The notes under the pieces were generated by a model. The model searched no databases and had not been told where the DNA came from. It worked only from the letters and a program-made list of their open reading frames with translations. Shown piece by piece: positions 1 to 64,000 of a stretch of DNA of 64,000 bases. Both the position numbers and the translations under genes were made by a program. The stretch comes from an uncultured Gammaproteobacteria bacterium (GTDB lineage: Bacteria; Pseudomonadota; Gammaproteobacteria; Nitrosococcales; Methylophagaceae). Every line of letters begins with the position of its first letter. Position 1 is the stretch's first letter. The stretch covers positions 1 through 64,000 of the forward strand of contig CAJQOM010000003.1 in the NCBI GenBank assembly GCA_905479985.1. The letters are read 5' to 3'.

Positions 1-993
1 GAGCCGATTAAAAATCCTAATGAAGGTAATTATATTTTTTCTAAGGACGATGTCCTTAAGGCGATTGATAATGAATATCGAACAGATAGAAAAAAAGTAC
101 TCGGGGATCTTTATAAAGAAGATAACTTTAAATATTATGCCATGATCGATCAAAATATTTTTGAATCATTAAAGAAATTACGTGAAACGTTTGGTAATTT
201 TAATGAAGTTATTGATATATGTATCAGGCGATTAAAGTTATTTAGCTTAGCCTCTCCAAAGGTTATAACTCTGCCGCCAATATTATTAAGTGGCGAGCCA
301 GGAGTAGGAAAAACAAGGTTCTTGAAAGAACTCGCTAAAATATTAGGTACGGATTTCTATTTTCTAGATTTCTCAACTGTCTCATCAGGGTTTATTTTAA
401 ATGGCGGTGCAAGCAGTTGGACAGATAGCAAACCTGGATTCCTCAGTGAGAAATTGAGAGCAAGCAAGTATGCAAACCCAATTATTTTATTAGATGAAAT
501 AGACAAAGTTGCTGGTGACCACCGCTATGACCCTCTAGCATGTTTATATTCCTTGTTAGAAGGCCATAGTGCCGAAACTTTCCGTGATGAGTACTTAGAA
601 ATAGAAATGAATATGAGCAAAGTAATCTGGTTTGCAACAGCCAATTATCCGGAAAAAATAGCGGCGCCTATTCGGTCACGAATGACGGAAATTCATATTG
701 AGCCGCCTACAAAAGAACACTCACTAAATATAGTTAAAGCTATCTATAAAGAATTACTAGACACCCACTCTTGGGGTGAATATTTCTCTACGCAATTAGC
801 CTCTAACGTTATCGAAAGACTTGTAATGCTGCCGCCAAGGTTAATGAAAAAGGAGCTCGAACAAACATTGGCTAATGCAGCTGCTAGACCGAAAAGTAAA
901 CGAGGTAAAATTAAAATTCAGCTTACCGATTTGGGTGAGATAAGTATCGCTAAAACAGGAGCTCGTGGGATTGGTTTTCTGGCAGAAATCTAA
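1..993 (+). CDS. Lon-like AAA+ ATPase (5' end outside window)
   Basis: The reading frame is open from base 1 through the ATG at 142, so this gene very probably starts to the left of the window; at least 330 residues are visible. Counting from the ATG at 142, there is a Walker A motif GEPGVGKT at about residues 51-58, a Walker B ILLDEIDK near 115-122, a sensor-like FATANYP and an arginine-finger-like RSRM. The order and the wording around these motifs resemble the ATPase module of Lon protease, but the protein stops after the AAA lid with no Ser-Lys protease domain. Role unknown; island AAA ATPases of this kind can belong to defence or remodelling systems, which is only a guess here. Confidence 0.7.
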   Translation, partial: EPIKNPNEGNYIFSKDDVLKAIDNEYRTDRKKVLGDLYKEDNFKYYAMIDQNIFESLKKLRETFGNFNEVIDICIRRLKLFSLASPKVITLPPILLSGEPGVGKTRFLKELAKILGTDFYFLDFSTVSSGFILNGGASSWTDSKPGFLSEKLRASKYANPIILLDEIDKVAGDHRYDPLACLYSLLEGHSAETFRDEYLEIEMNMSKVIWFATANYPEKIAAPIRSRMTEIHIEPPTKEHSLNIVKAIYKELLDTHSWGEYFSTQLASNVIERLVMLPPRLMKKELEQTLANAAARPKSKRGKIKIQLTDLGEISIAKTGARGIGFLAEI

Positions 994-1057
994 GCTCTTT
1001 TAAGGGGCCTATATGATGATAACTTACTATAATAAAGTGCTATCTATCAGTGAAATT

Positions 1058-1277
1058 AGTTAACTAAATAAGACTCCAGATGACTTCGAAAATAAGCCAG
1101 CTTCAACCCATACTTCCCTATCAAACATTTGATGCATTAACGTAGTAAAACTGGATCAACTTTTTGTTGCATTAACACCCTTAAAAAAAGGGAAGTATGT
1201 GTGGGGTACGAAGTATCGAAGCAACAGCGAAGAGTGCGGAGTGCCCCTTGGAGTCATCTTCATTTTTTTAGTTAACT
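1058..1277. repeat. MITE-like element with terminal inverted repeats
   Basis: This gene-free stretch starts with AGTTAACTAAA and ends with its complement, each followed inward by a second matching block (AGATGACT about 10 bp further in). Inside is another complementary pair, CATACTTCCCT near 1110-1120 and AGGGAAGTATG near 1189-1199, so the whole 220 bp can fold on itself. No reading frame of note lies within. It occupies most of the 994-1371 gap. A miniature inverted-repeat transposable element is the simplest reading; a structured RNA or recombination site is possible. Confidence 0.45.
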
Positions 1278-1371
1278 TTTGCCCTAAAAAGAGATAGCTA
1301 TTTTCTTAGCCTAGGCAGCTTTATATTGTAATTTTAGTAGACTAACAAATCTAGAAGAGGAGACATAATAT

Positions 1372-1800
1372 ATGGATATTAGAAGAGCTAACAAAAAAGA
1401 TAAAAAAGCGGTCTTTGTATTGGCCGAAAAGTTAGCAACTTCATTTGTTGTTAGTAAAGATGACTTTAGCCATAGTTACGATAGTTTACTTATCGAAATG
1501 GCGGCAAACAGGGCATTGATACTTGTAGGCTTAGTCAACAAAAAAGTAGCTAGCTATGCCTTAGGTTATATCCACTTTAGTTTTTATGCTAATGGGAAAA
1601 TAAGTTGGCTCGAGGAGCTGTATGTAGATGAACCAATGAGAAATAGTGGGCTTGGCAAAAAGTTAGTTCAGGAATTTGAAGTCAACATGAAAAAACAAGG
1701 GGCCAAATTAAATGCATTAGCGACTAGGAGATCCGCTGGGTTTTACTTGCATTGTCAGTATGAAGAGTCAGCTATTTACTTTCGCAAACAACTAGAGTGA
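1372..1800 (+). CDS. GNAT family N-acetyltransferase
   Basis: A 142-residue protein of the usual single-domain GNAT length. The acetyl-CoA binding motif A is visible as LYVDEPMRNSGLGKKLVQEF, preceded by a beta strand ending SWLEE and followed by a C-terminal segment with FYLHCQYEES. Its substrate cannot be told from sequence. The start is an ATG preceded by AGAAGAGGAGAC, a good ribosome binding site. It sits alone in the island between the MITE-like element and the HD hydrolase gene, about 90 bp from the latter, so co-transcription is possible. Confidence 0.75.
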   Translation: MDIRRANKKDKKAVFVLAEKLATSFVVSKDDFSHSYDSLLIEMAANRALILVGLVNKKVASYALGYIHFSFYANGKISWLEELYVDEPMRNSGLGKKLVQEFEVNMKKQGAKLNALATRRSAGFYLHCQYEESAIYFRKQLE

Positions 1801-1889
1801 ATAAGACTTCTCTTTGTAAATGTCACTAACTTTTATATATCGTGATCATAAAAGATTAAGTAATATTAAAAAATAAGGGACTACGTATC

Positions 1890-2444
1890 ATGGATAAAAC
1901 GATCGTTACTTCTACAGCTGTTTTATTAGAGGCAATCTATTTTGCGGCAACAGCACATGGATCTCAAAGCCGTAAAGGCAATGGTGGTGAGCCCTATATT
2001 AACCACCTTATCGAAGTTGTCATTTTGTTATCGACTGTAGGAAAGGTGACCGATACTGATACTTTGATTGCTGCTGTGTTGCATGACTCCTTAGAAGATA
2101 CCAGTGTCACTGCAGCTGACATTTTGGATAAGTTTGGAGAACAGGTACTTTTATATATTGAGGCTTTAACCGATGATAAGACGCTTAGCCTTAGTGAAAG
2201 GAGGGCTATGCAGCTAGCTCACATAGCTACAGCTTGCCAACAAGTAAAACTGATTAAGTTGGGCGACCATATAAGCAATATCGGAAGCTTACCTACGTCG
2301 TGGGATAAAGGCAGGCTGGAAGACTATATAGCTTGGTCGTACAAGGTTGCTAAAGCCTGCTTTACTTCCTCAAGCGAGCTGGCCTATGAATATGAGCATA
2401 GGTATAAGCAAGCACTCTATGACATAACATTACTGGTTAAATAA
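1890..2444 (+). CDS. Stand-alone HD hydrolase of the SpoT/MESH1 type
   Basis: A 184-residue protein consisting only of the HD domain found in the N-terminal half of RelA/SpoT proteins. Visible landmarks are AHGSQSRKG (His 23), PYINHL (His 39), the metal-binding LHDSLEDT (His 65, Asp 66) and a downstream KLGDHISNI in place of the usual K-ADRLHN. There is no synthetase or ACT/TGS domain, as in small alarmone hydrolases and metazoan MESH1. By family it would hydrolyse (p)ppGpp or a related nucleotide; activity and substrate are inferred. Its place in a mobile island next to a GNAT gene raises the possibility of a toxin-neutralising or stress role. Confidence 0.7.
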   Translation: MDKTIVTSTAVLLEAIYFAATAHGSQSRKGNGGEPYINHLIEVVILLSTVGKVTDTDTLIAAVLHDSLEDTSVTAADILDKFGEQVLLYIEALTDDKTLSLSERRAMQLAHIATACQQVKLIKLGDHISNIGSLPTSWDKGRLEDYIAWSYKVAKACFTSSSELAYEYEHRYKQALYDITLLVK

Positions 2445-2615
2445 TTGCCTAGGAATGACTCTGGAGGAGCGACTAGTTACTGCGCACCCGGTAAATTTGT
2501 ATCGGCTTTGCTTTAGCCAAAGTAGACTAATGTCTTTGTAAATGGCTTTAATTTGGCCGACAACGGCTTAGAATATTTTCTTTATCTGGGGATTTCAAGC
2601 GTTAATTGTTGAAAA

Positions 2616-2631
2616 TGTGAGATATGTCATA
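2616..2631. promoter_or_regulatory. Candidate CRP/Vfr-type box
   Basis: TGTGA-GATATG-TCATA matches the CRP consensus TGTGA-N6-TCACA at nine of ten positions and lies about 60 bp upstream of the recombinase ATG at 2688. The window itself encodes a Crp family protein. A single match of this quality can occur by chance in AT-rich DNA. Confidence 0.35.
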
Positions 2632-2648
2632 AATATATAAAAAAAATC

Positions 2649-2692
2649 GTGCATGCTGAATTTAAACCTCAGCAACTAGGAATAAGCATGCA
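2649..2692. promoter_or_regulatory. Inverted repeat over the recombinase start
   Basis: GTGCATGCT at 2649-2657 and AGCATGCAC at 2684-2692 form a perfect 9-bp inverted repeat separated by 26 bp. The right arm contains the ATG start codon at 2688. This would suit either an operator or an mRNA hairpin that hides the start codon. Confidence 0.4.
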
Positions 2693-3617
2693 CACACAAA
2701 CACACGATGATTACTTCAAATTAGCTCTATATTTTTTATCTCATAATGTTGAACGGGCTACAGATGACAGAAACGGTGCTTTATTAATTCAGCAAATGTT
2801 GATTAATTGTGCATTCCGATACAGGCCAGCTTATTGGCGCCGGTTGAGATGTGCACTTGTCTACTCCTTCAATTATCTCGGTCAGCCTGAAACTGCTGCT
2901 GTTATTCAGACGAGCGTAAACCCAATTACTATCGCGGGTTCAAAAAATACCTCAAAACCTAAGCAGAAACGAAAGAAACAAGTATCTAAACAAGAACACG
3001 GTTTAATAAAAAGCGCTTTATTAAATAAAATGCAAACAAATCCAATGGACGAATGTTTGTTGGCTGCACTTGATATTGTTTCTATTTTAGGATGCAGGCC
3101 GTCTGAAATGCTGTCGTTAAAGTTAAAACCTAACAGTAATCAGGTGTTTATTCCTAGTGCTAAAAAGACGAGTAATGATCTCAGAGGCTTAGATAGAACT
3201 GTTTTGTTACCCCAGACTGAGTATGACCTTGTTGCTCAAGCTCAACAGACATTGTCTAAACACCGAGATAGTCTTTGCATATCAAAATCAATTCTACAAT
3301 CGAGATTACAACGCAAACTGGCTCGTGTTACCGAGAAATTATGGCCAAAACAAAAGCACCGAATCACTTTTTATACATACCGTCACCTGATGGGAAGCGA
3401 TTTGAAAAGATCAAGCAAGAGCAGAAGAGAAGTTGCGGCCATCATGGGGCATCAGTCAGTCGACAGTGTCGATGTTTACGGCGACAGACGTTGTAGTGGA
3501 CTAATTAGAGACATTAAAGCCACTCAGCAAACTATTGATAATGTGAGGAAGACGGTCTCGAACAAGACAAGTTTCTGGTTCAGGATTAATTCAACAAAAC
3601 GCATTAGGAAACCGTAG
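2688..3617 (+). CDS. Tyrosine recombinase (island-borne)
   Basis: A 309-residue protein from the ATG at 2688, preceded by AGGAA; a GTG at 2649 would add 13 residues. The C-terminal half carries the tyrosine recombinase signature: the first arginine in ILGCRPSEML, a TYRHLMGSDL block matching the H-x-x-R region, and IMGHQSVDSVDVYG with the probable nucleophile tyrosine. The N-terminal half is basic and unlike the usual SAM-like arm domain. It is a second recombinase in an island that already has a tRNA-adjacent integrase, so it may be the remnant of another element or serve a different site. An unusual inverted repeat flanks its start and a large hairpin follows its stop. Confidence 0.65.
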   Translation: MHTQTHDDYFKLALYFLSHNVERATDDRNGALLIQQMLINCAFRYRPAYWRRLRCALVYSFNYLGQPETAAVIQTSVNPITIAGSKNTSKPKQKRKKQVSKQEHGLIKSALLNKMQTNPMDECLLAALDIVSILGCRPSEMLSLKLKPNSNQVFIPSAKKTSNDLRGLDRTVLLPQTEYDLVAQAQQTLSKHRDSLCISKSILQSRLQRKLARVTEKLWPKQKHRITFYTYRHLMGSDLKRSSKSRREVAAIMGHQSVDSVDVYGDRRCSGLIRDIKATQQTIDNVRKTVSNKTSFWFRINSTKRIRKP

Positions 3618-3703
3618 TTTGCTTCGCGGAGCTAAAAATAACGATTTGCGCTGCAGCTCGATTATTTTCCGAGCGTAATGACGCTCCGCAAAAAAGCAAC
3701 GGT
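3611..3703. repeat. Long imperfect inverted repeat after the recombinase
   Basis: The outer arms ACCGT..TGCTT (3611-3624) and AAGCAACGGT (3694-3703) pair, then GCGGAGC (3626-3632) pairs with GCTCCGC (3683-3689). A centre built on GCTGCAGC is flanked by AAAATAACGA and CGATTATTTT. A smaller GAGCG/CGCTC hairpin sits in the right arm. It overlaps the recombinase stop codon. It could be a terminator-like structure or a folded recombination site; I saw no clear GTTRRRY core, so an integron attC is not supported. Confidence 0.45.
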
Positions 3704-3741
3704 ATTAAACCATCTATTTATTTTACTATTAGGAGAAACGC

Positions 3742-3975
3742 ATGTATTCATTAATTATTACAGTCCAATCAATTAGCCTTGTAGGTTCATTGGTTTGTTT
3801 AAACCGGATGAAACAGTATCGTGACGAGGTAGTATCGACTTTCGGTCATGGCGAAGGCTACATTATCCTCAGTTTGATTTGGCCACCTCCCATAATAGAG
3901 CGGTTTTGCATAACTATGCTTTCCGCACAATTGATGGATCTAAGCCTCCAATCAGGAGGTATCAACGATGTCTAA
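3742..3975 (+). CDS. Small hypothetical protein (uncertain)
   Basis: A 77-residue frame with a good ribosome binding site (AGGAGAAACGC before the ATG) and a hydrophobic N-terminal stretch. Its stop overlaps the start region of the AlpA-like gene at 3968. I do not recognise the sequence, and the second half reads less like protein (PPPIIERF, then a run of small hydrophobics). It is kept because of the start signal and the coupled position; it may be spurious. Confidence 0.3.
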   Translation: MYSLIITVQSISLVGSLVCLNRMKQYRDEVVSTFGHGEGYIILSLIWPPPIIERFCITMLSAQLMDLSLQSGGINDV

Positions 3976-4210
3976 TTATCAAAAACCTAATGGTAATATT
4001 CACCTCCTGCCGCGCTTTATCAGATTCCGCGATGCCCCGAATTACCTTGGTATGGACAAAAATCGTTTCAGTAAAGAGGTGAGACCTTCTTTGACCGAAA
4101 TACCGATTGGCAAGCAAGGAAAAGCATACGATAGACTTGAATTAGATGATTGGGCCGATCATTATAAGAAGTGCAACGGGCGCCGCATATCTAACCGTGA
4201 TTGGAGGTAA
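3968..4210 (+). CDS. AlpA/Xis-like HTH regulator
   Basis: An 80-residue protein with a strong ribosome binding site (CAGGAGG). The core RFRDAPNYLGMDKNRF reads as the helix-turn-helix of AlpA/excisionase (MerR-like winged helix) proteins, followed by the wing-like IPIGKQGKAYDRLELDDW typical of the family. Members regulate integrase expression or act as directionality factors. The gene ends 3 bp before the integrase start, which supports a joint xis-int operon. Confidence 0.7.
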   Translation: MSNYQKPNGNIHLLPRFIRFRDAPNYLGMDKNRFSKEVRPSLTEIPIGKQGKAYDRLELDDWADHYKKCNGRRISNRDWR

Positions 4211-4213
4211 GAT

Positions 4214-5302
4214 ATGAGGAAAAATAAAATACCTGGGCTCTTTAAAATTCAGGAAATATGGCACATCGATAAGATGGTCAATGGCAGACGGATAAGCCGA
4301 AGTACAGGCACGAATAATCATATAGAAGCACAACAGGTTTTGGCTCGACTGATAGATGAGGCAAGACAAGCAGCTATTTTTGGTGTTCGTACTAAGCGCA
4401 GGTTTTCGCAAGCTATTGAACGTTACATTGATGAAAACCAACACTTGGCAAGTATTAACGATAATACGGCGCATTTGATGTTGATTATGAGTGTGATTGG
4501 CGATCTCTATTTACATGAAATACATGATGAGAGTGTCCGAGCTTTTATCGATGCCCGAAAAAGGGATGGACGTAAATCAAAGACGGTCAATATTGCCTTA
4601 GCAGCATTGAGGCGTGTCCTGAAATTGGCAACAGGAAAATGGCGGGATGTTAACGGATTAACATGGTTAGAAAGTATGCCAATTATCGAAAATGTAAAGT
4701 GGAATGATGCACGAAAGCCTTTTACATTATCTTATGATGACCAAGCTAAACTGTTTGGCGTTATGCCAGGACATTTGAGAGCGATGTGTTTGTTTAAAGT
4801 CAATACTGGCTGTCGTGAGCAAGAAGTGTGTCAATTAAGATGGGAGTGGGAGTATGAGCTTACCGGAAGCGATGACATTGTATTTATCCTGCCAGAGTGG
4901 CTGACAAAAAACTCTGAGGAACGGATTATTGTTGTCAATCATGAAGCACGAAAGGCAATTGAATCAGTAAGGAAACATAACGCTGATTTTGTTTTTACGT
5001 ATAAAGGTAGCCCTGTGACATCAATCAATAATTCGGCTTGGAAGAATGCGCGTAAAAAGGCTGAGCTTCCGTTAGCTCGTGTACATGATTTAAAGCATAC
5101 CTTTGGTAAGCGCTTACGTGCAGCTGATGTGAATTTTGAAGATAGACAGGATTTACTCGGTCATAAAAATGGCAGTATTACGACTCATTATTCTCAGGCA
5201 GAGATTAGAAACCTAATCGAAGCGAGTAATAAAGTTTGTATGGAGGATAGTGATTCACGAAAAATTCACGAAGCGGTGGTTTTGAAAAGAAAAAAGGGCT
5301 AA
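4214..5302 (+). CDS. Tyrosine integrase adjacent to tRNA-Arg
   Basis: A 362-residue phage-type integrase. An N-terminal arm-binding region contains GRRISRSTGTNNHIEAQ, then a core-binding SAM-like domain, then the catalytic domain: Arg in VNTGCREQEVCQLRW, the second box as VHDLKHTFGKRL (a Lys where most members have Arg in H-x-x-R), LLGHKNGSITTHY with the GH pair and the nucleophile Tyr. The Lys variant occurs in a recognisable subfamily, so it need not mean inactivity. It is coupled to the AlpA-like gene upstream and ends about 40 bp from the 3' end of tRNA-Arg, its likely attachment site. Confidence 0.85.
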   Translation: MRKNKIPGLFKIQEIWHIDKMVNGRRISRSTGTNNHIEAQQVLARLIDEARQAAIFGVRTKRRFSQAIERYIDENQHLASINDNTAHLMLIMSVIGDLYLHEIHDESVRAFIDARKRDGRKSKTVNIALAALRRVLKLATGKWRDVNGLTWLESMPIIENVKWNDARKPFTLSYDDQAKLFGVMPGHLRAMCLFKVNTGCREQEVCQLRWEWEYELTGSDDIVFILPEWLTKNSEERIIVVNHEARKAIESVRKHNADFVFTYKGSPVTSINNSAWKNARKKAELPLARVHDLKHTFGKRLRAADVNFEDRQDLLGHKNGSITTHYSQAEIRNLIEASNKVCMEDSDSRKIHEAVVLKRKKG

Positions 5303-5325
5303 GTGAAATTCACCTAACCCTTTGT
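5296..5325 (+). terminator. Terminator after the integrase
   Basis: GGGCTAAGTGAA pairs with TTCACCTAACCC (one G-T and one mismatch) around a short loop, followed by TTTGTTCT. It lies at the integrase stop codon and just before the convergent tRNA-Arg gene, so it could serve both strands. Confidence 0.55.
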
Positions 5326-5342
5326 TCTATATACCAAATTAA

Positions 5343-5419
5343 TGGTGCGCCCGACACGATTCGAACGTGTGACCGCCTGGTTCGTAGCCAGGTACTCTAT
5401 CCAGCTGAGCTACGGGCGC
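5343..5419 (-). tRNA. tRNA-Arg (anticodon ACG)
   Basis: On the minus strand a 77-nt cloverleaf begins GCGCCCGTAGCTCAG and ends with encoded CCA. The acceptor stem GCGCCCG pairs with CGGGCGC, the anticodon loop is CTACGAA (ACG, read as ICG after deamination) and the T loop is GTTCGAATC. It is the attachment site of the island to the left. The gene lies downstream of csrA and tRNA-Ser(GCU), the common csrA-tRNA order of gammaproteobacteria. Confidence 0.95.
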
Positions 5420-5463
5420 TTAATCAACTAATTATACGGGATTAATAAGCTAATCACAATATT

Positions 5464-5553
5464 TGGCGGAGAGCGAGGGATTCGAACCCTCGATAGGGGT
5501 AAACCTATACGCCCTTAGCAGGGGCGCGCCTTCAGCCACTCGGCCAGCTCTCC
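5464..5553 (-). tRNA. tRNA-Ser (anticodon GCU)
   Basis: A 90-nt minus-strand tRNA with the long variable arm of serine tRNAs. The acceptor stem is GGAGAGC/GCTCTCC, the anticodon loop CTGCTAA (GCT), the T loop GTTCGAATC, and CCA is encoded. It lies between csrA and tRNA-Arg and is probably processed from one transcript with them. Confidence 0.95.
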
Positions 5554-5616
5554 ACGAAAGCGGGTAATTATAGTCAGGTCTGGCCTGATTGGCTAGTAAT
5601 ATTTTAACTTTTAGAT

Positions 5617-5799
5617 TTAGCTATTGCCTTGATCTTTTTCTGCTTGAATTCGGTCGTAGATTTCTTCGCGGTGAACCGAGACTTCTTTGGGTGCATCAAC
5701 GCCAATTCTGACTTGATTACCTTTAACACCGAGGACGTTGACAACAACATCGTCACCGATGATAAGTGATTCTCCTACACGTCGTGTGAGTATTAGCAT
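5617..5799 (-). CDS. csrA: Carbon storage regulator CsrA
   Basis: A 60-residue protein of standard CsrA length starting [17 protein letters not shown], with the conserved [16 protein letters not shown] block that forms the RNA-binding face. CsrA binds GGA motifs in mRNA leaders and globally controls carbon flow, motility and biofilm genes. The gene follows lysC and precedes tRNA-Ser/tRNA-Arg, the typical gammaproteobacterial order. In other bacteria Csr systems interact with c-di-GMP enzymes, which are numerous in this window. Confidence 0.97.
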
Positions 5800-5847
5800 G
5801 GTGTACTCCTTTTACTTCCTGATTTAGCCTATATAGCTGACAGATAG

Positions 5848-5863
5848 ATGGATGGATGGATGG
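5848..5863. repeat. Short ATGG tandem repeat
   Basis: Four copies of ATGG in tandem lie in the lysC-csrA spacer about 50 bp upstream of the csrA start. On the csrA-coding strand it reads CCAT repeats, so it does not create GGA sites for CsrA autoregulation. Copy-number change would alter only the leader. Confidence 0.6.
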
Positions 5864-5969
5864 GGTGCTGGTTTGGGCCATATGGCCTAACAGCTGCGTT
5901 ATTTGACGTAAATATTAACCTTTTGTGACATAAAAAGCTATTGCCCTAAGGTACTATCTTAAAGACCAA

Positions 5970-7187
5970 TTATTTTTGTTCAAGTTCAAAGGCATTATGT
6001 AATGTTCTGACGCCAAGTTCTAAGTACTTCTCATCAACAACGACGGAGATTTTAATTTCCGATGTTGAAATCATACTGATATTAATCCCTTCACTGGCCA
6101 GGGCTTCAAACATGGTACTTGCGATACCGGCATGTGATCGCATGCCGACACCAACGATAGATATTTTTGTGATTTTGTCATCACCATTCACTTCTCTGGC
6201 ACCCAGCGCTTTTGCCGTGGCTTCCATGACGGTTAAGGCTTGCTGATAGTCATTGCGATGGACGGTGAAGGTGAAATCCGTTGTACCATCATGTCCGGTA
6301 TTTTGGATGATCATATCGACTTCGATATTTTGCGCGGCAATGGGGCATAAAATCTGCGATGCAACACCGGGACTATCAGGGACACCAAGGATAGTCAGTT
6401 TTGCTTCGTCGCGGTTAAAGGCAATGCCTGATATTAGGGCTTGTTCCATCTCAGTTTCCTCGGAGGTGATCAGTGTGCCACCGCCATCTTTAAATGATGA
6501 GAGTACACGTAACGGTACATTGTATTTACTGGCGAATTCGACGCTGCGGATTTGCAAGACTTTGGCACCTAAGCTGGCCATTTCTAACATTTCTTCGAAT
6601 GTGATTTTATCTAAGCGGCGGGCTTCTGGGACAACACGTGGGTCTGTTGTGTAGACACCATCGACATCTGTATAAATTTGGCATTCATCGGCTTTGAGCG
6701 CCGCAGCAATGGCAACAGCAGTGGTATCAGAACCACCTCGGCCTAGCGTTGTAATATTGCCAAACTCATCGCAGCCTTGGAAGCCGGCAATGACAACAAT
6801 ATGACCTTTGGCTAAGTCGGCATGAATTTTTTTGTCATCAATTTCCATGATGCGGGCTTTATTATGGGTCGTATCAGTGAGAATACGGACTTGGCTACCG
6901 GTATAGGAGTTAGCGTGGACACCTTGTTGCGCTAAGGCCATACAAAGTAGGGCTATAGTAACTTGTTCGCCTGTCGACAATAGGACATCTAACTCGCGGC
7001 CACGGGGATTATCATTGAGTTCATTGGCTAGGCCGACCAGTCTGTTGGTTTCACCACTCATGGCGGAAACGACGACAACGAGTTCGTGGCCTTGTTGTTG
7101 GAATTGGATTAACTTTTTGGCGACTTCTTGAATACGCTCGACGGTGCCGACAGAAGTTCCTCCGAATTTTTGTACTAGTAATGCCAT
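5970..7187 (-). CDS. lysC: Aspartate kinase
   Basis: A 405-residue monofunctional aspartokinase, ATP:aspartate phosphotransferase, first step of the Lys/Met/Thr/diaminopimelate pathway. The N-terminal kinase signature LVQKFGGTSVGTVERI is present, followed by TTLGRGGSDTTAVAIAAAL and YTDVDGVYTTDPR. Two ACT regulatory domains occupy about residues 265-405. The length fits the alpha/beta type in which an internal start makes the ACT-only subunit. It begins 1 bp after the alaS stop, so the two are co-transcribed. Confidence 0.97.
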   Translation of the reverse strand: MALLVQKFGGTSVGTVERIQEVAKKLIQFQQQGHELVVVVSAMSGETNRLVGLANELNDNPRGRELDVLLSTGEQVTIALLCMALAQQGVHANSYTGSQVRILTDTTHNKARIMEIDDKKIHADLAKGHIVVIAGFQGCDEFGNITTLGRGGSDTTAVAIAAALKADECQIYTDVDGVYTTDPRVVPEARRLDKITFEEMLEMASLGAKVLQIRSVEFASKYNVPLRVLSSFKDGGGTLITSEETEMEQALISGIAFNRDEAKLTILGVPDSPGVASQILCPIAAQNIEVDMIIQNTGHDGTTDFTFTVHRNDYQQALTVMEATAKALGAREVNGDDKITKISIVGVGMRSHAGIASTMFEALASEGINISMISTSEIKISVVVDEKYLELGVRTLHNAFELEQK

Positions 7188-7188
7188 G

Positions 7189-9795
7189 TTAATTTTCCAA
7201 CTGTGTGCTAATCCAGTCGTTGACTGAATTAAGTGCGTCTTCTAATTGATCGGGTTGGTTGCCGCCACCTTGCGCCATGTCTGGCCGCCCGCCGCCTTTA
7301 CCACCTACTTGGCTTGCGACATGAGACACTAAGTCGCCGGCTTTTAGCTTATCGGTTGTGTCTTTGGTGATACCGGCAATTAACGTAATTTTATCACCGT
7401 CGATAGCAGATAAAATAATCGCGGCTGGCGCGAGCTTGTTTTTCAGTTGATCGACAGTGTCACGGAGGCTTTTAGTATCAGCACCTTCAAGTTGTGAGGC
7501 TAAGACGTTGATGCCTGCAATGTTGGTTGCTGAACTGGCTAAGTCATTACCAGCGCTACTCGCCAACTTACTTTTAAGAGCTTCGAGTTCTTTTTCTAAT
7601 TGTCGATTATGTTGAACGAGTTGCTGTGTTTTTTCTTCGACATTATCTGGTTTGGCTTTGATGACTGCTGCAACGGCTTTTAGGCTCGATTGCTTTGTAT
7701 CAATATAGTCGAGTGCGCTTTCGCCGGTGACGGCTTCTATGCGACGTACGCCTGATGCAATACCGGCTTCAGAAGTGATCTTTAATAGGCCGATATCACC
7801 GGTACGATTGACATGGGTACCACCACATAACTCGACTGAGAAGTCACTCATGCTTAACACGCGGACTTTGGCATCATATTTTTCACCGAATAAGGCCATT
7901 GCACCAGATGTTTTGGCTTGTTCTAAATCCATTAACTCAGTTTCAACGTCATGATTGAGGCGAATTTGTTGATTGACCATCCGTTCAATGGTGTGAAGTT
8001 GTTGTTCAGTGACTGGTTCAAAATGAGAAAAGTCGAAACGCAAACGTTGTGCATTGACCAAGGACCCTTTTTGAGTGACATGGTCGCCCAGTACTTTTTG
8101 TAGGGCAGCATGGAGTAAATGGGTCGCTGAGTGGTTTAATGCGGTTGCCGCTCGGTTAGCTTGATCAATATTGGCGGTGACTGTGTCGCCAACGCGTAAG
8201 CTGCCATTTTCAAGCAAGCCTATATGGGCAAAGGCTTTACCTTGTTTATGGGTATCGGTGACATTAAAACTGGCATTATCGGAGGTTACCTGACCGATGT
8301 CACCAACTTGACCGCCAGACTCAGCATAGAACGCAGATTGTTCAAGTACCACGATGCCGTGTTGGCCGGCGTGGAGTTGTTCAACTTGTTGGTCATCAAC
8401 TAAAATATGGCTGATTAGACTGGTATTTTGGTGTTGGTCGTAGCCACAGAATTTTGTTTCGCCATCAATGGTGACTTGTTTTGACAGTCCGCCGGAAAAT
8501 TGGTTGGCTGAACGTGCGCGAGTACGCTGGGCTTCCATTTCGCGCTCGAAACCCGCGATGTCGATGGTTAAATGACGTTCACGTGCGATATCAGCTGTTA
8601 AATCAATTGGGAAACCGTAGGTGTCGTAAAGTAAGAAGACAGTTTCTCCGGGAATCTCTTTGTCGGCCATGCTGGCGATAACTTGGTCTAAGATTTTCAG
8701 GCCATTATCTAATGTGTCAGCAAAACGGGCTTCTTCTTGTTTTAAAGCGCGTTCAACATTGGCTTGTGCTTTAGCGAGTTCTGGGAAGGCGTTGCCCATT
8801 TCTTCAACAAGCGGTTTGACGAGCTTATAAAAGAAAGCATCTTTCAGGCCGAGTTGGTGACCATGACGAATCGCACGACGGATAATACGGCGTAAAACAT
8901 AACCGCGACCTTCGTTTGAAGGTTGAACACCATCCGTGATCATAAAGGCACATGAACGAATGTGATCGGCGACGACGCGTAATGAGGTGTGTGTTGGGTC
9001 TTGGGTGCCAGATAGGGCTTGGATTGATTTTATCAGGTGTTGGAATAAGTCAATATCGTAGTTGTTATGCACGCCTTGTAAGATGGCAGCAAGACGTTCT
9101 AATCCCATGCCTGTGTCTACAGATGGTGTCGGTAACGGATTTAATGTGCCATCGCTTGTACGGTCGTACTGCATGAAAACGAGATTCCAGATCTCAATAT
9201 AACGATCACCGTCTTCTTCAGGAGTGCCCGGCGGGCCACCAGCGACATCGGGGCCGTGGTCGTAGAATATTTCAGAACAGGGGCCGCAGGGACCAGTGTC
9301 ACCCATAGACCAAAAATTATCTTTGGCGCCAATCCGAGAAACGCGGCTAGGGTCAACACCCATTTCGTCGATCCAAAGGGTGGCGGTTTCATCATCATCT
9401 TCGTAGACAGTGATCCATAATTTGTCAGCAGGTAAGGCTAATTCAACGGTGAGGAATTCCCAAGCATATTGAATGGCTTCACGTTTGAAGTAATCGCCAA
9501 AGCTAAAGTTACCCAACATTTCAAAAAAAGTATGATGACGCGCGGTGTAGCCGACATTTTCGAGATCATTGTGTTTACCACCAGCGCGAACACAGCGTTG
9601 TGATGTGGCTGCACGAGAATAACTCCGTGTTTCTTGACCTTGGAACAGTTCTTTAAATTGGACCATGCCGGCATTGGTAAAGAGCAGGGTGGGATCATTA
9701 GCCGGGACTAATGGACTGCTAGTGACAATGTCATGGCCTTTTTGCTGGAAAAAATCCAGGAAACGCTGTCTGATATCTGATGAGCTACTTTTCAT
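7189..9795 (-). CDS. alaS: Alanyl-tRNA synthetase
   Basis: An 868-residue protein of normal AlaRS length that charges tRNA-Ala. The order is: class II catalytic core with [10 protein letters not shown] and [13 protein letters not shown]; tRNA recognition domain; editing domain with the zinc-type motifs [11 protein letters not shown] and [12 protein letters not shown]-Ala domain ending [15 protein letters not shown]. It lies between recX and lysC with 1-5 bp spacers, an operon order widespread in gammaproteobacteria. Confidence 0.98.
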
Positions 9796-9800
9796 GTTAA

Positions 9801-10238
9801 TTAACTATTCAAACTTTCATTGATTTGTTCGTGCGTAAAGCCACGATATTGTAAAAACCGTTGTTGTTTTGCTCGGTCTTTAAGGTCATCGGGCGCCTGT
9901 GCTCCAAACCGTTTATGACGTACGGTTACTGTTAACTCAAACCAATCTATCTCAGCTTGGTCGAAAGCGGTGTTAATCGTGTCACTATCAACACCGCGCT
10001 CTTTTAGTTCTAATTTGATCTTCTGGCTACCAAAACCACGTTGTGAACGATAGCGAAGGTAGTTCTCTGCAAACCGAGCATCACTTTGGATGTCGGCTTT
10101 AGTGAGTTTATCGATGGTCTCATTGATTTCATCGAGATCAAACTCTGCTTTGCGTAATTTAGTTCTTAATTCGGCCTGACTGTGTTCACGACGCGAGAGT
10201 AAATTCACTGCCCGCGCTGTGATCGATTGTGCTGTCAC
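9801..10238 (-). CDS. recX: RecA regulator RecX
   Basis: A 145-residue helical protein with the RecX pattern: [16 protein letters not shown], then [20 protein letters not shown], then [17 protein letters not shown]. RecX binds RecA filaments and limits their extension. The start codon overlaps the recA stop by 4 bp (ATGA), so translation is coupled to recA. The length is typical for the family. Confidence 0.95.
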
Positions 10239-11281
10239 GCCTCTACATTGTCCTCTATAGCATCAGCTTCTGTTGTGCTGGCGTCTTTTGGGTTTGGCAT
10301 CATGATGGCGCGAATTTTGGCATTAATCTCATCTGCCATTTCAGGGTTTTCTTTAAGGTAAGTACGCACATTGTCTTTACCTTGACCAATTCGGGTGCCG
10401 TTGTAGCTATACCAAGCGCCTGATTTTTCAACGAGATCATGCTGGACACCGAGATCAATCAATTCGCCTTCAAGTGAAATACCTTCACCATAGAGAATGT
10501 CGAATGTGACTTGTTTAAAGGGTGGGGCAACTTTGTTTTTGACGACTTTAACGCGGGTTTCATTACCTAATATTTCGTCGCCTTTCTTAATAGCGCCGAT
10601 ACGTCGAATATCAAGCCGAACAGAGGCGTAGAACTTAAGGGCATTACCACCAGTGGTTGTTTCTGGGTTACCAAACATGACGCCGATTTTCATGCGAATT
10701 TGATTGATGAAAATAACTAAGGTGTTTGAGCGTTTGATGTTGGCGGTTAGTTTACGTAAGGCTTGTGACATTAAGCGAGCTTGTAGTCCCATGTGACTGT
10801 CACCCATATCGCCTTCGATTTCAGCCTTTGGTGTTAAGGCGGCAACGGAGTCGATAACGACCATATCAACAGCACCAGAGCGGACTAACATATCGGTGAT
10901 TTCTAACGCTTGTTCACCGGTGTCAGGTTGTGAGACAAGTAGGTCATCAATATTGACACCTAATTTTTCAGCGTAAAGTGGGTCAAGCGCATGCTCAGCA
11001 TCAACGAAGGCTGCTGTGCCGCCCGCTTTTTGCATTTCAGCGATGGCGTGTAATGTGAGTGTGGTTTTACCCGATGATTCTGGGCCGTAAATTTCGACGA
11101 CACGGCCACGAGGAAGCCCCCCTATACCTAAAGCGACATCAAGCCCGATTGAACCTGTTGAGACAGCATCAATATCACGGCTAGCGGCAGAGTCACCGAG
11201 ACGCATCACGGCGCCTTTACCAAATTGTTTTTCTATTTGGCCGAGTGCTGCACCGAGTGCTTTTTTCTTGTTGTCATCCAT
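10235..11281 (-). CDS. recA: Recombinase RecA
   Basis: A 348-residue RecA. It has the P loop [10 protein letters not shown], the Walker B-like [12 protein letters not shown], loop L2 region with [17 protein letters not shown], and the acidic C terminus. RecA catalyses strand exchange and triggers LexA cleavage in the SOS response. It lies between pncC and recX, the usual order. I did not find a convincing LexA box in the 44-bp spacer to pncC. Confidence 0.99.
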
Positions 11282-11325
11282 TTATCAATCGCCTTATAAG
11301 TTCGTCTTGATGAGTAATCGCGTGA

Positions 11326-11844
11326 TTATCCCATAGAATTCACTGCGTCTCTAGCGTTTTTAATGATTCCTTGTAAAGCGGTAACTAGCGCTTGACGGCG
11401 AACCATTTCGCGGTTCCCTTCAAAATGTTGTGTGAGGCTAGTGGTCTGTTTATTTTTCGTTGTAAAAGCAAAGCAGACGGTGCCAACGGGTTTGCTTGCT
11501 GTACCGCCATCTGGCCCAGCAACGCCTGTGATCGCGACACTGAGACTAGCGTGGCTATTTATTAAAGCGCCTTCGGCCATGGCGATGGCGGTGTTTTCGC
11601 TCACGGCACCGAATGTGGCTAAGGTGTTATTAGGAACGTGAAGATCTGTGTGCTTTGCCTCATTACTATAGGTGACAAATCCACGTTCAAACCAGGTTGA
11701 ACTGCCGGGTAAGTCAGTACAGCATTTAGCTAGCCAACCACCGGTGCAGGATTCCGCGGTGGCGAGGGAATGGTTGTTTTCAGTCATTAACGCAGCTAAT
11801 TGTTGGGTTAATTGTTTAAGATGGTCATCAGATCCATTTTGCAT
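11326..11844 (-). CDS. pncC: Nicotinamide-nucleotide amidase (CinA C-terminal family)
   Basis: About 172 residues from the ATG at 11844 (an ATG at 11868 would add 8). The CinA C-terminal domain is clear: [22 protein letters not shown], and [20 protein letters not shown]. The family deamidates nicotinamide mononucleotide in NAD salvage. It is upstream of recA, as in many gammaproteobacteria, and head-to-head with mutS with only 16 bp between chosen starts, so each promoter must lie in the other gene. Confidence 0.88.
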
Positions 11845-11860
11845 GCGATACACTATAGAG

Positions 11861-14416
11861 ATGGTCAAAACACAAAATCATACGCCAATGATGCAGCAAT
11901 ATCTGCGTATCAAGGCTGAAAACCCAGGCTATTTACTATTTTATCGTATGGGCGACTTTTATGAGTTGTTCTTTGATGATGCGCATCAAGCCGCAGAATT
12001 ATTGGGTATTACATTAACTGCACGCGGTCGTAGTGATGGTTCGCCGATTCCGATGGCAGGTGTGCCTTATCATGCGGCGGATGGTTATTTAGCGAAACTT
12101 GTGGCGCTGGGTGTGTCGATTGCGATTTGTGAGCAGATTGGTGATCCGGCGACGAGTAAAGGACCGGTTGAACGTGAAGTGGTTAGAATCATTACGCCGG
12201 GGACACTGACCGAAGAAGCCTTATTAGACAGTCGTAATGAAAATTTATTGGTCGCGTTATATCAAGACAAAGGGCGCTATGGTTTATCAACCGCAGAATT
12301 AAGTAGCGGTCGCTTTACGGTCAGTGAATTAGCATCATTGACTGAGTTGCAGGCTGAATTGGCTCGGTTAAATGCAGCTGAAATTCTAGTTGATGAATCT
12401 GAAGTAGATAACTTAGCTGGTTTTGCTAAGACATTACGCTCTTTGCCACCTTGGCATTTTGATTTGGATTTAGCGCGGCGACGATTGTGCGAGCAGTTTA
12501 AAACACAAGATTTGAAAGGCTTTGCCTGCGATGATTTAGATTTAGGTTTAATTGCTGCGGGGTGTTTATTAAACTACGCTCAAGAAACGCATCGTGCTGC
12601 TTTACCGCATTTGCGTGGCATTACGGTTGAACGTTCAAGCGATAGTATTCGAATTGATCCACAATCTCGACGAAATTTAGAATTAGAATTAAACCTAGCC
12701 GGCGGTAAAGACAATACATTACTGTCGGTGTTAGATAAGACAGTGACACCAATGGGTGCGCGACTATGTCGACGTTGGTTATTAAGGCCATTGCGCGATC
12801 AGACTGTTTTAACGCAACGCCAACAATCGATTCAGCAGTTATTGACGTTACAGGGTGTTGAACCTTGCCAACAACATTTAAAACAGTTCGGTGATATTGA
12901 GCGGGCGTTGACGCGGATTGCATTACGTACAGCACGGCCGCGTGATTTTATGCAGCTTCGTAATGCGCTGGCGTTGCTACCCGCACTACATTCAACATTG
13001 GCAGCCTTTGACACGCAGCGGCTAGTCCAACTTGATCGTGAATTGGGGACCTTCACTGAGTTACTCGGTTTATTGCAACGGGCATTGATTGATGAGCCAC
13101 CGGTATTGATTCGTGATGGTGGCGTGATTGCAGCGGGTTATGACGAAGATTTAGATAAGTTACGACATATCCGAGACGAAGCGACGCAGTATTTAACCGA
13201 TTTGGAACACCGTGAGCGTGAACGGACCGGTGTCGCGACGCTAAAAGTCGGCTATAACCGTGTGCATGGTTATTATATTGAGTTAAGTAAAAACCAAACG
13301 ACGATTCCGACCGATTATGTCCGGCGACAGACATTAAAAAATGCGGAACGGTATATCACGCCAGAATTGAAGTCTTTTGAAGAGCAGGTATTAACGGCGA
13401 AAGAGCGCGCCTTGGCTTTGGAAAAGGCATTATATGATGCGTTGTTCGATAAGGTGATGCCGGACTTGGCTGTGTTGCAGGTATCGGCACATGCCTTAGC
13501 GGAATTAGATGTGTTGGTCAATTTGGCTGAGCGGGCTGAGACATTAGATTATGTTGCGCCTAGCTTTTCTGATGAGGCTGGGATTGTTATTGAGCAAGGG
13601 CGTCATCCGGTTGTGGAAGCGTCGACGGAGCAACACTTTTGCCCGAATGATTTGCACTTCTCAAAGCAAGCCAGATTATTATTGATTACCGGCCCGAATA
13701 TGGGGGGTAAATCAACTTATATGCGGCAAGCAGCATTGATTGTGTTGTTGGCACATATCGGTAGTTTTGTGCCGGCCAAGAAAGTGGTGATAGGACCCGT
13801 CGATCAAATTTTTACGCGTATTGGCGCATCAGATGATTTAGCGTCAGGTCGCTCTACTTTTATGGTGGAGATGAGTGAAGCAGCGAATATTCTGAATAAT
13901 GCGACACAGCATAGTCTGGTATTGATGGATGAAATTGGGCGGGGTACCAGTACGTTTGATGGTTTATCGTTAGCTTGGGCGTGTGCTGAGAAATTGGTGC
14001 GAGATATTGGCGCTTATAGCTTATTTGCAACGCATTATTTTGAGTTGACGCAGATTCCTGTCACTTATGATAAAGCAGAAAATGTACATTTAGATGCGAT
14101 TGAACATGGTGATAAGATTGTGTTTTTGCATCAACTGAAACCAGGGCCTGCGAATCAAAGTTATGGTTTGCAAGTCGCGCAGTTAGCTGGTGTGCCTCAG
14201 GATGTGATTAAAGCAGCTAAGGTGAAATTAACCGAGTTAGAAGCAACACGTCAGTACTCGACCGACTTGGTTGAAGTGCAGCAAGCTGATTTATTTAGTG
14301 CTGTGGCTGCACCATCTGCGATAGAACAAGCATTAGCAGAGATTGACCCTAATGATTTGACGCCTAAGCAAGCATTAGATGTGGTGTATCAGTTACAGGC
14401 GTTATTGAAAAAATAA
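11861..14416 (+). CDS. mutS: DNA mismatch repair protein MutS
   Basis: An 851-residue MutS. The start at 11861 places [12 protein letters not shown] a few residues from the N terminus as in E. coli MutS; longer upstream frames run into pncC antisense. Landmarks: mismatch-binding [11 protein letters not shown] (the Phe-x-Glu wedge), Walker [32 protein letters not shown], Walker [30 protein letters not shown]. It recognises mismatches and recruits MutL. Only a weak Shine-Dalgarno sequence precedes the ATG. Confidence 0.97.
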
Positions 14417-14423
14417 TCACTCT

Positions 14424-14984
14424 CTAGTTTGCTATACAGCCTTTGATTAACTGTTGTAATTTTCTTTCGCCGAGTTTATTCATTAAAGCGATATTGTGTT
14501 CGGGAATTTGCTCTGGATTAGGGTAAGTTGCAATGGCTTTTTCTACACTGGCTTCCCTCAATAGATGCATTAGGGGATAGGGTGAACGATTGGTGTAGTT
14601 TTCAGGGTCATCCAGTTGGGTATTGGCAAATTGATAATCGGGATGAAAGCTGGCAATTTGAACAATGCCTTCGTAACCTTGATCAAAAAGGAGTTGTTCG
14701 GCCAAGTCTAGAAAGTCATTGTAGTCTTCAAAATGGTGCAAAACGTGGGAATGAATAATCAGTGTGGTTTCGATTTCTGAGTTATTCGCTAACTGAGTTA
14801 GTGCTTGTTCAAGGGTATCTAGTAAGGTAGTGATTTTGTCACTATGGCAGACCTGATAGTGAATCCGATTCTTGATGAATTCTCGTTTGGCAAAAGGGCA
14901 GAGGTTGAGGCCAATCACGATCTGTTCTAGCCAGTTTTGAGTGGTGAGAATGAAGGGTTGGTCTTCCTGTGTTTGGTTTGTCAC
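14424..14984 (-). CDS. DUF1415 family protein
   Basis: A 186-residue protein recognisable as DUF1415 by IGLNLCPFAKREF near the N terminus, IVQIASFHPDYQFA and DPENYTNRSPYPLMHLLRE. The function is unknown; the conserved Cys, His and Asp residues suggest an enzyme. Its start overlaps the MOSC gene stop by 4 bp, so it ends a three-gene operon (esterase, MOSC, DUF1415). The stop faces the mutS stop 7 bp away. Confidence 0.85.
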   Translation of the reverse strand: MTNQTQEDQPFILTTQNWLEQIVIGLNLCPFAKREFIKNRIHYQVCHSDKITTLLDTLEQALTQLANNSEIETTLIIHSHVLHHFEDYNDFLDLAEQLLFDQGYEGIVQIASFHPDYQFANTQLDDPENYTNRSPYPLMHLLREASVEKAIATYPNPEQIPEHNIALMNKLGERKLQQLIKGCIAN

Positions 14985-15436
14985 TGTGTGATCACAATAG
15001 GCATATCAGTGGTGATACTGCCGCTATTTAAGATGGTGGCTCTGATACCCGCTTTTTCTGTGAACGCGTTGATGACTTGTTGTGGCGTCACTGACTCAGT
15101 CGCGAGGTTTTTGCTGAGCGAATGACAGGGCTCGCACAGTTCGGTGCCAATGAGTTTGACTTGCCCAATATGAAATTCTTTATCAATCAGTTGATTGAGC
15201 TTGATGCCTTTAGTGATGATATTACGTCGGGTATCTTGCTGATTAATATTTTGTTGGTATTGGTCGTTGAAGCTATCGATATGTTCACTTTCTATTAAGG
15301 TGATGTTTTGACCATGCCAACGGTGTTGATCAAAATGTCGATCTCCGACAATGCCTTTGTGGGCAATGACGTCTATTTTATCGACAGATTGTTGTTTATC
15401 GCTTGGCTTCGCGGCAATGTAAATTGCTTGGATCAT
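14981..15436 (-). CDS. MOSC domain sulfurtransferase-like protein
   Basis: A 151-residue single MOSC domain. GIVGDRHFDQH near the N terminus, ITLIESEHID, and GTELCEPCHSL with the conserved cysteine that carries sulfur in molybdenum cofactor sulfurases are visible. Stand-alone MOSC proteins are thought to deliver sulfur or bind Moco; the substrate is not known here. It overlaps both neighbours by 4 bp (ATGA-type), a tightly coupled operon. Confidence 0.85.
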   Translation of the reverse strand: MIQAIYIAAKPSDKQQSVDKIDVIAHKGIVGDRHFDQHRWHGQNITLIESEHIDSFNDQYQQNINQQDTRRNIITKGIKLNQLIDKEFHIGQVKLIGTELCEPCHSLSKNLATESVTPQQVINAFTEKAGIRATILNSGSITTDMPIVITQ

Positions 15437-16092
15437 GCTAAAAGGCGTTGTAACCAGTTTGAGATGTCTTCAATTTCTTGGTAGTGAACTTCATGGCCCA
15501 TGCGGTACCTTTTGTATTCGGGCGTGTAGTTGCGTTTTATTAACTCTGATTCAGCCAATTTCGCTAAGGGTTCAGTAACGATGTCATCATGACTGCCTTG
15601 GAATATGTGGATGGGTATAGCTTGATTGGCGGTATGTGGCTCAATCGTTTTATAAGTGGCGAAATAGCTGGATAACGACATGAGCCCGGCTAAGGGCTTG
15701 TCGAAGGTTAAGCCGGCTTCGAAGATAACCGCACCACCTTGTGAGAAGCCTGCGAGGACAATTTTACTGCTTGGAATGCCCTGCGCGATTTCCCGTTCAA
15801 TCAGCGCTTTGATAGCTTGCGCTGATGCCATAATTTGCGGGGTATCAATTTCTCTTTCCATATCCATCGCATAGATGTCATACCAAGCTGGCATGACGGC
15901 ACCATTATTGATGGTGACGGGTATTGGTGGTGCGTGGGGAAAGATAAACCGGATGCCGAGGTTAGCGGGTAAGTTGAGTCTGGGGATGAGTGGCACAAAA
16001 TCATGGCCGTTGGCACCTAAGCCATGTAGCCAAATGACAGCTGCATTAATATCGTCTGATGTTTCCACCATTTCACAAGGTAAATAGGTCAT
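15433..16092 (-). CDS. Carboxylesterase/acyl-protein thioesterase family
   Basis: A 219-residue alpha/beta hydrolase of the EstB/phospholipase-carboxylesterase family. AVIWLHGLGANGHDF supplies the oxyanion region, GFSQGGAVIFEAGL the nucleophile Ser, FQGSHDDIVTEPLA the Asp, and MGHEVHYQEI the His, so the triad is complete. It would hydrolyse short esters or thioesters in the cytoplasm. It heads the esterase-MOSC-DUF1415 overlap cluster and follows the TPR-GGDEF gene by 15 bp. Confidence 0.9.
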   Translation of the reverse strand: MTYLPCEMVETSDDINAAVIWLHGLGANGHDFVPLIPRLNLPANLGIRFIFPHAPPIPVTINNGAVMPAWYDIYAMDMEREIDTPQIMASAQAIKALIEREIAQGIPSSKIVLAGFSQGGAVIFEAGLTFDKPLAGLMSLSSYFATYKTIEPHTANQAIPIHIFQGSHDDIVTEPLAKLAESELIKRNYTPEYKRYRMGHEVHYQEIEDISNWLQRLLA

Positions 16093-16107
16093 GGGGTGTA
16101 TCTTAAA

Positions 16108-17667
16108 TTAAGATTCTATATCTGGATAGACAGAAACGCAGTTTCTACCTTTATTTTTTGATTGGTAGAGTGCTTCATCGGCTTGTGCGATGAGCTCTTC
16201 TAAAGAAACCTGATTATTCAAGGCGGTGATACCTATGCTGATGGTGATCGATTTATCTGGCTGATGCGGGTGTTGCAGCATTTCAATTTTACTGCGAAGC
16301 CGTTCGGCTAAAGCATGTGCTTGCAACAAGTCAGTTTCTATCGAGATCAATAGAAATTCTTCGCCACCGACTCGGCCTAGACTATCCGTGACCCGTAGGC
16401 CAGAGTTAAGGCTTTGGGCAATCAGTTTGAGGACAGCATCACCCGTGGCATGACCAAAGGTATCATTAATTTGTTTGAAGTTATCAATGTCGATGGCTAT
16501 GCAGCAATAAGGTCTGTCAAAGCGGATAGACCGATGCCATTCTTTCATAGCAAATTGCATGATAGAGCGTCGGTTTTGAATACCGGTGAGTGCATCGCGT
16601 GTTGCCAGTAATTGCATGGCATTGGCGTGTTTCTTAGAGCGTGACCAAAGTGCGGTGATGAGCGCTATAACAACAAGTGCTAGGGCAATGAGCAGATATT
16701 GAAGCTTTAAGGTAGATTGGCGGTGCTGGAGCTCTTGCTCTTGTTGTTGGTTAATCAAAGCGAGCTGTTCGTTTTCGGCTGCAAAGCGTTGTGTCTCAAA
16801 TTGGACTTGAAGCCGTTGGGTGACTTCTTTGTTTTGGTGTTCAAGTAATTGTTGTTGTAGTGAGGCATAACGGTGATGGTGTTCAAGCGCTTGATCTAAG
16901 TTGACCAATTTTTCATAAGAGGCACTCAGCCCACGGTGAGTCCGCATCAGGGCTTTACTGAAAGGTTGTTTTTGCAGGACAGACAGTGCGGCTAAGTAAT
17001 GTTCTAAACCTTGTTCGTAATGCCCTTGTTCGTGGGCAATATCACCCAGATGACGTTGAACCCGTGCTGCTTGGGTTTTGTCATGAATGGCGATGAAAAG
17101 GTGTAATGATTCGCGTAAGTATTTTTTGGCTGTTTTAAGCTTTGACTGTGCTTGAGCATTGACACCCATGGCCTTTAAGGTTGATGCAATGCCAACGTCA
17201 TCGGCGAGTTGTCGGCTGATTTTTAGCGACGCTTTGAAGTTTTTATCGGCTTTTGAAAACTGTTTGCGTGAGGCATTCACATGACCGAGATTGAACAGGC
17301 TAACTGACAAGGCACTTTTGTCATTATTGGCTTTGTCTAATTTAACGAGTTCTGTGAAGTAGCGATAGGCTTGTTCTAGCTGACCAGTGTTGTAATAAAC
17401 ACTGGCCATTGAATTGAGGATGTCGTTGCGGATGGATTGATCTTCAAGGTTGTCGCTATTTTCATAGGCCTTGTTAAGCAGTTCTAAGGCTTGTTCGTAT
17501 TGTGCCTGCTGAATGTGACCATCGGCCCGTTTGAGGAGTCTTTGTAAAACGGTGTTTGTCGTCGTGGTTTCAGCAGCTGTAACGATTTGTTCGGCATGGC
17601 TGGCGCTACTGAAGCTGAGTAGTATGATGACGCAAAATAAGGGCAATACAATCAATCGAGTGAGCAT
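16108..17667 (-). CDS. TPR-repeat diguanylate cyclase
   Basis: About 519 residues from the ATG at 17667, which directly begins a signal-peptide-like MLTRLIVLPLFCV segment and has GGAG upstream; an ATG at 17721 would add 18 residues. Order: export signal, about six TPR-like helical repeats (periplasmic by prediction), a coiled segment rich in Gln/Glu, one transmembrane helix (LLIALALVVIALITAL), then a cytoplasmic GGDEF domain with GRVGGEEFLLIS. An RVTD five residues before the GG is an I-site. It should make cyclic di-GMP in response to a periplasmic input. It is followed at 15 bp by the esterase operon. Confidence 0.88.
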   Translation of the reverse strand: MLTRLIVLPLFCVIILLSFSSASHAEQIVTAAETTTTNTVLQRLLKRADGHIQQAQYEQALELLNKAYENSDNLEDQSIRNDILNSMASVYYNTGQLEQAYRYFTELVKLDKANNDKSALSVSLFNLGHVNASRKQFSKADKNFKASLKISRQLADDVGIASTLKAMGVNAQAQSKLKTAKKYLRESLHLFIAIHDKTQAARVQRHLGDIAHEQGHYEQGLEHYLAALSVLQKQPFSKALMRTHRGLSASYEKLVNLDQALEHHHRYASLQQQLLEHQNKEVTQRLQVQFETQRFAAENEQLALINQQQEQELQHRQSTLKLQYLLIALALVVIALITALWSRSKKHANAMQLLATRDALTGIQNRRSIMQFAMKEWHRSIRFDRPYCCIAIDIDNFKQINDTFGHATGDAVLKLIAQSLNSGLRVTDSLGRVGGEEFLLISIETDLLQAHALAERLRSKIEMLQHPHQPDKSITISIGITALNNQVSLEELIAQADEALYQSKNKGRNCVSVYPDIES

Positions 17668-17762
17668 GTTGCTTTTTGGACTCCAGTCGGACAAATTTGG
17701 TTTGGATGAAATAATGCTCATAATTTTGCTATAAAGTGCTGATATTTAATGTGTTCTAGTCC

Positions 17763-18041
17763 TCAGTTTACGTAATTAGCTGGGGCTTTGAAGGTGGTGA
17801 GGTTGAGCGCCGGCGGAGGCACTTGGACATGAAAACCTTGGGTTTGTATATTCTTGATGACTTTGCTGACGTCTTCCCGGGCAAGCGGTTTGTCTTCCGA
17901 TAAGATGATTTCCATGACGAACTGCGGTTCTTTGCCCATTGAGTCAAAAAGTGCTTGTGGTATATCTGAAAAGTCATCTTTTTTAATGATGTAGAGGTAG
18001 AGTCCGTCTTTACGACTGCTTTTATAGATGAATGTGTTCAT
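17763..18041 (-). CDS. YcgL domain protein
   Basis: A 92-residue protein of the YcgL family: FIYKSSRKDGLYLYI at the N terminus, LFDSMGKEPQFVMEI in the middle, and GFHVQVPPP near the end are family hallmarks. The role is unknown (in some bacteria linked to RNase D activity and cell size). Its start overlaps the VOC gene by 4 bp, making it last in an osmC-VOC-ycgL operon. Confidence 0.9.
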   Translation of the reverse strand: MNTFIYKSSRKDGLYLYIIKKDDFSDIPQALFDSMGKEPQFVMEIILSEDKPLAREDVSKVIKNIQTQGFHVQVPPPALNLTTFKAPANYVN

Positions 18042-18454
18042 ATGTTGTCTGCTATTGAAATAGGGGGGTGATAGATAAGTTGGACGCTGGTGCCATCGGG
18101 GTCATAACAATAAAAGCTACGCGCGCCATCACGATGTGTTCTGGGGGGCTGTCGGAGTTCAATTTGATGCTGCTTCAGGAAAGCATACCAATCATCGACT
18201 TGTTCGGGTGTTTGAATGATGAAGCCAATATGGTCAAGTTTTTGTTTTGTGGGTTCGATCGTTTCGTTGCTACGGTGGAGGGCAAGGTTATCGTTACCGG
18301 AGGTTAAATATACATTATTGGTGTCGGGGCGCCATTCTATCGTCATGCCCAATAATTCGGTATAAAACTGCTCGCAGGCTTCAAAGTTTTTGACGAACAG
18401 GGCAATGTGTTTCATCCCTTGGGTTGATGCCGGTCTTTTGATTGTCGTGGTCAT
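18038..18454 (-). CDS. VOC (glyoxalase/dioxygenase) family protein
   Basis: A 138-residue protein with two beta-alpha-beta-beta-beta modules of the vicinal-oxygen-chelate fold. MKHIALFVKNFEACEQFYTE gives the first metal histidine, KLDHIGFIIQTPEQVDDWY the second, and YCYDPDGTSVQLIY the C-terminal Glu/Gln strand. The exact reaction is unknown. It lies 5 bp after osmC and overlaps ycgL, so the three are co-transcribed. Confidence 0.88.
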   Translation of the reverse strand: MTTTIKRPASTQGMKHIALFVKNFEACEQFYTELLGMTIEWRPDTNNVYLTSGNDNLALHRSNETIEPTKQKLDHIGFIIQTPEQVDDWYAFLKQHQIELRQPPRTHRDGARSFYCYDPDGTSVQLIYHPPISIADNI

Positions 18455-18459
18455 GATGT

Positions 18460-18891
18460 TTAATCGTTTTCTGTACGGGTGTTGATGATGGCATAATCGT
18501 GCGTTATTTCTGCTGCTTTTCCAAGCATTAAGGAGGCTGAGCAGTATTTTTCTGCGGATAATTCTACCGCACGTTTCACTTGATTTTCTTTGATATTGTC
18601 GCCAGTGATAATGTAATGAATATGAATGTGGGTGAAAATTTTAGGTACTTTTTCGCTGCGTTTGCCAGAAATCTCTACAACACAATCATCAATATTTTGT
18701 CGTGACTTCTTTAACATTTCGACAACATCAAAATTGGTACACCCGCCTAAACCCAGTAATAGCAACTCCATAGGGCGCATTCCAGTACCGTGACCACCCC
18801 GTTCTTCAGGGCCATCCATAATGAGGCTGTGGCCTGTTCCAGACTCACCGATAAATTGCACGTCTTCTATCCATTTCACTCTTGCTTTCAT
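18460..18891 (-). CDS. OsmC family peroxiredoxin-like protein (YhfA type)
   Basis: A 143-residue OsmC-fold protein. The two conserved redox cysteines are in LGGCTNFDVVEML and EKYCSASLML. Members reduce organic peroxides with a thiol partner; the YhfA branch, next to crp in E. coli, is less characterised. Here too it is divergently transcribed from crp across a 130-bp spacer, which supports the YhfA assignment. Confidence 0.9.
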   Translation of the reverse strand: MKARVKWIEDVQFIGESGTGHSLIMDGPEERGGHGTGMRPMELLLLGLGGCTNFDVVEMLKKSRQNIDDCVVEISGKRSEKVPKIFTHIHIHYIITGDNIKENQVKRAVELSAEKYCSASLMLGKAAEITHDYAIINTRTEND

Positions 18892-18927
18892 TCGTTTATA
18901 ACCAATAGTTGATAAATTAGCTTAATT

Positions 18928-18956
18928 TTGACATATTTGGGCCGATATAGTTTAAA
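18928..18956 (+). promoter_or_regulatory. Candidate crp promoter
   Basis: TTGACA at 18928-18933 is a perfect -35 box, 17 bp upstream of TTTAAA at 18951-18956 as a -10 with four of six consensus bases. It lies about 70 bp before the crp start codon on the same strand. Confidence 0.45.
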
Positions 18957-19022
18957 AGAGCTTTGCAGTAGGTGAAACTCTTCGCTTTTTGACTATGGTT
19001 AATTTAAAAGGATGAGTAATAA

Positions 19023-19703
19023 GTGGATTATATAAAATACAAACAAATAGAAGAAGATTTAGCTGACTTTTTTCGCGTTTGCCATAGTAAACATTACACA
19101 GCCAAATCAACCCTAATTCGCCCTGGCGATTCTGCTGATACGCTTTATTACCTTCGTGAAGGCTCCGTTACGATTGTGATGGAAAATGAAGACGGCGAAG
19201 AGTTGATCGTTGCGCATTTGAATCAAGGTGACTTTATCGGTGAGATTGGTCTGTTTTCAGAAACAATTGATCGTACAGTGACTGTTCGTGCAAAAACAGA
19301 TTGTCGAACAGAAGAAATTACTTATCAACAAGTTCAAGCATTATCGACGACGACGTTGAAAGACTGCTACCCAAGCCTATTAACATTGTTGGCTGAAAAT
19401 ATGGCGAAACGGTTGTTATCGACAACACGAAAAGCCAGTGAATTAGCATTCTTAGATGTGACGGGTCGCGTTGCTGCAGCCTTAAAAGAGTTGTCTGCTC
19501 AGCCTGATGCGATGAAGCATGAAGAAGGTACACAAATTAAGGCAACACGCCAAGAAATTAGCCGTATGGTCGGTTGTTCTCGTGAAATGGCAGGTCGTGT
19601 ATTACGTACGTTGCAAGATCAAGGTTTGGTCTGGGCTCGTGGTAAAACAATGATCATTTACGATGAAGAACATCGTAAACCGAGTATTGTTGCTGAAAGC
19701 TAG
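19023..19703 (+). CDS. crp: Crp/Vfr/Clp family transcription regulator
   Basis: A 226-residue CRP from a GTG start. The nucleotide-binding domain has [10 protein letters not shown] and an Arg-Thr pair at the Arg82-Ser83 positions of E. coli CRP; the C helix has [15 protein letters not shown]; the recognition helix reads [10 protein letters not shown]. The key cAMP-contact Glu and Arg are kept and the Ser becomes Thr. STTRKAS and REMAGRVL also resemble the Xanthomonas c-di-GMP-responsive Clp, which however has Glu at the Thr position as I recall. Divergent from osmC and convergent with trpC, whose stop codon shares CTAG with its own. Confidence 0.93.
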
Positions 19704-20497
19704 CTGAATAATGTGCTGAGCTGATGGCCTGGGTCATCAGCTCGCATTAATGCTTCACCGATTAAAAAGCCGTTAACATCGTTATCGCGCATCAAAGCCA
19801 CATCCGCTGGCGTATGTATTCCACTTTCTGTAATGACCGTCTGGTTATCAGGTATCTGATTTAACAATTCCAATGTTGTTTCTAAGCGTGTTTCAAATGT
19901 GCTGAGATTTCGGTTATTAATGCCGATGAGCGGTAGGTTTAAGAGTAGGGCGCGTTCTAACTCAGCGGCATCATGGACTTCTACTAATACATCCATGTCT
20001 AGGTTTAATGCTAAGTCGGTCAGATCATTGAGTTGTTGGTCATTTAATGCTGACACGATTAATAAAATACAATCCGCGTTGATAGCCCGTGCTTCATAGA
20101 CTTGGTAAGGATCTATAATAAAGTCTTTGCGAATGACTGGCAGCGATGTGGCTGCTCTTGCCTGTTCTAAATAAGCTTCATCACCTTGGAAAAAATCTCT
20201 ATCAGTCAGGATCGATAAACAGGCTGCGCCATGCTGCTCATATGACTTTGCAATCTCAGCGGGCATAAAATTGGCTCTTAATAAACCTTTGCTGGGTGAG
20301 GCTTTCTTTATTTCGGCAATGACAGCGGCTTTTCCAGCATTCACTTTTGCTTCGATGGCCGTTACAAATCCTCTCGGCGCATCGGCATCTTCAGCGTGTG
20401 CCATCATTTGTTGTAGCGAGACTGTTTGACTGCGTTGGGCAATTTCTTGCTGTTTGCGATCTAATATTTTTTTTAGGATATCGGGTGTGTCAGCCAT
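19700..20497 (-). CDS. trpC: Indole-3-glycerol phosphate synthase
   Basis: A 265-residue TrpC without a fused TrpF domain. [14 protein letters not shown] carries the catalytic lysine, then [41 protein letters not shown] and [12 protein letters not shown]. It closes the indole ring in tryptophan synthesis. The last gene of the minus-strand rpe-(gph)-trpEGDC cluster, 32 bp after trpD. Confidence 0.97.
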
Positions 20498-20529
20498 TAT
20501 TTATCTTTGGTTATTTTAGTTATCAGGGT

Positions 20530-21543
20530 TTAAGTATTGCTACAGGTAACGAGGTCTTGTAGTTTTTGTTTTGCTTGGCCATTATCTATGACGGTTTTAG
20601 CTCGCTGAATACCATCAACTAGGCTTGGGACTAAATCTGCAGCATAGATAGCTGCACCAGCATTGAGGACAACAATATCGCGTGCTGGGCCTATCTCACC
20701 ATCAAATACTGCATTGATGACGGCTAAGCTTTCTTGGGCATTATGAATGGCGAGCTGAGTCACTGGCGTGCGTTGCATTCCAAACTGTTCTGGTTCAATC
20801 TGATAACAGGAAATCTCGCCGTCTTTGAGTTCAGCAATATGTGTCGCTGAACCAATACTGATTTCATCTAAGCCATCTTCGGCGTGAACGACAAGCACGT
20901 GTTTACTGCCAAGTGTTTTGAGGACATTCGCCATCGGTTCAACCCATTTCTTATCAAATACGCCTAAGACTTGATGTTTTGCCTTAGCGGGATTGGTGAG
21001 TGGGCCTAATAAGTTGAAAATGGTTTTAATGCCCATTTCACGACGCGGGGTAATAGCATGTTTCATCGCACCATGATGTTTTTGGGCAAACATAAAACCG
21101 ACACCAATGCTTTCAATACAATGTTTGACTTGTTCTGGGCTAACATCGAGGTTTACGCCCGCGGCCTCGAGGACGTCGGCACTGCCAGAACTACTGCTAA
21201 TTGAACGGTTACCATGTTTGGCGACTTGGCCACCCGCTGCGGCGACAACAAATGCGGCGGCGGTTGACACATTAAAGGTGCTAGCGCCATCTCCGCCTGT
21301 GCCACAGGTGTCGACTAATGTTTGTGCTGAGATTTGTACCGGCGTAGCGAGTGAGCGCATGACGCTGGCTGCCGAGGCAATCTCTGTCACTGTTTCGCCT
21401 TTCATTTGTAGCGCGACTAAAAATCCGGCTATTTGGGCTGGCGTGGCCTCACCTGTCATGATTTGTTGCATGACGGCGGTCATTTGTTGATCGCTGAGGT
21501 CTTGTTGTTCTATTAAGACTTTAAGGGCTTGTTGGATATCCAT
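20530..21543 (-). CDS. trpD: Anthranilate phosphoribosyltransferase
   Basis: A 337-residue TrpD. The PRPP-binding [18 protein letters not shown] and [18 protein letters not shown] motifs are intact, as is [18 protein letters not shown]. It adds phosphoribose to anthranilate. It lies 11 bp after trpG and before trpC in one operon. Confidence 0.97.
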
Positions 21544-21554
21544 GGCACGCTCGG

Positions 21555-22133
21555 TTAACGGTCAAGAAAGTTCTTGAGCAAGGCATGGCCCTGTTCAGTC
21601 AGGATCGATTCAGGGTGAAACTGTACGCCTTCGATTGGCAAGGTTTTATGTTGGACGCCCATGATCTCATCGATGCTACCATCTTCATTTTGTGTCCAGG
21701 CTGTGACTTCAAAACAGTCGGGCAACGTGGCTTTTCTAATGACTAGTGAATGATAACGTGTTGCTTTAAAAGGGTTTCTTAACCCACTGAAAATACTGTT
21801 GTTATTATGAAATACAGGAGAGGTTTTTCCATGCATTATCTCGTTAGCGTGAACGATCTCGCCGCCGAAGGCTTGGCCGATAGATTGGTGCCCTAAGCAC
21901 ACACCAAGGATGGGTTTTTTGCCTGAAAAGTGCCGAATGACATCGAGTGATATACCGGCTTCATTCGGTGTGCATGGGCCGGGAGAAATCACAATTTTAT
22001 CTGGATTAAGGGCTTCAATTTCAGCGATGGTAATCTTGTCATTACGATGAACTTGCACATCAGCACCGAGTTCACCGAAGTATTGAACGAGGTTGTAAGT
22101 GAAGGAATCGTAATTATCTATCATCAATAACAT
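21555..22133 (-). CDS. trpG: Anthranilate synthase component II (glutaminase)
   Basis: 192 residues from the ATG at 22133, which begins [19 protein letters not shown], the invariant TrpG/PabA N terminus; the longer frame upstream runs through trpE and is not real. The triad is visible: Cys in [17 protein letters not shown], and His/Glu in [11 protein letters not shown]. It supplies ammonia to TrpE. It starts 13 bp after the trpE stop. Confidence 0.96.
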
Positions 22134-22146
22134 TGCGTGATGGCCA

Positions 22147-23646
22147 TTATTTGTGTTGGTGTTGATTGAGGTCAAGGCCGGCTTCTGCCATCGACACGGC
22201 ACGGAATATAGCGCGTGCTTTATTCATGGTTTCTTGCCATTCCATTTCGGGCACAGAGTCGTAAACAATGCCCGCGCCAGCTTGAATATGCAGGGTATTA
22301 TCTTTGATGACGGCTGTACGAATCGCAATGGCGGTATCCATATTGCCAGACCAAGATAAATAACCGACTGCACCGGCATAAACACCCCGTTTGATCGGTT
22401 CCAATTCGTCAATAATTTCCATCGCCCTGACTTTGGCAGCGCCACTGACGGTACCGGCAGGGAAAGTCGCGCGTAATGCATCAATACAGGTCATATCGGG
22501 TATCACTTTACCCGTGACATTAGACACAATGTGCATTACGTGGGAATAACGTTCGATGATCATTTTGGCCGTCAGCTTAACGGTGCCTATTTGACTCACA
22601 CGGCCAGCGTCGTTACGGCCTAAGTCGATGAGCATGAGATGTTCTGCCAGTTCTTTGGGGTCAGCTAAAAGCTCTTGTTCTAGCGCTTTGTCTTCTTCAA
22701 CTGTTTTACCACGAGGTCGTGTGCCAGCAATGGGGCGAACGGTGACTTCATCTTCTTCCATCCGAACAAGGATTTCCGGTGATGAGCCAACGATATGGAA
22801 ATCATCTAAATTGAGGTAATACATATAAGGCGACGGATTCAAGGTTCTTAATGAACGGTATAAATCCATTGCTCTTGCAGAAAAAGGAACTGACAGTCGT
22901 TGTGACAAAACGACTTGCATGATGTCACCATCAGTAATGTACTGTTTGGCCTTTTCAACGGCATCAATAAACCCATCATGGGTAAAGCAAGAGACGAAAT
23001 CAGACTCGTCGACGGTTTTGCTGATGTGTTGTGAGCCAAAGTTCGGTATTGCTGTACGTAGTCGTAGGGTTAATTCATCTAATGCTTGTTGTGCTGATTG
23101 ATAAGCATTATTTGTGCTTGGATCAGCATGAACAATCAGGAATAGTCGGCCAGAGAGGTTGTCAAAGACGATTAAATCATTTGAGACCATTAAGAGAATA
23201 TCTGGGCAGGCTAAAGGGTCCGGGTTCGGGCTCTCACCGAGTCGTGGTTCTATATATCGTACGGTGTCATAACCAAAATAACCGACAAGACCGCCATTAA
23301 AGCGTGGCAAATTGGCTAAATCAGGGACTTTGTATTGGTTTTTGTAGTTTTCTATCCATGACAAGGGATCATTGCTGGTTGCTTGATCAATAATCTCATC
23401 TTGGTGAATCGTGATAATGTCTTGGCCTGTGACTTTAATAACAGTGTCACACGGTAGGCCAATGATTGAATAACGGCCCCATTTTTCACCGCCATGGACA
23501 GATTCAAATAAATAAGAATAAGGTGCGTCGGCCAGTTTTAAATAGGTGCTCAGTGGTGTATCGAGATCGGCAAGAATTTCTCTGGCAACTGGAATACGGT
23601 TGTAACCTTGCTCGGCATATTGATCGAATTCAGCGCGCGTCATCAT
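22147..23646 (-). CDS. trpE: Anthranilate synthase component I
   Basis: A 499-residue TrpE. The N-terminal part has [18 protein letters not shown] with the tryptophan-feedback region, and the chorismate-binding domain has IGSSPEI-type [33 protein letters not shown], and [17 protein letters not shown]. It converts chorismate to anthranilate with TrpG. No leader peptide or attenuator was seen; the upstream gene is the gph remnant. Confidence 0.97.
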
Positions 23647-23651
23647 TGTGC

Positions 23652-23789
23652 TTACAATAACCCTGCTAATTCGCCAAAGCTATCAATCACGCTATTTAGA
23701 TTTGATGACTGAATATGACAATCAGGCACGCTATCATCTAGCGTGCCGTCAGAGTCAATCAGGATCATTTTGGATTTGTTTAACGCCAT
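23652..23789 (-). pseudogene. gph: Remnant of phosphoglycolate phosphatase gene gph
   Basis: A 45-codon frame just upstream of trpE. It contains MILIDSDGTLDDSVPD, the HAD motif I and N terminus of Gph, and ends [12 protein letters not shown], which resembles the C terminus of Gph proteins. The remaining ~170 residues (cap domain, motifs II-IV) are absent, so an in-frame internal deletion is the simplest explanation. It lies exactly where rpe-gph-trpE has the intact gene in related bacteria. The short frame is still open, but it cannot fold as a phosphatase. Confidence 0.7.
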
Positions 23790-23807
23790 TATTTAAACTT
23801 ATTCGGT

Positions 23808-24500
23808 TTAAATTTTAGCTTGTGCTAATTCAGCGCGTAATGCGGCAATGATTGTTTGATAGTCATTGGCATCACTCGCTTGTGCTGCATTAAATACCGC
23901 TGAGCCAGCGACAAAAGTACGTGCACCTGCTTCTGCGATTTCACGGATGTTTTTCACATTGACACCGCCATCGATTTCTAAATCAATGTCGTAGCCACTT
24001 TCGTCAATCATTTTACGTGCTTGACGTAGTCTATCTAGCGTATGCGGGATGAAAGACTGACCACCAAAACCTGGGTTAACAGACATTAATAAGATGCGGT
24101 CTACTTTATCCATGACATGTTCAGCTAAAGATAAAGGCGTTGCTGGGTTGAAAACGAGACCTGTTTTGCAGCCTTCGTTTTTAACAAGCTGTAAGCTACG
24201 ATCTATATGATCAGATGCTTCAGGGTGGAATGTGATAAAGCTAGCGCCAGCTTTAGCAAAATCAGGGATAATGCGATCGACAGGTTTAACCATAAGGTGG
24301 ACGTCGATTTCAGCTGTTACACCATGCTTGCGTAATGCTTCACACACTAGAGGACCAATGGTGAGGTTGGGAACATAGTGGTTATCCATGACGTCGAAGT
24401 GAACAATGTCAGCACCTGATGCAAGGACGTTATCGACTTCTTCGCCTAAGCGCGCAAAGTCAGCAGATAAGATGGACGGAGCAATTTGAAAATCAGCCAT
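23808..24500 (-). CDS. rpe: Ribulose-phosphate 3-epimerase
   Basis: A 230-residue Rpe. [57 protein letters not shown] and [12 protein letters not shown] cover the metal and phosphate binding residues. It interconverts ribulose- and xylulose-5-phosphate in the pentose phosphate pathway (and in ribulose-based C1 metabolism). First gene of the rpe-trp cluster; transcribed away from the DUF3530 gene. Confidence 0.97.
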
Positions 24501-24653
24501 AGTGATACTCTCTATAAAGTTATATTAATAGGTCTTGCTGTCAAAACAGCTTATTTTATCGTAGTTAGCGGGTTTTTTCAGCTTTTGTAAAATGGTATAG
24601 CTGATTATACTGCCCACTGTATTCAATTTCGTTTAGATTGAGAGAAGTGTATT

Positions 24654-25631
24654 TTGAAACAGATTTATGTTGTTTTTCTTTATTGTTTAGTGAGTTGGTC
24701 TGCTTTTGCGGCTGATGATATGACAGATATGGGCGATGAATCATCCATTGAAACGGGTGTTGTTGAGATTGATGGCGCTGCTGAGACTGATTCAAAGTCC
24801 AGTATGATGCGTCAAATTAGTCCGGTGGCGGGCTATCAGGCTTTGTCGGTGGCGGGTCAAGATATTGATGCGGCTTATCTCGAAGAAAGCTTGGGCGAAC
24901 GCTATGGCGCTATCGTATTGTTCCATGATCAAGGCGAGGCTTTTGAAAGTAATGGTGTGATTACGCCGTTACGGCATCAACTGGCAGAGCATGGTTGGTC
25001 GACATTAACCTTAACCTTTGATTTGCCCTTTGAGCCCAATGTAATGCTATCTGCGTCATTAGATAAAGAAGCGATGTCAGCTGAGGGTGAGGAGACTGAC
25101 GATGTTGACGCGTCTGATGAAGAAGCTGAAGCTGAAGCACAAGAGACAGAAGATGCGAGCGGTGACGTTAATGATGATGTCATTGATAACACAGCGATGA
25201 AAGCCGATTTGCCGCCAGTGCCTAATTTAGAACGAATTGAGGCGGCATTGGCGATGTTGCAAGCGAAAGGGATTAAGCAGGTGATATTTCTAGGTCATGG
25301 CAAAGGGGCTGAGGTGGCAATTGACATGTTAGATTCGCAAACCTTGCCTGTTGCGGGTTTAATTCTGGTTGGTTTGTCTGATGTGGACGTCGATGATGAT
25401 TTTAAAGGCCTCGAAATTCCTGTGTTAGAAGTCTATGGTACACAAGATTTACCGGGTGTTGCGATGGCGATTAAACAACGTAAAGCCAGTATGAAGCGGG
25501 TTGCTAAGCCTAATTATGCGGTACGACAAATTTTAGGGGCTAATCATGTATTTTATGGTTTAGAACCGATGTTATTGATGACAGTACGTTCTTGGTTGAA
25601 AGCGACGTTTATTAAGCCTGGTAGAAAGTAG
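24654..25631 (+). CDS. Exported DUF3530-like alpha/beta hydrolase protein
   Basis: 325 residues from a TTG start preceded by GAGAAG; no ATG fits the clear signal peptide (hydrophobic stretch ending SAFA-AD). The fold matches DUF3530: AIVLFHDQGEAFES, ITPLRHQLAEHGWSTLTL, and IFLGHGKGAEVAID at the nucleophile elbow, where Ser is replaced by Gly-His-Gly-Lys-Gly so no catalytic serine is evident. A very acidic insert lies at about residues 138-183. It abuts the methyltransferase-like gene with no spacer. Periplasmic; function unknown. Confidence 0.7.
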   Translation: MKQIYVVFLYCLVSWSAFAADDMTDMGDESSIETGVVEIDGAAETDSKSSMMRQISPVAGYQALSVAGQDIDAAYLEESLGERYGAIVLFHDQGEAFESNGVITPLRHQLAEHGWSTLTLTFDLPFEPNVMLSASLDKEAMSAEGEETDDVDASDEEAEAEAQETEDASGDVNDDVIDNTAMKADLPPVPNLERIEAALAMLQAKGIKQVIFLGHGKGAEVAIDMLDSQTLPVAGLILVGLSDVDVDDDFKGLEIPVLEVYGTQDLPGVAMAIKQRKASMKRVAKPNYAVRQILGANHVFYGLEPMLLMTVRSWLKATFIKPGRK

Positions 25632-26435
25632 ATGCGCTTGTATGATGGGTTAGTTGTTCATCAATCCCAGTCTGATGATGGTGTGATTGAGGTCGTGGAT
25701 GATGGTGATATTCGCTCTTTACATTTTGGGACGTTTCCACGGCAAAGCTGTATGTCGATGGAAGTACCACATACACTAACACTGACGTATACCGAAGCAA
25801 TGATGGCGGCATTATTGCTCAATTCTAAGCCACAACGCATTTTGGTTGTGGGCCTAGGCGGTGGTTCGTTGGTAAAGTATTTACTCCATCATTTTCCTGA
25901 GTGTCAGATTGATGTGGTGGAATATCGGGAAGATGTGGTTAAGGTGGCGCATGGTTATTTTCAAGTACCTGAATATGACGATCGGTTGAACATTCATGTC
26001 GGTGATGGTTATTTATTCGTACAAGAACAGTTTTATAAAGATGACGTTGGCTACGATATGTTGTTAGTTGATGCTTATGATCATATTGGTATGGCGGCGA
26101 GTGTGGGTATTCAAGCTTTTTTTGATGCCTGTGCGGGGTTGTTGACGCCAAGTGGTGTGATGAGTATTAATCTATGGGGTACTAATCGACCGATGTTTAA
26201 GCAATCGATGGCGCGGATTAATGACAGTTTTGAAGGACGAAGTCTCACCTTGCCGGTTGAAGATAAAGGGAATGTGATTTGTTTGGCCACTAAGCAGTTG
26301 GTCACGCAATCAAAGTTGAAACGGTTGAAGAGGTCAGTGGATGATTTGGAAGCACAATTTCAAATTAATTTGCCAAAATCGTTATATGAATTAACGCGGC
26401 GTAATCGACCGATAATCGGTAAGCTGTTTTTTTAG
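25632..26435 (+). CDS. Spermidine synthase-like methyltransferase-fold protein
   Basis: A 267-residue protein with a SpeE-like Rossmann fold: RILVVGLGGGSLVKYLLHHF binds the adenosyl cofactor, IDVVEYREDVVKVA the ribose, and DMLLVDAYDHIGMA follows. No polyamine-synthase GGGDG signature is complete, so calling it a true spermidine synthase would be unsafe. It starts immediately after the DUF3530 stop and is followed by an L,D-transpeptidase gene, so the three are likely co-transcribed. Confidence 0.75.
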   Translation: MRLYDGLVVHQSQSDDGVIEVVDDGDIRSLHFGTFPRQSCMSMEVPHTLTLTYTEAMMAALLLNSKPQRILVVGLGGGSLVKYLLHHFPECQIDVVEYREDVVKVAHGYFQVPEYDDRLNIHVGDGYLFVQEQFYKDDVGYDMLLVDAYDHIGMAASVGIQAFFDACAGLLTPSGVMSINLWGTNRPMFKQSMARINDSFEGRSLTLPVEDKGNVICLATKQLVTQSKLKRLKRSVDDLEAQFQINLPKSLYELTRRNRPIIGKLFF

Positions 26436-26458
26436 TTTGTGGGTGCATTGAGTTGATA

Positions 26459-27022
26459 ATGAAACATATTTTTTCTGTTCTGATGTTAGCTGTTTTGGCT
26501 TTGACGTCTGGTTATGTGTCTGCAAAAACGGACGAAATTTCGCTATTGTTATCGCGGTCGACGCATACCTTATATGTTAAAAAAGGCACGTTTATTTTAA
26601 AAAGTTATAAGGTTGCATTGGGTAGTGGCGGCCGTGCGGGTAAGTTGCGTGAAGGCGACGGCCGGACGCCGATGGGTAAGTATAAGATTATGCAGGTGCG
26701 TGATAGTGGCCGTTTTCATTTATTTATGCAGTTGAATTATCCGAGTATTCAAGATGCCAAGCAGGCTTACATCAACAAATTAATCACACGTAATGAATAC
26801 AGAACGGTATTAGATGCCCATATTTTTGGTCAATTACCACCGCAAAACTTGCCTTTAGGCGGCGCGATTGGGATTCATGGGATTGGTCTTGAAAATCAGG
26901 AAAAGTTGAAAATACATCAGAATATCGATTGGACAGAAGGATGTATCGCCTTGCGAAATGCCGAGGTGGAAGAGTTGAGTCAATATGTCTCGATCGGGAC
27001 CGAAATCCATATCGTTGATTAA
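26459..27022 (+). CDS. L,D-transpeptidase (YkuD/ErfK family)
   Basis: 187 residues from the ATG at 26459; it opens with a signal peptide (MKHIFSVLMLAVLALTSGYVSA). The YkuD catalytic motif is present as IHGIGL followed by IDWTEGCIALRN with the catalytic Cys. It would cross-link peptidoglycan or attach lipoprotein in the periplasm. It has no LysM domain. The gene lies 23 bp after the methyltransferase-like gene. Confidence 0.88.
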   Translation: MKHIFSVLMLAVLALTSGYVSAKTDEISLLLSRSTHTLYVKKGTFILKSYKVALGSGGRAGKLREGDGRTPMGKYKIMQVRDSGRFHLFMQLNYPSIQDAKQAYINKLITRNEYRTVLDAHIFGQLPPQNLPLGGAIGIHGIGLENQEKLKIHQNIDWTEGCIALRNAEVEELSQYVSIGTEIHIVD

Positions 27023-27105
27023 AGCGTTGATTCTTTATTAGGTCAATTTTGGGTTTGTTATAGAATAGCGGCTTTAAATGACAATAACGACAAAATTGAG
27101 CTTTT

Positions 27106-29286
27106 ATGCACGCTGCACCTGACCTTTTTTCTTACCGACAATACTGGGCACACCGTTTTGGTGTGGCTGAACAATTGCCGATCTCACGTGAAGAAATGGA
27201 TGATCTTGGCTGGGATAGTTGTGACATTATCTTAGTCTCAGGCGATGCATATGTCGATCACCCTAGCTTTGGTATGGCATTAATTGGCCGACTGTTGGAA
27301 TCGCAAGGTTTCCGAGTGGGTATTATCTCTCAGCCTGATTGGACCAATACCGACGATTTTAAACAGCTGGGCCAGCCGAATCTATTTTTTGGCGTCACGG
27401 GCGGCAATATGGATTCGATGGTCAATCGTTATACCTCGGATCGCCGTATTCGTCACAATGATGCTTACACAGCCAGTGGCGAGGGCGGCAAGCGTCCAGA
27501 CCGGTGTGTGGTGCCTTATAGCCAGCGCTGTCGTGAAGCCTATAAAGGTGTGCCGATTATTATTGGTGGCATTGAAGCGAGTCTTCGTCGTATTGCCCAT
27601 TATGATTATTGGTCAGAAAAAGTCCGTCGAAGTGTCATTATGGATTCAAAAGCGGATTTATTGGTTTATGGTAATGGCGAACGGCAAGTGGTTGAAATTG
27701 CCCATCGTTTGGCTAACAAAGAATCAGTAAAAGACTTAACGGATATTCGTGGTACTGCTTTCGTGATGAAGCATGGTCAGCGCGAAGGATGGTGGGAAAA
27801 AGATTCAACGAGTGTGGATACACCGGGCAAGTTAAACCCACCGATGGATCCATATGAGATGAAAACAGCAGAGAGCTGTGAAGACTCAAAACAAGCTGAA
27901 GCTGGATCTGGATCTGGCAAAAGAGAAGATGGTGCACAAGTGATTCAAATTCATTTCAAGCGTGCTGAAATGAAAGACAAGTCACATACTGTTGTGCGTT
28001 TGCCGCCTTATGGTGAAGTGAAAGCTGACAGGGTGTTGTATGCCCATACCTCTCGGATATTACATTTAGAAACTAATCCGGGTAATGCCTTGGCGTTGGT
28101 GCAACAACATGGCGAGCGGGATGTGTGGTTAAACCCACCGCCGATACCATTAACAACACCTGAAATGGATGGTGTCTTTGATTTATCTTATAGTCGTGTA
28201 CCGCATAAATCATACGGCGATCAAAATATTCCCGCTTATGAAATGATCCGGTTTTCGGTCAATATTATGCGCGGTTGCTTCGGTGGCTGTACTTTCTGTT
28301 CGATTACCGAGCATGAAGGCCGAATTATTCAAAATCGATCAGAAGATTCGATCATCAAAGAAGTCGAAGCGATTCGGGATACCACGCCCGGCTTTACCGG
28401 TGTTATTTCCGACTTAGGTGGTCCAACAGCGAATATGTATCGCTTGGCCTGTAAAAGTGAAGTGATTGAAGCCAGTTGTCGCCGTTTATCATGTGTTTAC
28501 CCAAGTATTTGTAAAAATTTAAATACCGACCATACGCCATTGATTAATCTCTATCGTCGGGCACGTGCTTTGCCGGGTATTAAGAAAATTTTGATTGCAT
28601 CAGGTTTGCGTTATGACTTGGCCGTGTTATCACCTGAGTATGTCAAAGAGCTGGTGACACATCATGTTGGTGGCTACTTAAAAATTGCGCCGGAACATAC
28701 CGAAGAAGGCCCGCTAGATCAAATGATGAAACCGGGTATTGGTACTTATGACAAGTTCAAAGCCATGTTTGAGAAGTATTCTAAGGCGGCCGGTAAAGAA
28801 CAATATTTAATTCCGTACTTTATTGCTGCCCATCCGGGGACGACGGATAAAGATATGATGAACTTGGCGCTCTGGCTTAAACGTAATGACTTTAAAGCAG
28901 ACCAGGTGCAAGCTTATCTGCCATCACCGATGTCAGCGGCTGCGGCAATGTATCACTCTGGCAAAGATACGTTGAAAAAAGTGAAGCGTAATGGCGGTGA
29001 TATTGTGGTGCCAAAAGGCATTAAAGTTCGCCGTTTGCATAAAGCCTTTTTACGTTATCACGATCCGGAAAATTGGCCGATGTTACGTGAAGCGTTAGCC
29101 AAAATGGGTCGGGCTGATTTAATTGGTAACGGTAAAAAACATTTGATTCCAACTTGGCAACCAGCGGGGACTGGTGGGCAAGGAGAAGGTCGACGCGTTA
29201 GTGCTAAATCGGAGCAGGCGAAAGCACAGAGAATTCGGACGCAGCATGTGCGGGGTGGGAAGTTGACTCGGCGTCGGCAGAGGTAG
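27106..29286 (+). CDS. YgiQ family radical SAM protein
   Basis: A 726-residue YgiQ protein of expected length. The N-terminal domain has [22 protein letters not shown] and a B12-like region, the radical SAM core has the cluster-binding [19 protein letters not shown] (CxxxCxxC), and the C-terminal part has [20 protein letters not shown]. The tail is Arg/Lys-rich. The reaction is unknown. A small low-complexity segment ([12 protein letters not shown]) interrupts the middle. Confidence 0.92.
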
Positions 29287-29356
29287 TCATTCCCGAGCTG
29301 TTGCTTATTCGGTTCTCAAATACCGGGGAATTAAGCTTATGTTGACCTAGTTTAGT

Positions 29357-29851
29357 TTATAAATCTGCTGGGCAAGTTGCTGATTTCCATTCGCCGATGG
29401 TGCGTATATTAGTGGCGCCCATTCCGACGATATTACTAACAGCACTGGATTCGTGATACTTGGATGTGATGACTTTGGTATGAATGGTGGTGATGTTACC
29501 TGCACAGTTGAGTTCACCGATGAATTCTTTGTTGTTGCTCTTTGTGACGTTAAATTTGCATTGTTGTTGATCGCCGAATGCTTCTCGCATTTGTTTGTCC
29601 ATATCTTTAAGTGTGTCTTCGGTGATGCATTGTTTGACAACAGGCTGTTTCATTTGGCTTTCCATCATGGCATGCATTTGAGCTCGTTGTGCTTCAGGCA
29701 CACTGGCTAACATTTGCTTAATCATGTCACTTTCTTCTATTTCTGTGGTCGTTTCCCAATAGCCTAGTGCCATATCAAGTGGGACAATTGTTTGTGCAGC
29801 ATTGGCAAAAAAAGCGGTGAGTAGGAGGCTGATGAATGCGGTGAATTTCAT
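29357..29851 (-). CDS. Exported DUF3617-like protein
   Basis: A 164-residue protein with a signal peptide ending FANA-AQ. The body has ALGYWETTTEIE near the start, then CITEDTLKDMDKQM, CKFNVTKSNNKEFIGEL and a C-terminal CPADL. This cysteine and Trp pattern matches the DUF3617 family of periplasmic proteins of unknown function. It stands alone between convergent ygiQ and the DUF1631 gene. Confidence 0.75.
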   Translation of the reverse strand: MKFTAFISLLLTAFFANAAQTIVPLDMALGYWETTTEIEESDMIKQMLASVPEAQRAQMHAMMESQMKQPVVKQCITEDTLKDMDKQMREAFGDQQQCKFNVTKSNNKEFIGELNCAGNITTIHTKVITSKYHESSAVSNIVGMGATNIRTIGEWKSATCPADL

Positions 29852-30057
29852 TGTAAGGCCAATATTTAAGGAAGTGATGCTGCTGAGTATATTAAGCTTA
29901 CGGCGTTAGCGCAAACCTGAGCAGATGGTTAATATATGCGGTGACAGAAAGCTATTTTATGCTATTAACCATGGTAGCCAGCTTGATTGTAGCGCTGAAT
30001 TCTATCATTTTGGATTTTAGAATAAACTCAAGTTATTTAAGTTTCTAGGGCCTTAAA

Positions 30058-32334
30058 TCAGTGTGTTTTGTTGACGGTTTCCATCATTGAAACGAGGGCG
30101 CGATCCATCAGCGGTCTAGATTGATCCAGTACTGAGGCTTCGCCTTTCTCGAACATGGCTGCAAGTTCGTGTTCTGACCATTCTGCTGCTTTGATGCCTT
30201 TTGATGTGACAAAAAGACAGCGTTTGGTGAGATTGCTGCGCCATGAGAACTTGATACGGCGTGGTTCTTTATCGACCTCTTGGATATCGACCCATGTGCC
30301 AATTTTGAGCTTTTTAACTTTCTCAATGGCGGAGACACTTGAGTACATTTCAAGCTCGACGCGTTTATTGGGATCTTCTATCTTGCTCGGTTCTGGTGCG
30401 GTGTCAGCATCAAAGCGTGTGAGTTCATTTTCGAGAATTTCATCGCCATTTAAAATCTTGATGTGACAGCGTTGCAATGCTTTTAATAATACAGTTAGGG
30501 TATTGGGTGTAATCGGTGTTGCTTGCAGATAGGATTGGACTTCTTTATGTAAGCCAGGAATGAGCTCTAGTCGTTGTTGTCTTTCTTCTTCGCTGTCTGT
30601 CGGTTTAATACTCAGCAAGAGTTGTTTGATGAGATTAAGGCTAGTTTGCCATTGTTCACTTTCGTCGCCTTTTTGAATAAGGCGTAGGCGGAGTGATTGT
30701 TTCCAACCATCTTCGATGAGGGAGACAATTACTTTAGGGACAGGTGAGGCTTCAACATAAAGGTCGTGGATAATTTTGTCGACATGATGTTGTGCGAGTT
30801 GTACGCGTTCTTGGCCTTCGCTGGTATCAGCGGTGAGTTTTTCGATTGCTTCGCTATTGTGTTGTTGTTGGCCAGCGAATTCGACAAGTTCTTCATTTAT
30901 TTGGTCGAATAGGCGAATGTCAGTGTCGAAGTTGTTGATGAGGTTAGTGACAATATTATCGATGTGTTTGTAGAGTGGATCTTGTTCGTAATGCTTGGTT
31001 TGTGTCCAGCCAGTAGCCGCTTGAGCAAGGTTGTTGAGTAATCTGCGTGCAGGATGGTTTTTATGTTGGAAGAAGCCTTTATCGGCAATGGAAATTTTCA
31101 ACATAGGAATTTGTAGGCGGGCTAATAAACCGCGCATAGGCAATAAAATGTTTTTATCTTCTAGGATGAACTCAAACAATAAATCCATGATATCGAGGGT
31201 GTCGTTATCAAGTGGGCTGATGGTTTGATTAATGCCGTTGGCATTGCCTTTTGCATTTAAGGTTTGGATCAGTGTGGGTCGTACTTGGGGGAGCTCTATA
31301 TTGCCTTGCTCTGAAATACTGACATCGTTTTGCTGATGTTGAATACTGGATAAGGCTGATAATAGCGATTGATGATCGGCAACTGAGGTCAGTTGTTCCT
31401 CGGGTCCTGACGCGGTGGTATAGCCTTTGCTTGAGGCAGCTGTTGAACGTGTTACTAGTTGACGTAGGCTGTTAAATAACTCACTACCAGCTGATGTTGC
31501 TTGACCTTGGTTATTGATTTGGTAATCAACGGCTTCATCGAAGGGTAGATTCAGGTTATCGCTGTTACCACTGACGAGGTTGTTACTGGCTCTATCAGCG
31601 GCTGTTTTTGCTGAACGCGTTTTAGATGGGATTTTTGGTAAAATACCGTTCTCAATAAGTTGTTTATTGAGTGTTTGGTACAGTTGGAAAAGGCTATTGA
31701 CTGCTTGTTTTTCGTATTGTTTGTAGATGGCAAGTTTGATTGGAATACTGACGGGTAACGGTGAGATGGCTTTTTTAAGGTGCGTGATGAGGTTGTCTGA
31801 ATCAAGCGGGTTGTCCAGTTTCGCTTCGCTTTCTATTCCCAACATATGCGCAAAGCGGGCTGTGAGCCGGCCTATTTCGTTGCCACAAACGGATTGACTG
31901 CGCCCACTAATACGCTTGATGGCAATCTCTTCTTCTAAGTCAGCATTCTGTAATAAGCTGAGTTCGCTTTCGCTAATGTCGAGGCTGGTGTCGTTGTTCG
32001 TCGTCTTTAGATGTGGATAGCTTTTGGCGGCTGGTTTTTTCCAGAAGGCATCGAAGTCATTGACGATATTTTGGGTGAATTTTTTCTTGATATCTCCCTG
32101 AACGAGCCGAATTTGGCGCATGGCAGTGAAATATTCTTCTTGTTTTTGGTTACTTTCTGCTTTGTCTGCAAGGTCAAAGAGGGCATCATCTAAGCCATCG
32201 AAGAAGGCGAAGCTTTTTGGTAGGCGGGTTAATAATGTTTCTCGACAGACCTTGATCGCCTGTTGAGCTGCTGGGGACAGTGCGGTGTTTTGGTTGGCGC
32301 AAGTGCCGAAGAGAACTTTATCGTCTGCCACCAT
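30058..32334 (-). CDS. DUF1631 family protein
   Basis: A 758-residue cytoplasmic protein of the DUF1631 family, mostly helical, with the conserved C-terminal segment VKKLKIGTWVDIQ and RIKFSWRSNLTKRCLFV, which reads like a degenerate PilZ-type barrel. The family is found in c-di-GMP-rich gammaproteobacteria and has no assigned reaction. A low-complexity Ser/Asn region lies near residues 235-310. Divergent from cytochrome b561. Confidence 0.85.
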   Translation of the reverse strand: MVADDKVLFGTCANQNTALSPAAQQAIKVCRETLLTRLPKSFAFFDGLDDALFDLADKAESNQKQEEYFTAMRQIRLVQGDIKKKFTQNIVNDFDAFWKKPAAKSYPHLKTTNNDTSLDISESELSLLQNADLEEEIAIKRISGRSQSVCGNEIGRLTARFAHMLGIESEAKLDNPLDSDNLITHLKKAISPLPVSIPIKLAIYKQYEKQAVNSLFQLYQTLNKQLIENGILPKIPSKTRSAKTAADRASNNLVSGNSDNLNLPFDEAVDYQINNQGQATSAGSELFNSLRQLVTRSTAASSKGYTTASGPEEQLTSVADHQSLLSALSSIQHQQNDVSISEQGNIELPQVRPTLIQTLNAKGNANGINQTISPLDNDTLDIMDLLFEFILEDKNILLPMRGLLARLQIPMLKISIADKGFFQHKNHPARRLLNNLAQAATGWTQTKHYEQDPLYKHIDNIVTNLINNFDTDIRLFDQINEELVEFAGQQQHNSEAIEKLTADTSEGQERVQLAQHHVDKIIHDLYVEASPVPKVIVSLIEDGWKQSLRLRLIQKGDESEQWQTSLNLIKQLLLSIKPTDSEEERQQRLELIPGLHKEVQSYLQATPITPNTLTVLLKALQRCHIKILNGDEILENELTRFDADTAPEPSKIEDPNKRVELEMYSSVSAIEKVKKLKIGTWVDIQEVDKEPRRIKFSWRSNLTKRCLFVTSKGIKAAEWSEHELAAMFEKGEASVLDQSRPLMDRALVSMMETVNKTH

Positions 32335-32507
32335 GATTCCACCTTGAGTATCTATCTAAACTATCATTTGAGTTATCTATGGGTAAGATAATAATCGTTT
32401 GTTATAGTGAAAAGTGTGAAGAGGCTCTCTCTTTTCGCAGACTTTGCGACAAAGTCGTGATTTCATGCTGTTTTAACACTTCTTTTTTATTGACCCTGCG
32501 GGGCACT

Positions 32508-33062
32508 ATGCGACAAAAAATGACTCGAGATGGTTTACCTTGGCTGACTATTTTACTCCATTGGGGAGTAGGAATGGTGGTTTTAGTACTGTTTTTTTTA
32601 GGTATTTGGATGGTTGGATTAGATTATTATCATCCATGGTATTACCAAGGACCATGGTGGCATAAAGGCCTGGGCGTTGTGTTGTTGGTTTGGCTGTTGT
32701 GTCAAAGCCTTTGGCAATTTTATCGTGTTCCTGCTGTCTCATTGTTGAAGCGGGGAAGTTGGCAGGCGCGTTTGTCGACGATGATGCATGTTGCTTTGTT
32801 ACTACTGAGCTATTTATTGGTTTTGAGTGGTTATTTTATTGTGACGGGTCAAGGGCAGGGTTTGGTTGTGTTTGATTGGTTTAACCTACCTGCTGTGGTA
32901 AAACTAAATGATATGGCGATGCAATGGTTCGGTGAGTTTCATTGTTATGCTGCTTATATATTGATATTTTTAGTGGGGTTACATGTTTTTGCGGCACTGA
33001 AACACCATTTTTTTGATAAAGATGCTGTACTAAGTCAAATGTTAGGTAAAAGGAGATATTAA
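32508..33062 (+). CDS. Cytochrome b561 family protein
   Basis: 184 residues from the ATG at 32508; the longer frame upstream does not look like protein. Four transmembrane helices carry heme-ligand histidines in LTILLHWGVGM, PWWHKGLGVVLL, MMHVALLLLSYLL and YILIFLVGLHVFAAL. It resembles E. coli CybB and would transfer electrons from quinol at the inner membrane. It is paired 1 bp upstream of a YceI gene, the common cybB-yceI arrangement. Confidence 0.88.
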   Translation: MRQKMTRDGLPWLTILLHWGVGMVVLVLFFLGIWMVGLDYYHPWYYQGPWWHKGLGVVLLVWLLCQSLWQFYRVPAVSLLKRGSWQARLSTMMHVALLLLSYLLVLSGYFIVTGQGQGLVVFDWFNLPAVVKLNDMAMQWFGEFHCYAAYILIFLVGLHVFAALKHHFFDKDAVLSQMLGKRRY

Positions 33063-33063
33063 A

Positions 33064-33636
33064 ATGTGGTTAAGTCGGTATTGCTTGTTTTTTCTATTGT
33101 TGTCGCCGTTGGTATCGATGGCTGAGGAATATGAATTCGATATAAAGGGTATGCATGCGTCTATTGATTTTCGTATTCAGCATTTAGGCTATAGTTGGAT
33201 GAGTGGTCGATTTAATCGCTTTGATGGTGCGTTTAGTTATGACGAAGCTAATCCGGCGGCATCTAAGGTGTCAGTGACGATTGATACGGCGAGCATTGAT
33301 ACTAATCATGCCGAACGCGATAAGCATTTACGCGATGTGGCTTATTTGGATGTAAAAAAATTCCCGAAGGCGACCTTTGTTTCTACCTCTTTTGATCAAA
33401 ATGCTGATGGCACAGCTATTCTAATCGGTGACTTTACTTTTAGAGGCATCACTAAACCACTAGAAATTGCAGTTACACCTGTTGGTCATGGTGCTGATCC
33501 GTGGTTTGGCTACCGACGTGGTTTTGTGGGTGAAACACAATTTAAGCTGACTGATTATGGCATCAGTGTCAGTATCTTAGGTGAACAATCTAATGATATT
33601 TATTTAACCTTGTCGGTTGAAGGAATAAGAAAGTAG
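33064..33636 (+). CDS. YceI family periplasmic protein
   Basis: A 190-residue exported lipocalin-like protein with a signal peptide ending SMA-EE. YceI landmarks are IDFRIQHLGYSWMSGRFNRF, SIDTNHAERDKHLR, DVKKFPKATFVS and GDFTFRGITKPL. Members bind isoprenoids such as ubiquinone precursors in the periplasm. It follows the cytochrome b561 gene and probably works with it. Confidence 0.92.
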   Translation: MWLSRYCLFFLLLSPLVSMAEEYEFDIKGMHASIDFRIQHLGYSWMSGRFNRFDGAFSYDEANPAASKVSVTIDTASIDTNHAERDKHLRDVAYLDVKKFPKATFVSTSFDQNADGTAILIGDFTFRGITKPLEIAVTPVGHGADPWFGYRRGFVGETQFKLTDYGISVSILGEQSNDIYLTLSVEGIRK

Positions 33637-33780
33637 TTTATGTTGTTAGCTTATCAGATTGAAATTTAATAATAAAAATATATTTTTATGCTTGTTTAAG
33701 AATTGAAAAGCGGGATTTACATCGATTAGCCTATAATAGCGGGCTTATTCAATTTTAAGTTAGATGACGACAATCCATTA

Positions 33781-34470
33781 ATGAATATTCTTGCTTTAGA
33801 TAGTTGTACTGAAATGTGTTCAACCGCGTTGTTATATGATGGAAAACGCTACGAACAGAGTGAATTAACACAGCGTGGTCACTCTGATTTGGTGTTGGGG
33901 ATGATGGATGGCTTATTTGAGCAGTCAGCCTCGACAATTTCTGATGTTGATGTCTTGGCATTTGGCCGTGGTCCGGGTTCGTTTACGGGGGTTCGAGTTG
34001 GCGTGAGTGTCGCTCAAGGTATCGCTTTTGCGAGAGATATTCCTGTTGTAGCTATTTCTTCGTTGGCCGCAGTGGCTCAAAAAGCAGCAAATGAAATCGG
34101 CGCTGAGTATATCGCGGTGGCGATGGATGCGCGGATGGGGGAAATCTATTGTGCCCATTATCATTACGATGGCCATGTGGTTAATTTACTGAATCAAGAG
34201 CGCGTGTGTGCCCCTGACGAGTTTTTGCCTTTTAATCAGGTCGAATGTGTCGGTGTTGGGTCGGCATGGCGTGTTTACGAGACAGCGTTAAAAGCCAATT
34301 TTGGCGATAAGGTCGTGCGTGTAGAGGCTGACTATTTTCCTGAAGCCTGTCATGTGATTAGGTTGGCTGAAATTGAGATATTGGCGGGTAAGTTAGTCAG
34401 TGCTGATCAGGCTTTGCCGGTTTATTTGCGTGATAATGTGGCGAAGAAAAAGGCTGAACAAGGTGGTTAA
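33781..34470 (+). CDS. tsaB: tRNA threonylcarbamoyladenosine biosynthesis protein TsaB
   Basis: A 229-residue TsaB (YeaZ). NILALDSCTEMCSTALL begins the ASKHA fold; FGRGPGSFTGVRVGVSVAQG is the signature. With TsaC, TsaD and TsaE it makes the t6A base at position 37 of ANN-decoding tRNAs. It overlaps cmoA by 8 bp at its stop, placing two tRNA-modification functions in one operon. Confidence 0.95.
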   Translation: MNILALDSCTEMCSTALLYDGKRYEQSELTQRGHSDLVLGMMDGLFEQSASTISDVDVLAFGRGPGSFTGVRVGVSVAQGIAFARDIPVVAISSLAAVAQKAANEIGAEYIAVAMDARMGEIYCAHYHYDGHVVNLLNQERVCAPDEFLPFNQVECVGVGSAWRVYETALKANFGDKVVRVEADYFPEACHVIRLAEIEILAGKLVSADQALPVYLRDNVAKKKAEQGG

Positions 34471-35206
34471 ACAGCACGATAATATTTATGCATCGGCATT
34501 AGATGAAATCATTGATTTTCAGTTTGATGAACGCGTGGTGTCTGTTTTCCCCGATATGATTCAACGTTCGGTGCCTGGTTATAGCACGTTGATTTCAAAT
34601 ATAGGTATTTTGGCTGGCCGGTATGCTCAAGCGAATACGCATTGCTATGATTTAGGCTGTTCATTGGGTGCGGTTAGTCTGTCGATGCGGCAGCGAATAA
34701 ATCAGCCTGGCTGCGATATTATTGCTGTCGACAATTCCCCAGAGATGATTGAACGTGCGAAGGCTTTGTTGACGACAGATTTGGCAACGTCTGATTCTGT
34801 TGTGCCCGTTGATTTACAGTGTGCTGATATTGCAGAGACGACGATTGAAAATGCTTCTGTTGTGGTGATGAATTTTACTTTGCAGTTTATCCCACTAGAC
34901 CAACGGTTAGCATTGATTGAGCGGGTTTATGCTGGATTGAAGCCGGGCGGGGTGTTGCTCCTATCGGAAAAACTGGCTTTTACTGATCCACAGCAGTCGG
35001 ACTTCTTAATCGACACGCATCATGATTTTAAAAGGGCGAATGGCTATAGTGATCTTGAAATTAGTCAGAAACGTTCGGCGTTAGAGAATGTGTTGGTGCC
35101 TGAGGCTTTAGCGCGCCATGAGCAACGTTTATCGTCGGCAGGCTTTGCGTTTAGCAGTGTATGGTTTCAGTGTTTTAATTTTGCGTCGATGATTGCAATC
35201 AAATGA
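34463..35206 (+). CDS. cmoA: Carboxy-S-adenosyl-L-methionine synthase CmoA
   Basis: 247 residues from a GTG at 34463; this start aligns with the E. coli protein, while an upstream ATG would overlap tsaB by 70 bp. [20 protein letters not shown] and [11 protein letters not shown] are near-invariant, as is [15 protein letters not shown] for SAM binding. CmoA makes carboxy-SAM from SAM and prephenate. Its stop overlaps cmoB by 4 bp. Confidence 0.95.
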
Positions 35207-36174
35207 GCCACTATGATGGGTTTTATTCTCAGCTTACAGCGATGGGGTTACCTGATTGGGCTACTGAATTAAAACCTCTCGTTGAAAGCCGGTTAGCCCG
35301 CGATGCTCATGGCAAGATGCCAGTTTGGCAGGCGGCATTGGCTGCTTTACCTGAATTAGATGTCGATGATATTGATTTAAGTTCTGGTGTTCGAATTGGT
35401 GATGTCACATCGATTTCACAAGTTGAGCGTGATACCGCGGCTGATCAGCTACAACATTTTCATCCTTGGCGGAAAGGGCCGTACCAGCTATTAGGGATTG
35501 AACTAGATACAGAGTGGCGATCCGATTGGAAATGGAATCGGGTTTTACCACATATTCAACCTTTGGATGGCCGAACTGTTTTGGATGTGGGTGGCGGCAA
35601 TGGTTACCATGGTTGGCGTATGCTGGGGGCTGGGGCAAAATTAGTGATTGGTATTGATCCAACACGGGTATTTGCGATGCAGTATTTGGTGATGCAGCGT
35701 TATATTCAGTCTCAACAACATTATGTATTGCCGATTGGTATTGAAGAGTTGCCTGAGAACTTACAGTGTTTTGACACCGTGTTTTCGATGGGGGTGTTGT
35801 ATCATCGCCGATCTCCTTTAGACCATTTATATGAGCTTCGTGCTTGTTTACGATCTGGTGGTGAATTGGTACTTGAAACGTTGGTCATTGAAGGTGGGTT
35901 GGGCGAAGTCCTGATGCCGGAAGCACGTTATGCCAAAATGCGTAATGTGTGGTTCATTCCCTCTGTTGAGACTATGTGTTTGTGGCTTCAGCGCTGTGGT
36001 TTTAAAGCCGTTAAGTGTGTTGACCAAACGGTGACGAGTCTGGAGGAGCAAAGGGCGACAGAGTGGATGTACTTTGAATCATTGGCTGATTTCTTAGATT
36101 CTGACGATCGAACTAAAACAATTGAAGGCCACCCGAGTCCATTACGGGCGACCTTCGTTGCGAAAGCACCTTAA
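35203..36174 (+). CDS. cmoB: tRNA U34 carboxymethyltransferase CmoB
   Basis: A 323-residue Cmo[56 protein letters not shown] and [13 protein letters not shown] are family blocks for carboxy-SAM and tRNA binding. It places the carboxymethyl group of cmo5U34. Coupled to cmoA by an ATGA-type overlap. Confidence 0.96.
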
Positions 36175-36195
36175 TTTCTAAGACATTCCGCTTTT

Positions 36196-36768
36196 CTATC
36201 TGATGTGATATCGGCTGCCTGAGACGACATAGCCTCGTCCTGCTCTGTCGTAGCACATCGTGCCACCAATATCTTGATAACGGCCATGGCGATCAGTGAC
36301 GGTTTTACTCACTGGATGACATGACTTTTGGTATTGGCGGTAGTGATTATTATTGTATGCAGACTTTCTTTGATGTTGTGTATGTAGCCTTTTTTTAGGC
36401 TGGTAATAATGGTGTGAGTATCCCTGTCTATAATTGTTGGGTTTGTTATAGTTTTGGTAGTGTGGAGAAGCATGTTTTTTGTAATGCTTTTTAGCGAAGT
36501 AGCTATGCTTATTTTTATAATGCTTTTTAGCATAGCGATAGTTGTTTTGATAATAGTGTTTCGCTTTATAGTTATTATGACCGAAGGCATGTTGTTTCTG
36601 CTTGTAGTGATGTTTGGCAGGGGTGTTATAGCTTAAACTTAAGCCATTATGGTGGTTACCTAAATTGATGGTTAATCCACTATGCCGTGAATAATCACCT
36701 GCATAACTATTAAAACTTATCAAGGCCGCGACGGCTAATATTAAAACTGATTTAGTTATATATTTCAT
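36196..36768 (-). CDS. Exported His/Tyr/Lys/Asn-rich protein
   Basis: A 190-residue protein with a signal peptide ending NSYA-GD, then a long low-complexity stretch (about residues 50-150) of repeated KKHYKNK, HYYQNNYR and KKHYKKH units. It ends in a globular-looking tail with two cysteines (CHPVSKTVTDRHGRYQDI and MCYDRAGRGYVV), a tail also seen in small exported proteins elsewhere. The many His and Tyr suggest metal or surface binding, but nothing proves it. I do not recognise a named family. Confidence 0.7.
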   Translation of the reverse strand: MKYITKSVLILAVAALISFNSYAGDYSRHSGLTINLGNHHNGLSLSYNTPAKHHYKQKQHAFGHNNYKAKHYYQNNYRYAKKHYKNKHSYFAKKHYKKHASPHYQNYNKPNNYRQGYSHHYYQPKKRLHTQHQRKSAYNNNHYRQYQKSCHPVSKTVTDRHGRYQDIGGTMCYDRAGRGYVVSGSRYHIR

Positions 36769-37375
36769 TGTCTTATTTCCCTATCTTACTGTGGTTTATT
36801 ATTGTTATTGTTTTACAGTTTCCACTAATAGGACAGTCTGCTTTAGAAACAGTTTCGTCATTATTTAAGTTGTATGTTCTGATTTTACGTTGTAGTTATC
36901 GGCCTATGTGTCTGGCGTTTATTAGATGTGATGGCTGGCCTGTTTGGTTATGAATGAGCAGTGAATTCAGCAATATGATTTGATTATATGAGGCAAAAAG
37001 AGGTGATTACTATTTGACTTCAAGTCCGATCCTTTACTTTATCTATGTGATTTATCAAAATAAAATAAAAACAGGTATACAAATTTGTTGATTTAACTCA
37101 ATGCTAAAACACGCTAATTTTTTTGTGGGAATTGGGCGGTACGGTGTCTCAGAAGCTGTCATATATGGACTGTGTGGCGCTATTTGTCGATATTGAATTG
37201 TTAATTATTCTTTACAAATAATTGAACTGGCTCACGTATAAGCTGTTGACCTTATCCAAGTTAAGGGTGAGGATGCGTTCTAGGCTCTGAGGAATTTTGA
37301 CACCTAATTCAAACTGTGGTGAGTTAACCTTTAGTAACAAGCTTTCACAACTTGCATGGACATAAGGATAGAGCA
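36769..37375. other. Gene-free region upstream of the binding-protein operon
   Basis: About 600 bp without a convincing gene. Only a dyad CCTTA-N7-TAAGG at 37250-37266, about 110 bp before the next start codon, stands out; it overlaps a TTGACC that could be a -35 box. The rest is AT-rich with no clear repeat. Confidence 0.4.
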
Positions 37376-37669
37376 ATGCTTCAAATAAAAGGTTTTTCCA
37401 TTGGTAACCAAGTTCGGACGATAGTTATCTTTCTAGGCTTTATGTTGGTGATGTCTTCGACTTTTGGCAAATACAACGTCAATATGGTTGGCGATGAGCT
37501 AAGTACAGTTCAAAATGAGACCTTAATTGAGAAAATGCTGCGGGTCTCTGGTGAAACGGCCACGACGAAAAATTTTTCTCAACTTCGCTTCTGGATGATT
37601 ACAAGGGAGGAAGGTTCTCCAACCAGTTTTCTTTGTAATGTGATGGCTCTTAAGGTGTTTATTTTTTGA
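37376..37669 (+). CDS. Small membrane protein, chemoreceptor-like N terminus
   Basis: 97 residues from the ATG at 37376 with AAGGA upstream. It has one transmembrane helix (TIVIFLGFMLVMSS), then a helix with VGDELSTVQNETLIEKML that resembles the start of a methyl-accepting chemoreceptor ligand domain, then a tail that loses the pattern. It may be a truncated chemoreceptor or a small partner protein. Its TGA overlaps the binding-protein ATG (TGATG), so translation of the two is coupled. Confidence 0.45.
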   Translation: MLQIKGFSIGNQVRTIVIFLGFMLVMSSTFGKYNVNMVGDELSTVQNETLIEKMLRVSGETATTKNFSQLRFWMITREEGSPTSFLCNVMALKVFIF

Positions 37670-38667
37670 TGACTCCTGTTATGGGTTCGGTACGAAGCCT
37701 TCTTTTATGCTTGATTGTTTTATTCTCCGGTTTCTCTTATGCAGAGAATTCAGTGAAGACATTGCCTGTTAATGCAGCAAAGATTGTCTATATTGGTTCT
37801 GATATTGAGATTCCTTTTTGGAAGACGATGTCACGGGGTATTGCTCAGCGTGCTAAGGCTTTAGGCTACGAGTTGACTATTTATAATGCTGAAAACAGTG
37901 TTAAAACTGAGCTGCAACACACAGTAAAAGCCATTAGAGATGGCGTTGATGGCATTATTATCTCACCCCAGACTTCGTCATCTTGTGCCATGGTTCTTAA
38001 ACTAGCGAAAGAGGCTAGTATTCCTGTTGTTATTGCCGATATCGGTACTGATGGAGGGGACTATGTTTCTTATATCTCTTCCGATAATCACCAAGGAGCT
38101 TATGATATTGGCCGGGTGCTGGTGACAAATTTAAAAGCACTTGGCTGGCAAGCTGGTGAGGTTGGTATTATTGCCATTCCTCAGAAGCGGTTAAATGGTC
38201 AGGCGCGGACTGCGGGTTTTATGAAGGCGATGATAGAAGGTGGTATCACTAGCGCTGGTATTAAGCAGATGAAGACGTTCTCACAACAGGAAACGTATGA
38301 CTATAGTGTTGGTTTAATGAAGCGGCACCCAGACCTTAAAGCAATTTGGCTACAAACCTCACATACGGTATCGTCAGCATTGCGAGCAGTTTCGGATTTA
38401 GGCAAGGAAGGTGATGTGGTGTTAATCGCATTTGATGCTGAACCTGAGTTTCCGGATTTGATCAGGGATAATGTTATCTTGGGTTCGGCGATGCAGCAAC
38501 CATATTTAATGGGACAAGAAGCGGTATTTGCATTGGACTCCCATCTACAAGGGAATCAGGTGGATAAACATATAAGGCTCCCCATTCTAAGCATCTCTAA
38601 AGAGAATGTTATAGAAAAACTATCGCTTATCCAAATGACGGTATTGGGCCTTGAACAGACAAACTAA
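37669..38667 (+). CDS. Periplasmic sugar-binding-like protein
   Basis: About 332 residues from the ATG at 37669, with a signal peptide ending FSYA-EN. The fold is that of type 1 periplasmic binding proteins (RbsB/LuxP class): IVYIGSDIEIPFWKTMSRGI, IRDGVDGIIISPQTSS, YISSDNHQGAYDIGRVL, and VVLIAFDAEPEFPDLIRDN. No transporter genes are nearby; the next gene is a membrane GGDEF-EAL protein that overlaps its 3' end. This suggests a sensing role, as with LuxP or NspS, rather than uptake. Confidence 0.82.
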   Translation: MTPVMGSVRSLLLCLIVLFSGFSYAENSVKTLPVNAAKIVYIGSDIEIPFWKTMSRGIAQRAKALGYELTIYNAENSVKTELQHTVKAIRDGVDGIIISPQTSSSCAMVLKLAKEASIPVVIADIGTDGGDYVSYISSDNHQGAYDIGRVLVTNLKALGWQAGEVGIIAIPQKRLNGQARTAGFMKAMIEGGITSAGIKQMKTFSQQETYDYSVGLMKRHPDLKAIWLQTSHTVSSALRAVSDLGKEGDVVLIAFDAEPEFPDLIRDNVILGSAMQQPYLMGQEAVFALDSHLQGNQVDKHIRLPILSISKENVIEKLSLIQMTVLGLEQTN

Positions 38668-40135
38668 TCAGCAGTCACTTTATGTGACGTTAGGGATCAT
38701 CATTGTGGTGGTGGTGACGTTGATTATTTCAATACAATCAGCTTATAGCTATATTGTGACCAAGGATAAGATGATTCGTGAAATTGAAGTACGTTCAATG
38801 ACAACGATGTTGTCATTGGAAAAAAATATTGCGAACTTGATGTCTGCTTATGCTGTACAAGAATACGATGAGTTAGTGTTGAATACGATGGTGCATAGTG
38901 ATGATTTTGCCATTGTTATTGAAGATTTTAATATGGGAAAAATTGTTGGTAAACCAGCCTATATAAGTGGAAAAATACGGGATCGCGATAAGCATGTCAT
39001 TGATTATGATCCTTTAAATAAAGTCCAAAAAGAACAACTAGAAGCATGCTATTTCTCTACTCAATATGATGTGACGACGGCCGGTGATGAAAACCTTGGT
39101 CGGATTAGCATTTATATCTCTAATGATGCAATGAATAGTGAATTAAACGCTATCATTCAGAATACTTTGGTTAATACCGCAGCTATCGCTTTACTACTTG
39201 TTTTAACGTTATTCACGACGATTCGACGTTTTATTTTGAAGCCCATTTCGCGGATGATCTCAGCTATTGATAACCGTGATGATGATGGTATTCCAAAAGA
39301 TTTAGTCCCCGAAGTCGGCGCGACGGAAATTATCTCATTATCAGCGACGATTAATAAAATGATTACCTCTACCCGGGCGTCTCGTATAGAACTAGAGACG
39401 CATCACGAGGCTTTAAGTCAGCAAAAAATAGCATTAGATTATCAGGCGCATCATGATGCTTTAACGGGATTGGCAAACCGTGTGTTATTTAGTGATCGGT
39501 TAGAGCAAAGTATTGCTAAATGTGCTCGAAATAACGACAAGATGGCTTTGTTGTTTATCGATCTGGACAATTTTAAAGAAATTAATGATTCCTTTGGCCA
39601 TAAGATGGGCGATGAGGTTTTAAAAATTGTTTCACAGCGTCTAAATGATGTGTTGCGTGGCCAAGATGCTTTGTCTCGTCTTGGTGGTGATGAATTTACG
39701 GTGATAGCCGAAGGTTTGAAAGACGGCGAAGATGCGTCGATTTTAGCAGTCAAGATTTTGGCTGCACTGGCTAAAGAAATCAGTTATGAGGGCAAAAGCT
39801 TTTATGTGTCGAGTAGCATAGGCATTAGCTTGTACCCTGATGATGGCAACGTGGGCGATGATTTACTTAAATATGCTGATGCCGCGATGTATCGTGCCAA
39901 GGATCAAGGCAGAAATAATTTTCAATATTACAGTGCTGATATGACGGAACAGGCTGTTGAACGTGTCGAGATGGAAGCAAACTTGCGGGAAGGCCTTGAA
40001 AAAACCAGGAGTTTGTCGTTTATTATCAGGCTCAAGTCGATGCAAGGAATGAAACGATTGTGGGAATGGAGGCCTTGGTGCGTTGGCAAAATCCGTCACT
40101 GGGGCTTGTTTCACCGGCCAAATTTATTCCTTTAG
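38651..40135 (+). CDS. Membrane GGDEF protein (N-terminal part of frameshifted GGDEF-EAL)
   Basis: Starts at a TTG inside the end of the binding-protein gene. Order: transmembrane helix at about 10-33, a periplasmic domain of about 140 residues, a second helix near 170-190, a HAMP-like linker, then GGDEF with SRLGGDEFTVIAEG and an RGQD I-site. At about base 40000 the reading frame leaves the protein pattern: the A6 run at 39999-40004 appears to lack one A. With one more A the frame reads GLEKNQEFVVYYQAQVD and continues into the EAL domain. As it stands the product ends 45 codons later in a false tail. Confidence 0.8.
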   Translation: MNRQTNQQSLYVTLGIIIVVVVTLIISIQSAYSYIVTKDKMIREIEVRSMTTMLSLEKNIANLMSAYAVQEYDELVLNTMVHSDDFAIVIEDFNMGKIVGKPAYISGKIRDRDKHVIDYDPLNKVQKEQLEACYFSTQYDVTTAGDENLGRISIYISNDAMNSELNAIIQNTLVNTAAIALLLVLTLFTTIRRFILKPISRMISAIDNRDDDGIPKDLVPEVGATEIISLSATINKMITSTRASRIELETHHEALSQQKIALDYQAHHDALTGLANRVLFSDRLEQSIAKCARNNDKMALLFIDLDNFKEINDSFGHKMGDEVLKIVSQRLNDVLRGQDALSRLGGDEFTVIAEGLKDGEDASILAVKILAALAKEISYEGKSFYVSSSIGISLYPDDGNVGDDLLKYADAAMYRAKDQGRNNFQYYSADMTEQAVERVEMEANLREGLEKTRSLSFIIRLKSMQGMKRLWEWRPWCVGKIRHWGLFHRPNLFL

Positions 40136-40761
40136 CTGAGTCGATAGGTTTAATTGTAGATTTGGACCGCTTTGTTATGCGTACAGCAATGACTCAGTTA
40201 GCAAAATGGTATCAGTCTGGACTAAACCCCGGTGTGTTGGCGATGAACTTGGCAGTAAAACAATTACAACGTGATGACTTTATATCTATGCTTGAAGATT
40301 TGATGACGAGCACCGGTTGTCGCGCTGACTGGATTGAGTTGGAGGTAACTGAAGGCCAAATCATGGCTAACCCTGAGCAGGCGATTAAGACCCTGAACTT
40401 ACTCAGTGATATTGGCATCGAAATAGCCGTTGATGATTTTGGAACAGGCTATTCTTCTTTATCGTACCTTAAAAAATTACCGATTAATAAATTGAAAATA
40501 GATCAGTCGTTTGTCAGAAATTTGCCCAATGATGATGAGGATGTCGCGATTACGAAAGCGGTTATTGCTTTGGCGAGAAGTTTGAATCATGGTCTTATTG
40601 CTGAAGGTGTCGAAACTAAAGCACAAAAAGACTTCTTATTGGAAAATGGTTGCGACCATATTCAGGGTTATTATTATGCCAAGCCTATACCTGCTGAAGA
40701 GATGATGTTATTGCTAGAACAAGGCGTAAAAAAATCTGAAAGACCATTAGTGGCCATTTAA
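40060..40761 (+). pseudogene. EAL domain, out of frame with its GGDEF half
   Basis: The C-terminal part of the preceding protein in the other frame. EAL landmarks are complete: MEALVRWQNP, MNLAVKQLQ, ELEVTEGQIM, VDDFGTGYSSLSYLKKLPI and EGVETKAQKDFLLENGCDHIQGYYYAKP. The true frame extends upstream to about 40004. No ribosome binding site supports separate translation from the ATG at 40060. An intact gene would be about 703 codons (38651-40761). Sequencing error, real inactivation, or slippage at the A run are all possible. Confidence 0.75.
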
Positions 40762-40860
40762 GCTTTTTGTCTCGATACTCCAGCTAACTACGAAGTATGA
40801 GGGCTAAACCTATTTAATGGTGGGGTTTTGTATTGAAGATCTTGAATAATTTAAACAAAA

Positions 40861-40892
40861 AAGCCCATCATTAAATATAATGATGGGCTTTA
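40861..40892 (-). terminator. Terminator, probably the original one of tRNA-Ser
   Basis: AAGCCCATCATT pairs perfectly with AATGATGGGCTT around a short AT loop. On the minus strand it is followed by TTTTTTGTTT. It lies about 50 bp beyond the displaced tRNA 3' end at 40942, so before the element integrated it would have ended the tRNA-Ser transcript. Confidence 0.7.
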
Positions 40893-40941
40893 TGTTGGAT
40901 TTATAAAGAATGACTGAGCAAGTCATGTTTTAAACCATATA

Positions 40942-40959
40942 TGGCGGAGAGTCAGGGAA
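40942..40959. repeat. att repeat, distal copy (displaced tRNA 3' end)
   Basis: ATGGCGGAGAGTCAGGGA, identical to the 3' end of tRNA-Ser(UGA). Identity stops exactly at both sides (next bases differ), so this is the short core of recombination. Confidence 0.9.
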
Positions 40960-41024
40960 GCTAAGTCAGTAAGGCTCTAAAGCCTTTGTTTTACTGTATA
41001 CGGTTGTTTACAAGTAGTTTTCAC

Positions 41025-41585
41025 TTACAAAGATACTTGCATTATCTTCTTTATTCTAGACACTGTTGAGGGTGCTACATTGTATTGTGTTGCAGTCTTG
41101 CGCACCGATAATCCACCAACTAGTGCGAGTTTGATACCTTCTACGTCTACAGCTTTAGACTGTTTACGCTTGCTGTAAGTACCTTTAGCTTTGGCGATTG
41201 CAATACCTTCTGCTTGTCTCTCATGGATCATCTCACGCTCGAAGGTTGCTACTGCACCCATGATAGAAAGCATGAGCTTCTGGTTCTTGTCATTACTGTC
41301 ATAAGTAATTCCATCCTTAACGAACTTTAGCTTTACTCCAGCCCCATTAATAGTCTCTATTAGCTGTAGAAGGTCTGTCAGGTTGCGTGCTAGCCTTGAG
41401 ATTTCATGCACCAGTATCGTATCACCTGATCTCATTTCAGATACCATCTGCTTTAACTGTGGTCGCTCTGTATCCTTACCTGAACAGTGATCGACAAATT
41501 CCTTATCAAAGCTCAGTCCATCTAGCTGCCTTGCAGTATTCTGGTCAACTGAACTAACGCGCTTGTATGCTAATGTATATGACAT
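41025..41585 (-). CDS. Serine recombinase (resolvase/invertase family)
   Basis: A 186-residue small serine recombinase. The catalytic Ser is in LAYKRVSSVDQNTARQL (residue 11), with LVHEISRLARNLTDL and IMGAVATFEREMIHERQAEGI as the conserved arginine and E-helix blocks. A Hin-type helix-turn-helix ends the protein (VRKTATQYNVAPSTVSRIKK). It may resolve multimers or invert a segment; no inverted target sites were noticed nearby. It is the gene closest to the distal att repeat. Confidence 0.92.
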   Translation of the reverse strand: MSYTLAYKRVSSVDQNTARQLDGLSFDKEFVDHCSGKDTERPQLKQMVSEMRSGDTILVHEISRLARNLTDLLQLIETINGAGVKLKFVKDGITYDSNDKNQKLMLSIMGAVATFEREMIHERQAEGIAIAKAKGTYSKRKQSKAVDVEGIKLALVGGLSVRKTATQYNVAPSTVSRIKKIMQVSL

Positions 41586-41785
41586 TGCTATAACTCCCTT
41601 AGTGTATTCACATGTCTAGAGTTTAATAGCTTACGCCAGCTGATCACGTATTACAAGGGCTTTGCTGTATTCATTTGTTAAATATTAAGGTGTATTGGCA
41701 TGTATACTCGCGGATACACCTGGTTTACAGCATACTAAAGTACTGCTAGTCTTACCGCTGGTGAAAACAAAACAAGGAGTAGTTT

Positions 41786-42112
41786 ATGAAGAGGTCAGTA
41801 TTGATTGTTGGTGTAGCGCTAATGGGTTTGGCCTCTTCGCAGTCATATAGCTACGAGAATATGGGTTACGGTGCAGGCTCATCTTGTGGGTCGTGGACTA
41901 AAGATATAGCAGGAGACAGCGTTCTGCATTATCAGGCTCAGTCGTGGGTGCTTGGTTTTGTGTCTGGGGCTGGGTTTTCTGGTGCGGAGCTTTCTGCTAC
42001 TGCTGATAACGAAGCCTTAATTGCGTTTGTCACTCAGTATTGTCAGCGTAACCCGTTAAATAGTGTAGCAAGAGCAGCTGGAAGGCTTGTGTTAGAGCTT
42101 AAGAAGGAATAG
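41786..42112 (+). CDS. Small exported protein
   Basis: A 108-residue protein with a signal peptide ending SYSY-EN and a good ribosome binding site (CAAGGAG). The mature part has SCGSWTKD, then SWVLGFVSGAGF, then YCQRNPLNSVARAAGRLVLEL. The Cys pair and Gly-rich helix recall a widespread family of small periplasmic proteins (loosely like HdeA/Rap1a-type), whose role is unknown. Island cargo. Confidence 0.7.
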   Translation: MKRSVLIVGVALMGLASSQSYSYENMGYGAGSSCGSWTKDIAGDSVLHYQAQSWVLGFVSGAGFSGAELSATADNEALIAFVTQYCQRNPLNSVARAAGRLVLELKKE

Positions 42113-42427
42113 AAGTCGACAGGGGGGGGTAGGGTTAAAATCTACCAGTAATATAAGTATTACCTGCTCATAAACCCGAAGGTAGGATTCTGGTTTTTAG
42201 AAGAAAACTAACCCAGCTTCAATATATTCACATGCTTTGACTGGACGGAAATGCCCCTCTAAGGTATAACCCCACCCTTAGTCTTTCCCAAGAAACTTAT
42301 AATTCCCATAGTGCTTTACATTTGGCATTGAGTTTGTACGCTCGTGGGCTTGACTAATATTGTGTTACAAAAACCACATGCCCAAAGCACATGCTGGCAT
42401 GGACGAAATAAACTACAGGAGTTTAAG

Positions 42428-42805
42428 ATGAAAAAATTTATAGTCCCTCTGATTGCATTAGGAATTACTGGGTGCGCTACGATTGTTAATGACTCAAACA
42501 TTCCAGTCACTGCAACTTTCTCAGATGGAAGTAATGGCGAGTGTCAATTCCAAAACAAGAGAGGAATATGGACTGCGGATGTACCAGGAATGGTTATGAT
42601 TAGGCGCTCAGATGATTCTTTGATTTTTCGCTGTGAAACAGAAGATGGCAGAAATGCTGTAGGATCAATCACAAGCGAAATTGAAGGCGCTAAGCTTGGT
42701 GCAAGCGTATTATTCTTTGATTTAGGCATTACCGATTCTATCACCGATAAACATAGAACTTACCAAGGCAATATAGTAATCCCTGTTAGAAAGACTGCTA
42801 GTTAA
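42428..42805 (+). CDS. Putative lipoprotein
   Basis: 125 residues from the ATG at 42428, which has CAGGAG upstream; a longer frame from 42344 lacks a start signal. A lipobox GITGC follows a short hydrophobic stretch, so the mature protein would be lipid-anchored. The rest includes ECQFQNKRGIWTADVPG and FRCETEDGRNAVG. Similar small lipoproteins occur in other bacteria without known function. Confidence 0.72.
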   Translation: MKKFIVPLIALGITGCATIVNDSNIPVTATFSDGSNGECQFQNKRGIWTADVPGMVMIRRSDDSLIFRCETEDGRNAVGSITSEIEGAKLGASVLFFDLGITDSITDKHRTYQGNIVIPVRKTAS

Positions 42806-43268
42806 ATTGTCACGCCGACATTAGATGTACTAGAGTTAATTGAACAGGATTCATACTTATTAAATGCTTAACAAGACAATCTCTAATACCTCTAATGCCG
42901 GCTATTTAAAGCCTATATGTACTGACAATATAAGCTCTGCATATAGAAGAAGAATAAGGTTTGCTTTTCTACGATTCACTCCCCATTCACAACTGTCCTA
43001 CCCACCAATTTAAGCTGCCTCAGAAGCCCTCAGAGCCATTCTAAGCGGCTTTTATCTTGAGCTGATCCAATGGTAAGTAAAAAGGGATTAAAGACCCGTA
43101 TGGATCACACAGGATCTCTGATGCGGCCTTGATGCCACAGGGGTAGAAGTATTGTCTATAAACTGTAGTGGATCAGACTTAACCTGACACGTTTGAAAGT
43201 AAGTTCCGATGTGGTCTGACAGTCTGCTTTGTGCTTGGCCTTGGTATACATGACGCCCAATTTTCATC
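42806..43268. other. Gene-free region with a possible decayed frame
   Basis: No complete gene. On the minus strand a 44-codon open stretch at about 43047-43180 reads YRQYFYPCGIKAASEI then DPYGSLIPFYLPLDQL, protein-like in tone but without start or recognisable family. It may be the remnant of an earlier gene. Nothing else of note. Confidence 0.3.
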
Positions 43269-43583
43269 CTATTTTTGATATTTGGACATATCTATTCCAG
43301 CAGCAGTACAGGATTCTATTGTTTTTATCTCGTTTTTTTCTGTTGCTGAATGTGAATATTGATCAAGCCAAAACTTACAGATTTGCAGCTTTTCATTTTG
43401 CTGCTCTTTCTCTGTTCTAGGTATGTGCGGCCCTAGATTTTTGTCATCCTTTAATGCTTCGTAGATTTGAGATTTAAAAGCATTGATTGGAAGTTTCAGA
43501 GCATCTTCTAGTGTTTCGGCATAGCTAGAGCTGCTCATTAACAGCATTGTTACTATTGTAATCACCAACGACTGGATTTTCAT
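43269..43583 (-). CDS. Small exported hypothetical protein
   Basis: 104 residues from the ATG at 43583 (a GTG at 43610 overlaps the upstream gene and is less likely). It has a signal peptide ending SSYA-ET; the mature part is hydrophilic with two cysteines (ICKFWLDQY, IESCTAAGI). No family recognised. It follows the next exported-protein gene on the same strand, so the two probably form a pair. Confidence 0.65.
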   Translation of the reverse strand: MKIQSLVITIVTMLLMSSSSYAETLEDALKLPINAFKSQIYEALKDDKNLGPHIPRTEKEQQNEKLQICKFWLDQYSHSATEKNEIKTIESCTAAGIDMSKYQK

Positions 43584-43602
43584 ACCAATGTGTATTCCTT
43601 GT

Positions 43603-44136
43603 TTATTCACTTTGCACCAAGTGTGGTGCTAATTCTCGCCAAGCATCTACATACATTTGTTGCCCTTCAGCATTTTCATTACAAATATCTAGTGTTTTAG
43701 CGAGCTTACCGAGCCAGTCATCTTGTCCTTTTTTATCCTCAGCCTGCTCTAGTAGGGCTAAAATTGCTGTTTCTTGGATATCTGGAAGAGATTCTACTTG
43801 GAGTTGCCCATATTCCCACAGAGACGTAAGTTCTTTTGATGATATTTCATGGTGTGATTTTAACGCTATGGCCATCAATATTGAAAGTTTAGAACCGTTG
43901 GCATGCTGATGTAACTGCTTTGAAGTAGCGGGCTTATCTTTTGCGTACATTTGACTGGTAATCTCATAGGTTGCAGCACAGGTAGCCCAAGCTTCGGCTT
44001 CCCTCTTGACATCCTTAATTAGATTGAAGGGGCTTGATCCTTTAATAAAGGAGTCTTGATTATCTGCTTTTGTTGCTGGAGACAACAAGGTAAAAGAAAT
44101 TGTGAAAAATATAATGCATAATTTTAGAGTCTTCAT
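43603..44136 (-). CDS. Exported hypothetical protein
   Basis: A 177-residue protein with a signal peptide ending TKA-DN. The mature part is helical with cysteines at AWATCAATYEI and TLDICNENAEG. It has no recognised domain. The gene is followed 19 bp later by the gene for another small exported protein; both are element cargo and could act together in the periplasm. Confidence 0.68.
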   Translation of the reverse strand: MKTLKLCIIFFTISFTLLSPATKADNQDSFIKGSSPFNLIKDVKREAEAWATCAATYEITSQMYAKDKPATSKQLHQHANGSKLSILMAIALKSHHEISSKELTSLWEYGQLQVESLPDIQETAILALLEQAEDKKGQDDWLGKLAKTLDICNENAEGQQMYVDAWRELAPHLVQSE

Positions 44137-44279
44137 TACCTTCCTTTGTAATTACTAGTTTTCTTAAGAAGAATACCCATTGTAGCTATCCATTAAATTA
44201 TTATCAGAGTTTGAAAATATTGAGTTATTTTCCAATTTTTTGAATGTGTGGGGGCATGTTGAGGCTATTGTTTAGTAAT

Positions 44280-44882
44280 CTAGTAAGTAGTGCAATTCAC
44301 TGTATTACCGTGACCAGTGCAACTTGTCTGGGTAGGCATATTTGCTCTCTGAGCTGCTCGTTTTTCTTGCATGCCCTTTGCAAATGCAGCCCAGCCCTCA
44401 TCAGCCTTTTGTTGTTCGACTTGAGCTATAGCGTTCATTTGATCCGACCACCCATTTCTTAAAGTATGAAAGGCCTGAGAGGCTTCTTGGATGGTTATGT
44501 TATCCATTAGAACCGAAGCTCTGACGTCATTAACAGTGTTCCAATATTTAAGTGTTATACCTGCTCTAACGTGCTTACCGATCTTTGTGAATCCATTTAC
44601 AATTGCATCTTTGCAAACCTCTTGCTCAGTCCAGTAGGCTGTGAAAATCTTCTTTTCTTCTTCTGTTAGCTTGCTATTACTGGGCTCAAGTCTTTCTGCA
44701 AGCGTTGGGTGCGTGGGGCCAAAGTGATACTTGGCTTCATATTCACCAACAGGCGCATGTAAATTCCTGACATTGTCGATACAGGTTAAGGTGTCTTGGT
44801 GAACTTTTGTTACTTGGGCTGCACTACAGCCCGCTAATAAAGCCACGCCAATAGCAAGAGTAGTTAACTTTGAAATTGTCAT
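44280..44882 (-). CDS. Putative lipoprotein
   Basis: A 200-residue protein with lipobox LLAGC after a short hydrophobic signal. The mature part is helical, with a KYHFGPTHPTLAERL stretch and a C-terminal SCTGHGNTVNCTTY, a Cys-rich ending seen in other small lipoproteins. No function can be assigned. Island cargo, same strand as the two exported proteins before it. Confidence 0.68.
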   Translation of the reverse strand: MTISKLTTLAIGVALLAGCSAAQVTKVHQDTLTCIDNVRNLHAPVGEYEAKYHFGPTHPTLAERLEPSNSKLTEEEKKIFTAYWTEQEVCKDAIVNGFTKIGKHVRAGITLKYWNTVNDVRASVLMDNITIQEASQAFHTLRNGWSDQMNAIAQVEQQKADEGWAAFAKGMQEKRAAQRANMPTQTSCTGHGNTVNCTTY

Positions 44883-45384
44883 ATTTAATTTCTTCCCTGA
44901 ATTTATATGCCTATTATTGTGTATAGAATCCTATCCTCAATTTAATAGTTTAGCAACAATAACCATACTAAATGTAAGTCTATATGGTCACCGACCTGCT
45001 CTTTTTCTCTTGAAGATTGGGATTGCTGCAACGGGACTAAGTGTAAGGGTATCTCGCCTAAGCCATAAGTCTTTGCTAGGGATTGCGTGTATGACAGTTA
45101 ATAACTGTGGGCTTGTCGATTAAGGGCTATGGAGGCGATTTAAAGCCGTTAATATATTTATAATGTAGGGTAGGCAGGGTTAAGTGCTTAAACGCTATTA
45201 TACGAGCTCTCAGAAGCTATCATGCTATCTGATGCGGTAGGGTGACGGTATGAAATAAAGTCTAACAGATAATGATAACATAAGAAGATAAATATGGAAA
45301 CCCCCGCTATTGGGGAAGCCCACAAGTAATACTATATATTATTATAATACTTATATATATTAATAATTATATATACCACTATAA
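44883..45384. other. Gene-free, AT-rich region beside the polymerase gene
   Basis: About 500 bp without a supported gene. The part at 45333-45384 is almost pure A/T (runs of TATATA and AATAATTA), and a short hairpin lies at 45300-45315. AT-rich DNA next to a polymerase-like gene could be an origin unwinding region; that is only a suggestion. Confidence 0.4.
45300..45315 (-). terminator. Weak terminator after the polymerase-like gene
   Basis: CCCC and GGGG pair around a short loop (CCCCGCTATTGGGG); on the minus strand it is followed by GTTTCCATATTT. It lies about 70 bp past the stop of the polymerase-like gene. Confidence 0.35.
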
Positions 45385-46596
45385 TTACTTAAACATATGA
45401 CCTTGTAATAATCCTTTATGTTTAGCTTGAACGATGAATGAATCATAAACAGTTAAGACTGGTATATTTAATTTAGTTAGATCATTAATGATACCCATTA
45501 CCAGTTCAGATTCAATAAACTGAACGTTTAAACCTGTCTGCTTATTTTTAAGGAATAAGTCACTTATGGTTTTATGCTTTACCTGATATGCATCAACAAT
45601 ATTTTTAACTTTGAATTGTTTGATTGTAGTTTTATATGCAGAAACCTTCTCTTGATTAGATTCTTCTTGCTCATAGTATTTTTTAAGCGCCATACCAAGA
45701 CCTCTGACAGATGTAGTAAAGAAGATCATTGTAGACATTTGCTTAACAAGGCTTCTAGGTATCGTTTTGTTAGCAATTTCTAATTTGTATGGATCACCGT
45801 CTTGATATATTTCACCAGTTTGATGACGGTATAAAGCATTTATTGAACTGGCTTGAAAATCTAGTTCTATTGTTTCCTCACCATCAATTGTAAGACGTTT
45901 TCTCATTTCTCCTGATAGGTCACACCATGATGAATGGATTCTGCCACCATATTTAAATTCAATATCTTGATCTTCAAGGTGAGTAAATTTTCTTGTGATT
46001 ACTTCACCCTCGTAGTGATATACATCGTCATAGCCTTGATGGTCAGGAACAGATATTTCATGCAGATTAATTAGCTTATTGTAGGTTTCCATATCTTGAC
46101 GCATAGCATCAGTGGTACTGGTGTCGTTATAGTTTACAAATGCTTTGGTTTTCTGTTCTCTGAGGATAATAGTTTCAGTTTGAGCATTTGGGTTATGGAT
46201 TTCAGTTTTAAAATGACCCATCTGATCATTGACATACCAATGATGTTCGATAAAGGTCTTTTCTAATTTATTAGTACGCTTAATGACAGTTCTTTTCTTT
46301 TCCCCGTCTTTTATTGAGCCAATTGTTTGGTTTATAAAGCCGTACTCGTTTAGTTTATCAAGGACGGTTCTTAGGGAACTGGGCCCTAGCTTATTTGGGT
46401 TATACCTAGTGCCACCAAAGCTTTGTTTTGCTCTGGGGACAAGCAACTCACCATCATAATATAAGTTTAGAAGCAGGATTCTAAGTGCTTTGTATTGCTC
46501 TTTTCGTATTAGTTGTAGATCTGAACTTAAATCTTCAACCGTCTTGGAAACAATTCCTGAATTACTCATTATTGATGGTTTAAACTTTTTCATCAT
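45385..46596 (-). CDS. T7 RNAP/PolA-superfamily polymerase-like protein
   Basis: A 403-residue protein with ribosome binding site AAGGATG. Residues 28-95 look like a winged helix. The C-terminal half carries the three palm motifs of single-subunit RNA polymerases and family A DNA polymerases: motif A ELDFQASSINALY (Asp 246), motif B RSLVKQMSTMIFF with Arg 281, Lys 285, Phe 293 and a Gly six further on, matching the spacing of T7 RNAP, and motif C VYDSFIV (Asp 385), preceded by NVQFIESELV. There are no other known domains. It lies 24 bp after the integrase gene, in one operon. A replicase or primase-like role for the element is an inference. Confidence 0.65.
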   Translation of the reverse strand: MMKKFKPSIMSNSGIVSKTVEDLSSDLQLIRKEQYKALRILLLNLYYDGELLVPRAKQSFGGTRYNPNKLGPSSLRTVLDKLNEYGFINQTIGSIKDGEKKRTVIKRTNKLEKTFIEHHWYVNDQMGHFKTEIHNPNAQTETIILREQKTKAFVNYNDTSTTDAMRQDMETYNKLINLHEISVPDHQGYDDVYHYEGEVITRKFTHLEDQDIEFKYGGRIHSSWCDLSGEMRKRLTIDGEETIELDFQASSINALYRHQTGEIYQDGDPYKLEIANKTIPRSLVKQMSTMIFFTTSVRGLGMALKKYYEQEESNQEKVSAYKTTIKQFKVKNIVDAYQVKHKTISDLFLKNKQTGLNVQFIESELVMGIINDLTKLNIPVLTVYDSFIVQAKHKGLLQGHMFK

Positions 46597-46620
46597 TCAT
46601 CCTTGTATGTGGAAATGCAG

Positions 46621-47883
46621 TTAATCTAGTTCTGACTGAAATGTAATGCTGTCTATGGCTCGTAACTTATCTTCAAATGATGAACCAGAAGAATACAACC
46701 CATAAGTAATAGATTGTTTTTCATGTCCTAATAAGTCAGCTGCAACTCCTTCAGCTATGGCAGCTTGTTCTAATTTTGTAGCTACTGTTTTGCGTATTGA
46801 GTGAAAAACCTTGTCTCGACCAAATCCTAGCTTCGTTTTAAGTCGTCCAAAGGTTTTAGAATAGGCATCACTTCTAGTTCCCGTTTCATTATTTGAGCCA
46901 TACGGGAAAATGTAACCTGTATAATTTAATCGTTGGAGTAGGATGGCTTCAATCTCCTTGCTTATGGGAATAGAGCGTTCTCCAGCTTTTGTTTTTGCTC
47001 TAGTGATATTAATAAGATACCTACCCTGATGAGGTTTAATATCTTCTGGCTTTAATTGCATCAACTCTTCTATTCTGCATCCCGTATACATAGCCAGTAG
47101 TATTAGGACTTTAAGCTCTTTATCTTTGACGTTATCAAGGATCAGCCTTAACTCCTCATCCTCAAAGTGCGTTCTGATTTCGCCTACTTTTAATTGTTTC
47201 TCACTGGGTAGTTGAGCAGCATTAAACGTGTCTTGAATATTTAGATAACCTTTTCTTCTGAGCCACTCGACATATAGCCTCGCCGAGTCCAGATAGCCCT
47301 TTAAAGTCTTCCTTGTTGGAGGCTTTTCTAGTTTAAGGTAGCTGTCTATCCACCACTGAATATTGCCTGTTGTGAGTGTTTTAGCGCTCAGATATTCAAA
47401 GTTTGGAAGGAATTGGGTTTCAATACGACTTATACGTTGACTTATAGTCTTGCTTTTTAGGTGGCTTAGAGTCTTTTTGTACTGGTTTACGTAAAAAGAT
47501 GATTCTACAACAGTACCATCTTGCCTTGCCATCGCGTACCTAGCTAGAAACTCAGGGTTTGGTTTATCATTACTAGCCCAACTATTATTTACCCATTCAG
47601 TAACCTTATCGAACATCTCATCAGTGAGTGAGTCCTCTTCAAAAATCTTCTGGATAGTTTTATCTGTTGTGGGTTCATTGGGCGCTGCTAGTATTCCTTT
47701 GGCTTTTTCTATTTCAGATAGCCACTTACTAATAACAGGTATAGCCAGCTTTTCCGCTTGCGATTGCGTGACATCGCCTAAACTTTTTATGTACTGCTTT
47801 TTTATAGGGAGGTAAGGAAGTAGCTTAGGGTTTGGGACGATACGAACCCAATAATAACCATCTTTGAAAGAGACATATTTCAT
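46621..47883 (-). CDS. Tyrosine integrase of the tRNA-Ser element
   Basis: A 420-residue integrase. The N-terminal arm domain has KDGYYWVRIVPNPKLLPYLP; the catalytic domain has YTGCRIEELMQLKPEDI, HSIRKTVATKLEQAA (His-x-x-Arg) and LLGHEKQSITYGLYSSG with the nucleophile Tyr. All catalytic residues are present. The gene begins about 95 bp from the tRNA 3' end and reads away from it, so transcription from the tRNA promoter could feed it. The polymerase-like gene follows. Confidence 0.93.
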   Translation of the reverse strand: MKYVSFKDGYYWVRIVPNPKLLPYLPIKKQYIKSLGDVTQSQAEKLAIPVISKWLSEIEKAKGILAAPNEPTTDKTIQKIFEEDSLTDEMFDKVTEWVNNSWASNDKPNPEFLARYAMARQDGTVVESSFYVNQYKKTLSHLKSKTISQRISRIETQFLPNFEYLSAKTLTTGNIQWWIDSYLKLEKPPTRKTLKGYLDSARLYVEWLRRKGYLNIQDTFNAAQLPSEKQLKVGEIRTHFEDEELRLILDNVKDKELKVLILLAMYTGCRIEELMQLKPEDIKPHQGRYLINITRAKTKAGERSIPISKEIEAILLQRLNYTGYIFPYGSNNETGTRSDAYSKTFGRLKTKLGFGRDKVFHSIRKTVATKLEQAAIAEGVAADLLGHEKQSITYGLYSSGSSFEDKLRAIDSITFQSELD

Positions 47884-47928
47884 TGCAAGATAACCTTATA
47901 TAGTCTACTTACAATGTTACTTACAAAA

Positions 47929-47956
47929 AAGGGTTTAGACAACAGTCCAAACCCTT
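47929..47956 (-). terminator. Replacement terminator for tRNA-Ser, brought by the element
   Basis: AAGGGTTTAGAC pairs with GTCCAAACCCTT (11 of 12) around a 4-base loop, and on the minus strand it is followed by a TTTTTTGT run. It lies inside the element 23 bp past the tRNA 3' end, in the same relative place as the displaced terminator at 40861. Confidence 0.75.
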
Positions 47957-47977
47957 GGTATTACTTACTTCTATATA

Positions 47978-47995
47978 ATGGCGGAGAGTCAGGGA
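47978..47995. repeat. att repeat, tRNA-proximal copy
   Basis: ATGGCGGAGAGTCAGGGA, forming the CCA end, acceptor strand and part of the T arm of tRNA-Ser(UGA). Identical to the copy at 40942-40959. Confidence 0.9.
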
Positions 47996-48068
47996 TTCGA
48001 ACCCTGGGTAGGGATAAACCTACGCTGGTTTTCAAGACCAGTACATTCGGCCGCTCTGTCAACTCTCC
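47979..48068 (-). tRNA. tRNA-Ser (anticodon UGA)
   Basis: A 90-nt minus-strand serine tRNA with long variable arm. The acceptor stem is GGAGAGT/ACTCTCC, the anticodon loop CTTGAAA (TGA), the T loop GTTCGAATC, and CCA is encoded. It is the integration site of the 7-kb element, which restored its 3' end on entry. Confidence 0.96.
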
Positions 48069-48227
48069 AAGACGCGAAATAATACTAGGATTACGGGTAC
48101 AAAACAACAACAACTTGAAACTAACTTATTTTTGACGACTAAGACTTGCACTTCTGAACTTATAGGGTAGGATCATGTCTGTATTAATGACTAATAAATT
48201 CAGATATTTAAATTAGGAGATAAATCG

Positions 48228-48896
48228 ATGAATTACGATGCTCAACCAACTGTTGTACGTTCGCAGGACTCTGTTCTAGCAACGAATAAACTATTGCGTA
48301 ATACTTATAGCTTATTGGCAATGACGTTGGTATTTAGTGCTTTGACTGCTGGCGTGTCGATGGCAATGAACTTTCCACATATGGGTTTATTAACGCTAGT
48401 GGGTTATTTCGGTTTGTTATTTCTTACGATGAAATTACGCAATAGCGCTTGGGGCATTGTCTCTGTTTTTGCCTTAACAGGTTTCATGGGTTTAACGTTG
48501 GGGCCACTGCTTAATTATTATTTAAGTATGCCAAATGGCGGCCAAATGGTGATGCAGGCTTTGGGTGCTACCGGTGTTATTTTCCTAGGCTTGTCAGCTT
48601 ATGCAGTTAAAAGCGAAAAAGATTTTAGTTTTATGGGTGGTTTCTTATTCGTCGGTATTTTAGTGGCTTTCTTAGCTGGCTTAGGTGCTTACTTCTTTGA
48701 AATGCCTGGTCTGTCATTAGCTGTTTCAGCCATGTTTGTGTTGTTGATGTCTGGCTTGATTTTATATCAAACTAGCGAAATTATTCATGGTGGTGAAACG
48801 AATTACATCATGGCGACAATCACTTTATATGTTTCTATCTATAATCTATTTACAAGCTTGTTACACCTTATTGGTGCTTTTTCAGGTGATGACTAA
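48228..48896 (+). CDS. Bax inhibitor-1/YccA family membrane protein
   Basis: A 222-residue protein with seven hydrophobic segments typical of the BI-1-like (YccA/YbhL) family. NKLLRNTYSLLAMTLVFSALTAG begins the first helix; DFSFMGGFLFVGILVAFLAG and IMATITLYVSIYNLFTSLL near the end match the family. YccA relates to FtsH modulation in E. coli; the role here is inferred. Confidence 0.9.
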   Translation: MNYDAQPTVVRSQDSVLATNKLLRNTYSLLAMTLVFSALTAGVSMAMNFPHMGLLTLVGYFGLLFLTMKLRNSAWGIVSVFALTGFMGLTLGPLLNYYLSMPNGGQMVMQALGATGVIFLGLSAYAVKSEKDFSFMGGFLFVGILVAFLAGLGAYFFEMPGLSLAVSAMFVLLMSGLILYQTSEIIHGGETNYIMATITLYVSIYNLFTSLLHLIGAFSGDD

Positions 48897-48923
48897 CGAT
48901 ATCGTTAATTCTTTTTAGTTTAA

Positions 48924-48960
48924 AACGGGCCTCGCTTTTTAGCGGGGCTTGTTTCTTTTT
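48924..48960 (+). terminator. Terminator after the YccA-like gene
   Basis: GCCTCGC pairs with GCGGGGC (one G-T) around a TTTTTA loop and is followed by TTGTTTCTTTTT. Confidence 0.55.
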
Positions 48961-49038
48961 AAAGGTATAAATAGTTGGGAGGCATGCGATAATAATGTCT
49001 TATTGTCCTTACCGATGTTATTTGAAACGTGAGATACC

Positions 49039-50052
49039 ATGAGTGAAGTCGCAACACAAACACAGCTAATTGACCGTTTTGGTCGAAAGGTTAGCTATGT
49101 CCGCATGTCGATTACTGATCGTTGTGATTTTCGCTGTGTTTATTGCATGGATGAAGAAATGACGTTCATGCCCCGGGACCAGCTACTGACTTTAGAAGAA
49201 ATTGTGTCGTTGTTGCGGGCTTTTGCCGAATTAGGAGTTGAGAAGATCAGGGTTACAGGCGGTGAGCCTTTAGTTAGGCAAGGTGTTGATTGGTTGTTCA
49301 AAGAATTAGGGGCCTTGAAGGCAACAACTGGCTTAAAAGAGCTGACAATGACGACCAATGGTTCTCAGTTACCTAAATATGCTCAAGGCCTTGTTGAATC
49401 AGGTGTTGATCGTATTAACATCAGTTTAGATTCTTTAAAAGCAGATCGGTTTAAAGCATTGACCCGAATAGGTAACTTGACGTCGGTATTAGCCGGAATT
49501 GAGGCTGCAAAACAAGCTGGTTTTAAACGTATTAAGCTTAATGCGGTGATTATGAAAGGTCGGAATGACGATGAAATTGTCGACTTAGCCCGTTTTGCTA
49601 TCGAGAATGATTTAGATATTTCTTATATTGAAGAAATGCCGTTAGGTCATGTCACACATGAACGTGGTGAGAGTTACTGTTCTAGTGATGAAGTGAAAGA
49701 TGCGCTGGCAGCTGAGTTTGAGTTGATTGCGTCAAGTGTTAATACCGGTGGTCCTTCACGCTATTACCAAGTGGCTGGTACGAATAGTAAAGTTGGGTTT
49801 ATTTCGCCACATAGCCATAATTTTTGTGAGAGCTGTAATCGCGTTAGAGTGACTACAGAAGGCACATTATTATTGTGTCTAGGGCAGGAGCACTCTGTTG
49901 ATTTGCGGGCTGTGATGCGTGAATACCCCGGTGACGTAGTACGGCTTAAACAAGCGATAGTAGACTCGATGGAAATTAAGCCTAAAGGCCATGATTTTAA
50001 TGTACATGAACAGCCTATTATTTTTAGGCATATGAGTGTCACGGGTGGTTAA
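49039..50052 (+). CDS. moaA: GTP 3',8-cyclase MoaA
   Basis: A 337-residue radical SAM enzyme that begins molybdenum cofactor synthesis. The first cluster is in DRCDFRCVYCM, the second in CESCNRVRVTTEGTLLLC, and the C terminus ends in the conserved Gly-Gly. KIRVTGGEPLVRQG binds SAM. It overlaps fdhD, which links Moco synthesis with formate dehydrogenase maturation. Confidence 0.97.
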   Translation: MSEVATQTQLIDRFGRKVSYVRMSITDRCDFRCVYCMDEEMTFMPRDQLLTLEEIVSLLRAFAELGVEKIRVTGGEPLVRQGVDWLFKELGALKATTGLKELTMTTNGSQLPKYAQGLVESGVDRINISLDSLKADRFKALTRIGNLTSVLAGIEAAKQAGFKRIKLNAVIMKGRNDDEIVDLARFAIENDLDISYIEEMPLGHVTHERGESYCSSDEVKDALAAEFELIASSVNTGGPSRYYQVAGTNSKVGFISPHSHNFCESCNRVRVTTEGTLLLCLGQEHSVDLRAVMREYPGDVVRLKQAIVDSMEIKPKGHDFNVHEQPIIFRHMSVTGG

Positions 50053-50854
50053 CCCCCCCATTGTGATGACGAATGCAGGGATTGATGCTTTATATTCATT
50101 TCAAGCATTAGATGAGCATGGTGACTACCGCGATATTGCCTTAACGGGAGAACGCCCATTAACCATCTATTTAGATAAGCGTGAAATCGTGACGTTAATG
50201 ACGATGGGCGCACAGCCAGAATTGTTGACGTTAGGTTATCTACGTAACCAGGGTTTGGTTGCTGAGATAGAAGATGTCATTGCTGTACAAGTTGATTGGG
50301 GTGTGGAGGCGGTTGCGGTCACAACGCGTCAACAAGTCTCTAATATCGACGCTAAGCTGGCAAAGCGAACAGTGACCAGTGGTTGCGGGCAAGGCACGAT
50401 GTTTGGTGATGTGATGGCATCGTTAGCGCAGTTGTCGGTCACTTGTCCCAGTTTCTCTAGTGATGTGATTTATCAGGTTTTATCTGGATTGCAAGATTAT
50501 AACCAGATGTATAAAACGGCTGGGGCAGTCCACGGTTGCGCACTGTGCAGTATGGATGGCAAGGTTGATATCTTTGTCGAAGATGTCGGTCGGCATAACG
50601 CCGTGGATGCGATTTCTGGCTGGATGTGGCTAGAGAAAGTGTCGGGCAAAAATAAAGTTTTCTACACTACTGGCCGATTAACCTCAGAGATGGTGATAAA
50701 AGTGGCACAGATGGCAGTGCCGTTATTGTTATCAAGATCAGGGGCAACCGAGATGGGTTTACAGATTGCACAGCAAACGGGCATTGGGTTGGTTGCTAGG
50801 GCAAAAGGGAAGCACTTTCTAGTATTCAATGGGTTTGAATACTTTCTTAAGTAA
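50036..50854 (+). CDS. fdhD: Formate dehydrogenase sulfurtransferase FdhD
   Basis: About 272 residues from a GTG at 50036; an ATG at 50066 is a shorter option. Family blocks: ERPLTIYLDKREIVTLMT, TSGCGQGTMFGD, and HGCALCSMDGKVDIFVEDVGRHNAVD. FdhD passes sulfur from IscS to the Moco of formate dehydrogenase. The N-terminal region crosses a C7 run at 50053-50059 just past the moaA stop. Formate oxidation fits a methylotroph, as an inference. Confidence 0.93.
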   Translation: MSRVVNPPIVMTNAGIDALYSFQALDEHGDYRDIALTGERPLTIYLDKREIVTLMTMGAQPELLTLGYLRNQGLVAEIEDVIAVQVDWGVEAVAVTTRQQVSNIDAKLAKRTVTSGCGQGTMFGDVMASLAQLSVTCPSFSSDVIYQVLSGLQDYNQMYKTAGAVHGCALCSMDGKVDIFVEDVGRHNAVDAISGWMWLEKVSGKNKVFYTTGRLTSEMVIKVAQMAVPLLLSRSGATEMGLQIAQQTGIGLVARAKGKHFLVFNGFEYFLK

Positions 50855-51111
50855 TATCTAACCTTATTTGTGATGTAACTCACAGCTTGTTGAAGTTTCT
50901 ACTATTAATATTTTAATTTAACTTTAATATCTATAATAATGATTTTAGTTGTTGAACAACATTATTACGACTGATTTTAAAGAATACGATATACCTACAC
51001 TGAGGGATAGTGTGGTCAACTGGTTTGTTGGGTCGCTATTGTGCGTTCAATTTTGCTGTTTGAGTTAAGGATGGAATTAAAGTATTAGACGTTAATTGGG
51101 GTAGTTGATAT

Positions 51112-52272
51112 ATGGTTTCACCGGGCATAAGTGTTAAAGAAGTGGCCTCGGCGGTAACTGGTGCAAATCCATTCATGCAAAGTGGAAGGGTTGATACCAA
51201 ACGTAATAGAACCGTTGTCATCGTTGATGATGAGTCAACAGGCCGTTTAATTCTAGGTAAAATTATTCAACAAGTCGCTGATGATATTACGATCGTCGAT
51301 TTTGAAAGTCCGTTGGAAGCTTTGGCTTGGTTGGATGATAATCAAGCAGACTTGATTGTCACCGATTATAAAATGCCAGAAATGAATGGTGTTGGGTTTA
51401 CTCAGGCGCTTCGTAACCGCGCGGACTGTGAAAATGTCCCTATCATGATGATTACGGTCGTCAGTGAAAAAGAAGTGCGCTATGAAGCCTTAGATGCAGG
51501 CGCTACGGCATTTTTGATTCGTCCCATTGATCAGGTTGAATGTCGAACGAGCTGTCGTAATTTACTCAAGTTACATGAACAGCAATTAATTATTCAGAAC
51601 CGTGCTGACTGGTTAGCGCAGCAAGTTAATGTGGCGACTGAACAAATTGTTTTACGGGAGCAGGAAACAATATTGCGACTCGCGAAGGCTGGTGAATACC
51701 GCGATGAAGAAACCGGTAACCATGTCATTCGGATGGCAAAATATGCCAGAGAGATTGCAGAAGAACTTGGGTTAACGCATACCGAGTGTGATGATATAGA
51801 ATATGCAGCGCCAATGCATGATATTGGTAAAATTGGTATTCCGGATGGCGTGTTATTAAAACCGGGAAAATTGAATGCCAATGAGTGGGAAATTATGCAA
51901 AGCCACACCACGATCGGTTATGAGATTTTATCCAATAGCCAATCGAAGTATATGCAAATGGGGGCCGTGATTGCTTTGTACCATCATGAACGCTTTGATG
52001 GAAAAGGTTACCCGAATGGTCTCCGAGGCAATGATATTCCCTTGATTGCCCGTATTGTGACCGTAGCGGACATTTATGATGCACTTGTGTCTGTACGGCC
52101 TTATAAAGATGCCTGGCCAACTCAAGATGCAATAGATTATTTAAAAGCACAGGCAGGAACGCAGTTGGATCCTCAGTGCGTTGAGGCTTTTTGTCAGCGT
52201 ATTCCCCAGATTATGCAAATACAGCGTGATTATGCGGATGAAGATGTGACACCAGACAATCAAATGGATTGA
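51112..52272 (+). CDS. rpfG: RpfG-like response regulator, REC plus HD-GYP
   Basis: A 386-residue protein. The receiver domain (about 34-150) has the phospho-acceptor Asp 85 in LIVTDYKMPEMNG; the HD-GYP domain has EETGNHVIRMAKYA, PMHDIGKIGIPD, and HHERFDGKGYPNGL with the HD and GYP motifs intact. RpfG turns DSF sensing into breakdown of cyclic di-GMP. The kinase gene follows 9 bp later and two RpfF genes lie beyond, so the gene order matches an Rpf locus. Confidence 0.92.
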   Translation: MVSPGISVKEVASAVTGANPFMQSGRVDTKRNRTVVIVDDESTGRLILGKIIQQVADDITIVDFESPLEALAWLDDNQADLIVTDYKMPEMNGVGFTQALRNRADCENVPIMMITVVSEKEVRYEALDAGATAFLIRPIDQVECRTSCRNLLKLHEQQLIIQNRADWLAQQVNVATEQIVLREQETILRLAKAGEYRDEETGNHVIRMAKYAREIAEELGLTHTECDDIEYAAPMHDIGKIGIPDGVLLKPGKLNANEWEIMQSHTTIGYEILSNSQSKYMQMGAVIALYHHERFDGKGYPNGLRGNDIPLIARIVTVADIYDALVSVRPYKDAWPTQDAIDYLKAQAGTQLDPQCVEAFCQRIPQIMQIQRDYADEDVTPDNQMD

Positions 52273-52281
52273 TTTAATTTT

Positions 52282-54855
52282 ATGACCGATGATGTTTCAA
52301 AAATAGCTTGGCTGAAAAAGCGTGTTGCTCAAACGGGTGATACGGAGCCGGAGCAGATTTTTTTAAGGTTATTCATTGGTGTTTTTTTAGTTCTTTATTT
52401 GTGTCTTCCTTGGGCTGAAGGTGAGACTTTTTCTCACGCTATTCGTACTGTGCCGAGCCTTATTACGCTGGCCTATTATTTGGGTGCGATGGCGATTGCA
52501 GCCGCTTTATTGCTAAATCCTAAACAGTCACCCGTTAGAAGGGTGGCTGGTAGTGTTTTGGATATGGGGTCACTGTCGATAGTGATGTATTTAAGCGGTA
52601 CGGACAGTATTTTTCTTTTTGTATTGTATCTTTGGGTTGTTTTAGGCAACGGCTTTCGTTATGGCTTGAACTATTTATATCTTTCTCAGTTAGTCGCTGT
52701 TGTTGGCTTTTTTGTTGCGATTACCTGGGGTGAGTATTGGCAGGCCGAAGCAACACAGCCGATCGGTGCAAGTTTATTATTCTTATTGGCATTAATACCG
52801 GCTTATAGTGCTTTTTTGATTAAGAAGTTACATAAAGCTATTTCTGATTCAAAACAAGCGAATGAAGCAAAGACTAAATTTTTAGCGAATATGTCACATG
52901 AGCTACGAACGCCGTTAAATGGTGTGATTGGCCTTGGGGATTTATTACGCGAAACAGAGTTGAATAAAGAGCAGCATGACTTGGTTAAGACCATGCACCA
53001 ATCGGCGCATACTTTATTAGGTTTGATTGAAAAGGTGCTTGATATTTCTAAAATCGAGGCGGGTAAGTTGGTCATTAGCCATGAACAACTTGACTTACAT
53101 GCTGTGGTTAACTCGGTTATTTCAATTCAGTCGATGATCGGTGGCTCAAAAGGCTTGACTGTTAGTTGTGACATGGACTCGAATGTGCCCTTTTTGTTAA
53201 AAGGGGATGAACAGCACCTGAAGCAGGTTTTGGTTAATTTATTAGGTAATGCCATTAAGTTTACTGATGAGGGTGCAGTGACATTAAGCGTGCGGCGTGT
53301 TGAACACGACAATGCTGAAGCGCTTATTCGGTTTGAGGTGAAAGATACTGGTATTGGTATCCCGCCTGAGTCGTTATTAAAAGTGTTTGATGATTTTACT
53401 CAAGTTAGCGAGTCAGCTCAATCGACACTCGGTGGTACAGGCTTAGGCACAACGATTTCAAAAGAATTGGTTGAATTGATGGGCGGTAATATTGGTGTTG
53501 AAAGCCAACTAGGTGAAGGGTCAACATTTTGGTTTGAATTGCCTTTTACTGAGATCATCCACGATTCTTTAGCCCTGTCAGATAACCATTTATTATTGGT
53601 TTCATCAGAAGCTGTGACGCAGAAAGTGTCACCGTTATTGGCGGGATGGCATGTTGAATATGATGTGGCGCATTCCCCAGTACACGGGTTGGCAATGTTA
53701 GCTACTGCAACGGAGCAAGGTAACCCGTATAAAGTCGTACTATTAGATAACAATGCTTTATTAAATACGTCGCCGGTTGAGTTTGCTGAAACCTTACAAG
53801 TTAAAGCGCTGATGGGTGAGTTGTCATTGATTTTAGTCAATTGTGATGATACGAATGATGCCGTACTTAAAAAACACTATATTTCGATGATTGCTAGCTT
53901 GGATGATAAGCGATTATTGTTTAATGCTATTCATGCTGCACAGACTATTCATATTAACAGCCATAATGTGGTTTCTATTGCTGATTATTATCATAGCCAG
54001 CAAGGTGCTCAATCATTGAATATACTGGTTGCGGAAGATAATCGCGTTAATCAACAAGTGATAGAAGGGATATTAAAACGGGCTGGTCACCATGTGGTTT
54101 TAGCTAATAATGGTGAAATAGCGCTTGATATTTTGACACGGGATCTTGAGAATATAGATTTATTGATTGTTGATAAGAATATGCCCGAACGTTCGGGTGA
54201 TGAAGTTGTACAGGCTTTACGTTTTTTAGATACACAAAGAGTGCTTCCCGTGATTATGCTAACTGCGGATGCGACACCTGAAGCGAGAGAAGAGAGCATA
54301 CGTTTTGGCGTGGATCTGTTTTTAACAAAACCGGTAGATTCGCGTGACTTACTGGAAAAAATTGCCGGTTTATCTCAGAATATTGAATCGTCGGTACAAA
54401 ACACTACATCTTCAGTCTCAGTCAGCGATTTCGTTGTTGGTAGTCAATCCGAAGGTAATATTGCGATTGCTGAGGAAGTGATTGATGATATTGAAAATGA
54501 TTGGTTTGATGCAGTAATGTTTAATGAATTGTTGGTTTTAGATAGAGACCCAAGCTTTATTCGTCGTCTAGTGAACGGGTTTATAGCGGATGGTGACAAG
54601 CATGTCAGCCGGATAACGACTTCGGCGTCGGATGATTATTTACAGTTCCGTGAATCGTTGCATGCATTGAAGGGATCGGCTTCAGAGCTGGGTGCTAACA
54701 AATTATCGGATATCTGCCGCGAAGCGGAAAGCTATAAACCCTATGATATCGGTTCAACCAAACTTATAGCTTTGTCTGAATCAATAGAAGAAATTTATAA
54801 TCACACAGCAACAGCCCTTGATCAAGCTGCTTCGGTAGCTGAAAGTACATCATAG
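52282..54855 (+). CDS. rpfC: RpfC-like hybrid sensor kinase
   Basis: An 857-residue protein. N-terminal membrane region with about five helices, including LWVVLGNGFRYGLNYL as in Xanthomonas RpfC; then the phosphorylated His 206 in ANMSHELRTPLNG; ATPase boxes NLLGNAIKF, DTGIGIP and GGTGLGTTISKEL; a degenerate receiver; a canonical receiver with Asp in LLIVDKNMPERSG; and a C-terminal Hpt with His in SLHALKGSASELGA. It senses DSF and passes phosphate to RpfG. Followed 157 bp later by rpfF1. Confidence 0.92.
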   Translation: MTDDVSKIAWLKKRVAQTGDTEPEQIFLRLFIGVFLVLYLCLPWAEGETFSHAIRTVPSLITLAYYLGAMAIAAALLLNPKQSPVRRVAGSVLDMGSLSIVMYLSGTDSIFLFVLYLWVVLGNGFRYGLNYLYLSQLVAVVGFFVAITWGEYWQAEATQPIGASLLFLLALIPAYSAFLIKKLHKAISDSKQANEAKTKFLANMSHELRTPLNGVIGLGDLLRETELNKEQHDLVKTMHQSAHTLLGLIEKVLDISKIEAGKLVISHEQLDLHAVVNSVISIQSMIGGSKGLTVSCDMDSNVPFLLKGDEQHLKQVLVNLLGNAIKFTDEGAVTLSVRRVEHDNAEALIRFEVKDTGIGIPPESLLKVFDDFTQVSESAQSTLGGTGLGTTISKELVELMGGNIGVESQLGEGSTFWFELPFTEIIHDSLALSDNHLLLVSSEAVTQKVSPLLAGWHVEYDVAHSPVHGLAMLATATEQGNPYKVVLLDNNALLNTSPVEFAETLQVKALMGELSLILVNCDDTNDAVLKKHYISMIASLDDKRLLFNAIHAAQTIHINSHNVVSIADYYHSQQGAQSLNILVAEDNRVNQQVIEGILKRAGHHVVLANNGEIALDILTRDLENIDLLIVDKNMPERSGDEVVQALRFLDTQRVLPVIMLTADATPEAREESIRFGVDLFLTKPVDSRDLLEKIAGLSQNIESSVQNTTSSVSVSDFVVGSQSEGNIAIAEEVIDDIENDWFDAVMFNELLVLDRDPSFIRRLVNGFIADGDKHVSRITTSASDDYLQFRESLHALKGSASELGANKLSDICREAESYKPYDIGSTKLIALSESIEEIYNHTATALDQAASVAESTS

Positions 54856-55012
54856 CTCGCGCCTGCTTTTCTCACACCTTTTAAATTCTAACAAAGCGCC
54901 TTTTCTGTCTGCCTTTAACAGGCATAGTTCCTGCATATTTTCTTGAGTACGGGTTAAACCTAAACCTACACGGAATATTTTGTAATTTAGGCTATTCAAG
55001 GAGAACGTAAGG

Positions 55013-55888
55013 ATGAGTAATGTCGCAAGGAATGGTATTTATGGTGCAGCCTTTAGAGATGCATCATTTAGCAATGAACACTCTCAGTTAAAGACGTATT
55101 ACGACGAAAAATATAAAATTGGCTGGTTTTTGATGAAAGCAGCGCCAAGGCCTTGTTTTACATTGCAGTTATTGGATGAAATTGGTTCTTACCATAAGCA
55201 AGTCAAAGCTGAAATGGCTATTGATCAGCAAAAATATGATTATTTGGTTGTTGGATCAGATGTCCCAGGTATTTTTAATTTGGGTGGGGACTTAAATTTA
55301 TTTCGTTCTTTGATTAAGCAGAAAAACAGAGATATTTTATTGTCTTACGCTTTACAGTGTGTCGATATTTTGTATCAAAATTTGTTGCATTTTAAACTTG
55401 ACGTGACGACGGTTTCGTTAATTCAGGGTGATGCGTTAGGTGGTGGTTTAGAAGCGGCGTTATCAAGTAATTTGATCATTGCAGAACGGGGTACAAAGTT
55501 AGGGCTACCCGAAGTATTATTCAATTTGTTCCCAGGTATGGGGGCTTATACCCTTATTTCTAGAAGAGCCGGACCATCCGTTGCTGAAAGAATGATTTTA
55601 TCCGGTAAGTTATATGATGCAGAAGAACTGTTTGAACTGGGTATTGTTGATATTTTAGCTGAGAAAGGGGAAGGGGAATTAGCGCTTTATAAATATATTA
55701 AAGCCGTTAAGCGGTCGCCGAATACATATAAAGCAATGGCACAAGTTAAAGATTTGAATAACCGCGTTAGCTATCAAGAACTTGTCGATATTGCTAATAT
55801 CTGGGCTGATGCAGCGTTAGAGTTAACAGAGAAAGATCTTCGGATGATGGATCGCTTGGTTAAGCGACAAAATAATAAGATGATTTAA
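55013..55888 (+). CDS. rpfF: DSF synthase RpfF, copy 1
   Basis: A 291-residue crotonase-fold protein close to Xanthomonas RpfF: FNLGGDLNLFRSLI, IQGDALGGGLEAALSS and LPEVLFNLFPGMGAY are nearly identical. The catalytic glutamates correspond to residues 147 (in GGGLEAAL) and 167 (in LPEVLF). RpfF is both thioesterase and dehydratase for acyl-ACP, making cis-2-unsaturated fatty acid signals. Same strand as rpfG and rpfC; a strong terminator follows. Confidence 0.93.
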   Translation: MSNVARNGIYGAAFRDASFSNEHSQLKTYYDEKYKIGWFLMKAAPRPCFTLQLLDEIGSYHKQVKAEMAIDQQKYDYLVVGSDVPGIFNLGGDLNLFRSLIKQKNRDILLSYALQCVDILYQNLLHFKLDVTTVSLIQGDALGGGLEAALSSNLIIAERGTKLGLPEVLFNLFPGMGAYTLISRRAGPSVAERMILSGKLYDAEELFELGIVDILAEKGEGELALYKYIKAVKRSPNTYKAMAQVKDLNNRVSYQELVDIANIWADAALELTEKDLRMMDRLVKRQNNKMI

Positions 55889-55908
55889 ATTAATTCTTTT
55901 TAGTTTAT

Positions 55909-55934
55909 AGGCCTAGGCAATTTTGACTAGGCCT
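55909..55934 (+). terminator. Terminator between the two rpfF genes
   Basis: AGGCCTAG pairs perfectly with CTAGGCCT around a 10-base loop, followed by a run of nine T. It ends rpfF1 and separates it from the convergent rpfF2. Confidence 0.85.
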
Positions 55935-55956
55935 TTTTTTTAACTTTAATAAACTT

Positions 55957-56838
55957 TTATGATACTAAGGGCCGACTTTGGCGTACGATAAGTCGTTGCA
56001 TCATCCTCAAGTCTTTTTCATTGGTTTTTAAGATAGCATTGACCCATATTTCATTGATTCTGGTTAATTCTTGATAGCTGATTGGGTTGCATGCTTCTTT
56101 TACTTTTCTAATGACGTGTCTCTGTTGCGCTGCTGGGTTTTTGCCTTTAATGAATTTGTAGAGCTCTAGTTCAGCGTCACCTTTCTCAGCTAAAATATCA
56201 ATGATACCTATTTCGTAAAGCGCTTCGGCCGTAAACAATTGGCCACTGAGCATAATATTCTCAGCGACAGCAGTACCTACTTTTCGGTTGAGTAATGAAA
56301 ACCCGCCCATGCTTGGAAATGAGTTGAATAAAACTTCAGGGAAACCAAATTGGGTACCGCGTTCAGCAATAATGATATCAGTGGATAAGGCTGCTTCGAA
56401 TCCACCACCGAGCGCATCTCCTTGTACAAGAGAAATGGTCACTAAATCAGAATTAAGGTGTGTTAGATGTTGATAAAGCGGCGCAATACAATTTTTCGCA
56501 TAAAGGCTTAATTTTTCTTTGTTTTGCTGCTTGACCAATTGATATATTAGTTCTAGATCTCGTCCTAAACTAAAGATGTTTTCTTCGTCGGAGGCAAATA
56601 CAAGATAGTCATACTGTGTTTGCTCACTCATTTCCATTTCGAGCTGAACATGCTGATGGTAGTGCGCAATATCATTTAATAATTGAGGGGTAAAATATGG
56701 GCGAGGCACGCCATTCATATATAACCAACCAATTTTATTTTTTTTATCGTAATGGGTTTTTAGTTGTGAATATTCGTGATGTTCTAGATTATATTTATCT
56801 GAACGTGCGGCATTATTCACCCTAACTGAATTGCGCAT
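55957..56838 (-). CDS. DSF synthase paralogue RpfF, copy 2
   Basis: A 293-residue paralogue of the preceding protein (the same start SQLKTHYDKKNKIGW, the same VQGDALGGGFEAAL and FPEVLFNSFPSMGG), with glutamates at 148 and 168 retained. It differs in the oxyanion-hole region: FNLGGDL of RpfF proteins is FSLGRDL here, and the LFPGMGAY motif is SFPSMGGF. It may make a different signal, hydrolyse acyl groups only, or be catalytically weak. Convergent with copy 1; its own promoter must lie right of 56838. Confidence 0.85.
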   Translation of the reverse strand: MRNSVRVNNAARSDKYNLEHHEYSQLKTHYDKKNKIGWLYMNGVPRPYFTPQLLNDIAHYHQHVQLEMEMSEQTQYDYLVFASDEENIFSLGRDLELIYQLVKQQNKEKLSLYAKNCIAPLYQHLTHLNSDLVTISLVQGDALGGGFEAALSTDIIIAERGTQFGFPEVLFNSFPSMGGFSLLNRKVGTAVAENIMLSGQLFTAEALYEIGIIDILAEKGDAELELYKFIKGKNPAAQQRHVIRKVKEACNPISYQELTRINEIWVNAILKTNEKDLRMMQRLIVRQSRPLVS

Positions 56839-56951
56839 CCCTTTTCCCCTTGGTTTTATTTATTTCCATAATTAAATGGTGGTATGTAAGTAACCATTTA
56901 GGGATGTTTGCATAAAGCATGCCGCTTTATTTTTTGCTTTGGGATAGGTGT

Positions 56952-57368
56952 TTAAGCTTGTTGTTTGACTTGTTCCCACAGTCGATCTAGTTGCTTTAAG
57001 CTTGTGTCCTCGAACGTTTTATTTTGCTGTATTAATTGTTGTTCAAGCGCGGTGAACCGTCGATAGAACTTCTGAGTACCTGACCTTAATGCTTGCTCTG
57101 GGTCGATATTTAAGTGTCTCGCCAAGTTGGTACAGGCAAATAGCAAATCGCCTATTTCATCATGAAGGCGATCCTGGTTGTTCGGAATGTGTGTTTCTAC
57201 AACGACCTCATCTAACTCTTCATTTATTTTATCAATGACACCATTGATATCCGGCCAATCAAAGCCGACTTGAGCGGCAAGAAGTTGCAGTTTTACCGCA
57301 TAGTTTAATGTTGCTTGTGTTTCATCTGCCTTGTCGAGCAAGGGTACGTGGTTTGCAGGTTTGGTCAT
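56952..57368 (-). CDS. Single-domain MazG-like pyrophosphohydrolase
   Basis: A 138-residue protein that corresponds only to the C-terminal MazG domain: GFDWPDINGVIDKINEELDE and HDEIGDLLFACTNLARHL give the metal-binding E-E-x-x-E and E-x-x-D residues, then a FYRRF helix. E. coli MazG is about 263 residues with two such domains; the N-terminal half (GCPWDREQT block) is absent. It should cleave NTPs to NMP and pyrophosphate. Upstream of Hsp15 on the other side, 5 bp from its start. Confidence 0.78.
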   Translation of the reverse strand: MTKPANHVPLLDKADETQATLNYAVKLQLLAAQVGFDWPDINGVIDKINEELDEVVVETHIPNNQDRLHDEIGDLLFACTNLARHLNIDPEQALRSGTQKFYRRFTALEQQLIQQNKTFEDTSLKQLDRLWEQVKQQA

Positions 57369-57373
57369 TGTTA

Positions 57374-57775
57374 TTACTGCCGGATAAATTTAATAATATG
57401 GCGACGTTCCCGTTTATTGGGTTTGCCTTGATCATGACGAAAGCCAAGGGGTTGGCTTTTAATTTCTGCTTTTAATTTTTCTCTTTTGGCAATGCTTTCT
57501 TCACTTTCAATGTAGCGTAACTGGGTTTCGGAAGCTGGCCGGCGCTGCATTGATAAGTTAAGTATGGTGATAGTGTATTCAAAAGGGGGCTTTGATAAGG
57601 TTAAAGTATCAGTAAGTTTGATAGTGCGACTGGGTTTGACGCGTTGTTTGTTTAGGTGGACTTTGCCCCCATTAATTGCTTCGACAGCCAAACTCCTCGT
57701 TTTATAGAAACGGGCGCCCCAAAGCCATTTGTCTAGGCGAATGCCATTATCAGTGACAGGTGTTTTTTTTGCCAT
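57374..57775 (-). CDS. hslR: Heat shock protein 15, S4-domain RNA-binding protein
   Basis: A 133-residue Hsp15. IRLDKWLWGARFYKTRSLAVEAI begins the S4 domain, KVHLNKQRVKPSRTIKLTDTL completes it, and the basic tail ends GKPNKRERRHIIKFI. It recycles 50S subunits carrying nascent chains. It lies between acs and the MazG-like gene, all on the minus strand. Confidence 0.93.
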   Translation of the reverse strand: MAKKTPVTDNGIRLDKWLWGARFYKTRSLAVEAINGGKVHLNKQRVKPSRTIKLTDTLTLSKPPFEYTITILNLSMQRRPASETQLRYIESEESIAKREKLKAEIKSQPLGFRHDQGKPNKRERRHIIKFIRQ

Positions 57776-57781
57776 GAGATA

Positions 57782-59746
57782 CTAAGTCTTGCCTTGTAAT
57801 TGAGGCAAAATCCCTTCATTTTCTAGTGTGGAGGTGTCTTGGGTAATGTCATCTCCTTTGGCGATGGTTCTTAATAAACGCCGCATGATTTTGCCAGAAC
57901 GTGTTTTTGGTAAATTATCGGCGTAGCGAATATTATCGGGTTTAGCGATAGCACCGATTTGAGTTCCAACCCATTGACGTAATTCATTGGTTAAATCGTT
58001 ATCAATACCGCCAGGTGGTCGTTCACCCTTTAAGACTACATAAGCAAAGATAGACTCCCCTTTAATATCGTGTGGTTGGCCGACGACAGCTGCTTCGGCA
58101 ACGCTTTCATGGGCCACAAGCGCGGATTCAATTTCCATGGTGCCTAAGCGGTGTCCAGAGACGTTTAAGACATCATCAATTCGTCCCATGATCCAGAAAT
58201 AACCGTCTTTATCACGACGGGCGCTGTCACCGGCGAGATAGTATTTGCCATTGAAGTAGGGCCAGTATGTGTCTTTATAGCGCTGGTCATCGCCCCAGAC
58301 TGTTTGAATCATCGAAGGCCATGGTTGGCGGATAACCAGATAACCACCTTCATTGGCTTCGGTGATTTCTTCCCCTTGTTGGTTGACAATAGCGGCATCA
58401 ATGCCTGGTAATGCACGCGTGCAGGAACCGGGTTTGGTGATAGTGGACGCGGGAACTGGTGCAATCATATGAGCGCCTGTTTCTGTTTGCCACCACGTGT
58501 CGACGATCGGACATCGTTGTTGACCAATAACGTTGTGATACCACATCCATGCTTCCGGATTTATCGGTTCGCCAACTGTCCCTAATAAGCGAAGCTTGGA
58601 TAAGTCATAACGGTTTGGGTATTCATCGCCAATCTTCATTAAGGCACGGATAGCCGTTGGAGCGGTATAAAAAATAGTGGCTTGATGACGTTGGCAAATA
58701 TGCCAAAAACGGCCAGCATCAGGTACAGTCGGGACGCCTTCATAGATAAGAATTGTGGCGCCGGTTGCCAGTGGGCCATAGGCGACATAAGTATGTCCTG
58801 TGATCCAGCCTACATCGGCAGTACACCAAAAAACATCACTGTCTTGAATATCAAATACCCAACGCATGCTGGTAATGGCATTGAGTAGATAACCCCCTGT
58901 GCCGTGTTGAATGCCTTTGGGTTTACCCGTTGAGCCTGAGGTATAGAGTAAAAATAAGGGGTGATCAGCGTTGACCCATGCTGGTTCACAGACAGCGGGT
59001 TGCCTTTGTTCTGCTTCTGACCACCAAATGTCACGGTTTGCCAACATGTTGATGTCATGGCCAGTGCGTTTGAAGACAATCACTGTTTCAACAGAGGGGC
59101 AGCCTTTATTTAAGGCATCGTCAGTGGTGGCTTTTAGTTCAATTATTTTGCCGCTGCGGTGTCCGCCATCAGCCGTGATGACCATTTTGGCACCCGTGTC
59201 TTCGATACGATCTTTAAGCGACTCTGCTGAGAAACCACCGAAGACGACAGAATGAATGGCACCAATACGAGCACAGGCCTGCATGGCAACGACGGCTTCA
59301 GCAATCATGGGCATATAGATGATGACGCGATCGCTTTTTTGAATGCCTTGCGCTTTTAATGCATTGGCAAAGGTACATACTTTTTGATGTAGTTCACGGT
59401 AGCTAATGTGTTGGGTGTCACCCGGTTCGCCTTCAAAAATGATGGCCGTTTTATCGCCTCGCTCTGTGAGGTGGCGATCTAAACAGTTGTAGGAGACGTT
59501 GAGTTTGCCATCAGGAAACCAGCGGTAAAAGGGTGCGTTGGTGTCGTCGACCACGGTCTCGAAGTCTTGTTGCCAGTCTATTTCTTGTTTGGCCTGTTGA
59601 GACCAAAACGCAGTGTGGTCTTTTCCTGCTTGTTGATAGAGCGTGTTTAGTTTGTCGGCTGAGAGTGCGGCGGTGTTAACAAAACTATCACTAGGTGGAA
59701 AGGTTCTGTTTTCGTGTAATGTCGATTGAATATTATCTTGCGCCAT
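57782..59746 (-). CDS. acs: Acetyl-CoA synthetase
   Basis: A 654-residue AMP-forming acetate-CoA ligase. [20 protein letters not shown] is the adenylate motif, [18 protein letters not shown] the acetate-pocket Trp region, and [16 protein letters not shown] near the end holds the Lys that is acetylated in regulated homologues. Normal length. Reads into hslR 6 bp downstream. Confidence 0.97.
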
Positions 59747-59858
59747 TTTAAATACTCTAGAAAGTTATTTTTTCTGAGTATAACTTGAAATGGACTTCAT
59801 CAAAATCAAAAATTGCGTCTAGTCTGTCTTGGATACTATTTGCAACTTGCGAACAAAA

Positions 59859-59880
59859 ATGCCCCGATAAATCGAGGCAT
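59859..59880 (-). terminator. Terminator of dksA
   Basis: ATGCCTCGA pairs with TCGGGGCAT (one G-T) around a 4-base loop on the minus strand, followed by TTTTTGTT, 50 bp past the dksA stop. Confidence 0.75.
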
Positions 59881-59928
59881 TGAGTTGAATTGCCTGCGAG
59901 TAGGCGCTTCAAAATATGAGGTTGAGCG

Positions 59929-60351
59929 TTAGACTCGGTTTTTCTCGCGAATTTCCGCTAATGTTTTGCAATCAATACACAGTGTGGCTGTTGGGCGGGC
60001 TTCTAATCGACGAATACCGATATCGGTACCACATGACTCACAAAAGCCATAATCACCTTTCTCTAGGTCTTGTAGCGATTCTTCGATTTTTTTGATGAGT
60101 TTGCGCTCGCGATCACGCGTGCGTAATTCGAGTGTAAACTCTTCTTCTTGCGTTGCGCGATCATTCGGATCTGGAAAATTTGCCGCATCATCTTGCATGT
60201 GATGTACAGTGCGGTCGACCTCTTCCATCAACTGTGTACGCCAGTTTTCAAGGATTGCCTTGAAATGAGACGCTTGCTCGTCATTCATATAATCTTCACC
60301 CGATGTTTCATCGTAAGGGGTGAATTTGGCATCTAACTGTGTTGAATCCAT
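59929..60351 (-). CDS. dksA: RNA polymerase-binding transcription factor DksA
   Basis: A 140-residue DksA. A coiled-coil with [19 protein letters not shown] holds the conserved Asp residues at its tip; the zinc finger is [19 protein letters not shown] then CIDCKTLAE. With ppGpp it adjusts rRNA and amino-acid promoters. Normal length; it has its own terminator. Confidence 0.97.
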
Positions 60352-60461
60352 TTAAAGAAACCTCATATTTTTTCAAATTTAAGGGCGCATCTATACCAGA
60401 TGACAGCCTATTGTGCAAAAACTTGCTATCATTTTAGCTTATTTTAGATAGGAAAAACTGT

Positions 60462-61229
60462 GTGGTTGATCAAATTAAAGCGGTCATTTTTGATGTCGAT
60501 GGGACGCTGGCTGAAACGGAGCGGGATGGACACCGGATTGCTTTTAATCAAGCCTTTTTGGAAATGGGGTTTGATTGGGTGTGGGATGAAGCATTTTATG
60601 GTGACTTGTTAGCTGTAGCAGGCGGTAAAGAACGACTTTATTATTATTTCAGGCACTTTAACCCCAGCTTTTCTTATCTGGGCCCGATAGAAGCATTAGT
60701 CGAGGAAGTTTACGATGTCAAAACACGTCATTATATTGCTTTGTTAAAGGCCGATGGCATTACTTTACGTTCTGGTGTGTTACGGCTGATGACGGAAATC
60801 CGGGCGGCGGGTTTGCGCATGGCGATTGCTACGGCAAGTAGTACTGAGAATGTGACGACGTTAATTACCACGACCTTGGGGTTTGAAGCGCTTGGTTGGT
60901 TTGAGGTGATAGCCACTGGTGATTTGGTGTTGGAGAAAAAGCCTTCCCCCGATATCTTTCATTATTGCTTAGCAGGGCTTAACTTATCTGCTGAACATTG
61001 TTTGGTGATTGAAGACTCGGAAAACGGTGTTAAATCTGCGATCGCTGCCGGCATCCCGACTGTTGTAACCTTCAATGATTATACTAAAGGGGATGATTTT
61101 ACTGGGGCATTGTCGGTGTTTAATCAGTTAGGCGATCCATCTGATGCTTGCCAGCAAAGCGAGGGATTCGCTATTTCGGGTTCTTATGTCACGATCAACG
61201 ATTTAAAAGTATTACATGCCAGACAATAA
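60462..61229 (+). CDS. HAD phosphatase of the CbbY family
   Basis: A 255-residue HAD hydrolase from a GTG start. Motif I is AVIFDVDGTLAETERDGHR, the wording typical of CbbY; motif II IATASSTEN; then KKPSPDIFHYCL and VIEDSENGVKSAIAAGI. CbbY proteins dephosphorylate xylulose-1,5-bisphosphate, an inhibitor of Rubisco, but the relatives without Rubisco have other substrates. Its stop overlaps the aminotransferase start by 14 bp. Confidence 0.85.
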   Translation: MVDQIKAVIFDVDGTLAETERDGHRIAFNQAFLEMGFDWVWDEAFYGDLLAVAGGKERLYYYFRHFNPSFSYLGPIEALVEEVYDVKTRHYIALLKADGITLRSGVLRLMTEIRAAGLRMAIATASSTENVTTLITTTLGFEALGWFEVIATGDLVLEKKPSPDIFHYCLAGLNLSAEHCLVIEDSENGVKSAIAAGIPTVVTFNDYTKGDDFTGALSVFNQLGDPSDACQQSEGFAISGSYVTINDLKVLHARQ

Positions 61230-62400
61230 TATTAAGCTGAGTCAGCGAGCTGAGGCGATTTCACCTTTTCATGTGATGAAACTCTTGGCTCAAGCGAAAG
61301 CGCTTGAGGCGCAAGGTCGAGATATTATTCATCTAGAAGTGGGTGAGCCTGACTTTACTACGCCAGAACCGATTGTTGAGGCTGGTATTGCGGCCTTAAA
61401 ATCGGGTAAAACCCATTACACGCTGGCATTGGGTTTACCGGCATTGAGACAAGCGATTGCTGATTGGTATCTGACACATTATGGTGTGGCACTGTCAGCA
61501 GAACGTGTTGTGGTGACACCGGGGGCATCTGGTGCTTTATTGTTATTGATGGGTGCCTTGTTAGATCCCGGTAAGTCTGTGTTATTGGCCGATCCAGGCT
61601 ATCCTTGTAACCGCCATTTTGCGCGTTTTGTTGAAGGGCAGGCGCAATTAGTTGCAGTTGCCGAAGCAGCAGGATATCAATTGACGGCGACTGATATTGC
61701 ACAACATTGGCATGATGACACGTCGATGGCTCTATTAGCTTCTCCAGCAAACCCGACAGGGAGTGTGTTGAGTCGGGATGATCTGATGGCATTATCGTCA
61801 GCGATTAAAGCCAAAGCAGGTCATTTCGTTGTTGATGAAATTTATCATGGTTTGATTTATGGCGATGTGGACACGACGACAGCACTGGCTATCGATGACA
61901 ATGCCTTTGTGATCAATAGTTTTTCTAAGTTTTTTGGTATGACGGGCTGGCGTTTGGGTTGGTTAGTGGTACCTGAAGCCTATGTCCCTGCCATGGAGAA
62001 GTTGGCCCAGAACTTATATTTAGCGCCGCCTACCGTGTCACAGTATGCTGCTTTGGCCGCATTTGAGCCTGATACATTAGCGATATTAGAACAACGTCGG
62101 CAGATTTTTGAGCAGCGGAAAGCGGTTTTATTGCCAGCGTTGATAGCGCTGGGTCTTAAGATAACAGCGACGCCTGCGGGTGCTTTTTATATCTATGCTG
62201 ATTGTCGTCATTTTTTGAATGATGCCCAGCCTGATAGTATGGCGCTCTCACAGTTCTGGCTGCAAGAAGCTGGGGTGGCTGTCACGCCGGGTTATGACTT
62301 TGGGAAATCTGGTGCTAAGACACATATTCGTTTTGCCTACACACGAGATAGTGCACGGCTGCTAGAGGCTGTTGATAGAATTGCTGCGTTATATCGCTAA
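61216..62400 (+). CDS. Class I/II PLP aminotransferase
   Basis: A 394-residue aminotransferase of the aspartate aminotransferase fold. LEVGEPDFTTPEPI, LASPANPTGSVL, FVVDEIYHGLIY and the PLP lysine in NSFSKFFGMTGWRLGW are present; ends with IRFAYTRDS. The substrate is not evident. Overlaps the HAD gene. Confidence 0.9.
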   Translation: MPDNNIKLSQRAEAISPFHVMKLLAQAKALEAQGRDIIHLEVGEPDFTTPEPIVEAGIAALKSGKTHYTLALGLPALRQAIADWYLTHYGVALSAERVVVTPGASGALLLLMGALLDPGKSVLLADPGYPCNRHFARFVEGQAQLVAVAEAAGYQLTATDIAQHWHDDTSMALLASPANPTGSVLSRDDLMALSSAIKAKAGHFVVDEIYHGLIYGDVDTTTALAIDDNAFVINSFSKFFGMTGWRLGWLVVPEAYVPAMEKLAQNLYLAPPTVSQYAALAAFEPDTLAILEQRRQIFEQRKAVLLPALIALGLKITATPAGAFYIYADCRHFLNDAQPDSMALSQFWLQEAGVAVTPGYDFGKSGAKTHIRFAYTRDSARLLEAVDRIAALYR

Positions 62401-62441
62401 GCGATTGAACATTATTTATTTTTATTATTGAAGGACTTTTT

Positions 62442-64000
62442 ATGACACATTCAACGATTATGTATACCAAAACAGATGAGGCGCCTGCTTTGGCTACGTA
62501 TTCTTTGTTACCACTGGTGCGTGCTTTTACTGCAGCGGCTGATATTGATGTTGAATTGTGTGATATTTCCTTGGCTGGTCGGATTTTGGCCCAGTTTCCA
62601 GACTACCTGACCGAACCACAACGCGTTGAAGATAGCTTAGCAGTTTTGGGCCAATTGGCTTTAACGCCTGAGGCTAACATTATTAAATTGCCGAATATCA
62701 GTGCTTCTATGCCACAGCTTAAAGCGGCTATCAAAGAATTGCAGGCTAAAGGGTATGCTTTGCCTGATTACCCTGACTCACCAGAAGACGATGAGCAACG
62801 TAAGATACAAGCAGATTATGACAAAATAAAAGGCAGCGCCGTTAATCCTGTTTTACGCGAAGGGAATTCGGATCGTCGTGCACCAGTGGCGGTTAAAAAT
62901 TATGTCCGCCAGCATCCACATGCGATGGGTGAATGGTCCGCTGACTCGAAAACACATGTCGCCAGCATGTCTTCTGGTGACTTCTTTGATAGCGAACAAT
63001 CTGTCACGGTGGATCATGATGCCGATGTTCGTATTGAGCATATTAATGCGGCTGGTGACGTGATGGTATTAAAACCATCAGTCCGATTACTAGCCGGTGA
63101 AATTATTGATGCAGCGGTAATGAATACGCGATTGTTAAGACAGTTTGTGTCAGAGGAAATTGAAAAAGCAAAACAAGAAGGTGTGCTATTTTCGCTTCAT
63201 TTGAAAGCCACGATGATGAAAGTATCTGATCCGATTATTTTTGGTCATGTTACTCAGGTGTTTTATCAATCTGTATTGGAGAAGCATGGGCCGTTATTCG
63301 ATGCGTTAGGTGTTAATTTAAATAATGGCCTTGGTGATGTCTATAGCAAGATTTCTAGTTTAGATGCTGATAAACAGGCAGAAATTTCGGCAGATATTGC
63401 AGCAGTTTATGCCGATAGACCAGCATTAGCGATGGTGAATTCGGACATGGGCATTACAAATTTACATGTCCCATCTGATGTGATCGTCGATGCGTCGATG
63501 CCAGCCATGATTCGGTCATCAGGTCAGATGTGGAATGTAAATAACGAACTGCAAGATACTAAGGCTATTATCCCTGATCGTTGTTATGCGGGGATATTTC
63601 AGAAAACAATTGAGTTTTGTAAGAAAAATGGCGCGTTTGATCCCGTCACAATGGGGACAGTCCCTAATGTCGGTTTGATGGCTCAAAAAGCAGAAGAATA
63701 TGGCTCACATGATAAGACTTTTGAAATTGCATCTCGTGGCTTAGTACGTGTCATTGATACTGCAGGGCAGGTATTGATGGAGCATGTTGTAGAGCAAGGT
63801 GATATCTGGCGGATGTGTCAGGTTAAAGATTTGCCGATTCAGAATTGGGTGAAATTAGCGGTGACGCGTGCGAGATTAACGTCGACGCCGGCAGTTTTTT
63901 GGTTAGATGAACGACGTGCCCATGATGTGCAGCTTATTGCAAAAGTGACACGGTATTTGGCTGATCATGATACGGCGGGGCTAGATATTCGTATTCTATC
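62442..64000 (+). CDS. icd: Monomeric NADP-dependent isocitrate dehydrogenase (3' end outside window)
   Basis: The frame begins at the ATG at 62442 (AAGGA upstream) and runs off the right edge after about 519 codons of an expected ~740. The start [20 protein letters not shown] and later [31 protein letters not shown] and [14 protein letters not shown] are hallmarks of the monomeric IDH family, not of the dimeric type. It converts isocitrate to 2-oxoglutarate with NADP. Confidence 0.95.

Follow-up and report, generated by a model that had tools for sequence, protein, structure and literature searches.

What does a protein resembling the palm of a single-subunit polymerase do when it is encoded directly behind an integrase? 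The first-pass annotation of this locus had proposed an element-specific replicase, primase or transcriptase that might define an undescribed family of small integrative elements. Here we ask whether the locus is a mobile element, what the protein is, whether the arrangement recurs in other genomes, and which function best fits the evidence.

A bounded island at a tRNA-Ser gene

The polymerase-like gene lies on the minus strand of the window (the whole 64,000-nucleotide stretch of DNA that was analyzed) at 45385..46596, where 403 codons encode 403 amino acids from an ATG start, and it is present as a single copy in its own genome. It begins 24 nt downstream of the stop codon of a tyrosine integrase gene on the same strand (46621..47883; 420 aa; PF00589, E 6.2e-18; phrog_1, E 7e-40), so the first reading of this open reading frame, with an integrase immediately upstream, held. 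The start of the integrase gene and the 3' end of tRNA-Ser(tga) (47979..48068, minus strand; ARAGORN) are 95 nt apart; this tRNA is the target gene and is kept intact. An integrase adjoining the 3' end of a tRNA was our criterion for an island at an RNA gene, and the window fulfils it.

Two 18-nt direct repeats of ATGGCGGAGAGTCAGGGA, identical to the tRNA 3' end, lie 7,037 bp apart: the distal att copy at 40941..40958 and the proximal copy, overlapping the 3' end of tRNA-Ser, at 47978..47995. The corresponding empty site was found at base level in two relatives (G010 and G016), with a 17-nt overlap: in both, sequence 85–87% identical to window positions 40855-40958 runs straight into the tRNA and the right flank. 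The polymerase–integrase pair sits in a precisely bounded 7.04-kb integrative element (40941..47995; 7,037 bp plus one att copy), while excision of this element is inferred from the repeats and the empty site.

Between the repeats are the integrase, the polymerase, a serine recombinase of the resolvase/invertase type (41025..41585, minus strand; 186 aa; PF00239, E 2.7e-35), and about five small ORFs. On the minus strand, these are an ORF of 200 aa with a lipoprotein-like N-terminus (44280..44882; no family above threshold), one of 177 aa with a signal-peptide-like N-terminus (43603..44136; no family), and one of 113 aa with a GTG start (43269..43610; no family above threshold). On the plus strand, a lipoprotein-like ORF with a probable start at an internal MKKFIVPLIALGITGCA (42344..42805) accompanies a 108-aa ORF with a signal-peptide-like N-terminus (41786..42112). 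No known family was matched by this cargo (41786-44882), several members of which are signal-peptide- or lipoprotein-like, and the scanned ORFs of the element (tiny ORFs left out) included no capsid-redirecting or packaging gene and no AlpA.

Related genomes and the rest of the window offer two further observations. A short integrase remnant is kept at the same tRNA-Ser site in genome G022 (L156), and the site has therefore been reused. Elsewhere in the window (2649-5553), two more integrase-like genes on the plus strand (2649-3617 and 4214-5302) lie by tRNA-Arg and tRNA-Ser(gct), and this region is likely another island.

Identity and predicted fold of the polymerase-like protein

The protein belongs to a family that has already been named. 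It matches PHROG 4756, of unknown function (E 7e-43, residues 58-402), as do all 69 members of our family alignment (A3), and this family is divPolA2, published in phages in 2024 (Yutin et al., PMC11348598); its representative AUR84708 (MG592441) is match H49 here. That study describes divPolA2 as an additional palm protein of lytic phages and leaves its role open, with a repair polymerase or an RNA polymerase suggested by the authors; the terms integrase, mobile, and bacterial genomes do not occur in its text. Within the literature searched, the name divPolA2 is used by that one study only (preprint and journal version), and no paper found used the PHROG number. The phage proteins resemble those described here in having a palm without an exonuclease, an N-terminal domain of neither PolA nor RNAP type, and DNA polymerases and mitochondrial RNA polymerases as nearest folds. 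They differ in that they were described only in phages already having a replicase, whereas the copies here are in integrative elements; these element copies are mostly separated from the phage copies in the tree, and a winged-helix-like N-terminus is suggested for them.

Searches by conventional means recovered little of this relationship. The window protein sequence retrieved nothing usable from Pfam, NCBIfam, PADLOC, or PDB; it had no match to PF00476 (DNA_pol_A) at E<=1, a family also absent among those matched by the 69 members, and neither it nor the 69 members matched PF00940 (single-subunit RNA polymerase). No Pfam or NCBIfam family covers the A3 members. Against PDB sequences, the A3 profile gave no match, and a profile of the mixed alignment (A1) matched DNA polymerase I only (best E 0.016). 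As a single query, the window protein found no relatives in the genome collection or the viral contigs. Because A1 was too divergent for search patterns, a five-member cellular alignment (A2) was used instead: one peptide pattern derived from it yielded 268 relatives in a collection of 84,980 species, of which 80 were kept, and A2 recovered eight relatives in viral contigs. Tblastn added 43 phage records, most of them from phages of Vibrio, Aeromonas, and Pseudoalteromonas (those listed measure 89-146 kb), as well as a single plasmid, Paracoccus pBEN.

Structure prediction places the protein among polymerases. The AlphaFold2 models of the window protein, built with A3 (mean pLDDT 90.3, pTM 0.86), and of a relative from Xanthobacter (L030; pLDDT 90.0, pTM 0.90) were both confident. 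For the window model, the best Foldseek match was the apicoplast DNA polymerase (E 4.5e-4), followed by mitochondrial RNA polymerases, and the best 50 VIA-align rows were all family-A DNA polymerases or mitochondrial RNA polymerases (best match Z 10.9, rmsd 3.8 A over 224 residues, range 138-403). The Xanthobacter model gave 80 Foldseek matches at E<=1e-3, the best 50 all family-A DNA polymerases, and a VIA-align Z of 11.5 over 244 residues. A search of BFVD returned eleven phage proteins of 400-450 aa (E<5e-18). We consider it very likely, on the strength of the predicted model, that residues ~138-403 (45388..46185, minus strand; Z 10.9 to the apicoplast polymerase, supported by hhalign) form the palm and fingers of a family-A polymerase.

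About 137 residues precede the palm region; they include no 3'-5' exonuclease domain, and the N-terminal domain is unlike the PolA thumb. Residues ~30-118 (46243..46509, minus strand) may form a winged-helix-like domain, a possibility predicted by the model that rests only on topology (H32-48 E50-53 H72-84 E88-91 E103-107) and on weak Foldseek matches to MarR-type winged helices (E 0.04-0.1).

Alignment by hhalign of the family with PolA sequences, taken from relatives of the window and from phages, brought motifs A, B, and C into register, pairing GGRFYGGWWQ with TGRL..QNIP and HDSFIV with HDELVF at D882; the pairwise E-values were 9e-4 and 2e-4, yet the probabilities were only 23% and 48%. 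In this register, D246 of motif A (45859..45861), R281 and K285 of motif B (45742..45756), and D385 of motif C (45442..45444; all minus strand) align with PolA D705, R754, K758, and D882. Among the 69 aligned homologues, D246 is invariant (69/69), R281, K285, and D385 are each conserved in 68, and G218-R219 and R232 are also invariant.

The fold and the motif order (GR..Q, D705, R754/K758, D882) are thus shared with family-A DNA polymerases (PF00476), but the family has no Pfam match and no exonuclease, and four PolA residues are replaced in most members: E710 by H (59/69), F762 by L (51/69), Y766, at R+12, by N (64/69), and E883 by S (65/69), which makes motif C HDS rather than HDE. Sugar selection is governed by E710 in Klenow and by Y639 in T7 RNAP. 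Since the sugar-gate residues of PolA are replaced, the choice of substrate cannot be read from PolA, and use of ribonucleotides is plausible given the loss of this gate, although this is inferred from sequence alone. The window copy is itself unusual: S occupies the E710 position, F stands at R+12, the motif C Asp is preceded by Y, and GRIH takes the place of the GRFY of relatives. It departs from near-invariant positions (H384Y, N293F, F220I, Y221H, and D362E), and its C-terminus is roughly 20 residues or more shorter than in relatives.

These results allow most claims of the first-pass annotation about the protein to be judged. Its residue numbers held (D246 in ELDF, R281, K285, F293 at K+8, G299, and D385 in VYDSF), as did the palm assignment (50 of the 50 best VIA-align rows, with the hhalign motif register) and the lack of an exonuclease or typical promoter-binding domain. 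Of the motif B spacing it had described, the Arg/Lys part held across the family, while the aromatic at R+12 and the 'Gly 6 later' belong to this copy only: the family has no conserved Gly at 299. The proposed closeness of the two aspartates (246 and 385) agrees with their alignment to the adjacent PolA residues D705 and D882, the only form in which it was tested, and remains an inference. Support for the suggested winged helix is weak, the two Pfam families it had named (PF00940 and PF00476) went unmatched by the window protein, and the idea of an undescribed family failed for the protein.

Recurrence of integrase–divPolA2 islands

Records holding relatives span Pseudomonadota, Thermodesulfobacteriota, Chloroflexota, Bacillota, Bacteroidota, Nitrospirota, and Fidelibacterota, and many of the hosts are marine bacteria; this spread should be read with caution, since many records are metagenome bins, in which mobile elements are easily misassigned. 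In a quick maximum-likelihood tree, nine of ten phage copies fell together with one viral contig (SH-aLRT 88), opposite the chromosomal copies, and the window copy had a long branch of uncertain placement.

An exact repeat of at least 14 nt of tRNA 3'-end sequence brackets the polymerase at 34 of the 56 tRNA-bearing loci (the window included), compared with 26 of 1,900 random segments (1.4%); at 25 nt, the counts were 20/56 and 9/1,900. The 34 att-bounded elements measure 2.4-15 kb (median 8.9 kb), and tRNAs of ten amino acids serve as sites; strains of Loktanella and Sulfitobacter are among the hosts of such elements. Of 48 genome loci flanked by 5 kb on each side, 33 had an integrase within 5 kb and 15 had none, and in 22 an integrase abutted a tRNA. 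The gap between polymerase and integrase was 10 nt in pBEN and 57 nt in L046. The guess of an integrative element family therefore held (att repeats, empty sites, and 34 bounded elements), and the integrase–polymerase pair was indeed found beside tRNA genes in other genomes.

Clustering of the element genes recovered the polymerase in 34/34 elements, the integrase in 31/34, a serine recombinase in 9/34, and every other family in four at most. The polymerase count is so by construction, the loci having been selected for holding it; besides the polymerase, the integrase is the only gene common to most elements. Resolvases, Sel1, radical SAM, ArdC, and a single Cas9-Cas1-Cas2 set are among the families displayed for 115 cargo ORFs. 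The 25 most frequent cargo families from each of three libraries contained no helicase, primase, relaxase, capsid, or terminase; only these 25 per library were shown, so rarer families are not excluded.

Sites other than tRNA genes are also used. In L025, which comes from the bacterial family of the window, the 3' end of the RNase P RNA gene (rnpB) is perfectly repeated over 117 nt, and the two copies bracket an integrase and a truncated divPolA2 in a 7.6-kb element (L025:3754-11693); in L026, from the same bacterial family, a divPolA2 remnant (12130-13026) lies 60 nt beyond rnpB. Taken together, the family is widespread in bacterial chromosomes in the same integrase-island setting. We believe this to be new, though earlier description of some of the islands, e.g., as VEIMEs or tycheposons, is not excluded.

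Individual loci carry features of separate interest. A c-di-GMP-I riboswitch scores above the gathering threshold at L026:15810-15891. In Desulfovibrio sp. UBA6079 (L057:9767-14145), ORFs fitting Cas9, Cas1, and Cas2 are carried by a 12.1-kb att-bounded divPolA2 element at tRNA-Leu. On Paracoccus pBEN (L015:1558-3381 and 7356-9215), a broken second divPolA2 and integrase-like fragments lie ~4 kb from the intact pair, which suggests tandem insertion at one site.

Possible functions of divPolA2

The present evidence does not decide among replicase, primase, and transcriptase, the three roles put forward at the outset. On balance, and by a narrow margin, we favor divPolA2 as a replication enzyme, either an initiator polymerase or a primase, that would copy the excised circle; its activity, and the excision, origin, and transfer of the element, are all inferred. 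This role is inferred because the polymerase is the only replication-type gene seen, is common to unlike elements, and sits close behind the integrase, and because a likely DNA-binding domain is joined to the polymerase domain. In this view, excision by the integrase would take place at the 18-bp repeat of tRNA-Ser (an inference from the repeats and the empty site), the winged-helix domain would recognize a site on the excised circle, and the palm would then make a primer or first strand there for host replication to extend. A primer of RNA or mixed type is plausible, the ribonucleotide-excluding residues of PolA being replaced, and the serine recombinase, in about a quarter of elements, would putatively resolve multimers.

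Phages bear on the type of replication role. All nine phages examined with a family member also encode a PF00476-type PolA (seven over the cut-off), and phage KASIA additionally encodes a primase, a helicase, and an RNA polymerase. As an additional palm enzyme alongside a complete PolA, divPolA2 fits a priming or otherwise specialized role better than bulk replication. Given the separate PolA in these nine phages, it is not obvious that the protein acts there purely as a replicase or primase, a judgment again made from sequence alone. That divPolA2 is the phages' only primase or replicase can be ruled out, since the nine phages have another PolA and KASIA also a primase.

Alternatively, divPolA2 could be a single-subunit RNA polymerase that transcribes the genes of the element, as T7 RNAP does for T7, with the winged helix recognizing promoters. 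Consistent with this, mitochondrial RNA polymerases rank second among the fold matches, motif C has the HDS form of single-subunit RNAPs (S in 65/69) and not HDE, the steric-gate Glu of PolA is absent, and the authors of the divPolA2 study raised the same option (PMC11348598). However, the nearest folds are DNA polymerases, 64 of the 69 members have N in place of the motif B Tyr common to PolA and T7 RNAP, KASIA also encodes a separate RNAP, and the elements are so small that there is little to transcribe. Compared with T7-type and mitochondrial enzymes (PF00940), the family is also half the size, without a Pfam match or a T7-like N-terminal promoter-binding domain. We regard a transcriptase as unlikely.

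It also appears unlikely that divPolA2 is defense or phage-interaction cargo, such as a polymerase triggered by phage infection, and not a replication protein. Several elements do hold defense genes (Cas9-Cas1-Cas2 in L057, RmrA/RmrT, and viperin-like matches), and lytic phages keep the gene in variable neighborhoods in addition to their own replicase. Against this, PADLOC gave no match for the window protein, and divPolA2 accompanies the integrase across unlike elements, a pattern of core function.

A third possibility concerns only the window copy, which might be a decaying relic whose frame is open but whose enzyme is inactive. Its departures from near-invariant positions, missing C-terminal end, and long branch are compatible with decay, and truncated copies exist in related genomes (L003 and L004). 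Nevertheless, 403 open codons, the four catalytic residues, and the invariant GR and R232 are kept, the model is confident, and the integrase frame and att repeats are intact; we therefore doubt this explanation.

Least probable is that these islands are satellites of phages, similar to VEIMEs, PICMI, or tycheposons, and are replicated by divPolA2 only with a helper phage. Their size and plan of integrase plus replication gene are like those of PICMI (6.1 kb: int, alpA, and prim; PMC10803314); PICMI and other small satellites share a length of about 6-9 kb, a tyrosine integrase, one replication-type gene, and short cargo. Many hosts are also marine bacteria, and homologues occur in lytic phages. 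However, PICMI relies on a primase and AlpA and has its integration site beside fis, whereas the sites here are tRNA or rnpB genes; no capsid, terminase, or AlpA was among the families displayed for the 115 cargo ORFs, and no helper phage or packaging is known for divPolA2 elements. Though very unlikely in this strict form, a satellite reading is compatible with a replication role and does not exclude it. Pipolins (PMC7385651) are likewise integrative elements encoding their own DNA polymerase, but theirs is of family B; a pipolin-like PolB element is not favored here, since the fold matches are to family A, from which the island polymerase is derived.

A bolder version of the replication reading, which we put forward tentatively and would not yet wager on, is that integrase plus divPolA2 marks a class of minimal integrative elements that is both widespread and undescribed, with members of about 5-15 kb inserted at the 3' ends of tRNA genes or rnpB. 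Such elements would copy themselves with a PolA-derived initiator polymerase, the winged helix serving as origin binder and the palm, with its altered sugar-gate residues, as primer maker, and would carry defense and other cargo.

For the family, these findings move divPolA2, so far recognized only as an unexplained additional gene of lytic phages, to the position of main gene besides the integrase in many dissimilar small islands, and give it a cellular role that can be tested. It also offers a marker gene with which to look for a hidden class of mobile elements, some with defense systems and one with a Cas9 set. The protein itself is a candidate for a compact enzyme that might initiate DNA or RNA synthesis unaided, and the pairing of integrase and polymerase suggests that mobile DNA has a little-known means of copying itself.
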